This document shows, in pieces, positions 1-64,000 of a stretch of DNA of 64,000 nt. Every line of letters starts with the position of its first letter. Position 1 is the first letter of the stretch. The DNA comes from Algibacter mikhailovii (GTDB taxonomy: Bacteria > Bacteroidota > Bacteroidia > Flavobacteriales > Flavobacteriaceae): NCBI RefSeq assembly GCF_014651495.1, contig NZ_BMWZ01000005.1, positions 310,001-374,000 of the forward strand. Reading direction: 5' to 3'. A program made the position numbers and the translations under genes. A model generated the notes under the pieces. That model was not told the DNA's origin, searched no databases, and saw only the letters and a program-made list of their open reading frames with translations.

Positions 1-1
1 T

Positions 2-1882
2 TCAGACTTATATGTGACACAGTTTGATAACTCGGTGGTGGAAGATGCCGGGTTGTTGAAGATGGATTTCTTGGGTTTAAAAACACTAACCTTAATTAAG
101 GATACCGTTAAAATTGTCAAGGCCAAGCATGATATTCAGCTTGACCCTGAAAGTTTTCCGCTGGATGATAAAGAAACGTATGCATTATTTCAACGTGGTG
201 AGACGGTTGGGGTGTTTCAATATGAATCTCCCGGAATGCAGAAGCATTTACGTGATTTAAAGCCTACTGTTTTTGAAGATTTAATTGCCATGAACGCGTT
301 ATACCGTCCAGGACCAATGGAGTATATTCCAAGTTTTGTTAGACGAAAACACGGTGATGAAGAAATAGAGTATGATTTGCCGGCTATGGAAGAGTACCTT
401 AAGGAGACTTATGGTATTACGGTTTACCAGGAGCAAGTGATGTTACTTTCTCAAAGTCTTGCTGATTTTACTAAAGGTGAGGCCGATGTTTTGCGTAAGG
501 CGATGGGGAAAAAACAAATTGCTGTTCTTGATAAAATGAAGCCTAAGTTTATTGATCAAGCCAGTGCTAACGGTCATGATGCTAAAATCCTTGAGAAAGT
601 ATGGAAAGACTGGGAGGCCTTTGCTAGTTATGCTTTTAATAAATCACACTCTACCTGTTACGCATGGATAGCCTATCAGACCGCATACTTAAAGGCGCAT
701 TATCCTGCAGAATATATGGCTGCAGTATTGTCTAATAATATGAACGACATCAAACAGGTTACTTTCTTTATGGAGGAGTGTAAGCGTATGAAATTAGATG
801 TTCTAGGTCCCGATATCAATGAATCATTCTACAAGTTTTCTGTAAATAAAGATTATGCGGTACGTTTTGGTATGGGAGCAATAAAAGGTGTTGGGCATGG
901 CGCTGTAATGACCATTGTTGATAACAGAAAAAAGGACGGACCTTATAAATCTATTTTTGATTTTGCTAAACGCATCGATTTACGCGCTGCAAATAAAAAA
1001 GCTTTTGAGAATTTGGCTCTCGCAGGCGGGTTTGATGGTTTAGGAAATACGCATCGTGCCCAATACTTTCATGATGACGGAGATGGGATTACCTTTTTAG
1101 AAAAAGCCATAAAGTATGCCCAAAAGCATAAGGAAAATGAAAATTCTGCCCAAGTAAGTTTGTTTGGTGAAGCTAGTGAAGTTCAGATCGCAGAACCCGA
1201 AGTACCGCCATGTGAAACTTGGGGAACAATGGAAACTTTGAGTAAAGAGCGCGAGGTGGTAGGTGTTTACATTTCAGGACATCCATTAGATGATTTTAAA
1301 ACGGAAATGAAAACCTTCTGTAATGGAACTGTTGGTATGTTCTATAATTTAGAACCTTATGTAAATAGAGAAATTATTTTTGGGGGTGTTGTAACTGATG
1401 TGCAACATCGTGTAAGCAAACAGGGTAAAGGTTGGGCTTTGTTTACTGTAGAAGATTATACCGATAGTTTTGAGTTTAGGGTGTTTGGAGAAGAGTATTT
1501 AAAATTTCGACATTTTTTGATGCAAAATAGCTTTGTGTTTGTTAAAACTTTTGTTCGAGAAGGTTGGACAAATAAGGATACTGGTAAAAAGAGTGACCCA
1601 AGATTACAGTTTAATAGTTTCCAGTTGTTACATGATGTCATGGAGCAGTATGCTAAAAAACTATCCATTCAAGTAGATATAAAAGACCTTGATGAGCGAA
1701 AAATATTGAATTTGAAAGATTTACTTCATATGCATCCGGGTAATCAAGCTTTGAGTTTTCTAGTTTATGATACTAAAGAAAAAGTAAAATTGACTATGCC
1801 AAGTCGAAGACAAAAAGTCAAAGTATCTCAGGAGTTATTGAATGAGTTAGAGACTCAAAATGTGCGCTACAAGTTGAATTAA
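2..1882 (+). CDS. dnaE: DNA polymerase III subunit alpha, C-terminal part (cut by left edge)
   Basis: Replicative polymerase alpha subunit. The frame is open from base 2 (no start in the window), so only about the last 626 residues are present. Visible are the MDFLGL segment that in the E. coli enzyme carries the third catalytic Asp, the finger-region motifs YRPGP and YQEQVM, a helix-hairpin-helix stretch, an OB-fold (about residues 450-520 of the fragment), and a sequence QVSLF near bases 1151-1165 that fits the QxxLF beta-clamp binding motif. The first two catalytic Asp residues lie outside the window. The gene stands alone here; the next gene starts 143 bases later. Family assignment is certain. 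Confidence 0.97.
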   Translation, partial: SDLYVTQFDNSVVEDAGLLKMDFLGLKTLTLIKDTVKIVKAKHDIQLDPESFPLDDKETYALFQRGETVGVFQYESPGMQKHLRDLKPTVFEDLIAMNALYRPGPMEYIPSFVRRKHGDEEIEYDLPAMEEYLKETYGITVYQEQVMLLSQSLADFTKGEADVLRKAMGKKQIAVLDKMKPKFIDQASANGHDAKILEKVWKDWEAFASYAFNKSHSTCYAWIAYQTAYLKAHYPAEYMAAVLSNNMNDIKQVTFFMEECKRMKLDVLGPDINESFYKFSVNKDYAVRFGMGAIKGVGHGAVMTIVDNRKKDGPYKSIFDFAKRIDLRAANKKAFENLALAGGFDGLGNTHRAQYFHDDGDGITFLEKAIKYAQKHKENENSAQVSLFGEASEVQIAEPEVPPCETWGTMETLSKEREVVGVYISGHPLDDFKTEMKTFCNGTVGMFYNLEPYVNREIIFGGVVTDVQHRVSKQGKGWALFTVEDYTDSFEFRVFGEEYLKFRHFLMQNSFVFVKTFVREGWTNKDTGKKSDPRLQFNSFQLLHDVMEQYAKKLSIQVDIKDLDERKILNLKDLLHMHPGNQALSFLVYDTKEKVKLTMPSRRQKVKVSQELLNELETQNVRYKLN

Positions 1883-2025
1883 AGGCAAAACTAGGGCCTT
1901 ATAATGTTAAATTTGGATTATTATTAGCTTTAATTATTAATTCAAAAATAGTGGATGTGTTTTTTTTTGTGGTTGGTTTTTTTTTGTAATTTAAAAAAAA
2001 ATTGATTGAGACCCCTTGTTTTCTA

Positions 2026-2727
2026 ATGATAAAGACTATTGTAGCCTGCATTTTCCTTTTAACATTAAAGACTTTTAGTCAATCTGCGCAGTCTAGTGAG
2101 GTTGATGCATTGCTAGTATTTGATGCTGTGTTAGGTTCAAAAAATACAGGTTTAATTAATGGGGTTGAATATATCAATGCCTATAATACAAAGGAAGGAT
2201 TTGATCAATATTATAAAACATCTAAGTTTTTGACAGGGAACTTAGTCTATGATAATCAACATTATTTTAACGTAAATTTATTATATGATATCTACTCTGA
2301 TGATTTAATTTATGGATTTTATGAAAATGACTTAGTCTTATACATAAAACTTGTTAAGGATAAAGTGAGTTGTTTTACTATAGACAATAAATCATTTGAA
2401 AAGCTTACAATTAATGAAAATGAGAAAGCTGGTTATTTTGAGATAGTTTATCATGATAATGAGGTTGTGCTTTACAAGAAACACCATAAAAACATTTCAA
2501 AACGTATTGATTTAAAGCAGGTGTATTATGAGTTTATTGAGAAGTCTTCTTATTTCATCGAAATGGATGGCAGCTACTTTAAAGTGGATAATAAAAGCAG
2601 TATTACTAAGCTATTCCCTGATAAAAAGAAATTAATTAATTCGTATTATTCTAAAAATAGGTTTTTACTCAAAAATAATCTTGATCAATTTATGGTTAAG
2701 CTTTTTAGGGATGTTATTTTGAGTTAA
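2026..2727 (+). CDS. exported protein of unknown function
   Basis: About 233 residues. A TTG at 2002 is in frame, but the ATG at 2026 is preferred because it begins directly with a Sec signal peptide (MIKT, hydrophobic core, cut near SQS-A). The mature part is rich in Tyr, Asp, Lys and Phe with alternating hydrophobic residues, suggesting a mostly beta fold, and has hardly any Cys. No family is recognised. It lies between dnaE and the TonB receptor operon, on the same strand, with a long T-rich stretch (about 1960-2000) upstream. It could be a periplasmic partner of the following receptor, but nothing in the sequence proves that. Confidence 0.7.
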   Translation: MIKTIVACIFLLTLKTFSQSAQSSEVDALLVFDAVLGSKNTGLINGVEYINAYNTKEGFDQYYKTSKFLTGNLVYDNQHYFNVNLLYDIYSDDLIYGFYENDLVLYIKLVKDKVSCFTIDNKSFEKLTINENEKAGYFEIVYHDNEVVLYKKHHKNISKRIDLKQVYYEFIEKSSYFIEMDGSYFKVDNKSSITKLFPDKKKLINSYYSKNRFLLKNNLDQFMVKLFRDVILS

Positions 2728-2780
2728 AATTTAGGAGCCTTTAAAAAAAAGGATTAGTTTGATGTCATAAAGCATATAAT

Positions 2781-5570
2781 TTGTTTAATTCAAATCATAG
2801 GTATTTATTTAAATTAAGAAGCAGATATGCTTTTTTATTATTTGTCCTCTTTGCCCAATGGGCCATTGCTCAAAATAAAACGAATAAGATTACCCTAGAA
2901 GTAAATGAAGTTAGCAGACTTGAAGTTATCGAGCTGATTGAAACTAAAACGAATTATGTTTTTTATTTTGTGGAAAGTTGGTTGGGGGAAGAGCAGGTGT
3001 CTCTGCAGTTAAATAATGCTTCAATTGAGGACGCTTTAGAAAAACTTTTTGAAAACACTCTTATTAATTATTTTCTATTAGATGATTCTAAAGTTATTCT
3101 TACACAAAATAATTTAATAAGAGATACTTTGCCTCCGTTGTTTCAGGATTCTTTAGGAGTAAATCAGCCACCATTAACCGAAAGCCCCATTATACTTTAT
3201 GAAGACAATAGCGCCGAACTAGAAGATTATAGCATCCAAACGGTTCGCATAGGAAAAGAACGTCCTAATGCTAACAAAGATACTTATAAGTTAGAGGGTA
3301 TTGTACTTAATGCTAAATCCAATAAACCACTTCCAGATATAGTTATTGTTGCTAGTAATGGGGCTAATGCTATTACTGATAATGAAGGGAAGTACAGTTT
3401 AGAATTGCCTGTTGGTGTTAATTTTATAGAAACAAAATCTTTAGGAATACAGGATTCAAAAAGACGCGTAGTCATATATGACGATGGTGCGTTGAATTTC
3501 GTTTTAAATGAGTCTGTAGAGCAATTAGATGAGTTAGTAATTCAAGCAAATGTAGACCGTAATGTTAAACAGGCTGTAATAGGCGTGTCTCAAATTAAGA
3601 TTGAAGAGATTAAAAATATGCCTCTTATTCTTGGTGAACGGGATATTTTAAAGGTTGCAACTACGCTTCCGGGTATTACAACTGCCGGAGAAGGTTCTTC
3701 GGGGTATAATGTTAGAGGGGGTAAAACAGATCAAAATCTAATTTTATTAGATGATGGTGTTATTTATAATCCATCGCATTTTTTTGGTATTTTTTCCGCC
3801 ATAAATCCTTTTACATCTGGAGAGGCTAATATTTATAAAGGAAGTATTCCAGCACAGTATGGCGGTAGGTTGTCTTCTGTGATTGATATTAAGACCAAGA
3901 AGCCTAATCCTGAAAAATTTGGAGGCGAGGTGTCTATAGGGCCTGTTACTGGTAATGTGACTCTTGATATACCCATAATAAAAGAAAAATCGTCATTGCT
4001 AATAGGAGGGCGAGGCACGTATTCAGATTGGATATTAAAATCATTAGATGATAAGCGGTTAAATAAAAGTAAGGCCTCCTTTTATGATGTCATTGCCAAG
4101 TATGATCATGAAATTAATAATGAAAATAGCTTAAGAGCTACAGCATATTATAGTAAAGACAATTTTAGTATTACTTCAGATTCATTATATAGTTATAGTA
4201 ATTTCTTAGCATCTGTTGCTTGGAGTCGAAGAATTAATAGTAAAAATTATTTAGACGTTATTCTTGCCAATAGTAATTATAACTTTAACATAGCATTTGA
4301 GCAGGGCTTAGATCGAGACTTTGATTTAGGCTATCAAGTGAATGAAACTGAACTGAAATTAAAAATGAGATATCTCCATAGTAATAAGCATAAGTTTAAT
4401 TATGGGATTTCTACTAAATTATATAATATAAATCCAGGAAGTATAGATCCACTAGGGAGTAATTCGTTGGTAGATCCATTAGTTATTCCAAAAGAAAAAG
4501 CTTTAGAGTCTGCGTTGTTTTTAGCTGATGATTTTGAAGTTAATGAGAAGTTACTCTTCAGTCTAGGTTTAAGATATTCTTTTTATGCTTTATTGGGTAG
4601 CTCCGTTCAAAGGATATATGAAGATGGTCTACCTTTAAATGAAGGCACCTTAATAGGAACTAAAGCGTATGGTAATAATGAGGTGGTTGATACTTATGGT
4701 GGGTTAGAATTTAGATTGTCAGGAAGATATTTTTTAGCCGATGATTTATCATTTAAAATGGGCTACAACAGTACGTATCAATATATTCATACCCTTTCCA
4801 ACAATACTACGGTTTCACCAACAGATACTTGGAAATTGTCAGATAGTAATATTAAACCACAACAAGCACAGCAGATTTCAGCAGGACTTTTTAAGAATAT
4901 TGATGGTAATAGGTACGAGTTAAGTATAGAGGGCTATTTTAAAAAAACCGATAATATTTTAGATTATAAAGTTGGTGCTAATTTGTTACTTAATGAAACT
5001 ATTGAAACCGAGGTGTTACAAGGCGAAGGAAAGGCTTATGGGGTTGAATTTTTATTAAAAAAGAATCATGGCCGATTAAATGGATGGCTGGGCTATAGTT
5101 ATTCAAGGTCATTAAATAAATTAGATAGTGCATTTGCTGAAGAGAAGATTAATAATGGCACGTTTTTTCCTTCTAATTTTGACAAACCCCATGACTTGAG
5201 TTTGGTGGCTAATTATAAATTAACCCAACGTTTTAGTTTGTCTACGAATTTTGTGTATCAAACAGGTCGTCCCATAACATATCCAGTAGGAAGCTATGTG
5301 GTTAATGGTGCAGAACGTGTTTTTTACAGTGATAGAAATAAATTTAGAATACCAGATTATTACCGATTAGATTTAGGTCTGAATATTGAAGGCAACCATA
5401 AAATAAAAAAGTTTGCACATAGTTTTTGGAATATATCAATCTATAATGTTTTGGGAAGAAACAATCCTTATTCTGTGTTTTTTGTAACTGAAAATAATGA
5501 AATAAAAGCCTATCAAAGTTCAATATTTTCTTTACCTGTTCCTACAATAACCTATAACTTTAAGTTTTGA
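2781..5570 (+). CDS. TonB-dependent outer-membrane receptor with STN domain
   Basis: Outer-membrane gated importer, 929 residues. Order: signal peptide ending near AIAQ, a secretin/TonB N-terminal (STN) domain at about 35-110, a carboxypeptidase-regulatory-like beta domain at about 168-245, a plug (NVRGGKTDQNLILLDD and the following IPAQYGGRLSS) at about 260-375, then a 22-strand-type barrel ending in an aromatic residue (Phe). An STN domain is typical of receptors that signal to an anti-sigma factor, yet no sigma/anti-sigma pair is next to it. The only workable start is TTG at 2781; the frame has a stop 19 bases earlier and no ATG. It precedes the DUF4249 gene by three bases, so the two are co-transcribed. 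Substrate unknown. Confidence 0.92.
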   Translation: MFNSNHRYLFKLRSRYAFLLFVLFAQWAIAQNKTNKITLEVNEVSRLEVIELIETKTNYVFYFVESWLGEEQVSLQLNNASIEDALEKLFENTLINYFLLDDSKVILTQNNLIRDTLPPLFQDSLGVNQPPLTESPIILYEDNSAELEDYSIQTVRIGKERPNANKDTYKLEGIVLNAKSNKPLPDIVIVASNGANAITDNEGKYSLELPVGVNFIETKSLGIQDSKRRVVIYDDGALNFVLNESVEQLDELVIQANVDRNVKQAVIGVSQIKIEEIKNMPLILGERDILKVATTLPGITTAGEGSSGYNVRGGKTDQNLILLDDGVIYNPSHFFGIFSAINPFTSGEANIYKGSIPAQYGGRLSSVIDIKTKKPNPEKFGGEVSIGPVTGNVTLDIPIIKEKSSLLIGGRGTYSDWILKSLDDKRLNKSKASFYDVIAKYDHEINNENSLRATAYYSKDNFSITSDSLYSYSNFLASVAWSRRINSKNYLDVILANSNYNFNIAFEQGLDRDFDLGYQVNETELKLKMRYLHSNKHKFNYGISTKLYNINPGSIDPLGSNSLVDPLVIPKEKALESALFLADDFEVNEKLLFSLGLRYSFYALLGSSVQRIYEDGLPLNEGTLIGTKAYGNNEVVDTYGGLEFRLSGRYFLADDLSFKMGYNSTYQYIHTLSNNTTVSPTDTWKLSDSNIKPQQAQQISAGLFKNIDGNRYELSIEGYFKKTDNILDYKVGANLLLNETIETEVLQGEGKAYGVEFLLKKNHGRLNGWLGYSYSRSLNKLDSAFAEEKINNGTFFPSNFDKPHDLSLVANYKLTQRFSLSTNFVYQTGRPITYPVGSYVVNGAERVFYSDRNKFRIPDYYRLDLGLNIEGNHKIKKFAHSFWNISIYNVLGRNNPYSVFFVTENNEIKAYQSSIFSLPVPTITYNFKF

Positions 5571-5573
5571 TGT

Positions 5574-6788
5574 ATGAAGAACTCTAAGTGTAAAATAATG
5601 ATTTTTATTAGCTTTATAGGCTTGCTTAGCTGCGTTGAGGAATTTGTTCCTGAAAGCATAACCTTTGAGGATTTGTTGGTGGTAGAAGCAAGTTTAACAA
5701 ATGAAATTAAACATCACGAGATGAAATTATCAAGAACGTTTCAGTTTTCAGAAGAGCCTGTGGTGGAAAACCAAGCTAGAGTTCGTGTTATAGATGATAT
5801 GCAAAATGAATATGTATTTAATGAAACCGAATCAGGAACCTATGTGTCAGCTATTGAATTTGGAGTAGTGCCAGAGCGTATTTATACTTTAAAAATAGTT
5901 ACCAAGAATAATAAATCCTATAGTTCTATAGCAGTGAAACCCCCAAGTGATACTGCTCAAATTTCGGATGTGTCATTTGTGAATGATACGAATTCTGACG
6001 GTATAGAAGGCATTTCAATTTTAGTTGATAGCTATGATCCGACAGGGAATTCTGAGTATTATAGATATGATTTTGAAGAGACTCAAAGAATTGTTGCGCC
6101 ATTTTATGCAGACAATGATATGGTGATTGTTTCTGATACGCCTCCATTTAAAGTAGAATTAAAGCGCCGGACGGAAGAAAAAAGAACATGTTATAAAACA
6201 ACAATTAGTAAAAGTCAAATTGTTCAAACTCAAACTAAATTTTTGGCAGAGGATAGAGTAACAAAATTTCCAGTTAAGTTTATTTCAAAAACAGATTCCA
6301 TAATTCGCGACCGGTATAGCATACTTGTCAAACAATATGTGCAAAATTTTGAAGCGTATACATATTTTCAGAATCTTAATGATTTTTCAAGTTCAGAAAA
6401 TGTGTTTTCAGAAAATCAACCTGGATTTATTGAAAGTAATATAATCTCAGATACGAACCCCAATGAAAAGATTTTGGGGTTTTTTGAAATAAATTCTGTG
6501 TCAGAAAAGCGGCTGTTTATTGATCATCAAGAAGCTTTTCCTAACGAAAATCAGTTGCCTTATTTTGTGGAATGTGCAACATCGACCCCATACTTAACAG
6601 ATCCAGAAGACCCTAGTAAATCCCCTTTAATTGAGATGATAAAGGATGATGTGATCAGGTTTTGGTTAGTGAATGAAGATTTTTTTGGTAACCCCATAGA
6701 GAATCCTCCATATACTGTAATTAATACGCCCTGCGGAGACTGTACGTTTTACGCCTCTAACGTAAAGCCTGATTTTTGGGTTGATTAA
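5574..6788 (+). CDS. DUF4249 family lipoprotein
   Basis: 404 residues with a lipoprotein signal peptide (lipobox GLLSC, Cys near residue 20). The N-terminal part (about 30-120) has the beta-sandwich look of DUF4249 proteins, and a Cys pair near the C-terminus (TPCGDC) could form a disulfide. Such proteins are regularly encoded directly after STN-type TonB receptors in Bacteroidota and are thought to be surface or periplasmic partners of the receptor; the biochemical role is not known. ATG starts three bases after the receptor stop codon. Confidence in family is high, in function low. Confidence 0.87.
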   Translation: MKNSKCKIMIFISFIGLLSCVEEFVPESITFEDLLVVEASLTNEIKHHEMKLSRTFQFSEEPVVENQARVRVIDDMQNEYVFNETESGTYVSAIEFGVVPERIYTLKIVTKNNKSYSSIAVKPPSDTAQISDVSFVNDTNSDGIEGISILVDSYDPTGNSEYYRYDFEETQRIVAPFYADNDMVIVSDTPPFKVELKRRTEEKRTCYKTTISKSQIVQTQTKFLAEDRVTKFPVKFISKTDSIIRDRYSILVKQYVQNFEAYTYFQNLNDFSSSENVFSENQPGFIESNIISDTNPNEKILGFFEINSVSEKRLFIDHQEAFPNENQLPYFVECATSTPYLTDPEDPSKSPLIEMIKDDVIRFWLVNEDFFGNPIENPPYTVINTPCGDCTFYASNVKPDFWVD

Positions 6789-6798
6789 AAAAGATAAT

Positions 6799-8514
6799 AT
6801 GAGAAAAGTATTTTATATCGTTTTTTTCTTTTTTGTGCAATTAACGTGTTTGGGACAAATTGAACTGCCTTTAAAAAAGGTGGCCCAAGAACAGGTTTTT
6901 GTACATCTTAATACTAGCTTTTTAATTACTGGAGAGACTTTATATTATAAAATCTATTGCATAAATTCTGAGACTAATAAACTAAGTGGTCTCAGTAAAA
7001 TTTCCTATGTTGAACTTGTTGATGCGTCATTAAATGTCGTTGCTAAAAGTAAAGTTCGGTTAAATCAAGGTTGTGGTTATGGTGACTTTTTTATACCCAC
7101 ATCTTTGGCCTCAGGAAGTTATAAATTATTAGCATTTACAAGATGGATGCGCAATGAGAATCTACTATATGAACACGATGTCTTAATTATAAACCCCTTT
7201 ATTGAAAATCAATTTGAAAATAAAAAGAATAAGGAGTCTACAGATAATTTCAATTCTGAAAGTGCTACGATACAAAACAAAATAAATCCCATTTTTTCCC
7301 TTGAATTGCCAAAGACCGTATACCAACCTAGAAAGGAAGTTAAGTTTAAAGTTAAATCTTTAACAGGATTAACTATGGCTGGTAGGTATTCAGTATCCGT
7401 AAAAAAGAAGTTGCCATTTAAAGTGCCAAAATTGAAAACTAGTGTTAATTATAGTGATATTTATAAAAATAATAATGGACTTAAAGAGAGAGAGGCTTTT
7501 TTACCAGAATTTAGGGGAGAGTTAATAGAAGGGGTTTTGGTGAACCAAGTTACAGGAGAGCCTGTTAGCAGTCGAAACATTGCTTTATCCATTCCTGGAA
7601 AAACACCTTTGTTTAAGAACTCATTTACCAACCAAAACGGACAATTTTTTTTTAACATACTAGATACTTACAATAGCGATTCTGCACTTGTCTATACTCT
7701 CGGAACTAGTAATGAAGCTGAGTCTAATTTAGAAATTAAAATAAAAAATGATCCTCAAATGGATTATAGCTTCTTGGCCTTTAGGAATTTGGATTTTGAT
7801 GAAAATGATGAATCTTTTCTATTAAACGAAGTTATTAATAACCAGATAGAAAATTCGTATCTGAGTGTAAAGCGAACTATTATTCAAGATGAAAAACCCC
7901 CTGAGCTTTTCTATGGTTCAGAGGTTAAAGATTATTATTTGGATGATTATAAAAGATTTGCAACTTTAAAAGAAACCTTTGTTGAGGTTATAGAAAATGC
8001 TTGGATTGCAAAAAGAAATAACGACCATTATTTTGAGACAAAAAAAGATACAAAGAAATCAGATTACCGCTTACCAACTTTGCTTTTTATGGATGGAATT
8101 TTGATTGAAGAACATAAAGATATCATAGAATATAAGGCCTATGATATTGAAAAAATTAGTGTTTTAATTGATAGGTATATTTATGGATCTTTAATGTTTG
8201 ATGGTTTGATTTCTATTAAAACGAAAAATGGGGATTATAAAAAGCCTTCAGGTTCTTTTAAAGAGATTAAATTAACCAAGCCCGTATCAAACAAAGTTTA
8301 TTATCGTCCTGATTATTCCAAACCCGAGACCAATAAAAGAATTCCGGATTATAGAAGTCAGCTATTATGGGAGCCAAACCTTGAGCTTAAGGCGGATAAT
8401 CAATATATTAGTTTTTTTACTTCAGACAATTTGGGTGATTATATAATAAACGTTGAAGGATTTACGCATGATGGGGCGCCTGTTTCTATAAAAAAAGAAA
8501 TTTCAATTGAATGA
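6799..8514 (+). CDS. exported MG2-like (alpha-2-macroglobulin-type) domain protein
   Basis: About 571 residues. TTG at 6781 is in frame, but ATG at 6799 opens directly onto a signal peptide (MRKVFYIV, cut after CLGQ) and lies ten bases after the DUF4249 stop. The segment around residues 20-130 (QVFVHLNTSFLITGETLYYK and following) resembles the macroglobulin-2 domain found in exported Bacteroidota proteins that accompany TonB receptors; a second beta domain with a carboxypeptidase-regulatory look follows near 240-310. It is the third gene of a receptor-DUF4249-MG2 operon, a recurring layout. No catalytic motif or thioester is seen, so it is likely structural or a binding partner. The C-terminal third is not recognised. 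Confidence 0.8.
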   Translation: MRKVFYIVFFFFVQLTCLGQIELPLKKVAQEQVFVHLNTSFLITGETLYYKIYCINSETNKLSGLSKISYVELVDASLNVVAKSKVRLNQGCGYGDFFIPTSLASGSYKLLAFTRWMRNENLLYEHDVLIINPFIENQFENKKNKESTDNFNSESATIQNKINPIFSLELPKTVYQPRKEVKFKVKSLTGLTMAGRYSVSVKKKLPFKVPKLKTSVNYSDIYKNNNGLKEREAFLPEFRGELIEGVLVNQVTGEPVSSRNIALSIPGKTPLFKNSFTNQNGQFFFNILDTYNSDSALVYTLGTSNEAESNLEIKIKNDPQMDYSFLAFRNLDFDENDESFLLNEVINNQIENSYLSVKRTIIQDEKPPELFYGSEVKDYYLDDYKRFATLKETFVEVIENAWIAKRNNDHYFETKKDTKKSDYRLPTLLFMDGILIEEHKDIIEYKAYDIEKISVLIDRYIYGSLMFDGLISIKTKNGDYKKPSGSFKEIKLTKPVSNKVYYRPDYSKPETNKRIPDYRSQLLWEPNLELKADNQYISFFTSDNLGDYIINVEGFTHDGAPVSIKKEISIE

Positions 8515-8547
8515 TTTTAGTAAAACTCTAAGTTTTTAAAAGGTCAT

Positions 8548-8874
8548 TTAAGCGTCTTTTGAATTTAAATAGTTACCTAAATCACGTAATTTATCATCCC
8601 AGAATTGTTCATAGAATTTTAACCATTTATTTACGTCTTGCAGTGCTTTGGGTTCGGCATTACAAAAGCGCTCTCGACCTTGAGTGTTAATACTAACCAA
8701 ACCGGCATCCGCAAGCGTTTTAATATGTTTTGTTACCCCTTGTCTCGTCATTTCAAACTGATTTGAAATTTGCGTAATTGAGAGAGCTGTACTTGTGATA
8801 ACCAAGGCATGAAAAATATCACGTCTTGTTGGGTCTGCTATAGCTTTAAAGAGCTTTGTTATTTTATCCTGCAT
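8548..8874 (-). CDS. ArsR-family winged-helix repressor
   Basis: 108 residues, almost entirely one winged-helix domain: ADPTRRDIFHAL (helix 1-2), then TQISNQFEMTRQGVTKHIKTL as the recognition helix region, then the wing. No metal-binding CxC motif is seen, so it belongs to the non-metal group that is habitually paired with SRPBCC proteins. It is the second gene of a two-gene unit: its start lies 11 bases inside the end of the SRPBCC gene. It probably represses the pair through the palindromes upstream of 9295. Confidence 0.92.
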   Translation of the reverse strand: MQDKITKLFKAIADPTRRDIFHALVITSTALSITQISNQFEMTRQGVTKHIKTLADAGLVSINTQGRERFCNAEPKALQDVNKWLKFYEQFWDDKLRDLGNYLNSKDA

Positions 8875-9295
8875 TAATAGTTTCTTTTAGATAGCTTATT
8901 AAACCATTAATACAATTATCCCATCCACCATTAAAACTTTCAAACATGGCAATGGCAGTTTCGCCGGCATAGTTAGCGATTCCTGAATGTTCTAGTTTTA
9001 GTTTTGTTCCAGAAGCTGTAGGTGTAAGTTTCCAGGTTACTATGGTTTCGGTTTTAGTATCTGCTACTATCCAAGAGTAAACAAGTTTGTAAGGAGTGGC
9101 CACTTTAACTTCGCCGCTTATTACAGTACAACCTTTTTCGTTTGGTTCTGCAGTAAAGGTATATTGGTAACCTTTTTCAGCTTTAAAATCAGCTTTAATA
9201 AACCAAGTTGAGAGTTCTTCAGCTTTTGTTATGGCATTCCAAACTTGCTCAATACCATGATTAAATACAACTTCTTTTGAGATGAGATCTTTCAC
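8864..9295 (-). CDS. SRPBCC / AHSA1-like (Hsp90 activator homolog) domain protein
   Basis: 143 residues, a single START/Bet v1-like domain that forms a hydrophobic ligand pocket. The opening VVFNHGIEQVWNAITKAEEL and the WxL/TPTASGTKLKLEHSG strand are family hallmarks. These small cytoplasmic proteins are widespread next to ArsR regulators; the ligand is not known. Here the order is SRPBCC first, regulator second, with overlapping ends. Its promoter region carries inverted repeats of the type GCAAC-N6-GTTGC. Confidence 0.92.
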   Translation of the reverse strand: MKDLISKEVVFNHGIEQVWNAITKAEELSTWFIKADFKAEKGYQYTFTAEPNEKGCTVISGEVKVATPYKLVYSWIVADTKTETIVTWKLTPTASGTKLKLEHSGIANYAGETAIAMFESFNGGWDNCINGLISYLKETINAG

Positions 9296-9320
9296 AATGA
9301 TTCTGTTTTTTAATTAATAT

Positions 9321-9336
9321 GCAACTTTATGGTTGC
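9321..9336. promoter_or_regulatory. inverted repeat GCAAC-N6-GTTGC, candidate ArsR operator 1
   Basis: Perfect 5-bp arms with a 6-base spacer, lying between the predicted -7 box and the start codon of the SRPBCC gene. A second copy with the same arms and spacer length lies 42 bp away centre to centre, about four helical turns. ArsR-type dimers bind such palindromes; binding here is inferred. Confidence 0.6.
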
Positions 9337-9339
9337 TAA

Positions 9340-9370
9340 ATTAAATAAAAATTTCCAAATGAGCAACAAA
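9340..9370 (-). promoter_or_regulatory. predicted promoter of the SRPBCC-arsR unit
   Basis: On the minus strand a TTTG box (top-strand CAAA, 9367-9370) is followed after exactly 19 bases by TATTTAAT (9340-9347), a partial match to the Bacteroidota TAnnTTTG box. The -33 box falls inside palindrome 2 and the start point would fall close to palindrome 1, a layout suited to repression. Confidence 0.5.
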
Positions 9371-9378
9371 AGGGTTGC
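9363..9378. promoter_or_regulatory. inverted repeat GCAAC-N6-GTTGC, candidate ArsR operator 2
   Basis: Same arms and same 6-base spacer as the copy at 9321-9336. Covers the predicted -33 box. A further palindrome of the same half-sites without spacer (GTTGCAAC) lies at 9421-9428. Confidence 0.6.
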
Positions 9379-9433
9379 GTATATTAAAATATTGAATTCA
9401 TACATTAAATTATCCAGAGGGTTGCAACGCAAT

Positions 9434-9454
9434 TTATGAGTCATAGTCTCATAA
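9434..9454. promoter_or_regulatory. inverted repeat TTATGAG-N7-CTCATAA
   Basis: Perfect 7-bp arms around a 7-base spacer, between the SRPBCC unit and trxA. No T-run follows, so a protein-binding site is more likely than a terminator. The protein that would bind is unknown. Confidence 0.4.
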
Positions 9455-9578
9455 GTTTGCACTTAATTTAGAATGGACTTAAGGCCATCGTACCAAATTA
9501 AAAAATGAAATAAAACCAATTGATGCCATTATAGGGAAAACAAATTGTTGAACCGTAAGCTTTCGAGAATATTTTGAC

Positions 9579-9586
9579 TAATTTTG
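9579..9586 (+). promoter_or_regulatory. predicted -7 box upstream of trxA
   Basis: TAATTTTG matches the Bacteroidota TAnnTTTG box, 42 bases before the trxA start codon. No good TTTG box lies at the expected distance upstream, so the call is tentative. Confidence 0.4.
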
Positions 9587-9628
9587 TATAAATAAAATAA
9601 ATTAAGAATATATTAAAATATAAATATT

Positions 9629-9946
9629 ATGGCATTAGAGATAACGGATGCGACGTTTGAAGAAGCGGTATTAAAAAGTGATAAGCCTGTATTAGTTGAT
9701 TTTTGGGCAGCTTGGTGTGGACCATGTCGAATGGTTGGACCAATTATAGAGCAAATTAGCGAAGAATATGAAGGTAAAGCCGTAGTAGGAAAAGTAGATG
9801 TTGATGCTAATCAGGAATTTGCTGCTAAGTATGGGGTTCGTAATATTCCTACTGTTTTGGTTTTTCAAAACGGAGAAGTTGTTGGTAGACAGGTTGGTGT
9901 AGCACCAAAAACTGCATACACAGAAGCTATAGACGGTTTACTGTAA
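9629..9946 (+). CDS. trxA: thioredoxin
   Basis: 105 residues, the usual length of cytoplasmic thioredoxin. It carries the redox motif WCGPC (about residues 29-33), the preceding VDFWAAW strand and the cis-Pro segment RNIPTV near residue 74. No signal peptide, so it acts in the cytoplasm as a disulfide reductant for ribonucleotide reductase, peroxiredoxins and similar clients. It is a single-gene unit ending in a strong hairpin terminator. Confidence 0.97.
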   Translation: MALEITDATFEEAVLKSDKPVLVDFWAAWCGPCRMVGPIIEQISEEYEGKAVVGKVDVDANQEFAAKYGVRNIPTVLVFQNGEVVGRQVGVAPKTAYTEAIDGLL

Positions 9947-9975
9947 GAGATATAAATTTTAGAAAAAGAAAAATG

Positions 9976-10010
9976 AAAAGGTTTGCCGTTTTGGTGAACC
10001 TTTTTTTATT
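9976..10010 (+). terminator. intrinsic terminator of trxA
   Basis: A 12-bp stem (two G-U pairs) built from AAAAGGTTTGCC and GGTGAACCTTTT with a 5-base loop, followed by a T-run. Lies 30 bases after the trxA stop. Confidence 0.85.
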
Positions 10011-10030
10011 TTAGACTAAAATTAAATTTT

Positions 10031-10573
10031 ATGAGCGAAACAAATAAAGTACAGGATGCTATTGATAGTAAGTTAATTGAGCAACGTAAGGTGTTTTTGT
10101 GGGGGCAGGTTGATGATGCATCAGCTAAGCATGTCATTGATAGGCTGATGTATTTAGATGCTTTAGAAACCAAGGATATTCAATTATATATAAACAGCCC
10201 GGGTGGCTATGTGACCTCAGGGTTTGCTATTTACGATTGTATAAAATCTTTGAATAGCGAGGTGGCTACCATTTGTACTGGTTTTGCAGCATCTATGGGG
10301 TCAATAATATTATCGGCAGGGGCAAAAGGAAAACGTTTTATTCAGCCACATGCCCGTGTTATGATTCACCAACCAAGTGGCGGTGCTAGAGGGCAGGCGA
10401 GTGATATTGAAATTACGGCCAAAGAGATTATATTGACTAAAGAATTAAGTGCTAAAATACTTGCTGATAATTGCGGACAAACCTTTGAGAAGGTGATGAA
10501 GGATTTTAATCGTGATCATTGGATGGGGGCAGATGAATCTGTGTCCTACGGTATCGTAGATGAGGTGATTTAA
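10031..10573 (+). CDS. clpP: ATP-dependent Clp protease proteolytic subunit
   Basis: 180-residue ClpP family serine protease that forms the barrel chamber used by ClpX/ClpA-type unfoldases. The catalytic Ser sits in GFAASMGS, the His in RVMIHQPSGG, and the acidic third residue in the RDHWMGADE region; the YINSPGG strand is present. It is shorter at the N-terminus than housekeeping ClpP and no clpX follows, so it may be the second, accessory ClpP many Bacteroidota carry. It has its own terminator. Family certain, the paralogue status inferred. Confidence 0.92.
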   Translation: MSETNKVQDAIDSKLIEQRKVFLWGQVDDASAKHVIDRLMYLDALETKDIQLYINSPGGYVTSGFAIYDCIKSLNSEVATICTGFAASMGSIILSAGAKGKRFIQPHARVMIHQPSGGARGQASDIEITAKEIILTKELSAKILADNCGQTFEKVMKDFNRDHWMGADESVSYGIVDEVI

Positions 10574-10591
10574 TCGGTTCAAACTTATACT

Positions 10592-10629
10592 AAAGAGAGG
10601 TCTATGCCAGATGCTAAACCTCTCTTTTT
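10592..10629 (+). terminator. intrinsic terminator of clpP
   Basis: Perfect 10-bp stem AAAGAGAGGT / ACCTCTCTTT with a 16-base loop and a T-run at its end. Confidence 0.85.
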
Positions 10630-10650
10630 GTTTATTTAAATGTGTTCAAT

Positions 10651-13221
10651 ATGAAAGTATGTATATATGTTATTCTAGGCTTTATCTTGATGACTTCTTG
10701 CGCAAAAAAATCTGAGCGAATAGATTTATTAAGTCCTGGTATTTCACTCGAATTAGCAAAATACAGAAAACAGCAGGTATCAAATGTTGTTTATAATTTA
10801 TCATTTAAAATACCTGAGCTAAAAGTTGAACCTATTGCCGCAATTTTAGATTTAAGTTTACAAATTAATAATTTAAATCAACCTTTATACTTAGATTTTA
10901 ATGCGGATAGTTCGCATATTAATAGTGTTTTTGTAAATGAGAAACAAGTTGAGATTAATCATCAACAAGAACATATCATCATTGATCCAAAAGATTTAAA
11001 AATTGGAAATAATGAGGTGTCAATTAACTTCAGGGCAGGCGAATTATCACTTAATAGAAATGATGACTATTTGTACACGCTTTTAGTGCCAGATAGGGCG
11101 AGTACCTTGTTTCCTTGTTTTGATCAGCCAGATATCAAAGCGCACTATATTCTTGAGGTAACCGCACCTAAGGATTGGCAGGTATTGTGTGCTTCTAATA
11201 TTGAGATGTCAGAAATACAAGGGGACTTCGTTAGGCATAAATTCCAGAAGTCTGATTTGATGAGTACCTATCTTTTTTCATTTGTAGCTGGGGTTTTTAA
11301 CAGTACAAAGCAGAAATTAGGTGATTTAAATATGCTGATGCTGTACAGAGAAAACAATGAAGAAAAGCTTGCAGCTAGTGCGACTGAGATATTTAATCTT
11401 CATCATAAATCGGTAGGTTTTTTGGAAGCATATACGCAATATGAATTTCCCTTTAAAAAGTTAGATTTTGCCGTAATACCCGGGTTTCAATACGGTGGTA
11501 TGGAGCATGTAGGTGCCATACAGTACAGAGAATCGTCCTTGTTTTTGGATGATAATGCGACACAAAATCAGAAATTAAACCGTAGTAGACTTATTGCCCA
11601 TGAAACAGCGCATATGTGGTTTGGGGACTTGGTGACTATGAAGTGGTTTGATGATGTTTGGCTCAAAGAAGTATTTGCAAATTTTCTCGCAGATAAAGTG
11701 ACTAGTCAATCGTTTCCGGATGTGAATCACTATTTAAATTTCATGACAGATCATTATGAAAGAGCATATAGTGTAGACAGAACCCTAGGCTCAACCCCTA
11801 TAAAACAACCACTAGATAATTTAAAAAATGCCGGGACACTCTATGGGCGTATTATCTATGACAAGGCGCCAATTATGATGCGTCAATTAGAGGCTTTAGT
11901 TGGAGAAGAGTCTTTTAGGAAAGGCATGCAAAATTATATTAAGACTTATGCCAATGGTAATGCAGATTGGAATGATTTAGTGGCTTTATTGGATGCTGAA
12001 ACTTCTGAAGATTTAATGCAATGGAGTGATGTTTGGGTAAATAAACCCGGAAGACCTTTAATTTCAAATATCATTACATATAAGAATGATAGTATTGAAC
12101 GTTTTGAAATCGCTCAACAAGCTGAAGATGGCAGTGGTAATGTTTGGCCGCAAACCTTTGAAGTTGGACTGGTTTATGAAGACGCTGTTAAGGTAATGCC
12201 TATTAAGTTAAATGCTAAAAAGCAATTGTTTGTAGAGTTTGTTGGATTGCCTAAGCCCAATGCTATAATCTATAATTATAATGCCTTTGGTTACGGCGTA
12301 TTTCCTATAGATTATTTAGATGTTAATACAATACCATCAATTAAAAATGATGTGGCTAGAGGTTACAGTTATGTGAATTTATATGAAAATATGCTTTCTG
12401 GTAATATTGCCCCTAAAAAGGTGCTTGATGTATTTATAGAGGGTGTTGCCTCAGAAAAAGAGGAACTTGTTTTAGACGTAATTAGTGGAAAGATAGCCTC
12501 ATTGTTTTGGCATTATATTTCAGAAGAGCAGCGTGCTTTAGTGGGTGAAAGATTAGAATCTATAGTTTATAAACAATTAAATGAAGATCGCTATACTACA
12601 AGTTTTAAAAAAACGCTTTTTAGTTTATATAAGAGTGTCGCTTATTCCGCAGAGGGCAAAGACGTATTATACAATATATGGAACAAATCCTTATCCATAA
12701 AAGGGTTAAATTTGGGAGAGCATGATTATACAAACTTAGGAGTAACTTTGGCTATTTATAATCATGAACATTCAAAAGATATACTGCAAAGTACCTTGGA
12801 AAACATTAATAATCCTGACAGAAAAAAACGCTTTGAATTTTTGTTGCCGTCATTGTCAGGTGATGAAAAAGTAAGAGAAGCCTTTGTATTATCTCTGGCT
12901 AAGGCTGATGCTCGAGAAAAAGAAAGTTGGGTAGCGACTAGTTTGAATTATGTTAATCATCCGTTAAGGCAAGAAGCTTCTCAAAAGTACTTAAGAATGT
13001 GCTTAGAATTGATTGAAGAAATTCAGTTAACAGGGGATATTTTTTTCCCTAAAGCCTGGCTCAATGCTACCATTGGAAATTATACCTCTGATTATGCCTA
13101 TGATGTTCTTGAACAATTTATGGCAGATAATCCAAATTTTCCGGACGTCTTAAAAAATAAACTATTACAAGCTTCTGATGGTGTTTATAGAGCGAAATTA
13201 ATTAGAGAAAAACACAAATGA
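10651..13221 (+). CDS. M1 family zinc aminopeptidase, lipoprotein
   Basis: About 856 residues. ATG at 10651 is chosen over GTG at 10642 because it opens onto a lipoprotein signal peptide (lipobox LMTSC). The zinc site HETAH with the distal Glu 18 residues later (KEVFANF) is intact, and the substrate-recognition loop reads YGGMEHVGAIQY, i.e. GGMEH where most family members have GxMEN. N-terminal beta domain about 40-220, catalytic domain about 230-460, C-terminal helical repeats after 570. Likely anchored in the periplasm or on the surface and trims peptides from their N-termini. The stop overlaps the next start (ATGA), so the DUF58 gene is translationally coupled. Confidence 0.92.
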   Translation: MKVCIYVILGFILMTSCAKKSERIDLLSPGISLELAKYRKQQVSNVVYNLSFKIPELKVEPIAAILDLSLQINNLNQPLYLDFNADSSHINSVFVNEKQVEINHQQEHIIIDPKDLKIGNNEVSINFRAGELSLNRNDDYLYTLLVPDRASTLFPCFDQPDIKAHYILEVTAPKDWQVLCASNIEMSEIQGDFVRHKFQKSDLMSTYLFSFVAGVFNSTKQKLGDLNMLMLYRENNEEKLAASATEIFNLHHKSVGFLEAYTQYEFPFKKLDFAVIPGFQYGGMEHVGAIQYRESSLFLDDNATQNQKLNRSRLIAHETAHMWFGDLVTMKWFDDVWLKEVFANFLADKVTSQSFPDVNHYLNFMTDHYERAYSVDRTLGSTPIKQPLDNLKNAGTLYGRIIYDKAPIMMRQLEALVGEESFRKGMQNYIKTYANGNADWNDLVALLDAETSEDLMQWSDVWVNKPGRPLISNIITYKNDSIERFEIAQQAEDGSGNVWPQTFEVGLVYEDAVKVMPIKLNAKKQLFVEFVGLPKPNAIIYNYNAFGYGVFPIDYLDVNTIPSIKNDVARGYSYVNLYENMLSGNIAPKKVLDVFIEGVASEKEELVLDVISGKIASLFWHYISEEQRALVGERLESIVYKQLNEDRYTTSFKKTLFSLYKSVAYSAEGKDVLYNIWNKSLSIKGLNLGEHDYTNLGVTLAIYNHEHSKDILQSTLENINNPDRKKRFEFLLPSLSGDEKVREAFVLSLAKADAREKESWVATSLNYVNHPLRQEASQKYLRMCLELIEEIQLTGDIFFPKAWLNATIGNYTSDYAYDVLEQFMADNPNFPDVLKNKLLQASDGVYRAKLIREKHK

Positions 13222-14147
13222 ATTTAAGTCGAGAACTTAATAAAACAGAGGGTTTTAAAAACCTTGAACTTCTTGCCAAACAAGTTGTTGAAGGTTTTAT
13301 TGCCGGGATGCACAAAAGCCCATTTCATGGTTTTTCGGCTGAATTTGCTGAACATAAAATATATAATCAAGGTGAAAGTACCCGACATATTGATTGGAAA
13401 TTATTTGCTAAAACAGAGAAACTTTATACAAAGCGCTATGATGATGAAACCAATTTAAGGTGCCATATTATTTTAGATAATAGCAGTTCAATGCATTACC
13501 CTGAGTTGTCAGCTTTTTCAATAGACAATCTAAATAAAATTGCTTTTTCAGCATTAGGAGCGGCTTCATTAATGCAGATATTAAAAAAACAACGTGATGC
13601 TGTAGGATTAAGTATTTATAGCGATAGTTATGATTACTATGCCCCAGAAAAGGGGAGTGAAAGGCATCATCAAATGCTCTTAAATCATTTAAGTCAAGCA
13701 GTGCGGTCTAGGCACCATAGTAAGCAAACGGAAACGTATAAGTATTTACATGAAATAGCAGAAAAGATTCACAGACGGTCTTTAATTTTTTTATTTACAG
13801 ATATGTTTCAAACCTCAGAAAATAACATTAAATTATTTGAGGCGCTAAGGCATTTGAAGTACAATAAACATGAAGTGGTATTGTTTCATGTTTTTGATAA
13901 GGAGAAGGAATTAGAATTCAATTTTGATAATACACCTAAGCGCTTTGTTGATGTTGAAACTGGGGAGCATATGAACTTATATGCAGATTCAATAAAAGAA
14001 AACTATAGTAAAGCAGTTGAAGATTATTTTGCTGCCTTACGATTAAAGTGTGCTCAGTATAAAATAAAATATGTAGAGGCTAATATTAATGAGAATTTTA
14101 ATAACATCCTCACAGCCTACATGATAGAACGCCAAAAATTTGGCTAG
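13218..14147 (+). CDS. DUF58 domain protein (vWA-like)
   Basis: 309 residues, cytoplasmic, no signal or membrane helix. The hallmark STRHIDWKLFAKT lies near residue 55, followed by a von Willebrand A-like fold with a MIDAS-type DNSSS near residue 93 (DxSxS). DUF58 proteins usually sit with a MoxR AAA+ ATPase and BatA/BatB proteins; none of these is here. Instead the gene is coupled by a 4-base overlap to the M1 aminopeptidase. Role unknown; a metal-dependent binding or chaperone-adaptor role is the usual proposal. Confidence 0.88.
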   Translation: MNLSRELNKTEGFKNLELLAKQVVEGFIAGMHKSPFHGFSAEFAEHKIYNQGESTRHIDWKLFAKTEKLYTKRYDDETNLRCHIILDNSSSMHYPELSAFSIDNLNKIAFSALGAASLMQILKKQRDAVGLSIYSDSYDYYAPEKGSERHHQMLLNHLSQAVRSRHHSKQTETYKYLHEIAEKIHRRSLIFLFTDMFQTSENNIKLFEALRHLKYNKHEVVLFHVFDKEKELEFNFDNTPKRFVDVETGEHMNLYADSIKENYSKAVEDYFAALRLKCAQYKIKYVEANINENFNNILTAYMIERQKFG

Positions 14148-14179
14148 AAAAAATAAAACATAAAAAACTTCAAAAAAGG

Positions 14180-14210
14180 TTTGAGATATTAAAAAAGGCG
14201 TGTATATTTG
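14180..14210 (+). promoter_or_regulatory. promoter of tRNA-Asp
   Basis: TTTG (14180-14183), spacer of exactly 19 bases, then TATATTTG (14203-14210). This is a full match to the Bacteroidota primary-sigma consensus and would start transcription about ten bases before the tRNA. Confidence 0.85.
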
Positions 14211-14228
14211 CAACCGCAATAATGCAAC

Positions 14229-14302
14229 GGTCTGGTAGTTCAGTTGGTTAGAATGTCGCCCTGTCACGGCGAAGGTCGCGGGTTCGAGTCCCGTCCAGAC
14301 CG
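14229..14302 (+). tRNA. tRNA-Asp (GTC)
   Basis: 74 bases. Acceptor stem GGTCTGG pairs with CCAGACC, discriminator G at 14302; anticodon loop CTGTCAC gives GTC; T-loop TTCGAGT with stem GCGGG/CCCGT. No CCA is encoded, as is common in this phylum. Preceded by a consensus promoter and followed by a short terminator. Confidence 0.97.
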
Positions 14303-14318
14303 CAAAAATTGCAAAAAT

Positions 14319-14347
14319 AAAGCTCTGAGAAATTAGGGCTTTTTTTG
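14319..14347 (+). terminator. terminator of tRNA-Asp
   Basis: Stem AAAGCTCT... with AGGGCTTT (8 bp including one G-U), 8-base loop, followed by T-run at 14341-14346. Confidence 0.65.
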
Positions 14348-14371
14348 GCAATAGCAAGAAGTTGTGTTGTT

Positions 14372-14436
14372 CCTAGAGGAATCTAGGATGTAGTTACCAA
14401 AGTAATTTGGTATCCAATGGAAAGCTTTCCTTTTTT
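14372..14436 (+). other. cluster of three short perfect hairpins ending in a T-run
   Basis: CCTAGA-GGAA-TCTAGG (14372-14387), TACCAAA-GTAA-TTTGGTA (14395-14412) and the palindrome GGAAAGCTTTCC (14419-14430) followed by six T. All three are perfect, the first two with 4-base loops, inside 65 bases of non-coding sequence after the tRNA terminator. It could be a small structured RNA with its own terminator or leftover of a mobile element end. No known RNA family is recognised. Confidence 0.45.
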
Positions 14437-14440
14437 CTGT

Positions 14441-14469
14441 GAAGAAAATGGGGATGCTTTTTTGTTTTA
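14441..14469 (+). repeat. 29-bp direct repeat, copy 1
   Basis: Matches 17551-17579 with a single mismatch (A/T at the seventh base). Core is TGGGGATGCTTTTTTG. The two copies bracket about 3.1 kb holding a gene remnant, manA and doubtful ORFs. Confidence 0.8.
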
Positions 14470-14569
14470 TAAAGGATTTTTTTGCAAAAATCGAAATCTT
14501 ATTTTAATTCACACATAACTTTTGAGATTGATTCTATTTTTGCTTAAACACAACAATTGCCCTTGATCT

Positions 14570-14782
14570 GTAACGACCTATGAATCTCAACTTCGAGGAT
14601 TTGATCGTATTCATTTATTGCCCAACCAGACTAAAACAGTTAAGCTTGTTATTCATCCGGAGGATTTAGAAATTTTAGACAAAAATATGAATTGGACAGT
14701 AGAATCTGGTAAGTTTAATATTTCGGTTGGAAGCTCTTCGGTGGATATTAAATTGACTCAAGATATTGAAATATTAAAATAA
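14570..14782 (+). pseudogene. remnant of a glycoside hydrolase family 3 C-terminus (fibronectin III-like domain)
   Basis: A reading frame of about 70 codons without a start ends at a TAA (14780-14782). It reads LRGFDRIHLLPNQTKTV, then PEDLEILDKNMNWTVESG and ISVGSSSVDIKL. This is the order and wording of the Fn3-like domain that closes bacterial beta-glucosidases of family GH3 (usual form: LxGFxRVxLxPGExxTV ... DMxWVVEPG ... VGSSSxDIRL). The frame is broken by a stop just upstream (14564-14566) and nothing of the catalytic domains is left. The following 240 bases up to manA hold no recognisable gene. Recognised by eye, not by search. Confidence 0.7.
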
Positions 14783-15021
14783 GGAAGAAATAGATTTTAA
14801 AAATGACAAATTCCGGGAACTGGAACAACTTGTGTGGCAGTATCATGAAGGGTTTCCTGGATCTCAACTTGGCGAATTGTGAAAACTTATGGATATAATT
14901 TTTAAATGTTAAGATTTCATTAATTATTGAAGGTTACACCTGTTAGAATTGAAATTCGATACATTCATTAATCAAAAACTTAGTATGTTTGTTAAAGCAA
15001 AATGTAATAAATAAAAAGTGT

Positions 15022-16224
15022 ATGTCTAAATTATTTACCCTTACTGGGAAAATTCAAAATTATGCCTGGGGTGGTACTCAATATATTCCCAATTTATTAG
15101 ATTTGGAGGCTGGGGAAGAGCCTTGTGCTGAGTATTGGCTTGGGGCCCACATAAATGCACCTTCAATTTTGGATACAATAGAAGGCGAGCAATCTTTAGA
15201 TGATTATTTGAATTTAAACCTCTCTGAACGACTAGGTGCTGACATTGCTGAAAAATTTGGGCGATTACCTTTTTTGTTTAAAGTCCTGGATGTTAGTGAT
15301 ATGTTGTCTATTCAGGTGCACCCAAGTAAAATAGAGGCAGAAAAGGGATTTAAATATGAAAATGAAAAAGGGATTCCTCTAAACGCATTTTCTCGAAATT
15401 ATAAAGATGATAATCATAAGCCTGAAATAATGGTGGCTCTCAGTGAATTTTGGCTTTTACATGGTTTTCTGCCTAAGGAAAAGTTGATTCAGGTGTTAAA
15501 AAGTATTCCGGAGTTTAGCAATCTATTATCAGTTTTTAATGAAACAGGATATTTTGGTTTATACAAGCAGGTCATGCAACAATCTGATGAGGAAAGCAAT
15601 GCATTATTACAGCCCATTATTAATCGCATATTACCGCTTTATAAAACAGGTAAGTTAGATAAGTCTAATCCCGATTACTGGGCTGCTAAAGCGGTGGATA
15701 CCTCAGAAAATAAGAAGTCTTTAGATAAAGGCATTTATTCTATTTACTTTTTTAACATAGTAAAAGTTAACAAAGGGGAAGCTGTATTTCAAGATGCCGG
15801 TATTCCGCACGCCTATTTAGAAGGTCAGAATATGGAATTAATGGCCAATTCAGATAATGTTTTACGTGGAGGTTTAACACCAAAGCATGTGGATGTGCCA
15901 GAGTTGTTAAAACATGTAGTTTTTGAGGAGACTGAACCAAACATTATGTTAGGAGAATTACAGGATGATGGGCTAGAACGCATTTATAAAAGCCCAGCGC
16001 CAGATTTTGAACTTAGTCAAATTAGTATATGCGCAACAGATAAGTACATGTCAAAAGCTATGACTGCTCAAATTATTATAGTTATTGAAGGTCATGTGGA
16101 AGTTTCTGAAGGGAAGACGGTATTAGCATTAGGTAAGGGGCAATCTGCTTTTTTATCAGCAGACAGCGCTTATACTGTATCAACTCCTAACTCAGCAATT
16201 CTTTATAAAGCGACAGCACCTTAA
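15022..16224 (+). CDS. manA: mannose-6-phosphate isomerase, class I
   Basis: 400 residues. TTG at 14989 is in frame, but ATG at 15022 gives the normal N-terminus (MSKLFTLTGKIQNYAWGG). Zinc ligands and active-site motifs are visible: IQVHPSK, HKPEIMVAL, and the signature around GIPHAYLEGQNMELMANSD. It interconverts mannose-6-phosphate and fructose-6-phosphate in the cytoplasm, feeding GDP-mannose synthesis or mannose breakdown. It is the only clearly intact, recognisable gene between the two 29-bp repeats and stands next to a glycosidase remnant, so it may be the survivor of a former sugar locus (inference). Confidence 0.95.
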   Translation: MSKLFTLTGKIQNYAWGGTQYIPNLLDLEAGEEPCAEYWLGAHINAPSILDTIEGEQSLDDYLNLNLSERLGADIAEKFGRLPFLFKVLDVSDMLSIQVHPSKIEAEKGFKYENEKGIPLNAFSRNYKDDNHKPEIMVALSEFWLLHGFLPKEKLIQVLKSIPEFSNLLSVFNETGYFGLYKQVMQQSDEESNALLQPIINRILPLYKTGKLDKSNPDYWAAKAVDTSENKKSLDKGIYSIYFFNIVKVNKGEAVFQDAGIPHAYLEGQNMELMANSDNVLRGGLTPKHVDVPELLKHVVFEETEPNIMLGELQDDGLERIYKSPAPDFELSQISICATDKYMSKAMTAQIIIVIEGHVEVSEGKTVLALGKGQSAFLSADSAYTVSTPNSAILYKATAP

Positions 16225-16371
16225 ATATGTATGAGGACGATTATTTGAGTTTATATTATATAGATTCTGAATAACTCGTTGTAATTTTTTGGCGGGCTTA
16301 TTTGGTTTGATTGTAGGCATTTTTTCTTGCACTTTAATAAAAGTACATGTCTCAAATCTCTACCAACTACA

Positions 16372-16554
16372 ATGCTAAACAAAGGCGTTGCTCGAAATAC
16401 TTCTGACGATTTAATAAAACGGTTAGATCCCGAAGTGCTGAATGTGCATCCTGATTTCGTGAAACTAGGGTTGGAACTAAATGAGCCAATGAGGAAGGTT
16501 AATAGGAATAGCTTTCGTGTTAAATGCTATGATGCCCGCCATTTTCTAATTTAG
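16372..16554 (+). CDS. doubtful small ORF, possibly a decayed gene
   Basis: 60 codons from ATG at 16372 (a TTG at 16327 is also in frame). The product is basic and rich in Asn, Arg and Val, with no signal peptide, membrane segment or known motif. Flanking sequence on both sides (16225-16371 and 16555-16780) holds only short broken frames. It lies in the stretch between the 29-bp repeats where at least one gene has decayed, so it may be a fragment rather than a working gene. Confidence 0.3.
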   Translation: MLNKGVARNTSDDLIKRLDPEVLNVHPDFVKLGLELNEPMRKVNRNSFRVKCYDARHFLI

Positions 16555-16780
16555 GCGAAATTATGAAATCGATATTGTTATTAATTTGAAAAGCCTACTA
16601 CAGGAAGGAATTCAGAGAGCACGGTATTAGATGCTGTGCTTAATTTGTGTTTAAAATAAATAATTCCCAAAAAGCTTTCTGTTCAATATTAGACATTAAT
16701 AAATTCTGAAAACTTAATAAACCACCATAATGATTTTTTTCAATTCAATATAGAGATCAATGGTAGTATCGAGTTGGTTT

Positions 16781-17443
16781 TTAAATTACCCAAAGTGCAT
16801 GTTTTTTTTCTACATACCATGTGTTATTCTTCTTTTTTATGATTAGAATAGATGCTTCTCCGCAGTCATTTCCGCAGATAAATGAAAAATACATCATTCC
16901 TCTACTTTTATCATTATTAAGAATAAACTTTGATAAACTCAAATTTCCAACATCAAATGTATTTAAAGTATCTGCTTGTTTTAGAGATAATTCCTTTAAT
17001 TTAACGAAATTAGATGTCAATAGTTTAACTGGTAAGTGATTCTTTTTTTTAATTTGTATGGCAACCTGGTCTATGTTAAACTCTTCAGGACTTTTTATAA
17101 ATGAAATATCGATTTCACTACCATTGAAATTATCATTGATAAATAAAGTCCCCTTTAGTGAGTCATTTTTAATGATTTTTTTCTTTAAAGTTTTTAATTC
17201 TTGTTGGTACGCTATAGAGTCTATATTTTTATGAAATAAATGATTTATTAAAAGGTGGATTGATTGTTCTCCTAAATATCTATTATATAAATGAGTGTCA
17301 ACTAAATCATTCAATATATTATTGTAAATTGCTATAGAATCTACTATTGTTACTGAACTAGGTACTTTTGTTTTCTTTGCTGTGGTATTTTCTTTGCATG
17401 AAAATACCAATAGCATTAAAATTAAGACCATAACTTTTTTCAT
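16781..17443 (-). CDS. putative lipoprotein of unknown function
   Basis: 220 residues with a lipoprotein signal peptide (MKKVMVLILML, lipobox VFSC). The mature part is Lys- and Leu-rich with predicted helices, and ends in a beta-like stretch (SRGMMYFSFICGNDCGEASI, then KKNNTWYVEKKHALWVI). The Cys pair CGNDC may form a disulfide. No family is recognised. It runs opposite to manA and shares the 17444-17596 gap with the second 29-bp repeat. Confidence 0.65.
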   Translation of the reverse strand: MKKVMVLILMLLVFSCKENTTAKKTKVPSSVTIVDSIAIYNNILNDLVDTHLYNRYLGEQSIHLLINHLFHKNIDSIAYQQELKTLKKKIIKNDSLKGTLFINDNFNGSEIDISFIKSPEEFNIDQVAIQIKKKNHLPVKLLTSNFVKLKELSLKQADTLNTFDVGNLSLSKFILNNDKSRGMMYFSFICGNDCGEASILIIKKKNNTWYVEKKHALWVI

Positions 17444-17550
17444 CTATTCCCTGTTTAATATTAATGATGGTTAATGCTGAGGAATATCTTGCTCGTAAAT
17501 AGAATACTCAAATATCATACCGGCTTCTTTATGAAATTTTGTTTCATCTT

Positions 17551-17579
17551 GAAGAATATGGGGATGCTTTTTTGTTTTA
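17551..17579 (+). repeat. 29-bp direct repeat, copy 2
   Basis: One mismatch to 14441-14469. It lies just past the stop codon of the exported protein at 17597-18196. On the minus strand the frame of that protein stays open for 41 codons beyond its stop, running through this repeat to 17471. Confidence 0.8.
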
Positions 17580-17596
17580 AAACAGCTTTTTGAAGT

Positions 17597-18196
17597 TTAT
17601 TCTGTTTTTTCTGTTTCTGGGTAGGTTGGTGTAATCATAATATGGGCTCTGTGTGTGCCAGGATTCATGATCCATGGGTGTCCTGCAGTAAGTGGTTTGT
17701 CAGGTAGCCCTGTTGTTTCAGAGGTCGCAAACGGGATATAAACCACATATCGTACTTTTTGATTTTCAATACGTTTTGTCTCTTCGTTAATGTCTCCTTT
17801 AAGCACAATTAACGTTGAATGATAAGGGAGGTTTAAGGTGCTATTTTTTACTTCTTCCTCTCGGATATCAAATATTTCTTTGAAATTTTTTCCTTGGGCT
17901 TTTAATTCACGACCACGCGCCATAAATTCATCTAAATCTTTATGGTATGCTGCTACTTGAAAATGATCATTCTTCGGGTCGTCGGCAAGACAAACATATT
18001 GGTTTGTGCCTTCTCTTAAAACGATAAAGTTTCCGTCGGCATCATAACCGTATACTTTAGCCTTTTCCCTATACTGTTCCTCTAAACCTAAAACAGCAGT
18101 TTCTAGTTGCCATGTTTTGGATGGTATTTCATTTTGAGAATACATGGTTAAGCTAAAAGAAAATAGGATTAAGGTAATACATTGTATGAGCTTCAT
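17597..18196 (-). CDS. conserved exported protein of unknown function
   Basis: 199 residues. Signal peptide MKLIQCITLILFSFSLTMYSQ with cleavage after YSQ. The mature protein has a repeating beta pattern and the segment AYHKDLDEFMARGRELKAQG; near the end GHPWIMNPGTHRAHIMITP holds several His that could bind a metal. No family name can be given with certainty. Single gene; a stop codon at 17597-17599 is followed in frame by 41 further sense codons, so a longer ancestral protein or a fused neighbour fragment is possible. Confidence 0.7.
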   Translation of the reverse strand: MKLIQCITLILFSFSLTMYSQNEIPSKTWQLETAVLGLEEQYREKAKVYGYDADGNFIVLREGTNQYVCLADDPKNDHFQVAAYHKDLDEFMARGRELKAQGKNFKEIFDIREEEVKNSTLNLPYHSTLIVLKGDINEETKRIENQKVRYVVYIPFATSETTGLPDKPLTAGHPWIMNPGTHRAHIMITPTYPETEKTE

Positions 18197-18381
18197 AGCA
18201 CGGAATTTTAATTGAGAATATCTATATAATAAAACTAAGCTTTTAAAGTTTTCTTCTTAAATGTACAATTTTTTATAAGTTCAATCAAATAGGCCATCGT
18301 ACGTATAGGGTTTAAGTATCAGGTATATTTGTTTTAACCATTTTTATTAGGTTAGAAATTACCACTGACAAGTTCTAATTA

Positions 18382-19122
18382 TTATTTGTTTACAATTCTG
18401 ATGATGCTCAAATCATCATGCAGTATATAGCCGTTTTTATGTAAGGCTTCAAATTGATCTTCTAAAAATAAATTGCCGTTTTCTGTGGGGGGTTGAACCA
18501 AAAACAGATGTCTTAGTTTAGTCAATTCCTCATGACTTTTAGTGGCTTTAATTAGTTTGTCAATACCATCAGTGGAGATGGACACATCGTTTACATTTTT
18601 AAAATTCCAAGTTTGTATAACATCATCTTTGATAACATCAAATTTTTCACTTAAATGGTAGCCCAGAAAGTTAGGTGTGTTATTTTGATCTATGTTGGTG
18701 ATTTCCCCATTAATAGCAAACAGACCATCACCACTCATTTTTATACAAGCATTTAGGTCTTTTGTATTGTAAATAAGAAGGTTTACAGTTGATAATAACT
18801 CTTCAGTGGTTAGAAAAAAGAGTTTTTTTGTTTTTTTTAAATCATCAAATAATTGATTTAAAATAAAGTCGGCCACGTCCTCTAATGCCATGGTACTCAA
18901 GTCAAAATCCTCAATGATTGCTTTCATCTGAGGCAGCATTCTACAAGATTTATGAATGGATTTGCTATAGAGGACAGACGTAAATTGACTGTCTTTTGCG
19001 GAAGAGCAACCATCCATAACTGCACATACAAAAATGTCATCTGTAAGCTGAAAAGAATAGAAAAAATCTTCCGAAAAATGCGGATGATGGCTACTGCGTT
19101 TATGAATAGATAGAATTTTCAT
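18382..19122 (-). CDS. PP2C-family Ser/Thr protein phosphatase
   Basis: About 246 residues from ATG 19122; a TTG at 19164 is in frame but adds an unlikely extension. Motifs of metal-dependent PP2C phosphatases are in order: FVCAVMDGCSS (metal Asp-Gly), KMSGDGLFAI, VSISTDGIDKLI, and LHDDLSIIRI at the end (final metal Asp). It is short and divergent, with MDGCSS where most have DGMGG. It is the last gene of the sigma-kinase-phosphatase unit, 68 bases after the kinase stop, and the natural guess is that it reverses phosphorylation by that kinase. Confidence 0.85.
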   Translation of the reverse strand: MKILSIHKRSSHHPHFSEDFFYSFQLTDDIFVCAVMDGCSSAKDSQFTSVLYSKSIHKSCRMLPQMKAIIEDFDLSTMALEDVADFILNQLFDDLKKTKKLFFLTTEELLSTVNLLIYNTKDLNACIKMSGDGLFAINGEITNIDQNNTPNFLGYHLSEKFDVIKDDVIQTWNFKNVNDVSISTDGIDKLIKATKSHEELTKLRHLFLVQPPTENGNLFLEDQFEALHKNGYILHDDLSIIRIVNK

Positions 19123-19190
19123 TAGTGCATGGTATTTACATGTGTTATACAAGTAACAGGGCAAAAAAGGCCAAAATACCCTAAAATGAT

Positions 19191-21515
19191 TTAGGAATAA
19201 ATGTCATAATTTTTCCACCAATCGAGAGCATCTTTTCGCGTCCAAGGATTTTTTTGGTTTAACTTTTCAAAAAAAACAATAAGTTCATCAATACCACTGG
19301 GGCGCTTATTAGGGTCAAATCGAATACAGGACGCAAGAAATTCACTAAGTTCAATAGGCACATCTTTTCTTTCAATTAAATTATTTCTAAAATCGCCTTG
19401 TAATGTTTCCTCACCCGTTAGCATTTTTTGGGAGACTAATTCAAGTAAATATTGCCCACTAAATAAATACATGCCTAAAGCGCCTATGGAATAAATATCA
19501 ACCCTTAAATCAGTGTTAAAAGGGTCTCGGATTCTTTCAGGAGCCATAAACATTGGGGTGCCTCCAATTCTATTGATTTGAGTTTGTTGAGATAACGATG
19601 CATCAACATTTTTCACCAAACCAAAATCTAATAATTTTACTACGTCATACGCCCCACCTTGATTACAAAGCATGACGTTCATTGGTTTTATATCTCTATG
19701 CGCAAAACCTTTGTCATGCGCTTCTTTTAAAGAAAGGCATAAATGATATAACACATAAATGCCACGGGCTAAAGGAATTTCATTATTAGAATTCACCACT
19801 TTATCCAATGAAATTCCATTTAAAAATTCCATGACATAGTAGAAATTATTGTTCTCGGTAGTACCATAATCATATACTTTTATGGTGTTGGGGTGAGAAA
19901 GGGAAGATGTAATTTTCACTTCTTTTTCAAACCGATCTAACATGTCAGTATTCGCAAATTGGTTTTTTAAAATTTTTATTGCTACAGGTGTTTTAAGAAA
20001 GGTGTGTTCGGCTTTAAAAACTTCACCAAACCCACCCTCACCAAGTTTTTCTCGCAATTTATATTGACCTATTATACTAAAGTCATCAACCTTTTTGCCA
20101 ATTCTAGCAATTCTCACATTTGAATTAAAGAGCAAAAACGAGAGCACTAAAATGATAATAAAAAAGATAAAAAAAGTATATCTAAAATAAACTAAGGAAG
20201 CTAATGCTTCATCAAAATCTTCTTCGGTTATAACGCCAAAATTATGCTCAGGATACCATAAATACGCACCAATAACCTCAATGCCTCTATAATCTCTATA
20301 TGGTTTCATTAAGCTTCCATGGTAAATGGAATCTCCAAGTTTAATATGATTTAATGCATTGTCAACAATTTTGGTGAATGGCATTTCTACACTAGACAAA
20401 GTAGGTTTTGCACCATGCATGACATTGAGTCCTGGATCTTTCAATTCAATGTTATAAATTGTTTCTAGCAAGGTGTCTTTTAGTAAATAGGTTTTGCGTA
20501 AATCTTCAGTAAATCTTCCGGAGGAAATCATTTTACCCTCATTGTTGAAGGCGTAAGTTTCACTTGTAGCACCATGTTTTGAGGTGTTGAAAATTTCTGA
20601 AAATCCTTTTTTTGCAAGATTAGAACCTGCTAAAATTGCTATAACATTATTATGTTCATCAATAATGGGGCATAGAAAATTAATCCAAGTTTCATCCTGC
20701 ATTTTTAATTCAAAATTGTGAATTAAATCATAATTATTTATGGGAGGTAGAAATACGGTCTCGCCATTTTTGGCTTTTAAATAATCCTTATAGATTAATT
20801 GACCGAGGTCTATATTAAACATTTTAGAAATCCCTGTTGAATCTATTAATCCGGACCCTAAAATAGATTTTGGGCTACTATTACTTAGAATGGACATAAT
20901 AGCATAACCGTTATTCTTAGCGGTTTTTAAGAGCCATTTTGTAACGTCTCTGGAGACATCAGATTTTTTTAATAAAGCATAGGTCTCATCAATATTCTCT
21001 AAACTATCAATGGCTTTAGCCATGGCAATAAGCTCTGAGTCTTTTGATAAGTTTTCAATTTTGTTATTCTCAGTTGCAATCCATCGTTTAAATATTTCAG
21101 AGGTGGTGTTTAATAAAGCAATTTTTTCTTCTCTTTCAGATTCTAAAATGTTATCTCGAATATATAAGTTTGAAATTACGCCTAAGCCAAAAGTAACTAA
21201 GAGGAACAGGATTACCAGGATTAATCTATTTCTTTTGTTTCCAAAAAGTAATTTGGTCCAGTTCGTTACAATTTTGGTGCGAAAAACGGAGTCCTTTCTT
21301 CCAACTAATTTGGTGATTTCTTTTAAGGTAGTATTGTTCGCCTCTTTTTCAATGGCTTCTTCACCATGAATGTCATGGTACAATGACAAGACTTCCTTTT
21401 CAAGGTCTTCATCAGTACCACAGGCTTTTTTAATTTTGATTATAGCCTCGTCAAAAGGAAGGTCTATAACCTTAGCTATAATACTCGATATTTTATTATG
21501 TTGTTCCTTATCCAT
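19191..21515 (-). CDS. membrane Ser/Thr protein kinase with extracytoplasmic sensor domain
   Basis: 774 residues. Order: cytoplasmic N-terminus (1-95) of the type seen in bacterial kinases that accompany ECF-like sigma factors; membrane helix 1 (about 97-117); a periplasmic Cache-like sensor region (about 118-445); membrane helix 2 (about 448-468); then a complete kinase domain (about 486-750) with GEGGFGEVF, VAIKIL, HRDIKPMNV, DFGLVKN and MAPERI. All catalytic residues are present. The layout sensor first, kinase last is the reverse of PknB-type kinases. The start overlaps the sigma factor stop by one base (TAATG). Likely senses a periplasmic ligand and acts on the sigma factor or its partners (inference). 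Confidence 0.93.
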   Translation of the reverse strand: MDKEQHNKISSIIAKVIDLPFDEAIIKIKKACGTDEDLEKEVLSLYHDIHGEEAIEKEANNTTLKEITKLVGRKDSVFRTKIVTNWTKLLFGNKRNRLILVILFLLVTFGLGVISNLYIRDNILESEREEKIALLNTTSEIFKRWIATENNKIENLSKDSELIAMAKAIDSLENIDETYALLKKSDVSRDVTKWLLKTAKNNGYAIMSILSNSSPKSILGSGLIDSTGISKMFNIDLGQLIYKDYLKAKNGETVFLPPINNYDLIHNFELKMQDETWINFLCPIIDEHNNVIAILAGSNLAKKGFSEIFNTSKHGATSETYAFNNEGKMISSGRFTEDLRKTYLLKDTLLETIYNIELKDPGLNVMHGAKPTLSSVEMPFTKIVDNALNHIKLGDSIYHGSLMKPYRDYRGIEVIGAYLWYPEHNFGVITEEDFDEALASLVYFRYTFFIFFIIILVLSFLLFNSNVRIARIGKKVDDFSIIGQYKLREKLGEGGFGEVFKAEHTFLKTPVAIKILKNQFANTDMLDRFEKEVKITSSLSHPNTIKVYDYGTTENNNFYYVMEFLNGISLDKVVNSNNEIPLARGIYVLYHLCLSLKEAHDKGFAHRDIKPMNVMLCNQGGAYDVVKLLDFGLVKNVDASLSQQTQINRIGGTPMFMAPERIRDPFNTDLRVDIYSIGALGMYLFSGQYLLELVSQKMLTGEETLQGDFRNNLIERKDVPIELSEFLASCIRFDPNKRPSGIDELIVFFEKLNQKNPWTRKDALDWWKNYDIYS

Positions 21516-22081
21516 TAAATATCGCTACGCATAAATTTTTTCAACCATGCCTTAGCTACTTTCCAATCAATTTCAATGGTTTTTATAGAAACACCTAGCT
21601 CATCTGCTATTTCTTGCATTTTCATACCACCAAAAAATTTCAGTTCAACCACTTTAGCTTGCCTTTCATGAAGTTTTTCCAGGTGTTCTAAAGCCTCATC
21701 AAGAGAAAGCATAATTTCATCTTTTTCTACGGAATACGTTAGACCTTCCTCTAGGTCCAAATGGTATTCTCCTGACCCTCTTTTTATGGCATTTTTTTTA
21801 CGAGCATGGTGCACCAAAACACGTCTTATAGCTTGTGCGCTAACGGCAAAAAAGTGGGAACGTCCTTTCCAATCTATTTGATCTTGATCAACAAGACTCA
21901 TATAGGCTTCATTTACAAGTATGGTGGGTTGTAATGTGTGGCCGGGTCTCTCTCTTCGGTATAGCTTTTCGGCAATTTCATGCAGGTTGTCATAAACCAA
22001 AGGATATAAGTCTGCCGACTTATTATTTGTTCCTATGTTATGTAGTAATTGAGTGACTTCATGCTTTTTGTTTTTTGACAT
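21515..22081 (-). CDS. ECF-like sigma factor (TIGR02999-type)
   Basis: About 188 residues from ATG 22081; an in-frame ATG at 22114 would add 11 residues. Region 2 is seen in LYPLVYDNLHEIAEKLYRRE followed by HTLQPTILVNEAYMSLV and the DWKGRSHFFAVSAQAIRRVL segment typical of this family; region 4 helix-turn-helix in KMQEIADELGVSIKTIEIDW. This family is common in Planctomycetes and Acidobacteria, where it is linked with Ser/Thr kinases. No anti-sigma gene is present; the downstream gene is the kinase, translated in overlap. Control by phosphorylation is a reasonable inference. Confidence 0.93.
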   Translation of the reverse strand: MSKNKKHEVTQLLHNIGTNNKSADLYPLVYDNLHEIAEKLYRRERPGHTLQPTILVNEAYMSLVDQDQIDWKGRSHFFAVSAQAIRRVLVHHARKKNAIKRGSGEYHLDLEEGLTYSVEKDEIMLSLDEALEHLEKLHERQAKVVELKFFGGMKMQEIADELGVSIKTIEIDWKVAKAWLKKFMRSDI

Positions 22082-22222
22082 GTTATTGAGGTTTATAAAT
22101 AATGGTATAGACATAAAAGTAGAAAATTTAATTAATTTTATACTGAACTTATTGATTTAATTGATGGATTATAAGTATTGTGGAAAAAAATATTAATTCT
22201 AATTAGGGTTTTTCAGGAGGTA

Positions 22223-22247
22223 TTGCCCTGTTGTATATGAAGGGCAA
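22223..22247. promoter_or_regulatory. inverted repeat TTGCCCT-N11-AGGGCAA between sigma operon and 22282 gene
   Basis: Perfect 7-bp arms with an 11-base spacer, ending 34 bases before the start codon of the divergent exported protein. It lacks a T-run. It may be an operator or part of a promoter read by the neighbouring sigma factor. Confidence 0.45.
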
Positions 22248-22281
22248 AATTTGGTCTTTTTAAATTTTAAAATAAACAATT

Positions 22282-23118
22282 ATGAAAACTAGAATAACAA
22301 CCTTTTTAATCGCATTTTTATTCATCCTAACAGCAAGTGCTAAAAATATTCTTGTTAATAAAAGTGATGGTACTTCAGAAAACATAGCATACAATCATAA
22401 AACCCTGTTAAATAAAGGTTTGCAAAATGATAAAGGAAGTATTATCAGCTTTCAAGAAATTAGTGCAATTAGTACTTCAGATTTTGATGCTTACGATGAA
22501 ATACTAAGAAAAACCCAAAGAAGAGCCACTCATGTAAAGGTTGAGTTTACAGGAGATATGAATAAGTATGCTGCACGTTTAGAAAAATTAAAGCGTAATA
22601 GAGACGGTGCCGATGTGACACGTGGTGTGGGAGGTATCATGTCAATTATTGGTGTTTTATCTGGAGATAGGGAGCTAACGGCAGCCGGCATCGCTGTTAA
22701 TGGTGCGGGATATATAGCTAGAAATATCAATGATGATAGAACTGCAGATACACAAACGGCCATGTTAAATGAGCTTGATAATCGTACTAAGAAGATTGAA
22801 AATCAACCAGAATCAGAAGAAGATCAATTACGTAAAAACTACGGAGATGAAAATGTTGATGGATTAAAGGAATTAATGAGCCATAATTATGAAAAAGCAA
22901 CTGCTTATGCTAATGTAGGCGAACTTTCAAAAGATGCTAATCATAGGTTATCTGCGATGTGGCTGAAGGCTTTGATTGCCGCTGATCAAAATTTAGAAGT
23001 CGAAACAAACAAGGCGTACAGTAAAATAGTCACTTTTGATCCAGAAATCAAGAATATTCAAGAAGCGGAAAAGGAAACAACGAATTTATTAGCTGAGTTG
23101 GAAGCGTTAAGAAATTAG
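22282..23118 (+). CDS. exported protein of unknown function, divergent from the sigma operon
   Basis: 278 residues, signal peptide MKTRITTFLIAFLFILTASA. An N-terminal beta part (about 22-95) is followed by a Gly/Ile-rich hydrophobic stretch (GVGGIMSIIGVLSGDRELTAAGIAVNG, split here: GVGGIMSIIG and AAGIAVNGAGY) that resembles glycine-zipper segments of membrane-inserting proteins, and then by acidic helical repeats that look TPR-like (about 185-275). No known family. Its position head to head with the sigma factor suggests it is a target or input of that module. Convergent terminator downstream. Confidence 0.75.
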   Translation: MKTRITTFLIAFLFILTASAKNILVNKSDGTSENIAYNHKTLLNKGLQNDKGSIISFQEISAISTSDFDAYDEILRKTQRRATHVKVEFTGDMNKYAARLEKLKRNRDGADVTRGVGGIMSIIGVLSGDRELTAAGIAVNGAGYIARNINDDRTADTQTAMLNELDNRTKKIENQPESEEDQLRKNYGDENVDGLKELMSHNYEKATAYANVGELSKDANHRLSAMWLKALIAADQNLEVETNKAYSKIVTFDPEIKNIQEAEKETTNLLAELEALRN

Positions 23119-23177
23119 TAATCTGTAACTACAGGGTATAATGTGAAGAAATCTAATTGCCTTGAGTTAAAATTTAT

Positions 23178-23208
23178 AAAACCTAAAGTAATTACTACTT
23201 TAGGTTTT
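23178..23208. terminator. bidirectional terminator between 22282 and 23233 genes
   Basis: Perfect 13-bp stem AAAACCTAAAGTA / TACTTTAGGTTTT with a 5-base loop. A/T runs on both sides suit both convergent genes. Confidence 0.8.
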
Positions 23209-23232
23209 ATATTAGGATGTTATTTAAAGATT

Positions 23233-24255
23233 TTATTTTTTTGGCCAATTACTCCACATACTGCAATGACCAGCTTTATCTGTTCCTAAAAGATCTCTTT
23301 GTCCTAATGAGTACCCTGCGTTCATTATAGCAAATGGTGCATATTGTATTTTGCCATTTTTCTTTGTGAAAGACTTTCCAAAATGGGCTTGACTGAGACC
23401 ATGCCCTGCCTCATGTATTGCTACAGTCTCAAAATCTATAATGCCATTGTCCATGATGTCATTGGGTTCATCTTGAAAAGGCATACTATCATTAAAATAG
23501 ATTTCTTTAAAAGCTACATCGTTTTTGCCATTGTTATCAAGATCGGTAGGCGTTCCCTCATTCAGAAAAACCCATGTAAACGTAACAGCAATGATATTAT
23601 TACCACCATTTGGCCGCAATGTATTGAAAAACGCTTTTGGCAGATTGCCACCAAATAAGATAGATCCATATACAACATTAAAAGCCCCTCCAAATCCGCG
23701 TACTTTTTGGGCAATACCAACATCGCCAAAAAGATTAGGTGTCGTTACTAAGATGTTTGCAGTGTTCAGGCCTTTTGAACATGATACTGAACCCCATGTG
23801 TTCATGGCGTTGTCTATAGCCCCGAGTGTTTCTGCGCCAGACATGCCTGATGTAGTTGCTAATTCTGTGCCATCCACCCAATATAATAGATTGGTGCCGG
23901 GAAGGTAATTTCTCGGGTCATCTGGAATCCAATCAGAAAGTAATTGCTTATTTCCAACAGCCTTGAATCTATAAGTTATACCTGCTTCTTTATGACCTAA
24001 AAGTTCTACAGTGCTAAGTTGAAGGTTCTCTTCTAGAAGCTCACTGTTTATAGCGGCAACAAAATCTTCCAGGGTAGTTTTTCCTTCTGTACTTTTGCTA
24101 TAAATATTGGTGTTAGTAGTGTTGATATTCAATAGGGGGATTTTGTCCAGATTAAGAGAATTAACTTCCTCGGTAGGTGAATTAGATATGTCATTCTCTT
24201 GGCAGGCCATAAAGAATAACGCGACTACGAATAAGCATTTTACAAGTGTTTTCAT
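23233..24255 (-). CDS. metzincin-like metalloprotease lipoprotein
   Basis: 340 residues with a lipoprotein signal peptide (lipobox FMAC). The zinc-binding motif HEAGHGLSQAH near residues 280-290 fits HExxHxxGxxH except that Ser replaces the Gly at the turn. A Met-turn candidate, FAIMNAGY, follows about 25 residues later, as in matrixins. A segment DLDNNGKNDVAFKEIYF upstream looks calcium-binding. Likely a surface-anchored protease. The upstream region matches that of the lipoprotein gene ending at 25368, so the two are probably co-regulated. Confidence 0.78.
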   Translation of the reverse strand: MKTLVKCLFVVALFFMACQENDISNSPTEEVNSLNLDKIPLLNINTTNTNIYSKSTEGKTTLEDFVAAINSELLEENLQLSTVELLGHKEAGITYRFKAVGNKQLLSDWIPDDPRNYLPGTNLLYWVDGTELATTSGMSGAETLGAIDNAMNTWGSVSCSKGLNTANILVTTPNLFGDVGIAQKVRGFGGAFNVVYGSILFGGNLPKAFFNTLRPNGGNNIIAVTFTWVFLNEGTPTDLDNNGKNDVAFKEIYFNDSMPFQDEPNDIMDNGIIDFETVAIHEAGHGLSQAHFGKSFTKKNGKIQYAPFAIMNAGYSLGQRDLLGTDKAGHCSMWSNWPKK

Positions 24256-24267
24256 AATATTTAGAAT

Positions 24268-24364
24268 TTAGATTAATAGTTGTCTCAAGATGCTCAATTA
24301 ACCCATGCAACACCTAACACTGCTGTCGCAAATAATTCTATTTTTTTTTGAAAGACTTACAATT
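24268..24364 (-). promoter_or_regulatory. leader/promoter block, copy 1 (upstream of metalloprotease gene)
   Basis: Shares three blocks, with identical spacing and no gaps, with 25381-25477: TTAGATTAATAGT next to the start codon, ATGCAACACCTAA 24 bases further, and CTTACAATT 38 bases beyond that (top-strand reading). Read on the minus strand, TTG of TTGTAAG and TAGAATTA 19 bases later could be the promoter, putting TTAGGTGTTGCAT in the early transcript or at a downstream operator. The rest of 24256-24591 shows nothing else besides the terminator. Confidence 0.65.
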
Positions 24365-24551
24365 TTGATGTATTTAAACATTTAATTAAATGTATTTCAG
24401 TGTTTTGAGGGTTCTCATTGTAGTGTGTTGTGAAGCGGTGTTACTATCTTCTTTTTATTTGGAAAATAACATTTATCCAGAGGTCTTATATTCATAGAAA
24501 ATGAATTGGCTGCTTTTTTGTTATAATTAGTGGTTTTGTTTTTTTAAGTAA

Positions 24552-24582
24552 ATTAAATAACCCGAATGAAATCATCCGGGTT
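24552..24582 (-). terminator. terminator of the 24592-25368 gene
   Basis: Stem AACCCG-ATGA / TCAT-CGGGTT with one A-C mismatch and a 2-base loop, directly after the stop codon; the minus-strand sequence after it is T-rich. Confidence 0.65.
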
Positions 24583-24591
24583 GATACTATC

Positions 24592-25368
24592 TTATTGCTG
24601 GAATAAATCCCACTCATAGGTTTCTCCATCAAGTTTTACTTTAAAAGAGATGTATCCATTCTTGACCATACCTTGCATATCAAAATGTACCTCAGTAGTT
24701 GCGTCTTTGCAATCACCCATAAAGAGTCGGGTTCCAGGTGGAGGGGTGTTTTGACCATCTGTTAATGTTGTTTTTACATGTACAATACCGTGGGCATCGG
24801 GATTAGTAGTTGGGCCTACGCCTATACGCCATAGATCTATTTGGCCATCTCCATCAATATCCCTTTTATCATTAATTAACCCATGTAAGTTCTCTTTAAA
24901 AAAACCTGTTCTGTTTTCTTCACACCAGTTAGAATATTTTAATTTGAGCACTCCAGTTGACCTATCTGCAATAAGAACTCTGGGTTGCTTTATATTCCAT
25001 TTCGCATGACCCCAATCACCATTTACATGAATTCTATCTTGGCCGTCTACTGGATAATCATATACCATAACTAAGTCTGTATCTGGTATCCAGAACGCTC
25101 CAAAAATCCTTGCGGGTGTTGTATTAGCATTAGACGAATACACGAAAGTCCAAAATGGTTTTTCATCTTTATTGGTACTTTTTTTATGAGTTGATTTGCT
25201 GTTTATATTGTATACCTCATTTAAATAGTCATAAAGAACAGAAGCTTCAATTTCGGAATGAGATTCTTGCTCGACACTTTGTGGTTCATTTTCACTTTCA
25301 GTAGTTGAACACCCGAAAATTATCATGGCTGTAAGTAAAAAACTAAATTTAAATAATTGATTTTTCAT
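24592..25368 (-). CDS. putative surface lipoprotein with a calcium-binding-type loop
   Basis: 258 residues, lipobox IFGC. After an acidic linker the mature part is a beta-rich domain (about 70-255). A segment RDIDGDGQIDLWRIG near residue 175 has the DxDxDGxxD form of EF-hand/thrombospondin-3-type calcium loops. Two Cys (SNWCEEN, MGDCKDA) may pair. No family is recognised and no enzymatic motif is visible. It shares its upstream leader with the metalloprotease gene downstream and lies beside the AraC-TPR regulator. Confidence 0.7.
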   Translation of the reverse strand: MKNQLFKFSFLLTAMIIFGCSTTESENEPQSVEQESHSEIEASVLYDYLNEVYNINSKSTHKKSTNKDEKPFWTFVYSSNANTTPARIFGAFWIPDTDLVMVYDYPVDGQDRIHVNGDWGHAKWNIKQPRVLIADRSTGVLKLKYSNWCEENRTGFFKENLHGLINDKRDIDGDGQIDLWRIGVGPTTNPDAHGIVHVKTTLTDGQNTPPPGTRLFMGDCKDATTEVHFDMQGMVKNGYISFKVKLDGETYEWDLFQQ

Positions 25369-25380
25369 AATTTATTGGTT

Positions 25381-25477
25381 TTAGATTAATAGTGATGTGA
25401 AGGTGCCATTAAAACACATGCAACACCTAATACATATGTTGTAATTGATTCTTAATTTTTTTTAAAGGCTTACAATT
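25381..25477 (-). promoter_or_regulatory. leader/promoter block, copy 2 (upstream of 24592-25368 gene)
   Basis: Same three blocks in the same order and spacing as 24268-24364. Outside the blocks the sequences differ freely, which argues for selection on the blocks rather than a fresh duplication. TTG of TTGTAAG with TAAGAATC 18 bases on is the matching promoter candidate. Confidence 0.65.
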
Positions 25478-25632
25478 ATGTTGTATAATCCAATGTAACC
25501 ATCTGTAAATAGGTTGCTTATGTGAATGGTGTAATAACAGTTAATTACTAAGTATTACTTCTGCTATTTGTAATTATTTACTCTTGAATTAAAAAAAGCA
25601 CAAGTATTTTGTAGAAAATAATAATATTTGTT

Positions 25633-27723
25633 TTAATCTTTTATAGTAGGTGGAGTGGAAGGCAAATAAGGTTTTATTTGGTTTTGTGCTTCTTCTAATT
25701 GTTTTTCTCCTCTTTTAATTGATGCCTGTAAATATTCCAAATCGCCTTCAAAAAGACCAGCTTCTAAATCTGCTCCAATATAAAGTACAAAATTCCAAAA
25801 AAGCCAACCGTTGGCAGCTTCAAATTTGTCAATGAATTCATTGGATTTTTCTATATCTCCCAAAGCTGCATGAAGAAAAAATAACTGATAATAACTTAAA
25901 GGTGTGTCTAGACTTTCTTTAGAGCTTAATAAGGTGTTATATAAATCAATTTGTTTTCTCAATAATTCTTTTCCGGCTTCTATCTGCCCATCGCGGATTA
26001 AACACATGCCATAACCCCAATAAACCGTTCTTGATGCTAAAGAATTTACGCCTTCTTTTTCAACTTGATTATAGCATTTTTCCCAGTATATTTTTCCTTT
26101 TTTAAAATCTCTCTTATGCATGTGTAGTGCTCCTAATAATGCATTGCGCTGTTGATTATCCTTAAGTAGATTTTTATTAACATAGTTAAGAGCGTCATTA
26201 TACCTTCTAAACTGTATGAATGAATACACTCTATCTCTTCTAAACCTTTTTACAGTCTGTAATTCAAATATTTTATCAAAATAATAATCTACAAAGAATG
26301 AGTTGTTTAGTGTTCTGTAAAACTCAAGGTAGTGCGTATAGAGCCCTATTAGCTGGCCTCTAGATTGGGCGTATTTTTCTGCCTCTTTAAGGGTTAATAT
26401 AGCTTCTTTGTAGTTGTTCTTTCTTTTATAAATGCGAATTAAATTTAATAAAGCACCCACATTATTAGGGTAAATTGTTAAACTCTTTTCGTAATCTAAA
26501 ATCGCTTTATCGTCTTCATTTATTAACAAGAAGTAATTTCCTCTTATATTATAAGCTAATGAATTATTTGGGCTTAATTCTAAAGCTTTATTTGTTAAAT
26601 GAAGGACTTCATTTATATTGTTATTATCGCCTACATAGTCTCCATATCGTTCAAAAGTAGTGAATGCGAGACCGATATAAGGTGAACTATATAATGAGTC
26701 ACTTTTAATAGCTAGTTCATAAGACGTTTTGGCTTTGTTAATTAATTCTAACCAAACATCATGTTTTTGAAAAGCGCGGTTGGCTTTAAACCTATATTCC
26801 TCACCTTTTAAAAAATACTCATAGGCCGTTTTATTTTGTGTTGGAATGGCACTTAATTCATTTTGCAAATTTGGAGAAATAATGGTCTCAAGATTGCTAG
26901 AAATGGATTCTATTACATTAGCTTGAACCGTAAACATTTCTGAAACATCTTCATCATAGCGGTCAGACCAAAGAATTTTGTTATCATCTACTCTAATTAA
27001 TTCAGCTGAGATAATGGCGCGATCTTTTATGCGCTGAACATGTCCTTCAATAACATAATTTACTTCAAGTTCTTTAGCAATGGTTTTTAAAGGTGTTGAT
27101 GAATTTCTGTAGCGTTCTACGGAACGTCTTGAAACTACTGTGAACTCAGGTATTTTTGATAATTGATCACGAATTCCTCCCATGATGCCATTACAAAAAA
27201 ATAAATTTTCTTTATTAGTGCTATTATTTACAAATGGTAATACGGCTATAGATTTTTTGAGATTTTCATCAAGACCATTAGCCTTGTTGACAGTTTCATT
27301 AAATATTATTAAACCAACCAGAATCAATACGGGGATAATTGCAAGTATTTTTTTTGAAAACGTTTTTTTTGGAGGAGAAATAGTTCTTTGATTTTTCACT
27401 TCTCCAGGAGGATAACCATAAAAGTTATGAAAACAGGTATTGAAATAAGTTGGACTTGTGAAACCAACCCGGTAAGCTATTTCTGAAGCCGTAAACTCAT
27501 TTTTTTTAAGGAGTTCCATCGCTCTTTCTAGGCGATATTCTCTAATAAACTGGCTTGTTGATTTACCGTTTATATCTTTTAATTTTCTATGTAATTGTGA
27601 CCTGCTATATCCTATTTCATCAGCTAGCTCTGAAACTCCAAAATTTTCGTTTTCAAAATTAACTTTAAGAATACTTGTCAATTTATTAATGAAAGACTCA
27701 TCTATGGACAACTTCTGGTTCAT
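25633..27723 (-). CDS. AraC-type regulator fused to membrane helix, FlgO/TolB-like and TPR domains
   Basis: 696 residues. An AraC-type helix-turn-helix domain comes first (about 10-112; FGVSELADEIGYSRSQLHRK and ASEIAYRVGFTSPTYFN), then one membrane helix (about 127-147), then a domain of the FlgO/TolB-N type seen in adenylate-cyclase-like proteins (SIAVLPFVNNS, YVIEGHVQR, LWSDRYDED; about 155-285), then TPR repeats to about 650. So DNA-binding is cytoplasmic and the sensor part periplasmic. It is the obvious candidate to control the two lipoprotein genes with matching leaders just downstream (inference). Confidence 0.9.
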   Translation of the reverse strand: MNQKLSIDESFINKLTSILKVNFENENFGVSELADEIGYSRSQLHRKLKDINGKSTSQFIREYRLERAMELLKKNEFTASEIAYRVGFTSPTYFNTCFHNFYGYPPGEVKNQRTISPPKKTFSKKILAIIPVLILVGLIIFNETVNKANGLDENLKKSIAVLPFVNNSTNKENLFFCNGIMGGIRDQLSKIPEFTVVSRRSVERYRNSSTPLKTIAKELEVNYVIEGHVQRIKDRAIISAELIRVDDNKILWSDRYDEDVSEMFTVQANVIESISSNLETIISPNLQNELSAIPTQNKTAYEYFLKGEEYRFKANRAFQKHDVWLELINKAKTSYELAIKSDSLYSSPYIGLAFTTFERYGDYVGDNNNINEVLHLTNKALELSPNNSLAYNIRGNYFLLINEDDKAILDYEKSLTIYPNNVGALLNLIRIYKRKNNYKEAILTLKEAEKYAQSRGQLIGLYTHYLEFYRTLNNSFFVDYYFDKIFELQTVKRFRRDRVYSFIQFRRYNDALNYVNKNLLKDNQQRNALLGALHMHKRDFKKGKIYWEKCYNQVEKEGVNSLASRTVYWGYGMCLIRDGQIEAGKELLRKQIDLYNTLLSSKESLDTPLSYYQLFFLHAALGDIEKSNEFIDKFEAANGWLFWNFVLYIGADLEAGLFEGDLEYLQASIKRGEKQLEEAQNQIKPYLPSTPPTIKD

Positions 27724-28129
27724 TATAAATTTTAATTACCGGTTAAGACCTAATTATTCTTTCTGGGCTATTAAAAACTGAGAGCCTTTCTTTCATACAG
27801 AGCTACTCAAATATAAGCATAAAAAAGTAATCAGAAAAAGTTTACGAAAAAAGAAATGCTTAAATTTGAAGTTATTAAAGGTGTTTCAATCATACTATTT
27901 ACTGAGATTTCTACTTCATAGATATACGAAGTTATTTGCCATACTATGCTGTAATTCTTATGGAAAGAGCTTTTAGTTTTCTGGCATACTTTCGTATAGC
28001 AGTTTGTCTTTAAAAGGAAAAGATGTTTTGCAATGTCTTACGGCTACGGTAAGATTTATTATTTCTGTTGTATTAAAAGGCATTACAGGTTAATACTTAC
28101 TATTAGCGTTTTGAATGTTTTGGTTCTCT
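27724..28129. other. non-coding gap, no gene seen
   Basis: About 400 bases between the AraC-TPR gene and the PspC-like gene. Two short imperfect hairpins are present (around 27983-28005, CATAC-TTTC-GTATAG core, and around 28040-28056, CTTAC/GTAAG). No open frame with coding character is visible. Confidence 0.4.
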
Positions 28130-28279
28130 TTATTTTGAAAAGAGCTTTACTAACCATAATATCAAGTAAAGGCCAACACCAACACCAAAGAATAAAACGC
28201 TAATAACAAAGGCAATGCGAATATGCGATGTTTTCCAACCTAATTTTCCACTTAACCACTCTGAAACTCCTAAAATCAT
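28130..28279 (-). CDS. small PspC-domain membrane protein
   Basis: 49 residues, ATG at 28279, TAA at 28130-28132. The sequence has the marks of the PspC (phage shock protein C) domain: ILGVSEWLSGKLGW at the start, then IRIAFVISVLFFGVG, then GLYLILWLVKLF, with one membrane helix and a reentrant Gly-rich part. PspC domains occur alone in short Bacteroidota proteins. Inner-membrane envelope-stress role is known for the family; here nothing else of the Psp system is nearby. Single gene. Confidence 0.75.
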   Translation of the reverse strand: MILGVSEWLSGKLGWKTSHIRIAFVISVLFFGVGVGLYLILWLVKLFSK

Positions 28280-28584
28280 ATAACACTATTAATTAGTTAA
28301 TAAACCAAATATAAGTAATCCGATTATTTATCATTGGGGATACATACTTTTTTATCAAAATAGGTGTTAATTAAATGCGTGGAATACCCCATAAATAAGT
28401 GGACATGTATTGCTGTTAAGTTTTATCAGGTCCTTATAAATCAGTAATGCAAATGCATGCCGTATTTTAATTAAATTGGACCTTTTTTTATATCTTTAAA
28501 TATTAGCATGTATTTATACAATTTTAAACGCTTGAAGTGTGTTAATATTTATAATTTCGCGTCTAGAATTAATATTATAAATTA
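28280..28584. other. intergenic region between divergent pspC-like and barrel-protein genes
   Basis: Non-coding. It holds widely spaced inverted arms AGGTCC (28428-28433) and GGACCT (28478-28483) followed by seven T, and the predicted promoter at 28532-28559. No gene is seen. Confidence 0.4.
28532..28559 (+). promoter_or_regulatory. predicted promoter of the BamA/TamA-like gene
   Basis: TTG (28532-28534), 17-base spacer, then TAATTTCG (28552-28559), one base off TAnnTTTG. Start codon follows 26 bases later. Confidence 0.45.
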
Positions 28585-29853
28585 ATGAATATAAACAACC
28601 CAATTGGATCTTCGGTTTTTCTGAAAGCGGTTATATTGCTTTTTTTATTCTGTACCATTAATATTTTTTCTCAAACTAAACAAGAATCAAAGGAAGCATG
28701 TGCGGTAAAATCATTACCAGAGCTTTTTAAAAAGAAAGATTCTGTTCTTACAATAAAGCCCATTAAGGATAGTTTTTTCTTGTTGATTCCCGTTATCGGG
28801 TCATCTCCAGCTACAGGGTTTCTATATGGGTTTGTAGGTCAATATACTTTTAAGGGAAAGCGCAGGGGAGACAGGTATTCTTCAATTAATGCAGGCGCAA
28901 CATATACCACAAATAATCAGCTTTTGGTAAATGTGAAGAACACTGTATTACTAAAGCATAATAAAATTTATTTGAATGGTGACTGGAGGTTTTATCTTTT
29001 TACGCAGTCTAATTATGGTCTGGGGTCTGATATAATTCCACCCATGCGAAAGGATGATGGTTTTGTTTTAAGCGACTTAGAACAGCCCATGAATTATGAT
29101 TATCTGAAATTTCATCAAACCGTTTCTTTCCGAATTAAGGAGAACTTTTATATTGGTGGTGGTTTGCATATTGACGGCTATACTAATATTTCAGATAAAC
29201 TACTGGATATTGATAATGATGTGTTTACTGAACATTATAAGTACAGCGAAAGATATGGCTTCAACGCAAATGAATACTACGTGAGTGGTGTAAGTCTTAA
29301 TTTTGTTTTTGATTCTCGCGACAATCAAATAAATGCCAATAATGGGTGGTATGGTAATATAAATTTTAGATCTAACCCGGATTTTGGCAAGAATCAATCA
29401 GCAAGTTCAGTGCTGTTTACAGAATTTAAATATTATGTCCCATTAAGCAAAACCAATCTTCAACATGTGCTCGCTTTTTGGACCTATGGGCAGTTTTTAA
29501 CTAATGGTAATTTGCCTTATTTGAATCTTCCAGCACTTGGCTGGGATAAAACAAGTAGGGGCGGACGTGGATACGTGCAAGGTCTCCTTAGAGGTCAGAA
29601 CTTCGCATATTTGGAGACAGAATATCGCTTTCCTATTTCCTGTAACCAATTAGTAAGTGGTGCTGTGTTTGCCAATTTCACAACAGCTAGCGATAAAGAT
29701 AGAAATGTTAAGCTTTTTAGTGCAATACAACCTGCTGTTGGGGTAGGACTGCGTATACTCATTGATAAGTCAACCCGTACTAATTTGGTTTTAAATCAAG
29801 TTTGGGGGCGACACTCTGATGCATTTTATTTAAATGCTGGTGAAACTTTTTAA
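28585..29853 (+). CDS. BamA/TamA-family outer-membrane barrel protein
   Basis: 422 residues. Signal peptide up to about residue 31 (NIFSQ), short linker, then a 16-strand-type barrel of the surface-antigen (D15) family from about residue 75 to the end. The typical FDSRDNQINANNGWY segment lies near 240 and the RGGRGYVQG / LRGQNFAYLETEYRFP part, which resembles the lid-lock VRGF region, near 332-352. No POTRA domains are visible, so it is not BamA itself; such POTRA-less members are exported-protein or lipid related. It stands alone. Confidence 0.85.
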   Translation: MNINNPIGSSVFLKAVILLFLFCTINIFSQTKQESKEACAVKSLPELFKKKDSVLTIKPIKDSFFLLIPVIGSSPATGFLYGFVGQYTFKGKRRGDRYSSINAGATYTTNNQLLVNVKNTVLLKHNKIYLNGDWRFYLFTQSNYGLGSDIIPPMRKDDGFVLSDLEQPMNYDYLKFHQTVSFRIKENFYIGGGLHIDGYTNISDKLLDIDNDVFTEHYKYSERYGFNANEYYVSGVSLNFVFDSRDNQINANNGWYGNINFRSNPDFGKNQSASSVLFTEFKYYVPLSKTNLQHVLAFWTYGQFLTNGNLPYLNLPALGWDKTSRGGRGYVQGLLRGQNFAYLETEYRFPISCNQLVSGAVFANFTTASDKDRNVKLFSAIQPAVGVGLRILIDKSTRTNLVLNQVWGRHSDAFYLNAGETF

Positions 29854-29941
29854 TCCTGCTATAAGTAACATTTAGGTAATGGGGCCAAACTGGATTCAGG
29901 TGAAGATTTCTATTTTATCTTATAAAAAGTCTTAAGATAGG

Positions 29942-30274
29942 CTAGCAAATGAAATGTTTCAAATGATTTAAGATAGAAAGTACTTGACGACTTATTTGAA
30001 CGCCATTCTTTTCATATTTGCTTTTTATACTTATTTCGAAATTTAATAGGTTGTTTTCGTATGATTTTTCAAATATCTGCAGGCAGATGCCGGGGAAATA
30101 AACTGTTAATCCTTTCTCATTGTCCTGTAAATACAACTCATATTCTGCACTTACCCAATTTAAAAACCTATTAAACTCAGCCTTATTTAATATGGTTTCT
30201 TGGTGAACCATGGTAAATGAATCCGTTGGTTTATTTGAAATTCTTTTATTTTTATTAGTCTTCATATCAATCAT
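29942..30274 (-). CDS. small protein of unknown function, last gene of the GlcNAc operon
   Basis: 110 residues (ATG 30274; a second in-frame ATG lies nine bases on). Cytoplasmic in appearance, with mixed helix and strand; the part from about 30 to 108 (NRFLNWVSAEYELYLQDNEK, then ISRQVLSILNHL) looks like a compact alpha/beta domain. No family is recognised. It starts nine bases after the stop of the VCBS lipoprotein, so it is part of the same transcript. Confidence 0.6.
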   Translation of the reverse strand: MIDMKTNKNKRISNKPTDSFTMVHQETILNKAEFNRFLNWVSAEYELYLQDNEKGLTVYFPGICLQIFEKSYENNLLNFEISIKSKYEKNGVQISRQVLSILNHLKHFIC

Positions 30275-30283
30275 AACCTATAC

Positions 30284-33200
30284 TTATTGGGGTTCATCAT
30301 GTCTTAGTATATTGAGTGAATTATTCTTATTCAATATGATAAAATGAACTTGACCTTTAATTTTAATTTTTTTAATAGCTTGTGCCTCATGATGATTTAA
30401 GGCGTTTAAATCGTGGGTAATGGTAAACCCGCCGTCTTCATTTCCTAACAAGATATACCCTGCAGATGCATCATATCTTATGGTTTCAACTTCGGCATCA
30501 TAGATATTACCAATGCCAAATACATCCATTATCCCGTCATAATTTAGATCATGAATCTCAAAGCCTAATGTTGGACTAAATTGCGCCTGCACAGGAAGAT
30601 CAATTATTTCAAAACCGCGTTTGCCATTATTTTTGATAAGTACCGTATTGAAGTTGTTGGCCTCATAATGATAGGCGTTTTTTAGCTTATCTGCACCATA
30701 TATATCGGGTAAGGTAGATGCCGCAAAGGCTTTATACGTCTTAAGTTTTTTGTTAATAAATGGTGTTTGTTGAGACGAACATTCTTTACCTCTAACAGGA
30801 AGTAAATCACCTGTTTTAGACACCTTACTCAAAACAACATCAAATGATTTGTTACCATCTAAATAGTCGGCATAAATATGTAATGGTTTTTCAATAGTAG
30901 GATGAAATTTATTGTTATTGCCCCAATTTCCAATCAAATAATCTTGGTCTCCATCATGGTCAAAATCAAAGTCCTTTATGGACTGACACCAGCCAACAAA
31001 ACCATTTAACGTTGTATTTGTTTTTACTGTAAATGCATTTTCGCTGTTCTCAAATATTTGAATGCCCATCCATTCTCCAACCACTATTAAATCCAAATCA
31101 CCATCTAAATCAAAATCAGAAAATAGACCATCATTAGCCATACTTAATTGGTTGACACCGGTTAACTTTTCGGATGTGACGTCTTTTAAAATGCCATTAT
31201 GGTTTTCTAATAATTTGGATGGGTATGCCAAAGGATATTTACCAGATATGACACCTCCTGCCAAAAAAGCATCTAAATCGCCGTCCTTATCATAGTCTGC
31301 AAATAGTATTTTCTTTGAATGCATTAGGTTCTTAGCTAAAGACCCCTTGCTATAGCTGCCTTTACCGTTGTTAATGTATAGTCGGTCTTGTAATAAGGCA
31401 TTATTCTCGGGAATTTCATACCCTCCTGAAGTCACGTAGATATCTAAATCACCATCAGAATCTATATCCACAAAAGCGGCGTCTGTATCTTCATAAGCTT
31501 TGTCTGATTGGAATAGCGCTTCGTTTGATGATTTAAAAACGCCGTCTTTATTTTGAATATAAAGGGCTCCTGATTCACCTTGCGCGTTTCCTAAGAATAA
31601 ATCGTCTAAACCATCGCCGTTAACATCTCCAATGGCCATTGGAGCGCCTTTCTCTGATTGCTTTTGTGGTAATAATAATTGTAGTTTAAAATCATCAAAC
31701 ACATTTTCTTTTTGTACATAATCTATACCAATGTCAGCAGGTGTGATTTTTTTGAAATAGCTAATAGGTTGGGTCTTAGCATTAGTAGTGTGAATACTAT
31801 TGGTATGCTTTAAGGATATGGATTGATTAACAGCTACATCCCTTAAAACTTGGGTCTTTTGATCGGGCCATGTAATGGATATGCTATCTATTTTTTTGTT
31901 TGAGCCCAAGCCAAAATGTAATTTATTGGTAACTGAGGACTGATATCCCCGGCTAAGAAATAAGGTTTTAGACTGTGCTAGTGCATTTGAATAAACCGAA
32001 ACTGTGCTACCTATACCAAATCTGTTTTGTTCTGAACCTTCCAGACTAAATTTAATATAACTGCTTTCTGTATTGTTTTTATACACTGAAGCCGCCTCGC
32101 CCTGGTTATTCGTTACCAAATCTAAATCACCATCATTATCCAAATCAGAATACACTGCGCCACTTGAGTTTACATTTTTCTCAAACCCCCAAGCTGTAAT
32201 TTGATTTTTGAATCTTAAGTTTTTAGTATTTTGAAATATGTAATTATTCAATTTGGCTGAAGGCATCATATTTATAGCTTCATCTAAAGAGACCTTTTTT
32301 CGATTTTGAATATTGCTACGCATTTGGTTTCTAAAGTCTTGATTGGATAAATCGTTTTCAATACCATTAGTTACAAAAACATCTTTATAACCGTCATTGT
32401 CAAAATCAGCAATAAGGGGTGCCCAACTCCAATCTGTTTTAGAAACACCTGCTAATTGCCCTATGTCACTATAGGTACCATCGGCATTATTGAGTTGTAA
32501 CATGTTCGACATGTATTGGTGGTGGTAGCCACTTTCAACTATTAAATTGAAGTTGTCTGTGCTCATTGTTGCCATATTTTCTTTGCTTCTTATATGGTCT
32601 TCAGCAAGCATGTCTAAAACAATCAAATCCGGTAATAAGTCATTATTGATATCTGCATAATCAGAACCCATACTATTTGCCGAAATATGTTTAAATCTTG
32701 ATAATGCTTCGTCTTTAAAAGTCCCGTCACCTTGGTTTATATAAAGGAAATCAGGTTCTAAAAAATCATTGGCAACATAAATATCAAGTAAATTATCATT
32801 ATTGAAATCCCCAATACTTGCACTTAGACCCCAGGCCTTATTTTCTAGTCCAGCATGTTTAGTAATGTTGGTAAAAATATGCCCATCATTTCTAAACAGC
32901 TGATCGGAGTGATAGGGTTCTTTAGAGTCTTGAATTTTTGGGTTTATTATGGTGTTGTTTTGAAAATCGGAGCGGTGATTGACTAAGTAGGCATCTAAAT
33001 CCCCGTCATTATCATAATCAAAAAAGTAGGCCTGTACAGAAAAACCAAAATGATCTAATCCGTACTTTTTGGCTTCTTCTTTAAACGTTTTGTTTTTCTG
33101 ATTGATGTATAATTTATTTTTTCGCTGATTATGATTTCTTAAAGAACCCGATTTACAGACATAAATATCCAACCAACCGTCATTATTTATGTCTACCATA

Positions 33201-33592
33201 GACACACCTGTTGTCCAGCCCACTTTGTCTTCCACTTGGGCTTTTGTAGTAATATCTTGAAATTTGAAATCTCCCCCGTTTAAATACAGCTTATTTGACT
33301 CTTGATTTGAGGTGAAATATAAATCTTCAAGACCATCATTATTAATGTCTCCAGCAGCAACGCCTGCCCCATTATAGATATACGCGTAGTTAATGAAGTT
33401 AAAATATAAGTTCTCTTTTACTGAATTGGTAAAATGTATATTACTTTGGGAATTATCAATAAGTTCAAAAAGAGTACTGCTAGAGTTTTTTGCCTTGTCG
33501 ACTTTTGTACATGCGTTTAAAACGAATAAAACAAGGACAAGAATGCTACTTTGAACGATTGATATGGATGCATTGTTTTTTTTAAAGGCCAT
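30284..33592 (-). CDS. VCBS/FG-GAP repeat lipoprotein with ASPIC/UnbV domains (CRTAC1-like)
   Basis: 1102 residues, lipoprotein signal (lipobox LNAC). It is built of FG-GAP/VCBS beta-propeller blades, each with a calcium-loop of the type DINNDGLEDLYF, DYDNDGDLDAYL or DFNNDNLLDIYV. An ASPIC/UnbV module lies near 505-605 (FGIGSTVSVYS, LHFGLGSNKKIDSISITWPD), and a second propeller follows. Such surface lipoproteins often accompany SusCD loci and are thought to bind glycans. It follows nagK by 19 bases, so it is probably a surface glycan-binding partner in this GlcNAc locus. Confidence 0.9.
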   Translation of the reverse strand: MAFKKNNASISIVQSSILVLVLFVLNACTKVDKAKNSSSTLFELIDNSQSNIHFTNSVKENLYFNFINYAYIYNGAGVAAGDINNDGLEDLYFTSNQESNKLYLNGGDFKFQDITTKAQVEDKVGWTTGVSMVDINNDGWLDIYVCKSGSLRNHNQRKNKLYINQKNKTFKEEAKKYGLDHFGFSVQAYFFDYDNDGDLDAYLVNHRSDFQNNTIINPKIQDSKEPYHSDQLFRNDGHIFTNITKHAGLENKAWGLSASIGDFNNDNLLDIYVANDFLEPDFLYINQGDGTFKDEALSRFKHISANSMGSDYADINNDLLPDLIVLDMLAEDHIRSKENMATMSTDNFNLIVESGYHHQYMSNMLQLNNADGTYSDIGQLAGVSKTDWSWAPLIADFDNDGYKDVFVTNGIENDLSNQDFRNQMRSNIQNRKKVSLDEAINMMPSAKLNNYIFQNTKNLRFKNQITAWGFEKNVNSSGAVYSDLDNDGDLDLVTNNQGEAASVYKNNTESSYIKFSLEGSEQNRFGIGSTVSVYSNALAQSKTLFLSRGYQSSVTNKLHFGLGSNKKIDSISITWPDQKTQVLRDVAVNQSISLKHTNSIHTTNAKTQPISYFKKITPADIGIDYVQKENVFDDFKLQLLLPQKQSEKGAPMAIGDVNGDGLDDLFLGNAQGESGALYIQNKDGVFKSSNEALFQSDKAYEDTDAAFVDIDSDGDLDIYVTSGGYEIPENNALLQDRLYINNGKGSYSKGSLAKNLMHSKKILFADYDKDGDLDAFLAGGVISGKYPLAYPSKLLENHNGILKDVTSEKLTGVNQLSMANDGLFSDFDLDGDLDLIVVGEWMGIQIFENSENAFTVKTNTTLNGFVGWCQSIKDFDFDHDGDQDYLIGNWGNNNKFHPTIEKPLHIYADYLDGNKSFDVVLSKVSKTGDLLPVRGKECSSQQTPFINKKLKTYKAFAASTLPDIYGADKLKNAYHYEANNFNTVLIKNNGKRGFEIIDLPVQAQFSPTLGFEIHDLNYDGIMDVFGIGNIYDAEVETIRYDASAGYILLGNEDGGFTITHDLNALNHHEAQAIKKIKIKGQVHFIILNKNNSLNILRHDEPQ

Positions 33593-33611
33593 ATAATTGT
33601 TGTCTTATAGC

Positions 33612-34460
33612 TCAATTTAATTCAATTTGTTGTTTTATAATATTATCAATAGGACTTTTAACAAATTTTGCAGAATTAATCCCTCGTTCTTGAAGTGCTT
33701 GTTTTATAAATTCTTGCCCGTAATAAGCTACCGAGCCCACAAAATGAATGGGTACATGTTTTAATGTTTCTCTGTATTTAAGCACATGATTTTCAACAAA
33801 GGTCTTCATGCCTTCATAAATCATATTTTTGCAAAAAGGATGGGTACGATTCTCAAACAGAAAAGGAGCAAAGGAAGCAAGGTATTTATTCGGAGTTTCA
33901 GATTTATATAAATTCTTGATGATTTCTTTTTCCGCCAATTCAAATTGGTTTTCGAATAATAAGCGCAATTCCTTTGGCATTTTTTCGTAATAATAAGCTT
34001 GAAGCAGTACTTTTCCAAAGTAATTGCCACTGCCTTCGTCCATTAAGATATAGCCTAATGAAGGCGTTTTTAAATGGATGCTTTTTCCATCAAAATAACA
34101 ACAATTAGAACCTGTACCCAAAATGCAAACAACAGCTGGTTCTTTAGTTGTTGCTAGTACCGCTGCCATGGTATCTTCACTGGTTTCAGCTTTAGCATTT
34201 TTAAAGAAAGATTCCAAAATAGTATTCACTTTTTTTTGACTGCGTTTGGTGCCGCAGCCAGCTCCAAAAAACTTAATTTTAGTAATTTGGTCTTTGAATT
34301 TGTTTAAATCCTCACATTTAGAGATGACCTTTTGGAATTGCTTTTTTGTTAATATAGCCGGGTTAAGTCCTTTTGTCTTTATTCTAATAGGTTCAGAAGC
34401 ACTACGCTCGCAAAGAATCCAGTCGCATTTTGTAGATCCGCTATCGGCTATTAATATCAT
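33612..34460 (-). CDS. nagK: N-acetylglucosamine kinase (BadF/BadG ATPase family)
   Basis: 282 residues, ASKHA fold. The phosphate-1 motif is ADSGSTKCDWIL at the N-terminus; phosphate-2 motif VCILGTGSNCCYFD with adjacent TPSLGYILMDEGSGNYFG near 110-150; the adenosine motif VGSVAYYGQEF near 245. It transfers phosphate from ATP to GlcNAc in the cytoplasm, giving GlcNAc-6-phosphate. The neighbours GH20 (six bases upstream) and NagB fix the sugar with good confidence, though related kinases act on other amino sugars. Confidence 0.88.
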   Translation of the reverse strand: MILIADSGSTKCDWILCERSASEPIRIKTKGLNPAILTKKQFQKVISKCEDLNKFKDQITKIKFFGAGCGTKRSQKKVNTILESFFKNAKAETSEDTMAAVLATTKEPAVVCILGTGSNCCYFDGKSIHLKTPSLGYILMDEGSGNYFGKVLLQAYYYEKMPKELRLLFENQFELAEKEIIKNLYKSETPNKYLASFAPFLFENRTHPFCKNMIYEGMKTFVENHVLKYRETLKHVPIHFVGSVAYYGQEFIKQALQERGINSAKFVKSPIDNIIKQQIELN

Positions 34461-34466
34461 AATTTA

Positions 34467-36518
34467 TTATTTAGTAAAATGAGTTTGGCTATAATTTGTA
34501 AGTTGATTTAAGCTTTCTAGTATGACTAATTCAACATCTACTACCGGTGTTTTTAATGCAGTGAGTGTATTATGAATTTCGTCGATTTGAGATGAAGTAA
34601 TAAACTTGGTTTTAATTGCTTGAGCCAAATGTTTTGAAACGCTAGAAAGGTTTTTTGACAAAGGTTCTAACGGCGCTATTTTGGGATTTAAGGCCAAGGC
34701 TGAAAATTGCTCATAATTGCTAGACCATTTTTCTAAATAAGACAGAAGGCTATCAGTATTTTGTGTGTCAGGGGTTTTTATGAAGTTCCCAACAGCTGTA
34801 TTGAAATTTGAGGCATCGTGGGCATCTACAACACAGGCGTCAGCAAATAGGTTGAAAGGGGAAAAGGTTTTATATTCAATACCATCCTTGTTTCTAGCAT
34901 AAATTTTTAATGGCTCACAGATTTTTGTAAGCGTAATTAATGCTGCTATATCTTGATTATTAGTCATACTTCTTAGAATGACATCCCGGTTTTTAATATG
35001 GGTAAGCCCTAACGATTCCAATTGAAATGAAATGGTTGCAAGGCGTTTTTTCATGTTTTCAATGTCATTGACTTCCTTGGTAGACCAAAATCGTTCAGCT
35101 ATGGCTGCTGTCCTAGGCCATATTCTAGAATCAATAGTTTGTGGTGTTACTAGTTCACTCCACATGGTGGCTTCACCTCCTAAAATTTTTGAACGTTCAG
35201 CATCCGTTAGGGTAACATCTCCAATAGGATCTACAGTGTAATGATGTTCTACAGACTGCATGCGGTCTATATAGTATCCATTAGATAGTACAGTTTGGTA
35301 GCCTTGCTTTGCTGCTGCAATTAATGAGCCACCATTTGCTAGTCCTTCGTTTTCACCTCGCCAGGAGTGTATCACAGCCGTTGTTGGCATGTTTGGGGTC
35401 ATAATTTCATCCCATCCCATTAATTTTTTGCCCAACTTGTTCAATATTTTTTCAAGTTTAATATTGAAATAAGTCTGTAAATCATGATTGGTTTTTAGCT
35501 TATGTTTTGATTTGAAATTTTGAATATCTTTATTTTCATCCCAATGTTTTCCTTCATTTTCGTCACCACCTATATGGAAATATTCATCTGGGAATAAGGG
35601 CGTTATTTCTGTGAATAAATTTTCAAGAAATTCATATGTACTATCTAGAGTTGGATTTAGAGTGGGGTCAAATACTCCTGAATTGCGCTCAATGGAATAC
35701 GTATAATCTGCTTTACTTCCTAATTCAGGGAAAGCAGTTAAAATAGCAGAGGCGTGCCCTGGAACATCAATTTCTGGAATAACGCGAATACCTAAGTTGT
35801 CAGCATAGGCTACAACCTCCTTAATTTGTTCTTGCGTATAATATAATCCATCGGTTGCTAATTCTTGAATTTCTGGGTATACTTTTGATTCTATTCTAAA
35901 GCCTTGGTCATCTGTGAGGTGCCAATGAAAAACATTCATTTTTACTGCGGCCATAGCCTCCAAATTACGTTTTAAAACATTAATAGGTTGAAAATGTCTT
36001 GACACGTCTATCATTAAACCTCTCCAAACAAACCTTGGGGTATCGGTAATAGTGACGCCTGGAATATAATAAGAGGTCATGTTATTGGTCACTAACTGAA
36101 GTAAGGTTTGTAAGCCTCGCAATGCACCTATGTCTGTATTAGCATGAATTTTTATGGTTTCATTATTGACCTCTAAGGTGTAAGATTCATTAGTATTTAT
36201 GTTCAATGTTGCCACCTCATCATAGGAAATAAGGATGGTGTTCGCTTGACTTGATGCAACGGGAAAGCCTTCTTTTAAAAATACGCCTGTTTTATTGCTC
36301 AATTGTCTTAAAAAATGAATAGCGACATTACGAACTCGTTCTGAATGGTCAGAATTAATTGAGATCGTAACGTCGCTATTAATCATAAACTTAGCAGAGT
36401 TCTCTTTAATTTCTTTTGGCCAGGGCATTAAATCATATTGACTAGCCAAAGCGGACTGAGCATAGCCAAGTGCGCCGAAAAAACTAGTGAATAAAATAAG
36501 TAATATGATTTTTTTCAT
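34467..36518 (-). CDS. beta-N-acetylhexosaminidase, glycoside hydrolase family 20
   Basis: 683 residues with signal peptide ending near GYAQS. An N-terminal GH20b domain (about 25-150) is followed by the (beta/alpha)8 domain (about 155-500). The catalytic Asp-Glu pair lies in HIGGDENEGKHW near residue 320, used in substrate-assisted cleavage through the 2-acetamido group; WHLTDDQGFRI and IPEIDVPGHASA are also typical. It removes terminal GlcNAc from chito-oligosaccharides or glycans in the periplasm or outside. Fourth enzyme gene of the susCD operon. Confidence 0.95.
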   Translation of the reverse strand: MKKIILLILFTSFFGALGYAQSALASQYDLMPWPKEIKENSAKFMINSDVTISINSDHSERVRNVAIHFLRQLSNKTGVFLKEGFPVASSQANTILISYDEVATLNINTNESYTLEVNNETIKIHANTDIGALRGLQTLLQLVTNNMTSYYIPGVTITDTPRFVWRGLMIDVSRHFQPINVLKRNLEAMAAVKMNVFHWHLTDDQGFRIESKVYPEIQELATDGLYYTQEQIKEVVAYADNLGIRVIPEIDVPGHASAILTAFPELGSKADYTYSIERNSGVFDPTLNPTLDSTYEFLENLFTEITPLFPDEYFHIGGDENEGKHWDENKDIQNFKSKHKLKTNHDLQTYFNIKLEKILNKLGKKLMGWDEIMTPNMPTTAVIHSWRGENEGLANGGSLIAAAKQGYQTVLSNGYYIDRMQSVEHHYTVDPIGDVTLTDAERSKILGGEATMWSELVTPQTIDSRIWPRTAAIAERFWSTKEVNDIENMKKRLATISFQLESLGLTHIKNRDVILRSMTNNQDIAALITLTKICEPLKIYARNKDGIEYKTFSPFNLFADACVVDAHDASNFNTAVGNFIKTPDTQNTDSLLSYLEKWSSNYEQFSALALNPKIAPLEPLSKNLSSVSKHLAQAIKTKFITSSQIDEIHNTLTALKTPVVDVELVILESLNQLTNYSQTHFTK

Positions 36519-36537
36519 GTTCTGATTTGTTGTGTGC

Positions 36538-36957
36538 TTAATTAATGCGAATGTACTTTTCAGTTATCATCCTATTAATACCAGCTTCTTTAACTTCTTC
36601 TAGCCCGGTTTGAATTAGGCTATCTCCTTTTATTTGTACCTTAAACGGGAATGTGTGATTTCTAATAGCGTTTACAGCTGTAAAACTTAAAGTCTCAGTA
36701 TAATTTTGACCATTTAATTCATACGTCCCAGAACCTCCATAAAAATTCTCATTACCATCTTTTTGTTGATTAAAAAAAGCAAAATGGCTGTGGTTAATAA
36801 TTTTTATAAATTCGGTATTGTTAAGGTTTTTAATATTAATAGAATCGTTTTCTATGGTTTCAGCATATACCATTTTCCAAGTACCTACAATCGTGTTTGA
36901 TTGCTTTTTACAAGAAAAAAGGGTTAAGACCAAAAATGTGAAAACGATTCTTTTCAT
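36538..36957 (-). CDS. small lipocalin-like lipoprotein
   Basis: 139 residues, lipobox LFSC. The mature part begins with VGTWKMVYAE, the typical opening of lipocalin-like calycin domains, and continues as an eight-strand-type beta pattern. It lies between nagB and the GH20 gene (9 and 19 bases apart), so it belongs to the operon. Ligand unknown; an amino-sugar or chitobiose binding role is only a guess. Confidence 0.7.
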   Translation of the reverse strand: MKRIVFTFLVLTLFSCKKQSNTIVGTWKMVYAETIENDSINIKNLNNTEFIKIINHSHFAFFNQQKDGNENFYGGSGTYELNGQNYTETLSFTAVNAIRNHTFPFKVQIKGDSLIQTGLEEVKEAGINRMITEKYIRIN

Positions 36958-36966
36958 AATGATTTC

Positions 36967-38889
36967 TTAAAAATGATAGCGTTTAAAGGCTTCAATTGCG
37001 GCATAATCAGCCAAGCCTAAGTCATTGTATTTTTTTGCTGTTAATCTATTTCTGTCCTCAGCTCTCACCCAAAATTCTCTTGAATCGCCGCCTTGAAACA
37101 TAACACCATCTTTTTGTGATTGATGATAGAAAATAGCATGTCTTTTTCTTAGTACTTGATCCGGACTCATTGGTACAGCCATTTCAATTTGATATGACTC
37201 CCATTCATGCCATGCACCTCGATATAGCCAAACCCAGCAATCCTTCATGTAATCATTAGGTTTTAAAACCTTTAATGCTTCAAATAAGGAGTCTAAGCAT
37301 ACCTTGTGGGTGCCATGGGGATCAGCTAAATCACCAGCTGCATAGATTTGATGTGGTTTTATGGTGTCAATAATATCACACATAATATCAATATCTACTT
37401 TAGAAATGTTATTCTTTTTAATAGTACCTGTTTCATAAAACGGTAGGTCTAAAAAGTGTACATGCTCATCTTTAAGTCCAAAATATCTTGTGGCTGCTAG
37501 AGATTCACTGCGTCTTATTAATCCTTTTAATTGACGAACTTCGACAGAATCAATATCGTTTTCAGTCTTAATTTTTAAGAAGTTTATAATGCTTTGTGTT
37601 TCTTCACAATCAGGGCAAAGGTTTTGTGTTATTTCTGCAAATTTTAAAGCTTCCTCATCAGAAACTGCAATGTTTCCCGATGTTTGGTAAGCAATATGAA
37701 CCTCGTGTCCTTGTTCTACTAATCTATCAAAGGTACCACCCATAGAAATGACATCGTCATCAGGATGCGGACTAAAAATAATCACTCTTTTTTTAGGGAT
37801 ACTAGCACGTTCAGGTCGGTTAGAGTCATCGGCATCTGGTTTACCGCCTGGCCATCCAGTAATAGTATGCTGCAATTTGTTAAACATTTTAATGTTTAAA
37901 TCATAGGCTGTACCTTCTTCAGTAAGCAGACCAGACATACCATTATTATTGTAGTCCTTATCTGTTAGCTTTAAGATTGAATTATTCGTTAATTCACTCA
38001 ACCAAACTACTGCCTTTAATTTTAAATCATCATTCCAAACGCAATTTGTAACCAACCATGGTGTTTTAACTCTGGTCAGTTCTGAAGCCGCAGCCTCATC
38101 AATTAGAAATGTGGTATTGTTATGGTTTTGCAGGTAGGTAGCAGGTACCTCAGAATTGATGTTGCCTTCAATCGTTTCTTTTAGAATGGATGCTTTGTTA
38201 CCTCCCCAACCTAACAGAATAATTCTTTTTGCTTTAAGCACAGTACCAATACCCATGGTAATCGCTTTTCTTGGCACATTTTCTATGCCTAAAAATGCAG
38301 GAGCAGCATCAACACGTGTAATATGATCTAGCGTGATACTACGTGTTCCCGAATTGAGGTGGGAACCTGGTTCATTAAAACCAATATGTCCTGTTCTACC
38401 AATACCTAAGAGTTGAAAATCTAAGCCACCTACAGCTTGTATTTTCATTTCGTAATCTATGCAGTACTGATATAAATTTTCAGAACTTACAGTTCCACTA
38501 GGTACATTTACATTTTCGGGTAAAATATCTACATGATTGAACAAATGCTCATGCATGAAATAATAGTAACTTTGTATGTTACCTTGTTCCATGGGATAAT
38601 ATTCATCAAGGTTAAAGGTTATTACATTTGCAAAACTTAAACCTTCTTCTTTATGCATTCTAACTAGTTCTTCATAAACTTTTATAGGTGAAGAACCTGT
38701 TGCCAAGCCTAGTACACAAGGTTTGTTTTGTTTTTCTTTTGCTCTAATTAAATCAGCTATTTCTTGTGCAACAAGAATAGAAGGTTCTTTGGAGTCTTTG
38801 AAAATAACATTGTGTATTTTTTCAAACCGCGTTTCTTCAAACGTTCCAGCTTTGGTGTATGATATACTTTTTTGATTTGTAATTTCCAC
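36967..38889 (-). CDS. nagB: glucosamine-6-phosphate deaminase-like protein fused to a PIG-L/LmbE deacetylase domain
   Basis: 640 residues, more than twice a plain NagB. The N-terminal half (about 20-280) is a NagB/6PGL domain with ATGSSPIKVYEEL, FNLDEYYPM and GIGRTGHIGFNEPGS; the last has Thr where E. coli NagB has the catalytic Asp141 (GxGxDGHIAFNEP), while His and Glu remain. The C-terminal part (about 365-600) is a PIG-L/LmbE zinc deacetylase domain with SPHPDDDVI and DPHGTHKV, the zinc-binding HPDD and HxxH motifs. It is first after susD. With no nagA here, the fusion may both deacetylate GlcNAc-6-phosphate and deaminate the product (inference). Confidence 0.88.
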   Translation of the reverse strand: MEITNQKSISYTKAGTFEETRFEKIHNVIFKDSKEPSILVAQEIADLIRAKEKQNKPCVLGLATGSSPIKVYEELVRMHKEEGLSFANVITFNLDEYYPMEQGNIQSYYYFMHEHLFNHVDILPENVNVPSGTVSSENLYQYCIDYEMKIQAVGGLDFQLLGIGRTGHIGFNEPGSHLNSGTRSITLDHITRVDAAPAFLGIENVPRKAITMGIGTVLKAKRIILLGWGGNKASILKETIEGNINSEVPATYLQNHNNTTFLIDEAAASELTRVKTPWLVTNCVWNDDLKLKAVVWLSELTNNSILKLTDKDYNNNGMSGLLTEEGTAYDLNIKMFNKLQHTITGWPGGKPDADDSNRPERASIPKKRVIIFSPHPDDDVISMGGTFDRLVEQGHEVHIAYQTSGNIAVSDEEALKFAEITQNLCPDCEETQSIINFLKIKTENDIDSVEVRQLKGLIRRSESLAATRYFGLKDEHVHFLDLPFYETGTIKKNNISKVDIDIMCDIIDTIKPHQIYAAGDLADPHGTHKVCLDSLFEALKVLKPNDYMKDCWVWLYRGAWHEWESYQIEMAVPMSPDQVLRKRHAIFYHQSQKDGVMFQGGDSREFWVRAEDRNRLTAKKYNDLGLADYAAIEAFKRYHF

Positions 38890-38928
38890 AGTACAAGTTG
38901 TTTTCTGTTAATGCTTTTTTTTGTAAAA

Positions 38929-38960
38929 GCAAGCGGAAAAACAGCGATCTCTCCGCTTGC
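38929..38960 (-). other. intercistronic hairpin between susD and nagB
   Basis: Perfect 9-bp GC-rich stem GCAAGCGGA / TCCGCTTGC with a 14-base loop in the 116-base gap after susD. On the minus strand a short T-run follows (CTTTTAC). It may act as partial terminator or RNA stabiliser, raising susCD over the enzyme genes. Confidence 0.65.
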
Positions 38961-39005
38961 ACAACTACAAACTAACTATTGACTAAACTTAATATCAATT
39001 CAATT

Positions 39006-40583
39006 TTAAAAGTTTCCTGCTCCGGTGTCCCACCATAAGCGCGTACCACCAGTGTCTGGACCTCCTAAGAAACCTACCGCTTCCTCAACATTGGCGCTAT
39101 TGGTGTTTCTTTCGTTTTCTACAAAATTTATTCTTCGTACCTGAATGTTGGTATCAATGGTGCCTCCACTATTGTTAACTACTACAGGGAAGATTCTTGG
39201 GTATCCTGTACGTCTAAACTCTGTCCAAGCTTCTTGGCCATCGGGGAACATAGCAATCCATTTCTGAGTTATGATTTGCTCTAATTTTTCTTCATTCGTT
39301 CCTGCATCGTTAAATGCAATTTTCACGTCACTGCCATAGGCTATATCATTAGCATCGTTTAATGCATCAACAAAATCAGCAGGTGTACTTGTTGTATCTG
39401 CTAAGTAGTCTGCAATTCCCGATACACCGTGCTGTGCAAATGACGCTGAAACTCCAGCTTCATAATTAGACTTAGCATCACCGGCACTAGCCCATCCTCT
39501 CAATGCAGCTTCAGCTTTTAAGAAGTGAACTTCGGCAGCAGTCATCCATGTTAATGTTTCTCCATCAATAACACTTCCAATTGAAGCGTGATCGCCATAT
39601 TCTCCTTTAGCGGCAATGTCAATACCCATTCTAATACCTTTATAGTCACCTTCTAAACTAGCATCTGCCGAAGGATTAAAATACGTTTCAATTCTGCCAT
39701 CATCATAACCCGTTAGGATAGACTCCATTTCAGCACCCATTCTAATGTCTCCCCAAGAACCACTTATCACTGTGATAGGGTGAGGGAAGCCTGTATTGAT
39801 TACCATATTAGACTCTGTCATTAAACCCGCATCACTTGATAAAGCTAATTCGCCTTGCGTTTTAGCTAAAGCAGGATCAATTTTAGATACGCGAATTGCT
39901 AAACGTAAACGGATACTATTTGCAAATTGTCTCCAACCGGCTATATTTCCTGCAAGAGAAGACATGTCAAATGGAGCAAATTGCACATCGTCTTCATAGA
40001 CCTTAAGTCCGTCTATGGCTTCCGTTAAATCTTGGAAAAAGGCTTTATAAGCTACATCTTGAGCGTCATATTCACCAGTGGTGGCAAAATCATTAAATTT
40101 TGTATATCGTATTGGTCCGTAGATATCAGACACACGGTGCATAGCTGTAACTTTAATAATGTTAGCTAAGAGAACAAACTTAACTCCATCTGGATCACCG
40201 CCTAATTTTACTGCATTAAATACATTAAGTGCTTGCGGCATAACGCTACCATAGGCATTACTCCATGGGAATCCATTCCATCCGTCAACTAAAGCATAGG
40301 TTTGATTGTTTACGTTTCCAGCAAATGGTGTTGGTGCAGTCATATAACCTGAGTATACGTCACCCATTAGGTTTTGCTGTAATTGATAATTCCAGGCCGG
40401 AGTCACATTGAACACATTTAAAAACATGGGGCCAAATTCATTACCCACATTGTTATTCATCTGTGTTAAACTTTCTTCCGTTATCCCGTTTGGATCGGTA
40501 TTTATTTTTTCAAAATCATCGGTGCAACTAGCAAAGTTAATTGCAACAAAAGAAGCTAGTATGTAATTATATATATTCTTCAT
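39006..40583 (-). CDS. SusD/RagB-like surface glycan-binding lipoprotein
   Basis: 525 residues, lipobox FASC. The form matches the SusD-like_2 group: short N-terminal TDDFEKINTDPNGI, helical TPR-type framework, and near the end EAWTEFRRTGYPRI, a strongly conserved segment. It caps the SusC barrel and captures oligosaccharides at the cell surface. It starts five bases after the susC stop. Operon context indicates chito-oligosaccharides or GlcNAc-rich glycans as ligand. Confidence 0.94.
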   Translation of the reverse strand: MKNIYNYILASFVAINFASCTDDFEKINTDPNGITEESLTQMNNNVGNEFGPMFLNVFNVTPAWNYQLQQNLMGDVYSGYMTAPTPFAGNVNNQTYALVDGWNGFPWSNAYGSVMPQALNVFNAVKLGGDPDGVKFVLLANIIKVTAMHRVSDIYGPIRYTKFNDFATTGEYDAQDVAYKAFFQDLTEAIDGLKVYEDDVQFAPFDMSSLAGNIAGWRQFANSIRLRLAIRVSKIDPALAKTQGELALSSDAGLMTESNMVINTGFPHPITVISGSWGDIRMGAEMESILTGYDDGRIETYFNPSADASLEGDYKGIRMGIDIAAKGEYGDHASIGSVIDGETLTWMTAAEVHFLKAEAALRGWASAGDAKSNYEAGVSASFAQHGVSGIADYLADTTSTPADFVDALNDANDIAYGSDVKIAFNDAGTNEEKLEQIITQKWIAMFPDGQEAWTEFRRTGYPRIFPVVVNNSGGTIDTNIQVRRINFVENERNTNSANVEEAVGFLGGPDTGGTRLWWDTGAGNF

Positions 40584-40588
40584 TTTTC

Positions 40589-43500
40589 TTAGAAATTTAC
40601 GTTAATGTTTAATCCGATACTTCTTGTTGATGGTTGACCGTAAATGTCAACACCTTGCAAACCAATACCAGTACTAGAGGCAATATTTGGATCAAACGGT
40701 GCATCTTTATAAAAGAAGAACAAGTTGTTAGCAATTAATGATAGTTTAATTGATTCTAAGAACTCTCCTGGTTTTGGGATGGTGTATCCTACTGAAAACT
40801 CTCTTAAACTTACGTTGGTTGCATTATAAACATATTCTCCAAGTAAACCAGCTCTACCAGCTGTTTTAGTGTAATAATCTTGTGCTGTCATTTGAGCTGA
40901 TGCTCCGTCTGTAGTCACTACATTTACCAATCCACCGTTTACATTTCTTGTGTCGGCAGAGGCCTGAGAAACACCGTAGAAGTCATTAATGGCTTCTGTA
41001 ACACTCACAACATCGCCTCCAAATTTTCCGTCAACTAAGAAGTTAACAGTGAAATTGTTGAACTCAAAGGTGTTGTTCCAACCTAATGTGAAATCCGGTT
41101 GTGCGTGAGCAACAGTTTCAAAATCTGTAGATTCAACAGTTAAGTTTCCACTACCGTCATCAGTAACTATTGGGGTACCGTTATTATCTCTAATAATAGA
41201 ACGAGCTTTGATACTACCAAAGTCTTCACCTTCAACTAGTGAGTAGCCATAACCATTTACACCAGGGGCTGTTAAAATAGCCTCTCCGTTTTCTAATGAT
41301 GGATGTACAGATACTACTTTGTTTTTGTTTTGAGCAAAGTTTAAAGCCGTATTCCACTTCAAGTTGTCAGTCATAATAGGTTTCCCAGAAAGAACCAATT
41401 CAATACCTTTATTAGATATTTCTCCTGCGTTTACAATATTTTGAGCATACCCTTGAATATTTGGTTCAGCTGCAATAAAGAAAATTTGATCTTCAGTAGT
41501 TGAATCGTAGTACGTTAAGTCAATGCCTAAACGATTACTAAAAAAGCGCCATTCAGTACCAATTTCAAAAGATTTTTGTCTTTCTGGTCTCAAAGTTTCA
41601 CCTTCTCTAGGAGCAAATGTTGCTTGATTTGCTGAGCCTATAGTGCCTCCAGAATTAGTTGTTCCAATGGTTCTTAATGGCACTGTTGCATAAACAGGAA
41701 TATCTTTACCTACTTCAGCATAAGATGCTCTTACTTTAGCAAATGAAATAGATTCTCCCATATCAAAAGCTTCTGTTAAAATACCTGTTAAACCAACAGA
41801 AGGATAAAAGAATGAATTAGAATCTGTATTTACTAGAGTTGAAGACCAGTCTGTTCTACCCGTGATATCTAAATATAACATGTTTTTATAGCCAACATTA
41901 GCTGCTCCAAACACAGATTGTACTTCGCGGTTTGCCACTTGTTGTCTAATACCATTGGTAGATTCGAAATTAGCAATTGTAAACTCATTAGGAAATCTTA
42001 ATCCTTCTGGTCCAGAATCTAATTGTATTTGATCTCCAATTTTGTACTTTGTTAAACTTGTTCCTAAAGTTAATCCAAAATCAAAATCTTCAGATAATTC
42101 TCTGTTGTAAGTACCAATTAAATCTAAATACTGTTGTGTGTTTTCAGTTTTTTCAAGAATATGACGCCCTGTTCCTGGTACGAATGTAGGGTCACTACCT
42201 GCAAATAACTTTTTCTCAAAAGTGAAGAATGATTTATCATAACTACCTCTAGACTGTAAAGCGAAATGATCTGTAATTTGATATTTAATACTTACACTAG
42301 CTAAGGCACGTTGTACAATATCTTTACTTTGGTTTCTGTTGATTAACCAGTAAGGGTTTTGTTGGATGTTCTCATCAAATGATGTTCTGTATTGATCCAT
42401 CATGTTGGTGCTTGAATTAAAATATTCAAAGTTTTTGTAATTGTTTAAGTCAATTCCAACAGGGTTTAAGTAAAGTCCAGTTAATGGGTTTGAGTATAAA
42501 CCGTTTCCTGGTCTGTTGTGTATTCTTTGGTCAGATAACGTAATGTTAGCAGACACTTGAATTTTATCATCTAAGAAAGATGCTGTTTCTCTCAAGTTAA
42601 AAACATTTCTGTTTAAACTGTTTTCTGGCATAACACCTGTTGCATTGGTATTAGCATAAGAGAAATAGGTTTGTGCTTTTTTGTTACCTGCGCTAAGCGA
42701 TAAGGCGTTGATAGCTGTAAATCCAGTATTGAAAAAATCATCAACCGTATTAGATAAACCACCTGCTTGAGCACCCCAAGATTTAGGATCGGCAACAGTT
42801 CCGTTTTCAGCAATAGGCTGTCCTACAGAATTTGACTGATATTGTGTTTGTAATTTTGGTAAAGAAATCACATTGTCAACCGTCATGGTTGTGTTAAAGT
42901 TTACTTTGATTTTACCTTCTTTACCACTTTTAGTGTTTATTAAAATAACACCATTAGCACCTTGACTACCATATAAGGCTGCTGCAGAAGCACCTTTTAA
43001 TATCGTCATGCTTTCTACGTCATCAGGGTTAATTAATGATGTGATATCACCACCATCTCTGTTTCCAGTCTGACTTCCAAATACATTAGTTCCAGGAGTT
43101 TCTCCATTTTGTCCATTACCACTATTTAGCATTGGAATACCATCAATAACATATAATGGGTCATTATTTGTTGTTGAAGAATTACCCCTTAACACCACTT
43201 TAGTGGCACCACCAGCACCTGATGAACTTCTAGTAATTGTTAAACCAGCTGATTTACCAGATAAACTGTTAATCGGGTTCACTTGCTTAACGTTTGTTAA
43301 GTCATCACCTTTCACATCTTGAGCAGAATAGGTAAGGGTTTTACGTTCCTTTTTAATACCAAGGGCCGTTACAACAACTTCATTAAGTTGTTCAGCGTCT
43401 TCAAGCATTTGAACATCAATTACGTTGGAGTCTGCAACTGTAATTTTTACGCTTGTCATACCTAGGTATGAGAAATTTAAAATGTCACCAACATTTACCG

Positions 43501-43696
43501 TTAGTGAATAATTTCCATCAAAATCTGTTTGAGTACCATTAGTAGTACCATCTACTGTCACATTTACTCCAGGAAGCGGAATGCCATCTACTTGTGAAGT
43601 TACTGTTCCTTGAATCTCTTTCTCTTGTCCAAAGGTGATTTGAACCGATAATAGTAGAAAGGAAACTAAGAAAAGCGTTTGTAAGTTTTGTTTCAT
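40589..43696 (-). CDS. SusC/RagA-like TonB-linked outer-membrane transporter
   Basis: 1035 residues. Signal peptide ends near ITFGQ; a carboxypeptidase-regulatory-like domain follows (IQGTVTSQVDGIPLPGVNV, about 27-105), then the plug with VVVTALGIKKERKTL and PLYVIDGIPM (about 110-240), then the barrel ending in NINVNF. First gene of the eight-gene minus-strand operon; energised by TonB, it imports oligosaccharide delivered by the SusD protein. The 293-base gap to lytS contains the divergent promoters, but no convincing consensus boxes were found there. Confidence 0.95.
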   Translation of the reverse strand: MKQNLQTLFLVSFLLLSVQITFGQEKEIQGTVTSQVDGIPLPGVNVTVDGTTNGTQTDFDGNYSLTVNVGDILNFSYLGMTSVKITVADSNVIDVQMLEDAEQLNEVVVTALGIKKERKTLTYSAQDVKGDDLTNVKQVNPINSLSGKSAGLTITRSSSGAGGATKVVLRGNSSTTNNDPLYVIDGIPMLNSGNGQNGETPGTNVFGSQTGNRDGGDITSLINPDDVESMTILKGASAAALYGSQGANGVILINTKSGKEGKIKVNFNTTMTVDNVISLPKLQTQYQSNSVGQPIAENGTVADPKSWGAQAGGLSNTVDDFFNTGFTAINALSLSAGNKKAQTYFSYANTNATGVMPENSLNRNVFNLRETASFLDDKIQVSANITLSDQRIHNRPGNGLYSNPLTGLYLNPVGIDLNNYKNFEYFNSSTNMMDQYRTSFDENIQQNPYWLINRNQSKDIVQRALASVSIKYQITDHFALQSRGSYDKSFFTFEKKLFAGSDPTFVPGTGRHILEKTENTQQYLDLIGTYNRELSEDFDFGLTLGTSLTKYKIGDQIQLDSGPEGLRFPNEFTIANFESTNGIRQQVANREVQSVFGAANVGYKNMLYLDITGRTDWSSTLVNTDSNSFFYPSVGLTGILTEAFDMGESISFAKVRASYAEVGKDIPVYATVPLRTIGTTNSGGTIGSANQATFAPREGETLRPERQKSFEIGTEWRFFSNRLGIDLTYYDSTTEDQIFFIAAEPNIQGYAQNIVNAGEISNKGIELVLSGKPIMTDNLKWNTALNFAQNKNKVVSVHPSLENGEAILTAPGVNGYGYSLVEGEDFGSIKARSIIRDNNGTPIVTDDGSGNLTVESTDFETVAHAQPDFTLGWNNTFEFNNFTVNFLVDGKFGGDVVSVTEAINDFYGVSQASADTRNVNGGLVNVVTTDGASAQMTAQDYYTKTAGRAGLLGEYVYNATNVSLREFSVGYTIPKPGEFLESIKLSLIANNLFFFYKDAPFDPNIASSTGIGLQGVDIYGQPSTRSIGLNINVNF

Positions 43697-43989
43697 AATT
43701 TGATTATTTTGTTTTTATAGTTGAGCCAAACTATCCATTATAAAAATAGTTTTAAAAAAAATTATATAAACGACATGGTTTTACACATAGACAACATTTT
43801 AAAATCGATAAGTGATTTTCGTAAAATAAACTATTTGTAATTTAATTGTTTGTTAGTGAATATATCATTAAAATTGTTGAATATTAATAAGGTTTTTTTA
43901 GTAAAACCTGTCAAAAACTAAGAATCATTTTATCATATAACAAAAAAATAGGGTCAACCATTCCAATCAAGTACCATATTATATTTTGG

Positions 43990-44973
43990 TTGCTGTACTT
44001 TACGTTTAATGTATTGCGTTGGGGAAACTATTTTGATAACTATGTGTATTCTTTTAAGTCTAACGTCGTTGAATTCGCTATTCATATTATCATAGTTTAT
44101 GGTAATGTGTTTTATTTGATTCCTAAGTTCATCTTGCGGAAGAAATACAAAACGTACGTAGCCATCATGTTTTTAATTTTGGTTTTGGTTTATGTGATTA
44201 GAACGAGTTTGAATTATATATTAGTAACCGAACAAGCCTATCCTGAGTCTGTAGTACCTTCAAGTGTTTTTGATTTTAACTACATTGTACAGGTTATTCT
44301 GGGGGAACTTTATGTGATTTCGTTTGTGACCTCTATTAAGTTTATTGCCGAATGGTTTATTGAAAAAAAGAAAAATGAAAATTTGGCAAAGCTTCAACTC
44401 AGTACAGAGCTTAAATTTTTGCGCACCCAAATACAACCGCATTTCTTTTTTAATACCCTAAATAACTTATATGCCTTAACGCTACAGAAATCTGATAATG
44501 CACCCAAATTAGTTATTAAGTTATCTGAAATGATGCAATATGTGCTCTATGATATAGATGGTTCCAGAACGGATTTGTTAAATGAAATAAATCACATTAA
44601 TAATTATATAGATATAGAACGATTAAGATTTAATGATCGCGTAGAGGTGGATATTGATATTTCAGGAGATATTGAAGATGTGTATGTGCCGCCGTTATTG
44701 TTGCTTTCATTTATTGAAAATTGTTTTAAACATGGTATGCGTGGTAATGATAAATTGAAAATAAATATGAGTTTTGAGGTTTTGAATTCGGGGTATTTGG
44801 AATTTGTTCTAATAAATACGTTCAATCCTATTATCCTACAAGATGCAAAAAGTGGTATTGGGAATGATAATGCTAAACGCCGTCTAAACTTAATGTTTTC
44901 AAATAACTTTGTTTTAGAATCTAAAATAGAGGAGGATAAATACAAACTGTTCTTAAAAATTCCAATACGATGA
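43990..44973 (+). CDS. LytS-type sensor histidine kinase
   Basis: At least 327 residues. Four hydrophobic helices at the N-terminus, then the His_kinase domain with FLRTQIQPHFFFNTLNNLYAL (phospho-His in QPHF) and the ATP-binding part (PPLLLLSFIENCFKHG, SGIGNDNAKRRL). The TTG at 43990 is only a formal start: the frame is open back to 43891 and the upstream codons read IPIKYHIIFWLL, which completes the first membrane helix. No ATG or GTG is available there, so the true start may be a rare codon such as ATT or ATA. It overlaps the regulator gene by four bases and is divergent from susC, so it likely controls the GlcNAc locus. Confidence 0.9.
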   Translation: MLYFTFNVLRWGNYFDNYVYSFKSNVVEFAIHIIIVYGNVFYLIPKFILRKKYKTYVAIMFLILVLVYVIRTSLNYILVTEQAYPESVVPSSVFDFNYIVQVILGELYVISFVTSIKFIAEWFIEKKKNENLAKLQLSTELKFLRTQIQPHFFFNTLNNLYALTLQKSDNAPKLVIKLSEMMQYVLYDIDGSRTDLLNEINHINNYIDIERLRFNDRVEVDIDISGDIEDVYVPPLLLLSFIENCFKHGMRGNDKLKINMSFEVLNSGYLEFVLINTFNPIILQDAKSGIGNDNAKRRLNLMFSNNFVLESKIEEDKYKLFLKIPIR

Positions 44974-45695
44974 AAATTAAGTGCTTAATTATTGATGATG
45001 AACCTTTAGCTATTTCTGTTATTGAAAATCATTTGAAAAATTTTGATCATGTTGACATTGTCGAGACTTTCAATAATCCATTAAAGGCCTATCGCGTGTT
45101 AGAACAAGAAAAAATTGATGTGATTTTTTTGGATATCAATATGCCACAAATGACAGGTTTTACTTTTATAGAAAACTTGAGCTATAAACCATTAATTGTG
45201 ATTACCACCGCCTATAGGGAATATGCGGTTAAAAGTTTTGAGCTTAATATTTTGGATTATTTGGTAAAGCCTATACCGTTTAATCGATTCTTAAAAACCA
45301 TGAATAAAATATATCAGCAGGTATATGTGAGCAATGCTTCAACAGATGCAAGTTTACAACAAGAGCCTCATATATTTTTAAAGGTGAATAAAAAGCTAAT
45401 TAAGATTAATCTTAATGACATACTTTATATAGAAAGTTTGAAGGATTATATAAAAGTGATAACAACTATTGGAGATCATGTAGTCCATAAATCACTTTCA
45501 GCTATCACGGAAGAGTTGCCGCAGTCAAATTTTATGCGAATCCATAGATCTTATACCATTTCAATAAATAAAATAGCAGCATTAGAGGGGAATACCGTGG
45601 AAATAGCGAACAGAAAAATACCAATTGGCCGTAATTATACGAAACAAGCCAAAGAGCGTATTTTTAATATCAATGACGAAAAAGAAAGTAAATAA
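44970..45695 (+). CDS. LytTR-family response regulator
   Basis: 241 residues. Receiver domain (1-120) with LIIDDEPLA, phospho-Asp in VIFLDINMP near residue 56, TTA and the K of LVKPIPFNRF; then a LytTR DNA-binding domain (about 135-235) with DILYIESLKDYIKV and FMRIHRSYTISINKI. Partner of the overlapping kinase gene. Its binding site is probably in the divergent gap before susC; no clear direct repeat was recognised. Confidence 0.95.
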   Translation: MKIKCLIIDDEPLAISVIENHLKNFDHVDIVETFNNPLKAYRVLEQEKIDVIFLDINMPQMTGFTFIENLSYKPLIVITTAYREYAVKSFELNILDYLVKPIPFNRFLKTMNKIYQQVYVSNASTDASLQQEPHIFLKVNKKLIKINLNDILYIESLKDYIKVITTIGDHVVHKSLSAITEELPQSNFMRIHRSYTISINKIAALEGNTVEIANRKIPIGRNYTKQAKERIFNINDEKESK

Positions 45696-45722
45696 ACTAA
45701 TCAAAATTTTAAAGGAATAATT

Positions 45723-47054
45723 ATGTCTAATAATCAAGAAAATGTATCTCAGAATAAAAACAATACGCTAGTACCCATACTTATTATTGCTGGTTTATTT
45801 TTCATTTTCGGTTTTGTAACCTGGATCAATGGAGCTTTGATCCCTTTTATGAAAACAATTAATGAATTGACTGATGCACAATCTTATTTAGTAGCTTCAG
45901 CCTCTTATATTTCATTTGTGGTCATGGCATTGCCGGCCTCTTATATTATTAATAAAATTGGTTATAAGAAGGGGATGTCCCTTGGGTTAATCATTATGGC
46001 TTTGGGGGCCTTGGTGTTTATACCGGCAGCTGGAGCTAGAACGTATTGGATGTTTTTGGTCGCTATTTTTATTCAAGGTGCTGGTATGACCTTATTGCAA
46101 ACAGCTTCAAACCCTTATATTACCATTTTAGGACCTATGGAATCTGCCGCTAAGCGTATTGCTATCATGGGAATTGCTAATAAAGTTGCTGGGGCTTTGG
46201 GTTCAATTATATTTAGTGCCATTTTATTATCAGGTATTGGAGAGATTAAAGAAAAACTAAGTGTTGTTGATGATGCTGAGAAAGCCAGTTTATTAGATGC
46301 CATGGCTGATAGTGTTGTGACACCGTATTTAGCTATGGCAGCTGTTTTATTTTTATTAGGACTACTAATTCGAAAAGCACCTTTACCTCATGTTGAAGCG
46401 GAACCAATTGAAGCTACTGAAACTGGAGAAAAAGCAAAGTCAAGTATTTTTCAATTCCCGCATTTATGGCTGGGTGTTTTAGCCTTATTTGTTTACGTAG
46501 GAGTTGAAGTTATCGCTGGGGATACTATCATATCTTATGGCATTTCGCTAGGTCTTCCAATAGAACAATCTTCATTTTTCACATCATACACACTTATGGC
46601 TATGGTAGCGACCTATGCTTTAGGTGTCTTTTTAATTCCTAAATACATAAGTCAGGCTATGGCTTTAAAAGCTAGTGCTGGTTTAGGTATTCTATTATCG
46701 TTTTGTATTGTGTTTACAAGCGGATTGACATCAGTGTTATTTGTTGCAGCACTTGGGATTGCCAATGCATTAGTTTGGCCTGCCATTTGGCCGCTAACGC
46801 TAAAGGGACTGGGAAAGTTTACTAAAACGGCTTCAGCTTTGTTAATTATGGCTATTTCAGGAGGAGCCATAATTCCTCCTCTATATGGGGCTATAGTGGA
46901 TGGTCATAAGGAGGAATTATTAGCAGGGGGTGTTGCTGAGGTTGCCGCTACAGCAGAGTCCGCGTCTTTTGGGTATTGGATTTTGTTGCCCTGTTATATC
47001 ATAATTCTTTATTATGCTTTTTATGGCCATAAAGTAGGACTTAAAAAGGCATAA
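45723..47054 (+). CDS. nagP: MFS sugar permease, FucP/NagP type
   Basis: 443 residues with twelve predicted membrane helices, inner membrane. The opening FFIFGFVTWINGALIPFMK and the TASNPYITILGP segment near residue 130 are characteristic of the fucose/glucose/galactose proton symporter family that includes NagP of marine bacteria. Operon position between lytSR and the nagX-like gene, facing the GlcNAc catabolic operon, supports GlcNAc as substrate. Specificity is inferred, not visible. Confidence 0.85.
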   Translation: MSNNQENVSQNKNNTLVPILIIAGLFFIFGFVTWINGALIPFMKTINELTDAQSYLVASASYISFVVMALPASYIINKIGYKKGMSLGLIIMALGALVFIPAAGARTYWMFLVAIFIQGAGMTLLQTASNPYITILGPMESAAKRIAIMGIANKVAGALGSIIFSAILLSGIGEIKEKLSVVDDAEKASLLDAMADSVVTPYLAMAAVLFLLGLLIRKAPLPHVEAEPIEATETGEKAKSSIFQFPHLWLGVLALFVYVGVEVIAGDTIISYGISLGLPIEQSSFFTSYTLMAMVATYALGVFLIPKYISQAMALKASAGLGILLSFCIVFTSGLTSVLFVAALGIANALVWPAIWPLTLKGLGKFTKTASALLIMAISGGAIIPPLYGAIVDGHKEELLAGGVAEVAATAESASFGYWILLPCYIIILYYAFYGHKVGLKKA

Positions 47055-47059
47055 TTATT

Positions 47060-48151
47060 ATGTCTGATAAAAAACGAATTCAATCGGTAGATATTTTAAG
47101 AGGTGTGACCATTATGGCTATGATTTTGGTCAATACACCTGGAGACTGGAACCATGTTTACAGTCCGTTGCTGCACGCCGAATGGCATGGCTTAACACCT
47201 ACTGATTTGATATTTCCTTACTTTTTATTTATTGTTGGGATTTCTATTTATTTCGCTTACAAGCATAAAACGAATTCAGCCACTACACTTAAGAAAATAA
47301 CCATAAGAAGTTTGAAACTGATTGGCTTGGGGTTGTTTCTTAATTTATTTTTACCCTATATTCCGTTTATAGTGGATTTAGATTCGGCGCGATTGCCTGG
47401 GGTACTTCAAAGAATAGGTATTGTGTTTTTTGTGACTGCGATATTATATCTTAATTGTAATTGGAGATTGTTACTTGGTAGTTCGGTAGTTATATTAATT
47501 GGGTATTGGCTATTTCTAGGTTATGCGCCATTACCTAACGGCATGGTGCCAACATTTAATAGGGCACCTAATAATTGGGCTAATTATATTGATTTAAAAA
47601 TTCTTGGTAACCATATGTGGCAACCAGATTATGATCCAGAGGGTATTGTGAGTACGCTGCCTGCTATAGTGAGTTGTATTTCTGGAGTACTTATTGGGAA
47701 ACTTTTAGATAGAGATAAACCACTAAAGGTATTATTGATTACAGCTTTGTTATTACTGGTATGTGGGTATTTGTTTAGCGCTGTTTTTCCCATAAATAAG
47801 GCCCTGTGGAGTAGTAGTTTTGTACTTGTTACCAGTGGTTGGGGGACTTTGATATTGGCTATTATTTATTATTTTAAAGATGTAAAACAGTATCAGTTTG
47901 GTGAACTAGCTCGGGCAGTTGGTGTCAATGCAATTACAGTTTACTTTTTATCAAGTTTTATATCAAAATGTATGTACCTTATAAAAATAGATGATACGCA
48001 TAATTTGCATTCCTGGATATTTCAAACATTTTTTATAGATAGTTTTTTAGGTTTAAAACTGTCTTCTTTGCTCTATGCTTTGGGTGTTGTTTTATTTTAT
48101 TTGTTGTTAGCACGCTGGATGTCAATTAGAAAGATTTTTATAAAAGTATAG
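47060..48151 (+). CDS. nagX: NagX-like membrane acyltransferase (DUF5009, HGSNAT-related)
   Basis: 363 residues, about ten membrane helices. The N-terminus RIQSVDILRGVTIMAMILVN followed by WHGLTPTDLIFPYFLFIVG is the signature of the family related to human heparan-alpha-glucosaminide N-acetyltransferase; the conserved His of the AEWHGLTP segment is the usual candidate for acetyl transfer. NagX genes belong to GlcNAc regulons in several proteobacteria and Bacteroidota. It starts five bases after the permease stop. It may acetylate glucosamine ends, or move acetyl groups across the membrane (inference). Confidence 0.85.
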   Translation: MSDKKRIQSVDILRGVTIMAMILVNTPGDWNHVYSPLLHAEWHGLTPTDLIFPYFLFIVGISIYFAYKHKTNSATTLKKITIRSLKLIGLGLFLNLFLPYIPFIVDLDSARLPGVLQRIGIVFFVTAILYLNCNWRLLLGSSVVILIGYWLFLGYAPLPNGMVPTFNRAPNNWANYIDLKILGNHMWQPDYDPEGIVSTLPAIVSCISGVLIGKLLDRDKPLKVLLITALLLLVCGYLFSAVFPINKALWSSSFVLVTSGWGTLILAIIYYFKDVKQYQFGELARAVGVNAITVYFLSSFISKCMYLIKIDDTHNLHSWIFQTFFIDSFLGLKLSSLLYALGVVLFYLLLARWMSIRKIFIKV

Positions 48152-48185
48152 TGTTTTTATTCGATTTTATAGTTCTGTCAAAAGG

Positions 48186-48230
48186 AAAAAATAGTTATGT
48201 AACAAATGTTACATAACTATTTTTTTTTTA
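48186..48230 (+). terminator. strong intrinsic terminator of the lytSR-nagP-nagX unit
   Basis: Perfect 18-bp stem around a 4-base AAAT loop (core ATAGTTATGTAAC), continuing into a T-run to 48229. First of three hairpins in this convergent gap. Confidence 0.9.
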
Positions 48231-48241
48231 ACGTATTTATG

Positions 48242-48268
48242 CAATTCTAAATTCTTTTTTTAGAATTG
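48242..48268. other. hairpin CAATTCTAAA / TTTAGAATTG
   Basis: Perfect 10-bp AT-rich stem with 7-base T-rich loop, lying between the two terminators. Function unclear; it may add to bidirectional termination. Confidence 0.5.
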
Positions 48269-48286
48269 GAAATATTAATAGCTAAT

Positions 48287-48315
48287 AAGGCACTTACTTT
48301 TGTAGGTGCCTTTTT
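48287..48315. terminator. terminator hairpin near the TonB receptor gene end
   Basis: 11-bp stem AAGGCACTTAC / GTAGGTGCCTT (one G-U) with TTTT loop, followed by T-run on the plus strand; A-rich on the other side is weak, so it mainly suits plus-strand transcripts. Confidence 0.7.
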
Positions 48316-48345
48316 AGTTGTTATTGTTCCTAAAAATTTTAGTAA

Positions 48346-50853
48346 TTAAAACTCTTTTTTACCAAATTCACTATCAATAAATTTAGACTTGTTTTTAGTG
48401 TTTCTGAAGGTGTAACTTAGATTTAGCATGACCATGTCTACTTCATAGACGTAGTTGGTTGTTGTGAAGAATGAATTGGGTTCTGATGTTGTAATACGCT
48501 GTTCATTGGTATTTAATAATCCCATGTCCATATTCTGCCATTGTAAGGTAGCTACTAGCCGGTTTTCCAGGAAGCTCTTTTTAAAACTTAGATTAGGCGA
48601 GTAGAACCGAGAGTCTTCTCCTTGAGCCGTTTTACGTTCTGATAAATAGTTAAATGTAAATTGAAGTGTTGCTGTGTCTGTAAAGTCATAGCTGCTATTC
48701 AAGTTAAACGAGTATTGTGTGGCGTTACCTTTTATAATTTTGCCATCGTACTCACCATCTATTTTAAAGTTGTAAATGTTTGCACCAAGGAAATTAGTCC
48801 ATTTTTCTGTAAGGTTAAAGTTTGCACCAAATTCTACACCTAACGATTGTCCTGTTCCTACATTAGAGTAAATTCTGTCTAATACCACATTATCAAAACG
48901 CGGATCCTGCGGGTCTATAGGTGGACCGTCATAGACTTTGTTTACACGATTTACTAAATTCTCAACATGCTTAAAATAAGCCGTGGCAAATAGTGAATTA
49001 CTTTTTCCTAGTTTTTTTGTGATGCCTAACTCAACTAAATCTGTAAATTCTGGCAATAGGTTTTTATCTCCTTGTTCTAAGGTTTCTGAGTGTTCACGTT
49101 CTCTAAACGGATTCAGTTTAAAAGCAGACGGGCGATCTACACGTTTGCTGTATGATGTTTTTAAGGCAGTGCTCTCATTTATATTATACTGCAGTTGTGC
49201 TGAGGGGAATAGCTTTTCGTAGTTGTAATATAAGGTTTCCTCAGTAGTGCCTGCTTTATCGGCAAGCATTAATTCTCTGTCTAAAATCTCTAGGCGTAAA
49301 CCAGCAGCGTACTCCCATTTATCTTTAGCTCCGGTAAGTTGAACATAGCCAGAATGGATATTCCTTTTTAAGTCAATATCACTTGAAAACATGTCAACGC
49401 GTTCAAAATCATCATCATAATCATATCTCCTACCGTAATAAAAATCACCTCTATTGTTGAGTGTTCTAAATTGGTAGCCTGTTTCTAATGTGCCAAAAGA
49501 AAAAGGCTTTAAAGTGTAATCTATTTGCGTTCTAAATCCATTTAACGGGTTGTCATTGGTGTTGTATTCGTCTTGAATAAGATTTTCTGTGTCGGGGTAA
49601 TTTAAATTTTGATTGGTTGTTGGTCCTCCTAATTGCGTAAACTCATACAGCACTGAACCTGATAAGGTAGACGTGTTTTTAAATAGGTGCGTATAATCTA
49701 AACTACCTAAAATAAAATCACCTCTTCTTATTCTTAAGTTTTCATTTAAATAGGTGAGTTCAAATATTTTATTGTCTTCATCACCAACAGGGTAAGCTTG
49801 ATTGTTATAGATAATATCTGCGGTTCTAGCTTTATCTCTTTTTCCTGCGTAAAATCCTAAGGAGAAATCGTTGTTTTTGTTAGGAGTGAAATCAACGGTG
49901 AAACGTCCGGAATAGTTTTCTTCATCGAAGCTGCGTTCGCCATCTGAAGGGAATTCAGTATAAACCCCATCCACAATGGTATACACAAAACCTTCACGTC
50001 TTCCACTTATATCTTTACGTTGGTATGAGGCACCTAGTGATATGTTCCATTTGTCTTTTTTAATGTTGTATATGCCGTCAATCCCATAGCGTTGTGTATT
50101 GGCTTTGTTATCATAATTTTCAATAGAAGGCAAACCGGCATTCACGTTAATTTGGGCGAAACTTCCATTAAGGGCTCCCTTTTTTGTGATGATATTCATT
50201 AATCCAGATTTTCCTTCTGGATCATATTTAGCGGATGGCGCTGTAATCATTTCAACGCGTTCTATGGCATTGGCAGGTATTTGATTTAGAAAATCAGACG
50301 GACTACCTTGAATAGGTTTTCCGTTAATCAAAAGCACAAAACCTTGATCCCCCCGTACATTTATTTCACCTTGGCTATTAATGGTAACCGATGGTAGGTT
50401 TCTTACTATATCGGTTGCAGACCCGCCTTGTGTGTTTTGAAAAGTTGAAGCACTATAGACTTGACGATCTATTTTATTAATGACGGCAGACTTTTTAGCT
50501 TTTACAAGAACTTCATCTAATTCATCACTATTGATGGCCAAAGCAATAGTACCCACAGATACGGGAATGCTTCTCTTGATTACCGTTATGGATTGTATTG
50601 TTTTGGTTTCATACCCCATAAAAGAAGCCTCTAAGTAATAGTTGCCTTTGCCAATATTATCAATGCTAAAGCTACCATCTTCAAGCGTAATGACTCCAGT
50701 GACTAGTGATTGGTCAGACGTGGAATAGAGTGCTGCCGTGGCGTATTCTAAAGGTGCTTCTGTTGGAGATTCTACTATCCTCCCTGTAATCTGACCAAAA
50801 ATAGAAGACGTAAATAAAGTGAAAATAATGAGTAATATGGAGGTTTGTTTCAT
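48346..50853 (-). CDS. TonB-dependent receptor, outer-membrane beta-barrel (OMP_b-brl_3) type
   Basis: About 835 residues from ATG 50853 (an upstream in-frame start at 50892 would precede the signal peptide). Signal peptide MKQTSILLIIFTLFTSSIFGQ; carboxypeptidase-regulatory-like domain (ITGRIVESPTEAPLEYATA, about 22-100); plug with GGSATDIVRNLPSVTIN and INGKPIQGSPSDFLNQIP (about 115-230); then the barrel. No SusD partner, so it is not a classical Sus system. It is divergent from a LacI regulator that may control it. Substrate unknown. Confidence 0.92.
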   Translation of the reverse strand: MKQTSILLIIFTLFTSSIFGQITGRIVESPTEAPLEYATAALYSTSDQSLVTGVITLEDGSFSIDNIGKGNYYLEASFMGYETKTIQSITVIKRSIPVSVGTIALAINSDELDEVLVKAKKSAVINKIDRQVYSASTFQNTQGGSATDIVRNLPSVTINSQGEINVRGDQGFVLLINGKPIQGSPSDFLNQIPANAIERVEMITAPSAKYDPEGKSGLMNIITKKGALNGSFAQINVNAGLPSIENYDNKANTQRYGIDGIYNIKKDKWNISLGASYQRKDISGRREGFVYTIVDGVYTEFPSDGERSFDEENYSGRFTVDFTPNKNNDFSLGFYAGKRDKARTADIIYNNQAYPVGDEDNKIFELTYLNENLRIRRGDFILGSLDYTHLFKNTSTLSGSVLYEFTQLGGPTTNQNLNYPDTENLIQDEYNTNDNPLNGFRTQIDYTLKPFSFGTLETGYQFRTLNNRGDFYYGRRYDYDDDFERVDMFSSDIDLKRNIHSGYVQLTGAKDKWEYAAGLRLEILDRELMLADKAGTTEETLYYNYEKLFPSAQLQYNINESTALKTSYSKRVDRPSAFKLNPFREREHSETLEQGDKNLLPEFTDLVELGITKKLGKSNSLFATAYFKHVENLVNRVNKVYDGPPIDPQDPRFDNVVLDRIYSNVGTGQSLGVEFGANFNLTEKWTNFLGANIYNFKIDGEYDGKIIKGNATQYSFNLNSSYDFTDTATLQFTFNYLSERKTAQGEDSRFYSPNLSFKKSFLENRLVATLQWQNMDMGLLNTNEQRITTSEPNSFFTTTNYVYEVDMVMLNLSYTFRNTKNKSKFIDSEFGKKEF

Positions 50854-51046
50854 TCTGTTTATTTCGATTTTAACTGCCTTTATTTTAGGCATGCAAATGT
50901 ATGGAATAATTTCATTTACCTAATAAGTAGGATAGGACTATACCAATCGCAAATGGTTTAATACGATATTACGGCATGATGTAAATATTTTCGAGTTGGT
51001 AGCAGTTATTTTGTAAATTGCATGTCTTATAACGCAGCGCATATAT

Positions 51047-52051
51047 ATGGTTACATTAAAACAATTGGCAAAAGAATTGAACGTATCAATTTCAACAGTT
51101 TCTAAAGCATTGAATAATAGTGATGAAATTGGTGAAGAAACAGTAAAACGGGTTAAAGAACTTGCCAACTTGTATAATTACCGACCAAATAAGATGGCTC
51201 TAAGTTTAAAACAAAACAAAACAAAGACCATTGGTGTTATTATTCCGAATATTTTAAGTCGTTTTTTAGCCAAAGTACTTTTTGGTATTGAGCGCGAAGC
51301 GAATAAGCATGGGTATAATATCATTACATGTATTTCTAATGAGTCTTTAGATAAAGAAAAGGAAAGTTTACAATTATTAGGAAGCGGTAGCGTAGACGGG
51401 TTTATTTTGTCCGTGGCACAAGAGTCTCAGGTTAATAATGAAATAGATCACTTTAAACGTACCATTAGTAATGGTTTGCCTATTGTAATGTTTGATAGAG
51501 TGGCGCATGATGTTATGTGTGACAAAGTTATAGTTGATGATTTTGATGCCACCTATAATGCGACTAAAAGCCTTATTCGAGAGAAAAGAAAAAATATTGG
51601 CTTTATTAGTAATATTAATGATATAAGCGTTGGTAAGCTCCGAGAGCGTGGCTATAATAAAGCGATATTGGAAGAAGGAAAACAAGAGCCTATAGTTTTG
51701 AAGATTAAAAAGAAGGATGATCCTCAAAAAAAGATAAAGTCATTTTTTAAAAAAAATAAAGGCATTGATGCAATTGTTGGAGCAGACAGTTCTTCAGGAA
51801 TCATTGCTCTAAATATGGCAGTTGATTTAGGATTAAATGTTCCGAAAGATATTTCCGTAATCGCTTTTGCCAGTAAATCAGATTCTAATCACACCTTCCC
51901 TAAACTTACCACTATTAGACAACATGCCAAGTCTATTGGCACTAATGCCGCTGAGTTACTCATTCATAGAATTGAAAACGCGGCAGCTAATGAGCGTATG
52001 AAGACTAAAATAGTAAAAACAAGCCTTGTAAAGAACAAGTCTACGCTATAG
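51047..52051 (+). CDS. LacI-family transcriptional regulator
   Basis: 334 residues. N-terminal helix-turn-helix TLKQLAKELNVSISTVSKAL with hinge helix NYRPNKMALSLK, then a periplasmic-binding-protein-like sensor domain (about 60-330) with TIGVIIPNILSRF and DGFILSVAQE. These repressors usually respond to a sugar or its phosphate. Divergent to the TonB receptor; 193 bases separate the start codons. No single clear LacI operator was recognised in between. Confidence 0.94.
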   Translation: MVTLKQLAKELNVSISTVSKALNNSDEIGEETVKRVKELANLYNYRPNKMALSLKQNKTKTIGVIIPNILSRFLAKVLFGIEREANKHGYNIITCISNESLDKEKESLQLLGSGSVDGFILSVAQESQVNNEIDHFKRTISNGLPIVMFDRVAHDVMCDKVIVDDFDATYNATKSLIREKRKNIGFISNINDISVGKLRERGYNKAILEEGKQEPIVLKIKKKDDPQKKIKSFFKKNKGIDAIVGADSSSGIIALNMAVDLGLNVPKDISVIAFASKSDSNHTFPKLTTIRQHAKSIGTNAAELLIHRIENAAANERMKTKIVKTSLVKNKSTL

Positions 52052-52401
52052 AACTGATTATTCATACCGTTCGTCGATGTATTTCATCGGTAAAATAAAG
52101 CATTTAATCGATAATTTTTCGGTTCCCTTGAATATTTGGGTTATTTCGTTGTATAAATGAGCGACCAACCATTTCCCTAAGTTCATTTCATATTAATTAA
52201 TCCTTTTATCGGCTTTTTACAAGTCAAAAAATTCCTCAAAATGAAATCGATGTGTCTTCGGACGGCATAATTTGCATTCGATTTTAAGTTAATTATCCAT
52301 TTTATTAGGTGTTATAGATTTTGTTTTTTAAAATCTGTTTAGTCTGAGTATTTAGACCATTAGGTCTTGTTTAAAATGTATAATCTTAAAATTGACCAAA
52401 T
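52052..52401. other. non-coding gap after the LacI gene
   Basis: 350 bases, no gene. Two hairpins are seen: AGATTTT / AAAATCT (52316-52336) with a T-rich loop, and AGACC-ATTA-GGTCT near 52358-52371. They lie shortly before the small lipoprotein gene and may be part of its leader. Confidence 0.4.
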
Positions 52402-52542
52402 ATGAAAGCCTTAAAAATTACCTTAGTTTTAGTAGTACTTATTTCATCATTAACATCATGTACTAAACAAGATTTATCAGAGGATGATGTGTTAAACGCA
52501 CCAGAAATTGAAGCTACTGGGGAAATAGAAGCGTTCAGATAG
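52402..52542 (+). CDS. very small lipoprotein (46 residues)
   Basis: ATG at 52402, TAG at 52540-52542. A complete lipoprotein signal peptide (MKALKITLVLVVLISSLTSC) takes up 20 residues; the mature part is only 27 residues, acidic (TKQDLSEDDVLNAPEIEATG, then EIEAFR). Too short for a domain. It is followed by a hairpin and then by the TPR histidine kinase gene on the same strand, so it may be a signal or anchor linked with that two-component system; this is an inference from position only. Confidence 0.65.
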   Translation: MKALKITLVLVVLISSLTSCTKQDLSEDDVLNAPEIEATGEIEAFR

Positions 52543-52563
52543 TATAATCAAACATAAATATCA

Positions 52564-52592
52564 TAAAGCCTTATCAAAAGATAAGGACTTTA
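52564..52592 (+). terminator. hairpin after the small lipoprotein gene
   Basis: Stem TAAAG-CCTTATC / GATAAGG-CTTTA (12 bp, one bulged A) with AAAA loop. No clean T-run follows, so it may be an attenuator or processing site. It ends two bases before a GTG (52594) that opens the next frame, which speaks against that GTG as the kinase start. Confidence 0.6.
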
Positions 52593-52650
52593 TGTGTTAT
52601 ATACATTCAAAAAAAATGGATACATTTGGGTGACTAATTGTTTTGTGGCC

Positions 52651-54663
52651 TTGAATCTTAAATTTTTCATTTTATTTGTTTTTTATAGTACTTTTCTTTG
52701 TTCTCAAGAGGATCTTAAATCTGATTTAGATAGTATTCAATATTATTTACGTCATTCAGAGAAAATCACATCAAAGAATTTAGAATCTAGCGTAAAATTT
52801 TCGTTACGAGCAAAATCATTATCCGAGAAGCTCGCCATAGACTCCTTGGTTTTACAAAGCGAAATAAACCTGTTATCCGCCTATTTCATTAAAGGGGAAA
52901 ATCCCCTGTTTTTAAAGCACAGTCATAAGTCTTTGAAACTTGCAAAAAAAATTCATGATTCTACTTCATTGGCTGTTGTAAATAAAAAATTAGGATATTT
53001 TTATTACGATAAACTAGTAGATAGTGCCTATTACTATAATTCTAAGGCAGAGAAGCTATTTCATATTTTAAAGGATAAATTTAATAGAGCAGTGGTATTG
53101 TTAGATATTGCATTGCTCCAGTATAATGGCAAAGATTATACAGGAAGTGAGCTAACAACTATTAATGGCCTTTCCTTATTGGATGACTTAGAGGAAACTC
53201 GGGAGGTTATTAAGTATAAATCTTATTTTTATAGTAATTTGGCTTCAGTTTTTGGTGCATTAGAGCAATACGAAGAAGCTATTGTCTACAATAACAAAGC
53301 TATAGACATACATAAAGATTTGTATGGTAGTGGCAGTATACCCGTTGCCAGACAAAAAAGTAATTTGGCCATTGTATATAGAAATTCCAAACGTTATGAT
53401 ATTGCTCTAAAATATTATACTGAAATTTTAGCCTATGAAAATTTGGTTAATGAAAATCCTGGTTTTTATGTTGCAGTATTGGGTAATTATGGATATACAC
53501 TATATTTAATGGGGCAAACGGAACAACTTCCTAAGTTGTATTTAGATGCCATAAAAATATGTGACAGTATTGGTAATACCTATCGATCTATTATAATTTA
53601 TCGGCGCTTGTCAGAGTATTACCAAAGTGAAAATATTAAGGATTCAGCAAAATTTTATGCACATAAGGCTAAAACTAGAGCCGAAGATTCTTTTGATGAC
53701 GAACTATTGGAATCCTTATTGCTTCTTTCGAAAATTGAGGAGGATAGTATCGCTGTAAAACATTATGATGCCTATATTACTCTTAATGATAGTATTATAA
53801 AAAACGAAAGAACGCTGCGTAATAAATTCGCGAGAATTCAATATGAAACCGATCAAATAGAAAAAGAAAATATCCAAATTGCTAAAGAACGTTTATGGCT
53901 TTTAATAATTTCAGTTGTTGTGGTTATTGCTTCCTTTTTATTATATCTTTTTATTACGCAGCGCAATAGGAATAGGGAGTTGCAATTGGTTCAAAAGCAG
54001 CAAGAAGCAAATGAAGAGATTTACAACCTAATGCTTACTCAAAATGAAGTTATTGAAGAGGCTCGAACTAATGAGAAAAAGCGAATTTCTCAAGAACTGC
54101 ACGATGGTGTTCTAGGGCGTTTATTTGGAACTCGATTGAGCTTAGATAGTCTTAATATGAACAATAGTATTGAGGCTGTTAAAACGAGAAGTGAATATAT
54201 TGATGGGCTAAAAACCATTGAGGAAGATATTAGAAAAGTATCTCATGAGCTTAATACAGATTTTGTCTCAGGCTCTGGGTTTATTGATATTATCAAAACC
54301 TTAATAGAAACACAAACCCTTGCTTACGGACTTAAATATGACTTGAAACATGATGAGGCCATAATTTGGGATGAGTTAGATAACAAGAAAAAAATTCATA
54401 TTTATAGAATCGTTCAAGAGTCCTTGCATAATATTTATAAACACGCCAATGCTTCGCACGTAAGTATTAGTTTTAAATTGAAAAAAAATGTAATTTGCTT
54501 CACGCTTAAAGATGATGGTTCTGGCTTTGATGTAACTAAAGCAAAATCAGGAATTGGATTGAAAAATATGAATTCAAGAATTAAGGAGATAGCAGGTAAC
54601 ATAGACATAAAATCTGAAATTAATACAGGAACTACAGTTATAATAGAAGTCCCAATAACATAA
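52651..54663 (+). CDS. TPR-containing sensor histidine kinase (HisKA_3 type)
   Basis: About 670 residues. The frame opens with GTG at 52594, but TTG at 52651 gives a normal signal peptide (MNLKFFILFVFYSTFLCSQ) and clears the upstream hairpin; no in-frame ATG exists nearby. Periplasmic TPR repeats (about 60-380), a membrane helix near 425-445 (LLIISVVVVIASFLLYLFI), a coiled coil, then a HisKA_3 dimerisation helix with the phospho-His in KKRISQELHDGVLGRLFG and a HATPase part (VQESLHNIYKHANA, DDGSGFD, GIGLKNM). It pairs with the response regulator ten bases downstream. Confidence 0.92.
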   Translation: MNLKFFILFVFYSTFLCSQEDLKSDLDSIQYYLRHSEKITSKNLESSVKFSLRAKSLSEKLAIDSLVLQSEINLLSAYFIKGENPLFLKHSHKSLKLAKKIHDSTSLAVVNKKLGYFYYDKLVDSAYYYNSKAEKLFHILKDKFNRAVVLLDIALLQYNGKDYTGSELTTINGLSLLDDLEETREVIKYKSYFYSNLASVFGALEQYEEAIVYNNKAIDIHKDLYGSGSIPVARQKSNLAIVYRNSKRYDIALKYYTEILAYENLVNENPGFYVAVLGNYGYTLYLMGQTEQLPKLYLDAIKICDSIGNTYRSIIIYRRLSEYYQSENIKDSAKFYAHKAKTRAEDSFDDELLESLLLLSKIEEDSIAVKHYDAYITLNDSIIKNERTLRNKFARIQYETDQIEKENIQIAKERLWLLIISVVVVIASFLLYLFITQRNRNRELQLVQKQQEANEEIYNLMLTQNEVIEEARTNEKKRISQELHDGVLGRLFGTRLSLDSLNMNNSIEAVKTRSEYIDGLKTIEEDIRKVSHELNTDFVSGSGFIDIIKTLIETQTLAYGLKYDLKHDEAIIWDELDNKKKIHIYRIVQESLHNIYKHANASHVSISFKLKKNVICFTLKDDGSGFDVTKAKSGIGLKNMNSRIKEIAGNIDIKSEINTGTTVIIEVPIT

Positions 54664-54673
54664 ACCCAAATTT

Positions 54674-55348
54674 ATGACCGAGAAAATAAAGATATTAATG
54701 ATTGATGATCATCCTATGATTATAGAAGGTTATCAAAACACACTGCTGTTTACAAAAAAGGATAATCAAGAATTGATAATCGATATCGCCAATAATTGTG
54801 ATGAGGCCGTACGAAGCATGGATAAATCAGTTGAATTGGATCTGCCTTATGATATTTTGTTTGTAGATATTAGCCTACCACCCTCATCAGACGGTTCAAT
54901 GACTTCTGGGGAAGATTTGGCCGAGTACGCCAGAAAGATTTTGCCCAATGCCAAAGTAATTATTTTAACAATGTTTAATGAGTCATTTAGAATTCATAAT
55001 ATTATTAAGACTATTGATCCTGAGGGCTTTTTGATTAAAAGTGATTTGACTTCAAGTGAACTGGCTAGTGCATTTCAGGCGGTACTTAATAATCCGCCGT
55101 TTTATAGCGGGACCGTAAACAGTTTTATCAGGAAATCAATTACTAATGATATTGTGATTGATGATAAAAACCGGAAGATACTTTATTTGTTATCTCAGGG
55201 CGTAAAAACAAAGAATTTAGCACCACATTTAGATATCTCATTAAGTGCTGTTGAAAAGCGAAAAAAGCAACTTAGGGAAATTTTTGAAGTTAATGATGGA
55301 CAAGATGAAACGTTGCTTCGAGAAGCCAGAAAGACTGGTTTTGTGTAA
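54674..55348 (+). CDS. response regulator with divergent helix-turn-helix output
   Basis: 224 residues. Receiver domain (about 5-135): MIDDHPMI, phospho-Asp in ILFVDISLP, and the K of FLIKSDL. The output part (about 150-205) occupies the place of a NarL/LuxR helix-turn-helix (ILYLLSQGVKTKNLAPHLDI, then SLSAVEKRKKQLREIF) but lacks the usual LTxRExEVL opening, so it is a divergent member. Partner of the preceding kinase. Confidence 0.88.
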   Translation: MTEKIKILMIDDHPMIIEGYQNTLLFTKKDNQELIIDIANNCDEAVRSMDKSVELDLPYDILFVDISLPPSSDGSMTSGEDLAEYARKILPNAKVIILTMFNESFRIHNIIKTIDPEGFLIKSDLTSSELASAFQAVLNNPPFYSGTVNSFIRKSITNDIVIDDKNRKILYLLSQGVKTKNLAPHLDISLSAVEKRKKQLREIFEVNDGQDETLLREARKTGFV

Positions 55349-55510
55349 TCGATTGTAGCAAATTTGGATTTGTGAACATTTTTTTTAAAAAATATACGAT
55401 TTTTTTTGGTCTTGAAAGATGCGCTATAGTTTAAAACTACTACTTAACCGCAAGTCTACTGTGGTTTTCCCGCAGCTTAAAAAGAAAGAGATTACTTATA
55501 TTTGAATATT

Positions 55511-55608
55511 CATTCTTCAAAAACTAATTAATTCCTCAATTATTTTTGTCGATAATAGCAAATTATAATACCCTGCAGAAGTGAGAGACCTGCAGGGTTT
55601 CTTTTTTT
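55511..55608 (+). ncRNA. candidate small RNA in the gap after the response regulator
   Basis: A full TATATTTG box at 55497-55504 lacks a TTTG partner at the right distance but would start a transcript near 55511, which would end after about 98 bases at the strong terminator 55570-55608. That terminator lies over 220 bases past the response-regulator stop. The rest of 55349-55812 shows only a short hairpin CTGTGG-TTTTC-CCGCAG (about 55459-55475). A plain long 3' end of the upstream gene is the main alternative. Confidence 0.25.
55570..55608 (+). terminator. strong intrinsic terminator
   Basis: Perfect 9-bp stem ACCCTGCAG / CTGCAGGGT with 11-base loop and a long T-run. Confidence 0.88.
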
Positions 55609-55812
55609 AATGTCAGGATTTCTTTGATGCTTAATGAATTATTAATAGCATGGATGGTTTAACATGCCATAGACTTCTAATAAATAGTCGTTTTGAGATG
55701 ATGTGTCTTTTTTGTTAAATAGATCTGGTAAGTTCTTGTACTGCGTTAATTTGCTATAGAATACAGATTAATTTTTGAAATAAAATTGTATTTTTCAGTT
55801 TTTAACCATACC

Positions 55813-56289
55813 ATGAAATCATTTTTTATTATTGTCTCTTTTTTTGTGCTTTCATCATGCGATAATTTGAATGTAAAAAAAACATCTTCAGAGGCTATTT
55901 TAAACGAAGAGTTACAGACCTTTAATTGGGATGATGTTGATGTGTATCCTAGTTTTTCAGTCTGTGATAATTTGTCTTCAAAAACGGAACAACAAGCGTG
56001 TTTTCAAAACACTTTAGTGAGTCGTATTACAGATTATTTAACAAAAGAGGACCTTGTAGTGACACAAGATATTAATGATACCATACTCTTAAGCTTTCGG
56101 GTTGATAGATTGGGTAAATTGACTGTGCTCCAAGTGGATCTCGATTCTATTACTGAACGAGAAATTCCAAATATTAAGAGGTTAATTAATCAAAGTTTAG
56201 ATACATTACCAAAGGTTTATCCAGCAATTAAAAGAGGGCAACAAGTTATTACAGAGTTTAATTTGCCTATTATTATAAATGTAAGGTAG
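55813..56289 (+). CDS. putative lipoprotein with TonB C-terminal-like domain
   Basis: About 158 residues from ATG 55813 (an in-frame TTG at 55786 lies before the signal peptide). Lipobox LSSC. The region from about 90 to the end (TILLSFRVDRLGKLTVLQVD, then INQSLDTLPKVYPAIKRGQQ and a final beta strand) resembles the C-terminal domain of TonB energy transducers, yet the protein has no N-terminal membrane anchor other than the lipid. Two Cys (SVCDN, QACFQ) may pair. Function unknown. Confidence 0.7.
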   Translation: MKSFFIIVSFFVLSSCDNLNVKKTSSEAILNEELQTFNWDDVDVYPSFSVCDNLSSKTEQQACFQNTLVSRITDYLTKEDLVVTQDINDTILLSFRVDRLGKLTVLQVDLDSITEREIPNIKRLINQSLDTLPKVYPAIKRGQQVITEFNLPIIINVR

Positions 56290-56290
56290 C

Positions 56291-57412
56291 CTAGTTTTTA
56301 AAAGTTCTTCCTTTCCAAGCGTATCCAAAAAATAGAGATTTTAAGGCTATGTAGGCGCTGAAAAATGGGTAAATTAAAAAGCCTAACGGATAGGTTTTTA
56401 GTACCCTTTGTTGGTTGAAAAAACGAGCAGATTTAAAGATAATTAAGAAATCGATATTAAACTTAATAAATAAAATATAGGCAAAAATTTTCAAGTCAAT
56501 ACTAGTGGTTAATAAAAGCAGAAAGGCTAAAGTTATATAGGTGTTCATAAAAAAAACAATGCTACCCATGGCTTTGCCAAATGAATTGTAAGCCTTTGTT
56601 TTTGACGCCCATCTTACATGTTGTGCAACTAATCTCCCCCAAGTAGGTTGTCCTGTAGTAGATACAATAGCGTGGTTACATTTCAGGTATTGCACCTGTT
56701 TATTATTGGCTTTAACCATTTTTTCAAGAAGAAAAATATCGTCACCACTAGCTCTATTAGTGTTGCCTTTAAATCCCTTAAGTTCATTGAACAATGCTTT
56801 GCGGTAGGCGAAATTAGCGCCATTGCTCATAAATGGTTTGTTAATTCCGAAACCGCCAATGGTAGCACCTTGTAAACTGAGATGATTTAGTAATTGAAAC
56901 TGCTTTAAAAAGGTCCCTTCTTGAATATAAGAAACAGGCGCTGCTATGCAAGAGGCGTCCCTTTGTTGAATGAATTCATCATAACTATTAAGCCAGTATT
57001 TAGGAAGGACGCAATCAGCATCTGTTGTGATAATCCAATCGTAGTTAGAGTTTTTTATGCCTAAGCTTATGGCGTCTTTTTTTGGTGATCCTGTTTGTCT
57101 TGTATTGGGTAATATTTTGAAGGTTAAATTAGTATCCACCATGAAATTGTTAATGATTTCTACAGAATGATCCTCAGAGGCATCATCAAGAAGAATGACT
57201 TCAAATAAGTGATTGGGATACTCAAGTGCTTGTAAAGATTGCAATAACTTGGGTAAGTGCTCTGCTTCATTTCTAAAAGGAATCACAATTGAAAATTTCG
57301 TTTTAGACGGGAGGTCATTTAGATGGAATAATTTTATTTTATCGAAACCGTAAACAAAAAATCCTATTGTAATTAAATAGAGTAGGGTGATGCAAATACC
57401 AAATATCATCAT
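56291..57412 (-). CDS. glycosyltransferase family 2
   Basis: 373 residues. One N-terminal helix, then the GT-A domain (about 40-250): FSIVIPFRNEAEHLPKLLQS, VILLDDASEDHS, the DxD-type TTDADCVLP, and RASGDDIFLLEK. Two or three C-terminal membrane helices (about 285-365). It is the membrane-bound processive or lipid-linked type. The start touches the stop of the flippase-like gene by one base, so the two form a unit and probably make or export a glycolipid or glycan. Confidence 0.92.
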   Translation of the reverse strand: MMIFGICITLLYLITIGFFVYGFDKIKLFHLNDLPSKTKFSIVIPFRNEAEHLPKLLQSLQALEYPNHLFEVILLDDASEDHSVEIINNFMVDTNLTFKILPNTRQTGSPKKDAISLGIKNSNYDWIITTDADCVLPKYWLNSYDEFIQQRDASCIAAPVSYIQEGTFLKQFQLLNHLSLQGATIGGFGINKPFMSNGANFAYRKALFNELKGFKGNTNRASGDDIFLLEKMVKANNKQVQYLKCNHAIVSTTGQPTWGRLVAQHVRWASKTKAYNSFGKAMGSIVFFMNTYITLAFLLLLTTSIDLKIFAYILFIKFNIDFLIIFKSARFFNQQRVLKTYPLGFLIYPFFSAYIALKSLFFGYAWKGRTFKN

Positions 57413-58389
57413 TACAATGCTGCGCTTTTAACTGGTTTAAAATTCAGGACAAAATAACTACCTATGAGACTGGGGAAAACAAAATTTAAGAGCCACATCA
57501 AGGTTGTGATGCATAAAACGCTTAGTTCATTAACATCTAGGAAAGAGAATAAATACACGGAAACACTCCCTTTAATAACAACATCAAAAATAAATATTGA
57601 TGGTAGCACCGAGACTATAAGATACATGGACATTATAACAGACATGGCATCAAAATAGTTGATATTCACTTGGAATAATTGGAGCAAAAAATAAAATTGG
57701 AAGGAGAAAATAAGGTATCTAGAAAAAGAATAGAGTAAGCCTTTAGTTAATAGTATTTTGGGATAGCTTGAAATACGCTGTTTTAATTTAGGAATGGAAA
57801 GACCGGCTATGGTGTATTTACTGTAATTAAGTATGACAAGTAGGGTGATTAGAATCACGACACTAAAAAGCGTGTATACTAAAAGATTATTATAATCAAG
57901 GGCTAATTGATTGTAGTTTAACCAGAGGTAGCTTAGACCAACACCGCCTAAACAGATGGTAATAGACAATTGTAGTAAGTTGCTTAAAAAATTAATAAGC
58001 AAAATAGATTTTCTTAAATTCGGTTGAAAATAAAGTGCTTTCGCACCGTATTCTCCAATTCTATTAGGTGTGAATAATGAAGCTGTTAACGACCCAAGAC
58101 TTTGTGCTAAAGCGGCTTTAAAATCAATCTTTTTTATGGGATGAACAAGGGATTGCCATTTTAATGTTTCCAGTAACCAATTAAGACAAGTAAGTACTAA
58201 CAGCACTAGGGTGTTTTGAATTGATAGAATGTTTTTGCTAGATATAATATTGAAGAAATCAGTGTATGTGATTTCTTCTAGACCAGCTATTTTAAAGTAT
58301 ATGAATGCAAATGATGCGATGACAATACTTAGCTTAATAAGTATAAAAAATAATTGATTAGTTTTGTATGATTTGATAAGCGCGGTCAT
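57412..58389 (-). CDS. flippase-like membrane protein (UPF0104 / lysylphosphatidylglycerol synthase TM region family)
   Basis: 325 residues with about eight membrane helices. Segments LNWLLETLKWQSLV and SLGSLTASLFTPNRIGEYGA are typical of the AglD/MprF-N-type family thought to flip lipid-linked compounds. Only 27 bases separate its start codon from that of the divergent barrel protein at 58417, so the two promoters must overlap the coding starts. Confidence 0.87.
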   Translation of the reverse strand: MTALIKSYKTNQLFFILIKLSIVIASFAFIYFKIAGLEEITYTDFFNIISSKNILSIQNTLVLLVLTCLNWLLETLKWQSLVHPIKKIDFKAALAQSLGSLTASLFTPNRIGEYGAKALYFQPNLRKSILLINFLSNLLQLSITICLGGVGLSYLWLNYNQLALDYNNLLVYTLFSVVILITLLVILNYSKYTIAGLSIPKLKQRISSYPKILLTKGLLYSFSRYLIFSFQFYFLLQLFQVNINYFDAMSVIMSMYLIVSVLPSIFIFDVVIKGSVSVYLFSFLDVNELSVLCITTLMWLLNFVFPSLIGSYFVLNFKPVKSAAL

Positions 58390-58416
58390 TGGTGCAAATT
58401 AAACTAATATTAATTA

Positions 58417-59058
58417 ATGATATTAAAAAATATAGGAAAAAGCAGAACATTAATATGTTCAATTGTATTAAGTTTTTGCTTTTTTTTGGGCCTGTCTCAA
58501 GGGGATACAAGTACAATAAAAGCGCAATTTGCTCTAGGTATTAATAGCCCTGCTGCTAATGGTTTTGTGGCCGACTATAAGTCAAAGGCTATAAATTTTC
58601 CATCAATAAACTTAGGGGTTCAATATTTAGGAGCAAAAGGACTGGGCGGGAAGCTCGATTTTGGTTTTAATCGATTTTCAAATGCGAATGATTCGCCTGA
58701 ATTTAAAACAAATTATACGCGTATAAATGGCCAATTGGTCTATGACCTATCTCGGATAGTTTGGTTTTCAAATAGAGTGGTACCTTTTGTTCATGCTGGC
58801 CCAGGAATAACTCTAATAAAACCTTTGGGTAATTTCGGAGAGAATAATACCTCCTATTTAAATGCTATGACGGGTTTAGAAGTGCATTACGGTATTTCAG
58901 ATATTCTATCAATATATTTAGATACGTCTTATATTTTTGGATTTGGAAAAGATTTTGATCCCGTTTTTAAAGGTTTTGGCGCTTTTAATGGGAATTTATT
59001 AACAGTAACTATTGGGGCATCTATTTCCTTAAGTGGTTGTTATTATTGTAGAGATTAA
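58417..59058 (+). CDS. outer-membrane beta-barrel protein
   Basis: 213 residues. Signal peptide to about residue 28 (FFLGLSQG), then eight to ten amphipathic strands of the OmpA/OprF-like barrel kind ([33 protein letters not shown]), but with no C-terminal peptidoglycan domain. It ends with an unusual [10 protein letters not shown] tail. The stop overlaps the ruvC start by one base, an odd pairing of an envelope protein with a DNA-repair gene. Confidence 0.8.
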
Positions 59059-59606
59059 TGCAGGAAAGAATTATTTTAGGAATTGACCCTGGTACAACCA
59101 TAATGGGATTCGGACTCATAAAGGTAGTGGGTAAAAAGATGGTTTTTTTGCAGCTTAACGAGCTAGACTTAAAGAAGTATAGCGACCATTACATAAAGCT
59201 AAAACTTATTTTTGAACGTACCATTGAGCTTATAGATAGCTATAATCCTGATGAAATTGCTATTGAAGCACCTTTTTTTGGTAAGAATGTACAAAGTATG
59301 CTGAAATTGGGAAGAGCTCAAGGGGTGGCTATGGCTGCTGGTTTAAGTAGAGAGGTTCCAATAACCGAATATTTACCAAAAAAGATAAAAATGGCTATTA
59401 CGGGTAATGGTAATGCCAGTAAAGAACAGGTGGCTAAAATGCTACAAAGTTTACTAGGTCTTAAAACACTTCCAAAGAATTTAGATGCCACTGATGGTTT
59501 GGCGGCAGCTGTATGTCATTTTTATAATTCTGGACGTGTTAATGTGGGTAAAAGTTATTCGGGATGGGATGCTTTTGTAAAGCAGAATCCTAAAAAAATT
59601 GGTTAG
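59058..59606 (+). CDS. ruvC: crossover junction endodeoxyribonuclease RuvC
   Basis: 182 residues, usual length. Resolves Holliday junctions together with RuvAB. The four acidic catalytic positions are visible: the Asp of [13 protein letters not shown], the Glu of AIEAPFF, and the Asp pair of [13 protein letters not shown]. The ruvA/ruvB genes are not in the window. Translationally coupled to the barrel protein upstream (TAATG). Confidence 0.96.
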
Positions 59607-59618
59607 TCTTATGTATTA

Positions 59619-60764
59619 ATGGCAGGTATCTATATCCATATTCCATTTTGTAAACAAGCATGTTTTTATTGCGATTTTCATTTTTCAACGTCCTTAAAAA
59701 AAAAGGATGAACTCATGGCTTGTTTGGTTAAGGAATTGGAAATTAGAAGTGTAGAATTAGCCAATCAAACTATTGAAACCATTTATTTTGGTGGAGGTAC
59801 CCCTTCATTGTTAACAATTGAAGAATTACAATTACTTCTTGAAACCGTACATAAGTTCTATGCGGTCAGTGAACATCCAGAAATTACTTTAGAGGCTAAT
59901 CCTGATGATTTAACTAAAGATCGTATTATCGAATTCTCTAAAAGCCCAATTAATAGATTAAGTATTGGCATTCAGTCTTTTTTTGATGATGATTTAAAAA
60001 GTATGAATAGGGCACATAATGCTGAGGAATCAAAGTTGTGCTTGGAATATGCATCCAAGTATTTTGATAATATTACTATTGATCTTATTTATGGCGTTCC
60101 AGAGATGAGTTTAGAGAAATGGAATAAAAATTTAGATATGGCACTACGTTTTGGGGTCAATCATATTTCAAGTTATGCACTCACTGTGGAACCTAAAACA
60201 GCTTTAGATGCATTTATTAAAAAGGGAATCTATCCGCCATTAGATGAAGACCTGGCATTACAGCATTTTAATGCTCTTGTAAAAAAAACAGAAAGGTATG
60301 GACTAGTGCATTATGAAATTTCAAATTTTGGAAAACCACATTATTTTTCAAAACATAATACCAGCTACTGGCAAGGGAAGTCTTATCTTGGAATAGGACC
60401 TTCAGCCCATTCATTTTTTGGAGATACACGCAGTTGGAATGTGGCTAATAATAACAAATATATTCAGGCTATTCAAGGCGGGATATTACCACGTACTGCC
60501 GAAAAACTCTCTAAACAGGATCAGTTTAATGAATACTTAATGACTGGTTTACGCACCATATGGGGTGTGTCCTTTAATAAAATTGAAACTAATTTTGGTC
60601 TAGACTTTCTCGAACATTTAAAAATAGTTTCAGAAAAGTTTATAAAACAGGAGCTACTTATCTTAGTCCATGAGCAAGAGCCGCATCCTGCTAGTATTTT
60701 AAAAACGACAACAAAAGGAAAATTTTTAGTTGATGGAATTGCTTCAGAATTGTTTATGATTTGA
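59619..60764 (+). CDS. hemW: radical SAM heme chaperone HemW
   Basis: 381 residues. The radical-SAM cluster motif CKQACFYC (CxxxCxxC) follows IYIHIPF at the N-terminus; IYFGGGTPSLL, EANPDD, RLSIGIQSF and the C-terminal HemN-like domain (about 300-375) complete the family pattern. Often annotated as oxygen-independent coproporphyrinogen III oxidase, but the motif CxxxCxxC without the fourth Cys of HemN (CxxxCxxCxC) points to HemW. Twelve bases after ruvC. Confidence 0.93.
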   Translation: MAGIYIHIPFCKQACFYCDFHFSTSLKKKDELMACLVKELEIRSVELANQTIETIYFGGGTPSLLTIEELQLLLETVHKFYAVSEHPEITLEANPDDLTKDRIIEFSKSPINRLSIGIQSFFDDDLKSMNRAHNAEESKLCLEYASKYFDNITIDLIYGVPEMSLEKWNKNLDMALRFGVNHISSYALTVEPKTALDAFIKKGIYPPLDEDLALQHFNALVKKTERYGLVHYEISNFGKPHYFSKHNTSYWQGKSYLGIGPSAHSFFGDTRSWNVANNNKYIQAIQGGILPRTAEKLSKQDQFNEYLMTGLRTIWGVSFNKIETNFGLDFLEHLKIVSEKFIKQELLILVHEQEPHPASILKTTTKGKFLVDGIASELFMI

Positions 60765-60776
60765 TTATATTTGAGT

Positions 60777-61526
60777 ATGATCGCAGCTATTCAATATAAT
60801 TCCAGAAAACTTCAAATTAATTTAAATGAACCTATTGATATTTCTATGCCGCTTAGGGCATCAAAGAGCAATGTAAATGCATGGTATGTAGATGAACCAA
60901 AGATAGAACCTGCTAGAGATGGCGAGTGGATCGCAAGTGTTAAAGAAGGCGCTTGTATTAATTTTAATAATATCTCTTTTAATCCACATGCCCATGGTAC
61001 ACATACAGAGTGTGTGGGTCATATTACGGAGGAGGTATACTCTATAAATGAAAATTTAAAGCAATTTTTCTTTTTGGCAGAAGTTATCACCGTGGCTCCA
61101 GAACGTTTTGATGACGATTTGGTTATTTCTAAAAAACAAATACAGTTTGCTTTGGGTAATAAAAAGCGTGACGCCGTAATTATTAGAACGATGCCCAATA
61201 CTAGAGATAAAATTTCTAGACAATATTCTAATACCAATCCAACATATTTAATGGAAGAGGCAGCTATTTATTTGAGGGAAAAGGGGGTGAAACATTTGTT
61301 AATAGATTTACCCAGTGTTGATAAAGAAAAGGATGATTGTCAGCTTTTAGCGCATCATGCTTTTTGGAATACTAAAGGTAAGTTGCGAATGGATGCGACC
61401 ATAACCGAGTTTATTTACGTGTCTAATAAGGTGGAAGATGGTAGATACTTTTTAAATTTACAAATAGCACCTTTTGAGAATGATGCAGCACCAAGTAAGC
61501 CCATATTATATAAAATTATAGACTAA
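60777..61526 (+). CDS. cyclase-family metal hydrolase (kynurenine formamidase-like)
   Basis: 250 residues from ATG 60777 (TTG at 60771 also in frame). The family motif HxGTHxD appears as HAHGTHTE, with Glu in place of the last Asp; other conserved points are ILIDLPSVDKEKDD and HHAFW. Members use one or two metal ions to hydrolyse amides or lactones such as formylkynurenine. The substrate here is unknown. Follows hemW by twelve bases. Confidence 0.88.
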   Translation: MIAAIQYNSRKLQINLNEPIDISMPLRASKSNVNAWYVDEPKIEPARDGEWIASVKEGACINFNNISFNPHAHGTHTECVGHITEEVYSINENLKQFFFLAEVITVAPERFDDDLVISKKQIQFALGNKKRDAVIIRTMPNTRDKISRQYSNTNPTYLMEEAAIYLREKGVKHLLIDLPSVDKEKDDCQLLAHHAFWNTKGKLRMDATITEFIYVSNKVEDGRYFLNLQIAPFENDAAPSKPILYKIID

Positions 61527-62135
61527 ATGGATGCAATTTTAGGAATTTTAATAGGTATTGTTTGTGGCTGGGGCTTGTTTGCTTATTATCAAACCTTAAA
61601 GCAAAAACAATTGGTTGACTCACAATCAACCATATTATTGGATAAAATAAAAACCGTTTGTAGATTAATCACTGTGGAGGGTGATTTTGCTGAAATTTAC
61701 CATTACCAAGATGTCAAGCAGCGCTTATTGAAAATGGTGTCTAGCAGAAAGAAAGCCTTAGTGGTTATTAATGCTAAAGCTCACGTTGGGTTTGATTTGT
61801 CTAAAATAGTACTCCGCGCCAATAACAGTAAAAAGAAAATTATTCTCGAGAAATTCCCACAACCAGAGGTCTTATCTATTGAAACGAATTTGAATTATTA
61901 CGATAAATCAGATGGCTTGTTTAATAAGTTTGACGCTTCTGATTTAACCGGTTTGCAAAAAGAAGCCAAATTGCACATCAAAGACAAAATACCTGAGAGT
62001 GGTCTTATTCAGGCCGCACAAAAAGAAGCCTTAGAAGCTGTGTTACTCATAGAGACTATTGTAGAAACCATTGGTTGGAAATTAGATTACTCAGATCTTA
62101 AAATAGAAGAAAGTAAAATGGCCGAAATACAATAA
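61527..62135 (+). CDS. DUF4230 domain protein, membrane-anchored
   Basis: 202 residues. An N-terminal membrane helix (AILGILIGIVCGWGLFAYY) anchors a DUF4230 domain (about 40-190) seen in VEGDFAEIYHYQDVKQRLL, VVINAKAHVGFDLSKIVL and the C-terminal helix. The function of the family is unknown. It starts directly after the cyclase stop and its own stop overlaps the next start by one base. Confidence 0.88.
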   Translation: MDAILGILIGIVCGWGLFAYYQTLKQKQLVDSQSTILLDKIKTVCRLITVEGDFAEIYHYQDVKQRLLKMVSSRKKALVVINAKAHVGFDLSKIVLRANNSKKKIILEKFPQPEVLSIETNLNYYDKSDGLFNKFDASDLTGLQKEAKLHIKDKIPESGLIQAAQKEALEAVLLIETIVETIGWKLDYSDLKIEESKMAEIQ

Positions 62136-62503
62136 TGGATATTGAACAAATTAGAACGTATTGCTTAGGTAAAAAGGAGACTACTGAGGGATTTCCTTTT
62201 GACCAGGACACATTGGTTTTTAAAGTGTTAGGTAAAATGTTCGCGCTAATTTCATTAAAAAAGTGGGAACAGGGTGAGGCAGCCATTAATTTAAAAGCAA
62301 ATCCCGAATATTCAGAACTTCTTCGAGCAGACTATAATAGTATTCGTCCTGGATTTCATATGAGTAAAAAACATTGGAATACGCTTTATATTCACGAAGG
62401 TGAATTGACTTCAGATTTCATTAAAACCCTTATCGATCATTCTTATGATATGGTTGTTCAAGGTATGACTAAGAAAAATCGCGATCGTTTGAATGTAAAG
62501 TGA
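62135..62503 (+). CDS. MmcQ/YjbR-family DNA-binding-like protein
   Basis: 122 residues, the usual length. Family marks are IEQIRTYCLGKKETTEGFPF at the start, KMFALISL in the middle, and the SIRPGFHMSKKHWNTL segment. CyaY-like fold; DNA binding has been proposed for the family but the role is not settled. Overlaps the DUF4230 gene by one base (TAATG), last gene of the ruvC-hemW-cyclase-DUF4230-yjbR run. Confidence 0.92.
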   Translation: MDIEQIRTYCLGKKETTEGFPFDQDTLVFKVLGKMFALISLKKWEQGEAAINLKANPEYSELLRADYNSIRPGFHMSKKHWNTLYIHEGELTSDFIKTLIDHSYDMVVQGMTKKNRDRLNVK

Positions 62504-62634
62504 ATCATTTTAATTTTTGTATATTTCACGAATAGTATCTCTCAATATCGTATTAATAGCATAATCAACACCCGTCCTAAGTCTTAAAGTAGTATTTAAT
62601 TAACCCTTATATTAACTTTAATTTTTTAATGATT

Positions 62635-63462
62635 ATGAAAAAAACCAAACCATTTTTCGTGGCAATTGTATTATCACTTTTGCTACTCAGTTCAACCACT
62701 ATTTTTGCTCAAGAAGGGGAAGATAAAGGACCGCAATACATGACCCTAACCACCTTGCATTGGAATATGGATTATGAAGACTTTGATATGGATACATGGA
62801 AATCTGTTGAAAAAGAGTATCTCGATAAAGTAACAGCTAAGAATGAGCATGTTGCTGCGTCATCCTTTTATTTACATCAATTAAGTCCTGATAATAGAGA
62901 ACTGATATCCGTAAGGGTGTATGATACCTGGAATGATATTGAAAAAGCTGCTGAAAGAGATTGGGAGTTAGCAAAAGAGGCCTGGCCCGATGAGGCAGAA
63001 AGAGATGCGTTTTTTAAAAAACAAAATGCTTATTATGATCGTAATCATACGGATGAAATTTATACTACATTACCCATTGTAAAACATTTGAAGGACGCTT
63101 CAAAAGATTTAATCTGTTATGTGCGTACATCGCATTTGGCTTTTCCTGAAGATGGAAAAGGCGATGAAATAAGAGCCCTAATGGGTGAGAATTTTGATAA
63201 ACTTATAAAAGATAACCCATTAGTTAAAGGGTATTATCCACACAGACATGCATGGGGGAAAGATGGTACAGAAATGATGGAGGCTTACTTCTTAGACTCT
63301 TTGACTGATTTGGATAAAATGTTTGACGGTCTTGGTGATTTGATGGAAGAAGCATGGCCAGATGAAGATGCTAGAAAAGAACGATGGAAAAAATTTAATA
63401 AGTATTTTACAGGCGTTCATGGTGACGCCGTTTATAAGTTTGTAGCAGGACTTAATAAGTAA
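62635..63462 (+). CDS. exported protein with an internal domain duplication
   Basis: 275 residues from ATG 62635 (ATG 62629 in frame). Signal peptide MKKTKPFFVAIVLSLLLLSS cut near IFAQ. Two similar halves follow (about 35-140 and 155-275): each has an opening beta strand, then WELAKEAWPDEAERDAFFKK in the first against GDLMEEAWPDEDARKERWKK in the second, then a Y-rich end (DEIYTTL / DAVYKFV). This looks like two ferredoxin-like (antibiotic-monooxygenase-type) units side by side. Very acidic. Function unknown; it has its own terminator. Confidence 0.75.
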   Translation: MKKTKPFFVAIVLSLLLLSSTTIFAQEGEDKGPQYMTLTTLHWNMDYEDFDMDTWKSVEKEYLDKVTAKNEHVAASSFYLHQLSPDNRELISVRVYDTWNDIEKAAERDWELAKEAWPDEAERDAFFKKQNAYYDRNHTDEIYTTLPIVKHLKDASKDLICYVRTSHLAFPEDGKGDEIRALMGENFDKLIKDNPLVKGYYPHRHAWGKDGTEMMEAYFLDSLTDLDKMFDGLGDLMEEAWPDEDARKERWKKFNKYFTGVHGDAVYKFVAGLNK

Positions 63463-63485
63463 GACTACTTTTAGAGATTAACATA

Positions 63486-63517
63486 AAAAAGACACTTCGC
63501 TTTAGAGGTGTCTTTTT
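63486..63517 (+). terminator. intrinsic terminator of the 62635 gene
   Basis: 13-bp stem AAAAAGACACTTC / GAGGTGTCTTTTT (one G-U) with a 6-base loop, T-run within the 3' arm. Confidence 0.85.
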
Positions 63518-63580
63518 GTTTCGAACCGAATACCTAAAGTTGTTTTATTAAAACGTATTATTGCATAATAAATCATATTC

Positions 63581-64000
63581 ATGAGTGTATTACAAACCCT
63601 AATTGATAGAAGTAACAATAGCTGCGAGTTATGCGCTTCAGCCCAAGAATTAAAGCAATATACCATCCCGCCTTCATTAAATGAAAATGTGGCGAATGAC
63701 GTTTTGGTTTGTAAAACGTGTTTAGATCAAATAGAAGGTAATGAAGCCATGAATCCCAATCATTGGCGATGTTTAAATGATAGCATGTGGAATGAACACC
63801 TGCCTGTACAAATTATGGCATGGCGTATGCTACAGCGACTAAGAAATGAAGGCTGGCCAAAAGATTTGTTGGATATGATGTATCTTGATGATAATGCCTT
63901 ATCCTTAGCTAGAGCCACTGGAGAAGATCAAGAGGAAAGTGAAAAAATCATCCATAGGGATGTCAACGGAGTTATTCTCGAGCATGGAGATGCTGTAGTG
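63581..64000 (+). CDS. PhnA/YjdM-type protein, N-terminal part (cut by right edge)
   Basis: 140 codons from ATG 63581, open to the window end. A zinc ribbon opens the protein (SCELCASAQEL, then VLVCKTCLDQIEG), followed by a helical middle part (NHWRCLNDSMWNEHLPVQIM, RMLQRLRNEGW) and the beginning of the PhnA C-terminal domain (DVNGVILEHGDAV). Despite the name, the family has no shown role in phosphonate use. The remaining C-terminal domain lies outside the window. Confidence 0.9.
   Translation, partial: MSVLQTLIDRSNNSCELCASAQELKQYTIPPSLNENVANDVLVCKTCLDQIEGNEAMNPNHWRCLNDSMWNEHLPVQIMAWRMLQRLRNEGWPKDLLDMMYLDDNALSLARATGEDQEESEKIIHRDVNGVILEHGDAVV

Follow-up and report, generated by a model that had tools for sequence, protein, structure and literature searches.

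A PP2C phosphatase gene and a divergent exported-protein gene share a promoter-like element at a putative phosphorylation-switched ECF43-like sigma locus of Algibacter mikhailovii

In canonical ECF pairs, the anti-sigma factor is autoregulated, being made under the control of its own sigma factor. We take the ECF43 group to be the TIGR02999/PF07638 family. According to the consulted parts of three papers, ECF43 sigma factors of Vibrio, Xanthomonas, and Hyphomonas are activated by cognate Hanks-type kinases (PMC8999054, PMC13147305, PMC8103513). EcfP of Vibrio parahaemolyticus is described there as having no acidic DAED motif, a phosphosite Thr, a cognate Ser/Thr kinase (PknT), and no anti-sigma factor; its regulon is that of polymyxin resistance, and the same excerpts do not mention a phosphatase for EcfP (PMC8999054, PMC8103513). 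EcfK of Xanthomonas citri, also an ECF43 factor, carries the motif QATE with Thr51 as the phosphosite, is paired with the membrane receptor kinase PknS, and controls a type VI secretion system, as stated in the excerpts of the 2026 EcfK paper, which add that phosphatase-mediated inactivation may provide additional control and go no further (PMC13147305).

The 64-kb window (the whole stretch of DNA that was analysed) contains four ORFs of a locus that compares closely with these pairs, at the positions given in the first-pass annotation:

18382..19122, minus strand: PP2C phosphatase (PF13672 (PP2C_2), 3.3e-8; motifs VMDG, SGDG, TDG, and DD)
19191..21515, minus strand: sensor Ser/Thr kinase (Pfam, AF2, and the catalytic motifs VAIK/HRDIKP/DFG/APE)
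21515..22081, minus strand: ECF43-like sigma factor (TIGR02999, 7.4e-58; PF07638, 3.5e-50); the ORF is open to 22114, with the start at 22081 preferred
22282..23118, plus strand: exported protein, a predicted regulon member (signal peptide read by eye, beta domain, glycine-zipper-like helices, TPR-like tail)

The sigma factor scored 195 bits against TIGR02999, above the cut-off of 126, and 171 bits against PF07638 (Sigma70_ECF). Its start most likely lies near 22081 (residue 12) rather than at 22114, and three orthologs begin at the equivalent of residues 12-15. Alignment of region 2.2 revealed that the acidic DAED/DxxD residues are replaced by an uncharged QPTI motif, which aligns with DAKD/TAQD of canonical ECF factors:

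21920..21931, minus strand: codons Q62-P63-T64-I65 (199-aa numbering), replacing the acidic DAED motif of region 2.2
21923-21925, minus strand: codon of Thr64, the predicted phosphosite, from alignment and the literature motifs STTA (EcfP) and QATE (EcfK)

Of 51 aligned sigma rows, which include two second copies of a locus, 50 have Thr at this position, and Thr64 corresponds, as matched by motif, to the Thr of EcfP STTA and to T51 of EcfK, although the motif itself differs from that of EcfP as given in the excerpts. A Hanks-type kinase gene adjoins the sigma gene, as in ECF43 pairs. The anti-sigma gene that adjoins the sigma gene of anti-sigma-controlled ECF factors was not found at the locus, and no match to an anti-sigma family was obtained among eight scanned proteins (those of the four genes and of four neighbouring genes), in agreement with the first-pass annotation. 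These features suggest that the sigma factor is ECF43-like and of the phospho-activated kind. A sigma circuit switched by a kinase in place of an anti-sigma factor, as was originally proposed, is therefore consistent with the sequence, but the loss of the DAED motif and the Thr at the EcfP/EcfK phosphosite place it in a known kind of mechanism, already described in Vibrio, Xanthomonas, and Hyphomonas. Sigma relatives of this type are also frequent elsewhere in the phylum, beyond the family: 57 of 395 genomes at E<=1e-15, a count that includes the window's own genome. No solved relative of the sigma profile (A1) was found at E<=0.001.

The sigma-kinase overlap described at first was confirmed, and consists of one shared base (TAATG). 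The kinase is predicted to comprise an N-terminal helical module (residues 1-50), a dCache-like sensor (~120-435) between two transmembrane segments (~95-118 and ~439-464, with limits set by eye and from AF2 helices), and a kinase domain (485-740; Pkinase PF00069, 3.5e-45). The dCache-like assignment draws on weak Pfam matches, dCache_1 being detected in 10 of 11 kinase members at E<=0.1 (0.03 for the window protein, 2e-8 for the best relative). The top 50 matches of a fold search were kinases only, and say nothing on the sensor. The predicted 3-4 helix N-terminal region of PknS is comparable to the N-terminal helices of this kinase; in PknS, however, the excerpts place the cytoplasmic kinase part N-terminally, ahead of the periplasmic part, whereas here the sensor comes first and the kinase domain after it (PMC13147305). 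In 13 of the 16 distinct loci of the subfamily, one of which is truncated by a contig end, the kinase was kept beside the sigma gene. The kinase of the window was the sole protein kinase to pass the Pfam cut-off when its own genome was searched. Taken together with the sigma motif, the sigma factor is probably turned on by this membrane-sensor kinase.

The locus carries a promoter-like element, TAGGGTTT-N14-CCCTGTTA, which may also be written in a -35/-10-like form as TAGGGTTTT-N13-CCCTGTTA:

19154..19183, minus strand: element before the phosphatase gene, between it and the kinase gene, 31 nt from the ATG (1 mismatch, E 2.5e-4)
22204..22233, plus strand: element before the exported gene, 48 nt from the ATG (1 mismatch, E 2.3e-7)
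22223-22229 and 22241-22247 (span 22223..22247), no strand assigned: inverted repeat with 7-bp arms, read by eye

Only these two of the 41 ATG-started ORFs of at least 150 aa in the window are preceded by the element (1 mismatch each; the next best has 5). This count is unbiased, whereas that over 17 stretches is biased because most of them were fetched for holding sites. No element reading into the sigma gene was detected at up to 4 mismatches in the loci compared. The proposal that the circuit targets the divergent exported gene thus gains from a promoter-like element that it shares with the locus. That the same element also marks the phosphatase is a point absent from the earlier annotation. 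The inverted repeat TTGCCCT/AGGGCAA, which had been noticed in the promoter region of the exported gene, is real (a repeat search with a minimum length of 8 did not list it), but its left arm is part of the element. The same genome has the dyad at 3 sites, whereas the 17 searched stretches of relatives contain none; its reading as an operator or main signal was rejected because the element over the left arm is kept and the dyad is not.

The exported protein matched no Pfam or NCBIfam family, and a paralog in the same genome is 89% identical. A fold search returned nothing at E<=0.001; AF2 helices, and TPR chains among the Foldseek matches short of that threshold, are compatible with the TPR-like tail that had been noticed at first, without securing it.

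A model of the element (R1), built from 21 sites in other genomes, detected 11 sites in the own genome at E<1e-3, 7 of which precede exported C-N hydrolases or outer-membrane proteins. Since sites from three of the four sigma carriers went into R1, only the own genome tests it independently. The pattern itself, at up to 1 mismatch, gave 12 matches there; two of these (C5:222887 and C8:162363), and the single match in genome G237, were absent from R1 among the matches listed. Among 22 genomes, the pattern at this stringency matched 21 times in the four sigma-bearing genomes and twice in the other 18, and R1 at E<1e-3 gave 1 site in 14 genomes where the sigma factor was not found. Four of the other 18 genomes carry distant sigma relatives. 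At E<=1e-4, R1 sites occurred in all 4 sigma carriers (6-9 sites each), as defined from a draw of 299 family genomes, and in 3 of the 294 others among the 298 family genomes searched. Among the model hits in genomes without this sigma factor, those in G169, G052, and G012 were taken as chance, except perhaps for one: three of the four in G169 belong to a single sequence that is repeated, and the stretches examined there contain no relative of the regulon genes, while the fourth lies ~90 nt before an exported-looking 228-aa ORF; the single hit in G052 is inside a long ORF, and that in G012 precedes a long ORF unlike regulon members.

The association extends to other orders, where five sigma loci (L096, L099, L100, L102, and L108) contain 9 matches at up to 2 mismatches, compared with a mean of 0.07 in 15 shuffles. 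Five of the 9 precede a phosphatase, exported gene, or another regulon-type gene; three (in L100) are mutually alike, and a single one (L096:2219) is followed by no ORF. No match of this kind occurred in Flammeovirga loci (113 kb), other ECF43-like loci (102 kb), or f7 loci (63 kb). Individual sites also depart from the pattern: a second copy of the exported gene in G252 (L017) lacks the element (best match 8 mismatches in 200 nt), and 2 of the 9 model sites in G145 (contig C12) have no ORF of at least 60 aa within 200 nt behind them.

One possibility, which we consider unlikely, is that the element is an operator of some DNA-binding regulator with which the sigma circuit merely travels. Its AGGG-N-CCCT symmetry, with a dyad-like AGGG...CCCT, would suit an operator. 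So would G017, the only congener among the examined genomes: it carries the exported gene, four good sites, and amidohydrolase and outer-membrane genes, with no match to the sigma factor at E<=1e-15 (of 12 candidates, 10 were scored) or to the kinase at E<=1e-4. Here the sigma and kinase genes may lie in a gap of the assembly or have been lost recently, or something else may read the element. However, in 37 curated sites, picked by the pattern and an ORF behind it, the element is directed towards its gene and lies 15-75 nt from the ATG, and none has TAnnTTTG, which we take to be the housekeeping promoter box, between element and ATG. This box is likewise found at -75 to -10 of 0 of 27 ORFs with the motif, compared with 20 of 156 others. 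Moreover, an element variant adjoins the sigma-kinase genes in three Flammeovirga sigma loci, and no accompanying regulator gene was seen on unsystematic inspection. A promoter that the sigma factor would itself read is thus the preferred interpretation.

For the phosphatase, the most likely start is at 19122 (MKILSIHK...), as in its orthologs, and its VMDG, SGDG, TDG, and DD motifs, which presumably hold the metal-binding Asp residues, are kept in 7 of 7 aligned orthologs. Its element was detected in 6 of 7 loci (mismatches: window, 1; L098, 1; L009, 2; L097, 2; L096, 2; L095, 4) and across four gene arrangements; the phosphatase of L099 lacks it. The tandem sigma-kinase-phosphatase order recurs in L009 and L098, and the four-gene order, whose conservation had been suggested as a check, gives a mixed picture, being exact in one further locus (L009), while the genes are rearranged in L095, L097, L096, and L099. 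The association of sigma, kinase, and phosphatase is not due to chance, because it recurs in other genera. No phosphatase was found in the Flammeovirga sigma loci.

The phosphatase is proposed to act negatively. Some PP2C proteins (RsbU/SpoIIE-type) activate sigma factors by partner switching, and a phosphatase acting positively in this way, or on another substrate, would leave no negative feedback. Such switches require an anti-sigma/anti-anti-sigma pair, however, and none is present among the eight scanned proteins; in the described ECF43 systems, the phosphorylated form is the active form, according to the consulted excerpts (PMC8999054, PMC13147305), and positive action is judged improbable. 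It is more doubtful still that the locus is an ordinary ECF43 sigma-kinase pair with the phosphatase and exported gene as neighbours of no regulatory meaning: the exact gene order is kept in L009 only, and the phosphatase was not found in the examined DNA of 9 of 16 subfamily sigma loci, but in 6 of 7 loci it keeps its element despite rearrangement, and the 6 family genomes (of 298) with the exported protein include all 4 sigma carriers.

Other Bacteroidota ECF43-like pairs (L011-L014 and L021-L049) also have a TIGR02999-type sigma factor with Thr at the site. Of 29 phylum loci, 24 have a kinase no more than 1.5 kb away, and the kinase is of full length in 4 of 4 f7 loci; the N-terminal module of the kinase is common to 12 of 33 such loci at E<1e-3. 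Unlike the present locus, they lack the promoter-like element, and no PP2C was found in the 1.5-kb flanks of L011-L049, nor by tblastn in the 15-16 kb f7 stretches. No paper tying a PP2C phosphatase to an ECF43 circuit was found among the matches listed, in a search that covered few subscription journals and no preprints. The new part is the wiring (the element at the phosphatase and exported gene), not the replacement of an anti-sigma factor by a kinase.

In the circuit that we propose, the sigma gene would have no copy of its own promoter element in front, and unphosphorylated sigma would be inactive because region 2.2 lacks the acidic RNA polymerase-contacting residues. The membrane kinase would sense something outside the inner membrane through its dCache-like domain and phosphorylate Thr64, thereby restoring negative charge. 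Phosphorylated sigma would then read TAGGGTTTT-N13-CCCTGTTA promoters, driving the divergent exported protein, the PP2C phosphatase, and a regulon of scattered genes for exported amide/amidine hydrolases and outer-membrane proteins. Dephosphorylation of the sigma factor and/or the kinase by the PP2C phosphatase would close a negative feedback loop, a role that in canonical ECF circuits belongs to the co-transcribed anti-sigma factor. As in a canonical pair, the sigma factor would direct the making of its own antagonist; unlike in that pair, the antagonist would be a phosphatase rather than a binding anti-sigma factor, and the sigma gene has no copy of the element. From the genomic evidence, a phosphorylation-switched ECF sigma factor with a built-in phosphatase off-switch is considered likely.

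How phospho-activated ECF sigma factors are switched off is a little-answered point in the literature, judging from the excerpts of the EcfK paper (PMC13147305). The locus offers a candidate phosphatase and feedback design, together with a promoter sequence and a list of targets, which make this question directly testable in marine bacteria that are not known pathogens. It seems reasonably probable that several Bacteroidota orders use a self-limiting phospho-sigma switch, in which the sigma factor transcribes its own PP2C off-switch in place of an autoregulated anti-sigma factor, and that a promoter class not recognised before puts exported C-N hydrolases and outer-membrane proteins, as a conserved regulon, under the control of this sigma factor. 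The promoter consensus lets such regulons be read from genomes alone.

The four open reading frames described in the first-pass annotation were confirmed in the window (own-genome contig C5, 310001-374000), and are arranged as follows:

18382-19122: PP2C phosphatase (PF13672)
19191-21515: membrane Ser/Thr kinase (PF00069), overlapping the sigma gene by one base
21515-22114, start probably at 22081: sigma factor (TIGR02999/PF07638)
22282-23118: exported protein, head to head with the other three genes, matching no family

Region 2.2 of the window sigma factor reads TLQPTILVNEAY, where canonical ECF factors align with DAKD-LVQ or TAQD-VLQ. The third letter of this motif is Thr64, and the equivalent position is phosphorylated in EcfP (motif STTA) and EcfK (motif QATE, T51), according to PMC8999054 and PMC13147305, respectively. 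Threonine occupies this position in 50 of 51 aligned Bacteroidota sigma rows, two of which represent one locus fetched twice and one of which is partial. The subfamily of the window carries QPT[IL]; outside it, most members show another Thr plus an Ala (e.g., QTTA, NTTA, STTA). The earlier proposal of a sigma circuit switched by phosphorylation was thus right in kind, but this is a known mechanism (ECF43).

The window kinase is the only own-genome kinase above the Pfam cut-off. Its residues 1-50 form a helical module, followed by a transmembrane segment, a dCache-like region (Pfam match at E<=0.1 in 10 of 11 relatives), a second transmembrane segment, and a C-terminal kinase domain with intact motifs. 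The module was matched by HMM (E<1e-3) in 12 of 33 other ECF43-like loci (L011-L014, L021-L049), where it is common to kinases adjoining the sigma genes while the rest of the proteins differs. It is comparable to the N-terminal helical region of PknS, as described in PMC13147305, and is possibly a sigma-docking part of these kinases. The same full-length architecture was observed in all four loci of family f7 (L053-L056), which pair more distant sigma genes with sensor kinases (31-33% identity over residues 1-770) and lack the promoter-like element.

This element, TAGGGTTT-N14-CCCTGTTA, is common to the upstream regions of the exported gene, its second own-genome copy (89% identical), and most orthologs. 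Among the 41 window ORFs of at least 150 aa, the best match within 150 nt upstream had one mismatch for the exported gene and for PP2C, and at least five for the rest. A scan of 22 genomes (up to two mismatches; control, the pattern read backwards) gave 17 matches versus 0 in the own genome, 10 versus 2 in G145, 8 versus 3 in G252, 5 versus 1 in G237, 4 versus 2 in the congener G017, and 48 versus 52 in the other 17 genomes together. Eight own-genome matches (0-1 mismatch) lie within 18 kb of contig C1, all on a single strand, and every one of them precedes a gene for an exported protein. In 37 curated sites, positions T0, G2, G3, T7, C24, T25, and T28 were invariant and the distance to the ATG was 15-75 nt, partly due to selection, because sites were picked by the pattern and an ORF behind it, with three start codons set by hand. 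TAnnTTTG, the Bacteroidota housekeeping box, was found between element and ATG in none of them.

A sequence-only model, R1, was built from 21 sites, all from other genomes, with three of the four sigma carriers contributing training sites. At E<1e-3, R1 recovered 11 own-genome sites (the two in the window among them, plus a new site on contig C7), 9 in G145, 7 in G252, 6 in G237, 4 in G017, and one (G012) across 14 genomes where this sigma was not found; in one of these 14, G025, the exported protein is matched weakly and in part. Across 298 family genomes at E<=1e-4, R1 found 9 sites each in the own genome and G145, 6 each in G237 and G252, 4 each in G017 and G169 (in the latter, three sites repeat the same sequence and the fourth is single), 1 in G052 (inside an ORF), and none in the rest.

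Five loci outside the family (L096, L099, L100, L102, L108), fetched by sigma protein alone, gave 9 element matches (<=2 mismatches), where 15 shuffles averaged 0.07; three in L100 resemble one another, and one in L096 is not followed by an ORF. The other five stand before a PP2C gene, an ortholog of the exported protein, an amidohydrolase gene, and two genes of outer-membrane type. No match (<=2 mismatches) was found in Flammeovirga, other ECF43-like, or f7 loci. In three Flammeovirga loci (L105, L106, L107), sigma-kinase is flanked by a gene family with an AD[IV]DP N-terminus, preceded by a common variant, AGG(GG)TTTT then CGCCTATGTAAGTGAA or a sequence close to it, found by eye and offered as a lead. 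Flammeovirga strains OC4 and SJP92 each carry two subfamily sigma-kinase loci.

At E<=1e-15, sigma was detected in 4 of 299 family genomes, own included, in 5 of 296 genomes at the order level (apart from the own genome, these are four distant f7 relatives), and in 57 of 395 across the phylum. The close subfamily comprises 16 distinct loci (window, L009, L095-L108; L095 and L097 are identical to L008 and L010), and in the stretches examined a kinase is present at 13 of them, a PP2C at 7, and the exported gene at 5. The exact four-gene order of the window recurs in L009. L098 has a sigma-kinase-PP2C tandem with the exported gene downstream; the kinase is convergent with sigma-PP2C in L095 and divergent from it in L097; PP2C is convergent with sigma-kinase in L099 and with the sigma gene in L096, where the stretch examined contains no kinase. 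In L100, with neither kinase nor PP2C in the stretch examined, the exported gene lies 7 kb from the sigma gene, which is directly adjoined by a relative (L100:10705-11895, 41% identical) of the regulon AAT-like protein, in another order. L096, also of another order, has a relative (6901-7686, 47%) of the regulon SphA-like protein beside or near its sigma gene. Near this locus also lies a relative (32% across some 350 residues) of the protein at window 25633-27723, in which, by eye, an AraC-type regulator is joined to a membrane segment and a TPR-like tail.

The genes behind the 11 own-genome R1 sites, with signal peptides judged by eye, are:

Exported protein (two copies)
PP2C
Two PF13557 outer-membrane-type proteins
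Amidohydro_3
Amidase
CBAH (choloylglycine hydrolase family)
DDAH/ADI-like
AAT/C45-like, behind the C7 site (assigned on its G252 relative, whose own site was in the R1 training set)
Coiled-coil-like exported protein

C-N hydrolase families stand behind five of the 11 sites, so the regulon may serve to take up and cleave N-acyl or guanidino compounds. Against the circuit reading, a search of G017 found neither sigma nor kinase, and this congener retains the exported gene, amidohydrolase, outer-membrane gene, and four good sites; one exported-gene copy in G252 lacks the element, and 2 of 9 sites in G145 have no ORF within 200 nt. On own-genome contig C1, two adjacent ORFs (L050:2374-4188) resemble one amidohydrolase gene split in two, the Amidohydro_3 match of L050:3130-4188 being limited to the first half of the profile, and a longer amidohydrolase-like ORF (L050:600-2354) lies beside them. 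YSC84/SYLF-like genes lie beside the own-genome (4.4 Mb) regulon cluster (L050:12317-12838), adjoining sites in G145 (L088:1792-2346), and near the G145 sigma locus (L008:2024-2563).

The PP2C catalytic motifs are kept in all seven loci, and the element directly precedes PP2C in six, with one mismatch in the window and L098, two in L009, L097, and L096, and four in L095; L099 has none before PP2C. These six represent four arrangements: PP2C follows the kinase in the window, L009, and L098; it follows the sigma gene in L095, where the kinase is convergent, and in L097, where the kinase is divergent; and in L096 it is convergent with the sigma gene. No element reading into the sigma gene was found at up to four mismatches. 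The persistence of the PP2C element through four arrangements, together with its absence before sigma, points to a sigma factor that would be set by kinase and phosphatase activity, with its phosphatase rising when sigma is active. The new part, as predicted from sequence, is this phosphatase-in-regulon design, with its promoter and regulon.
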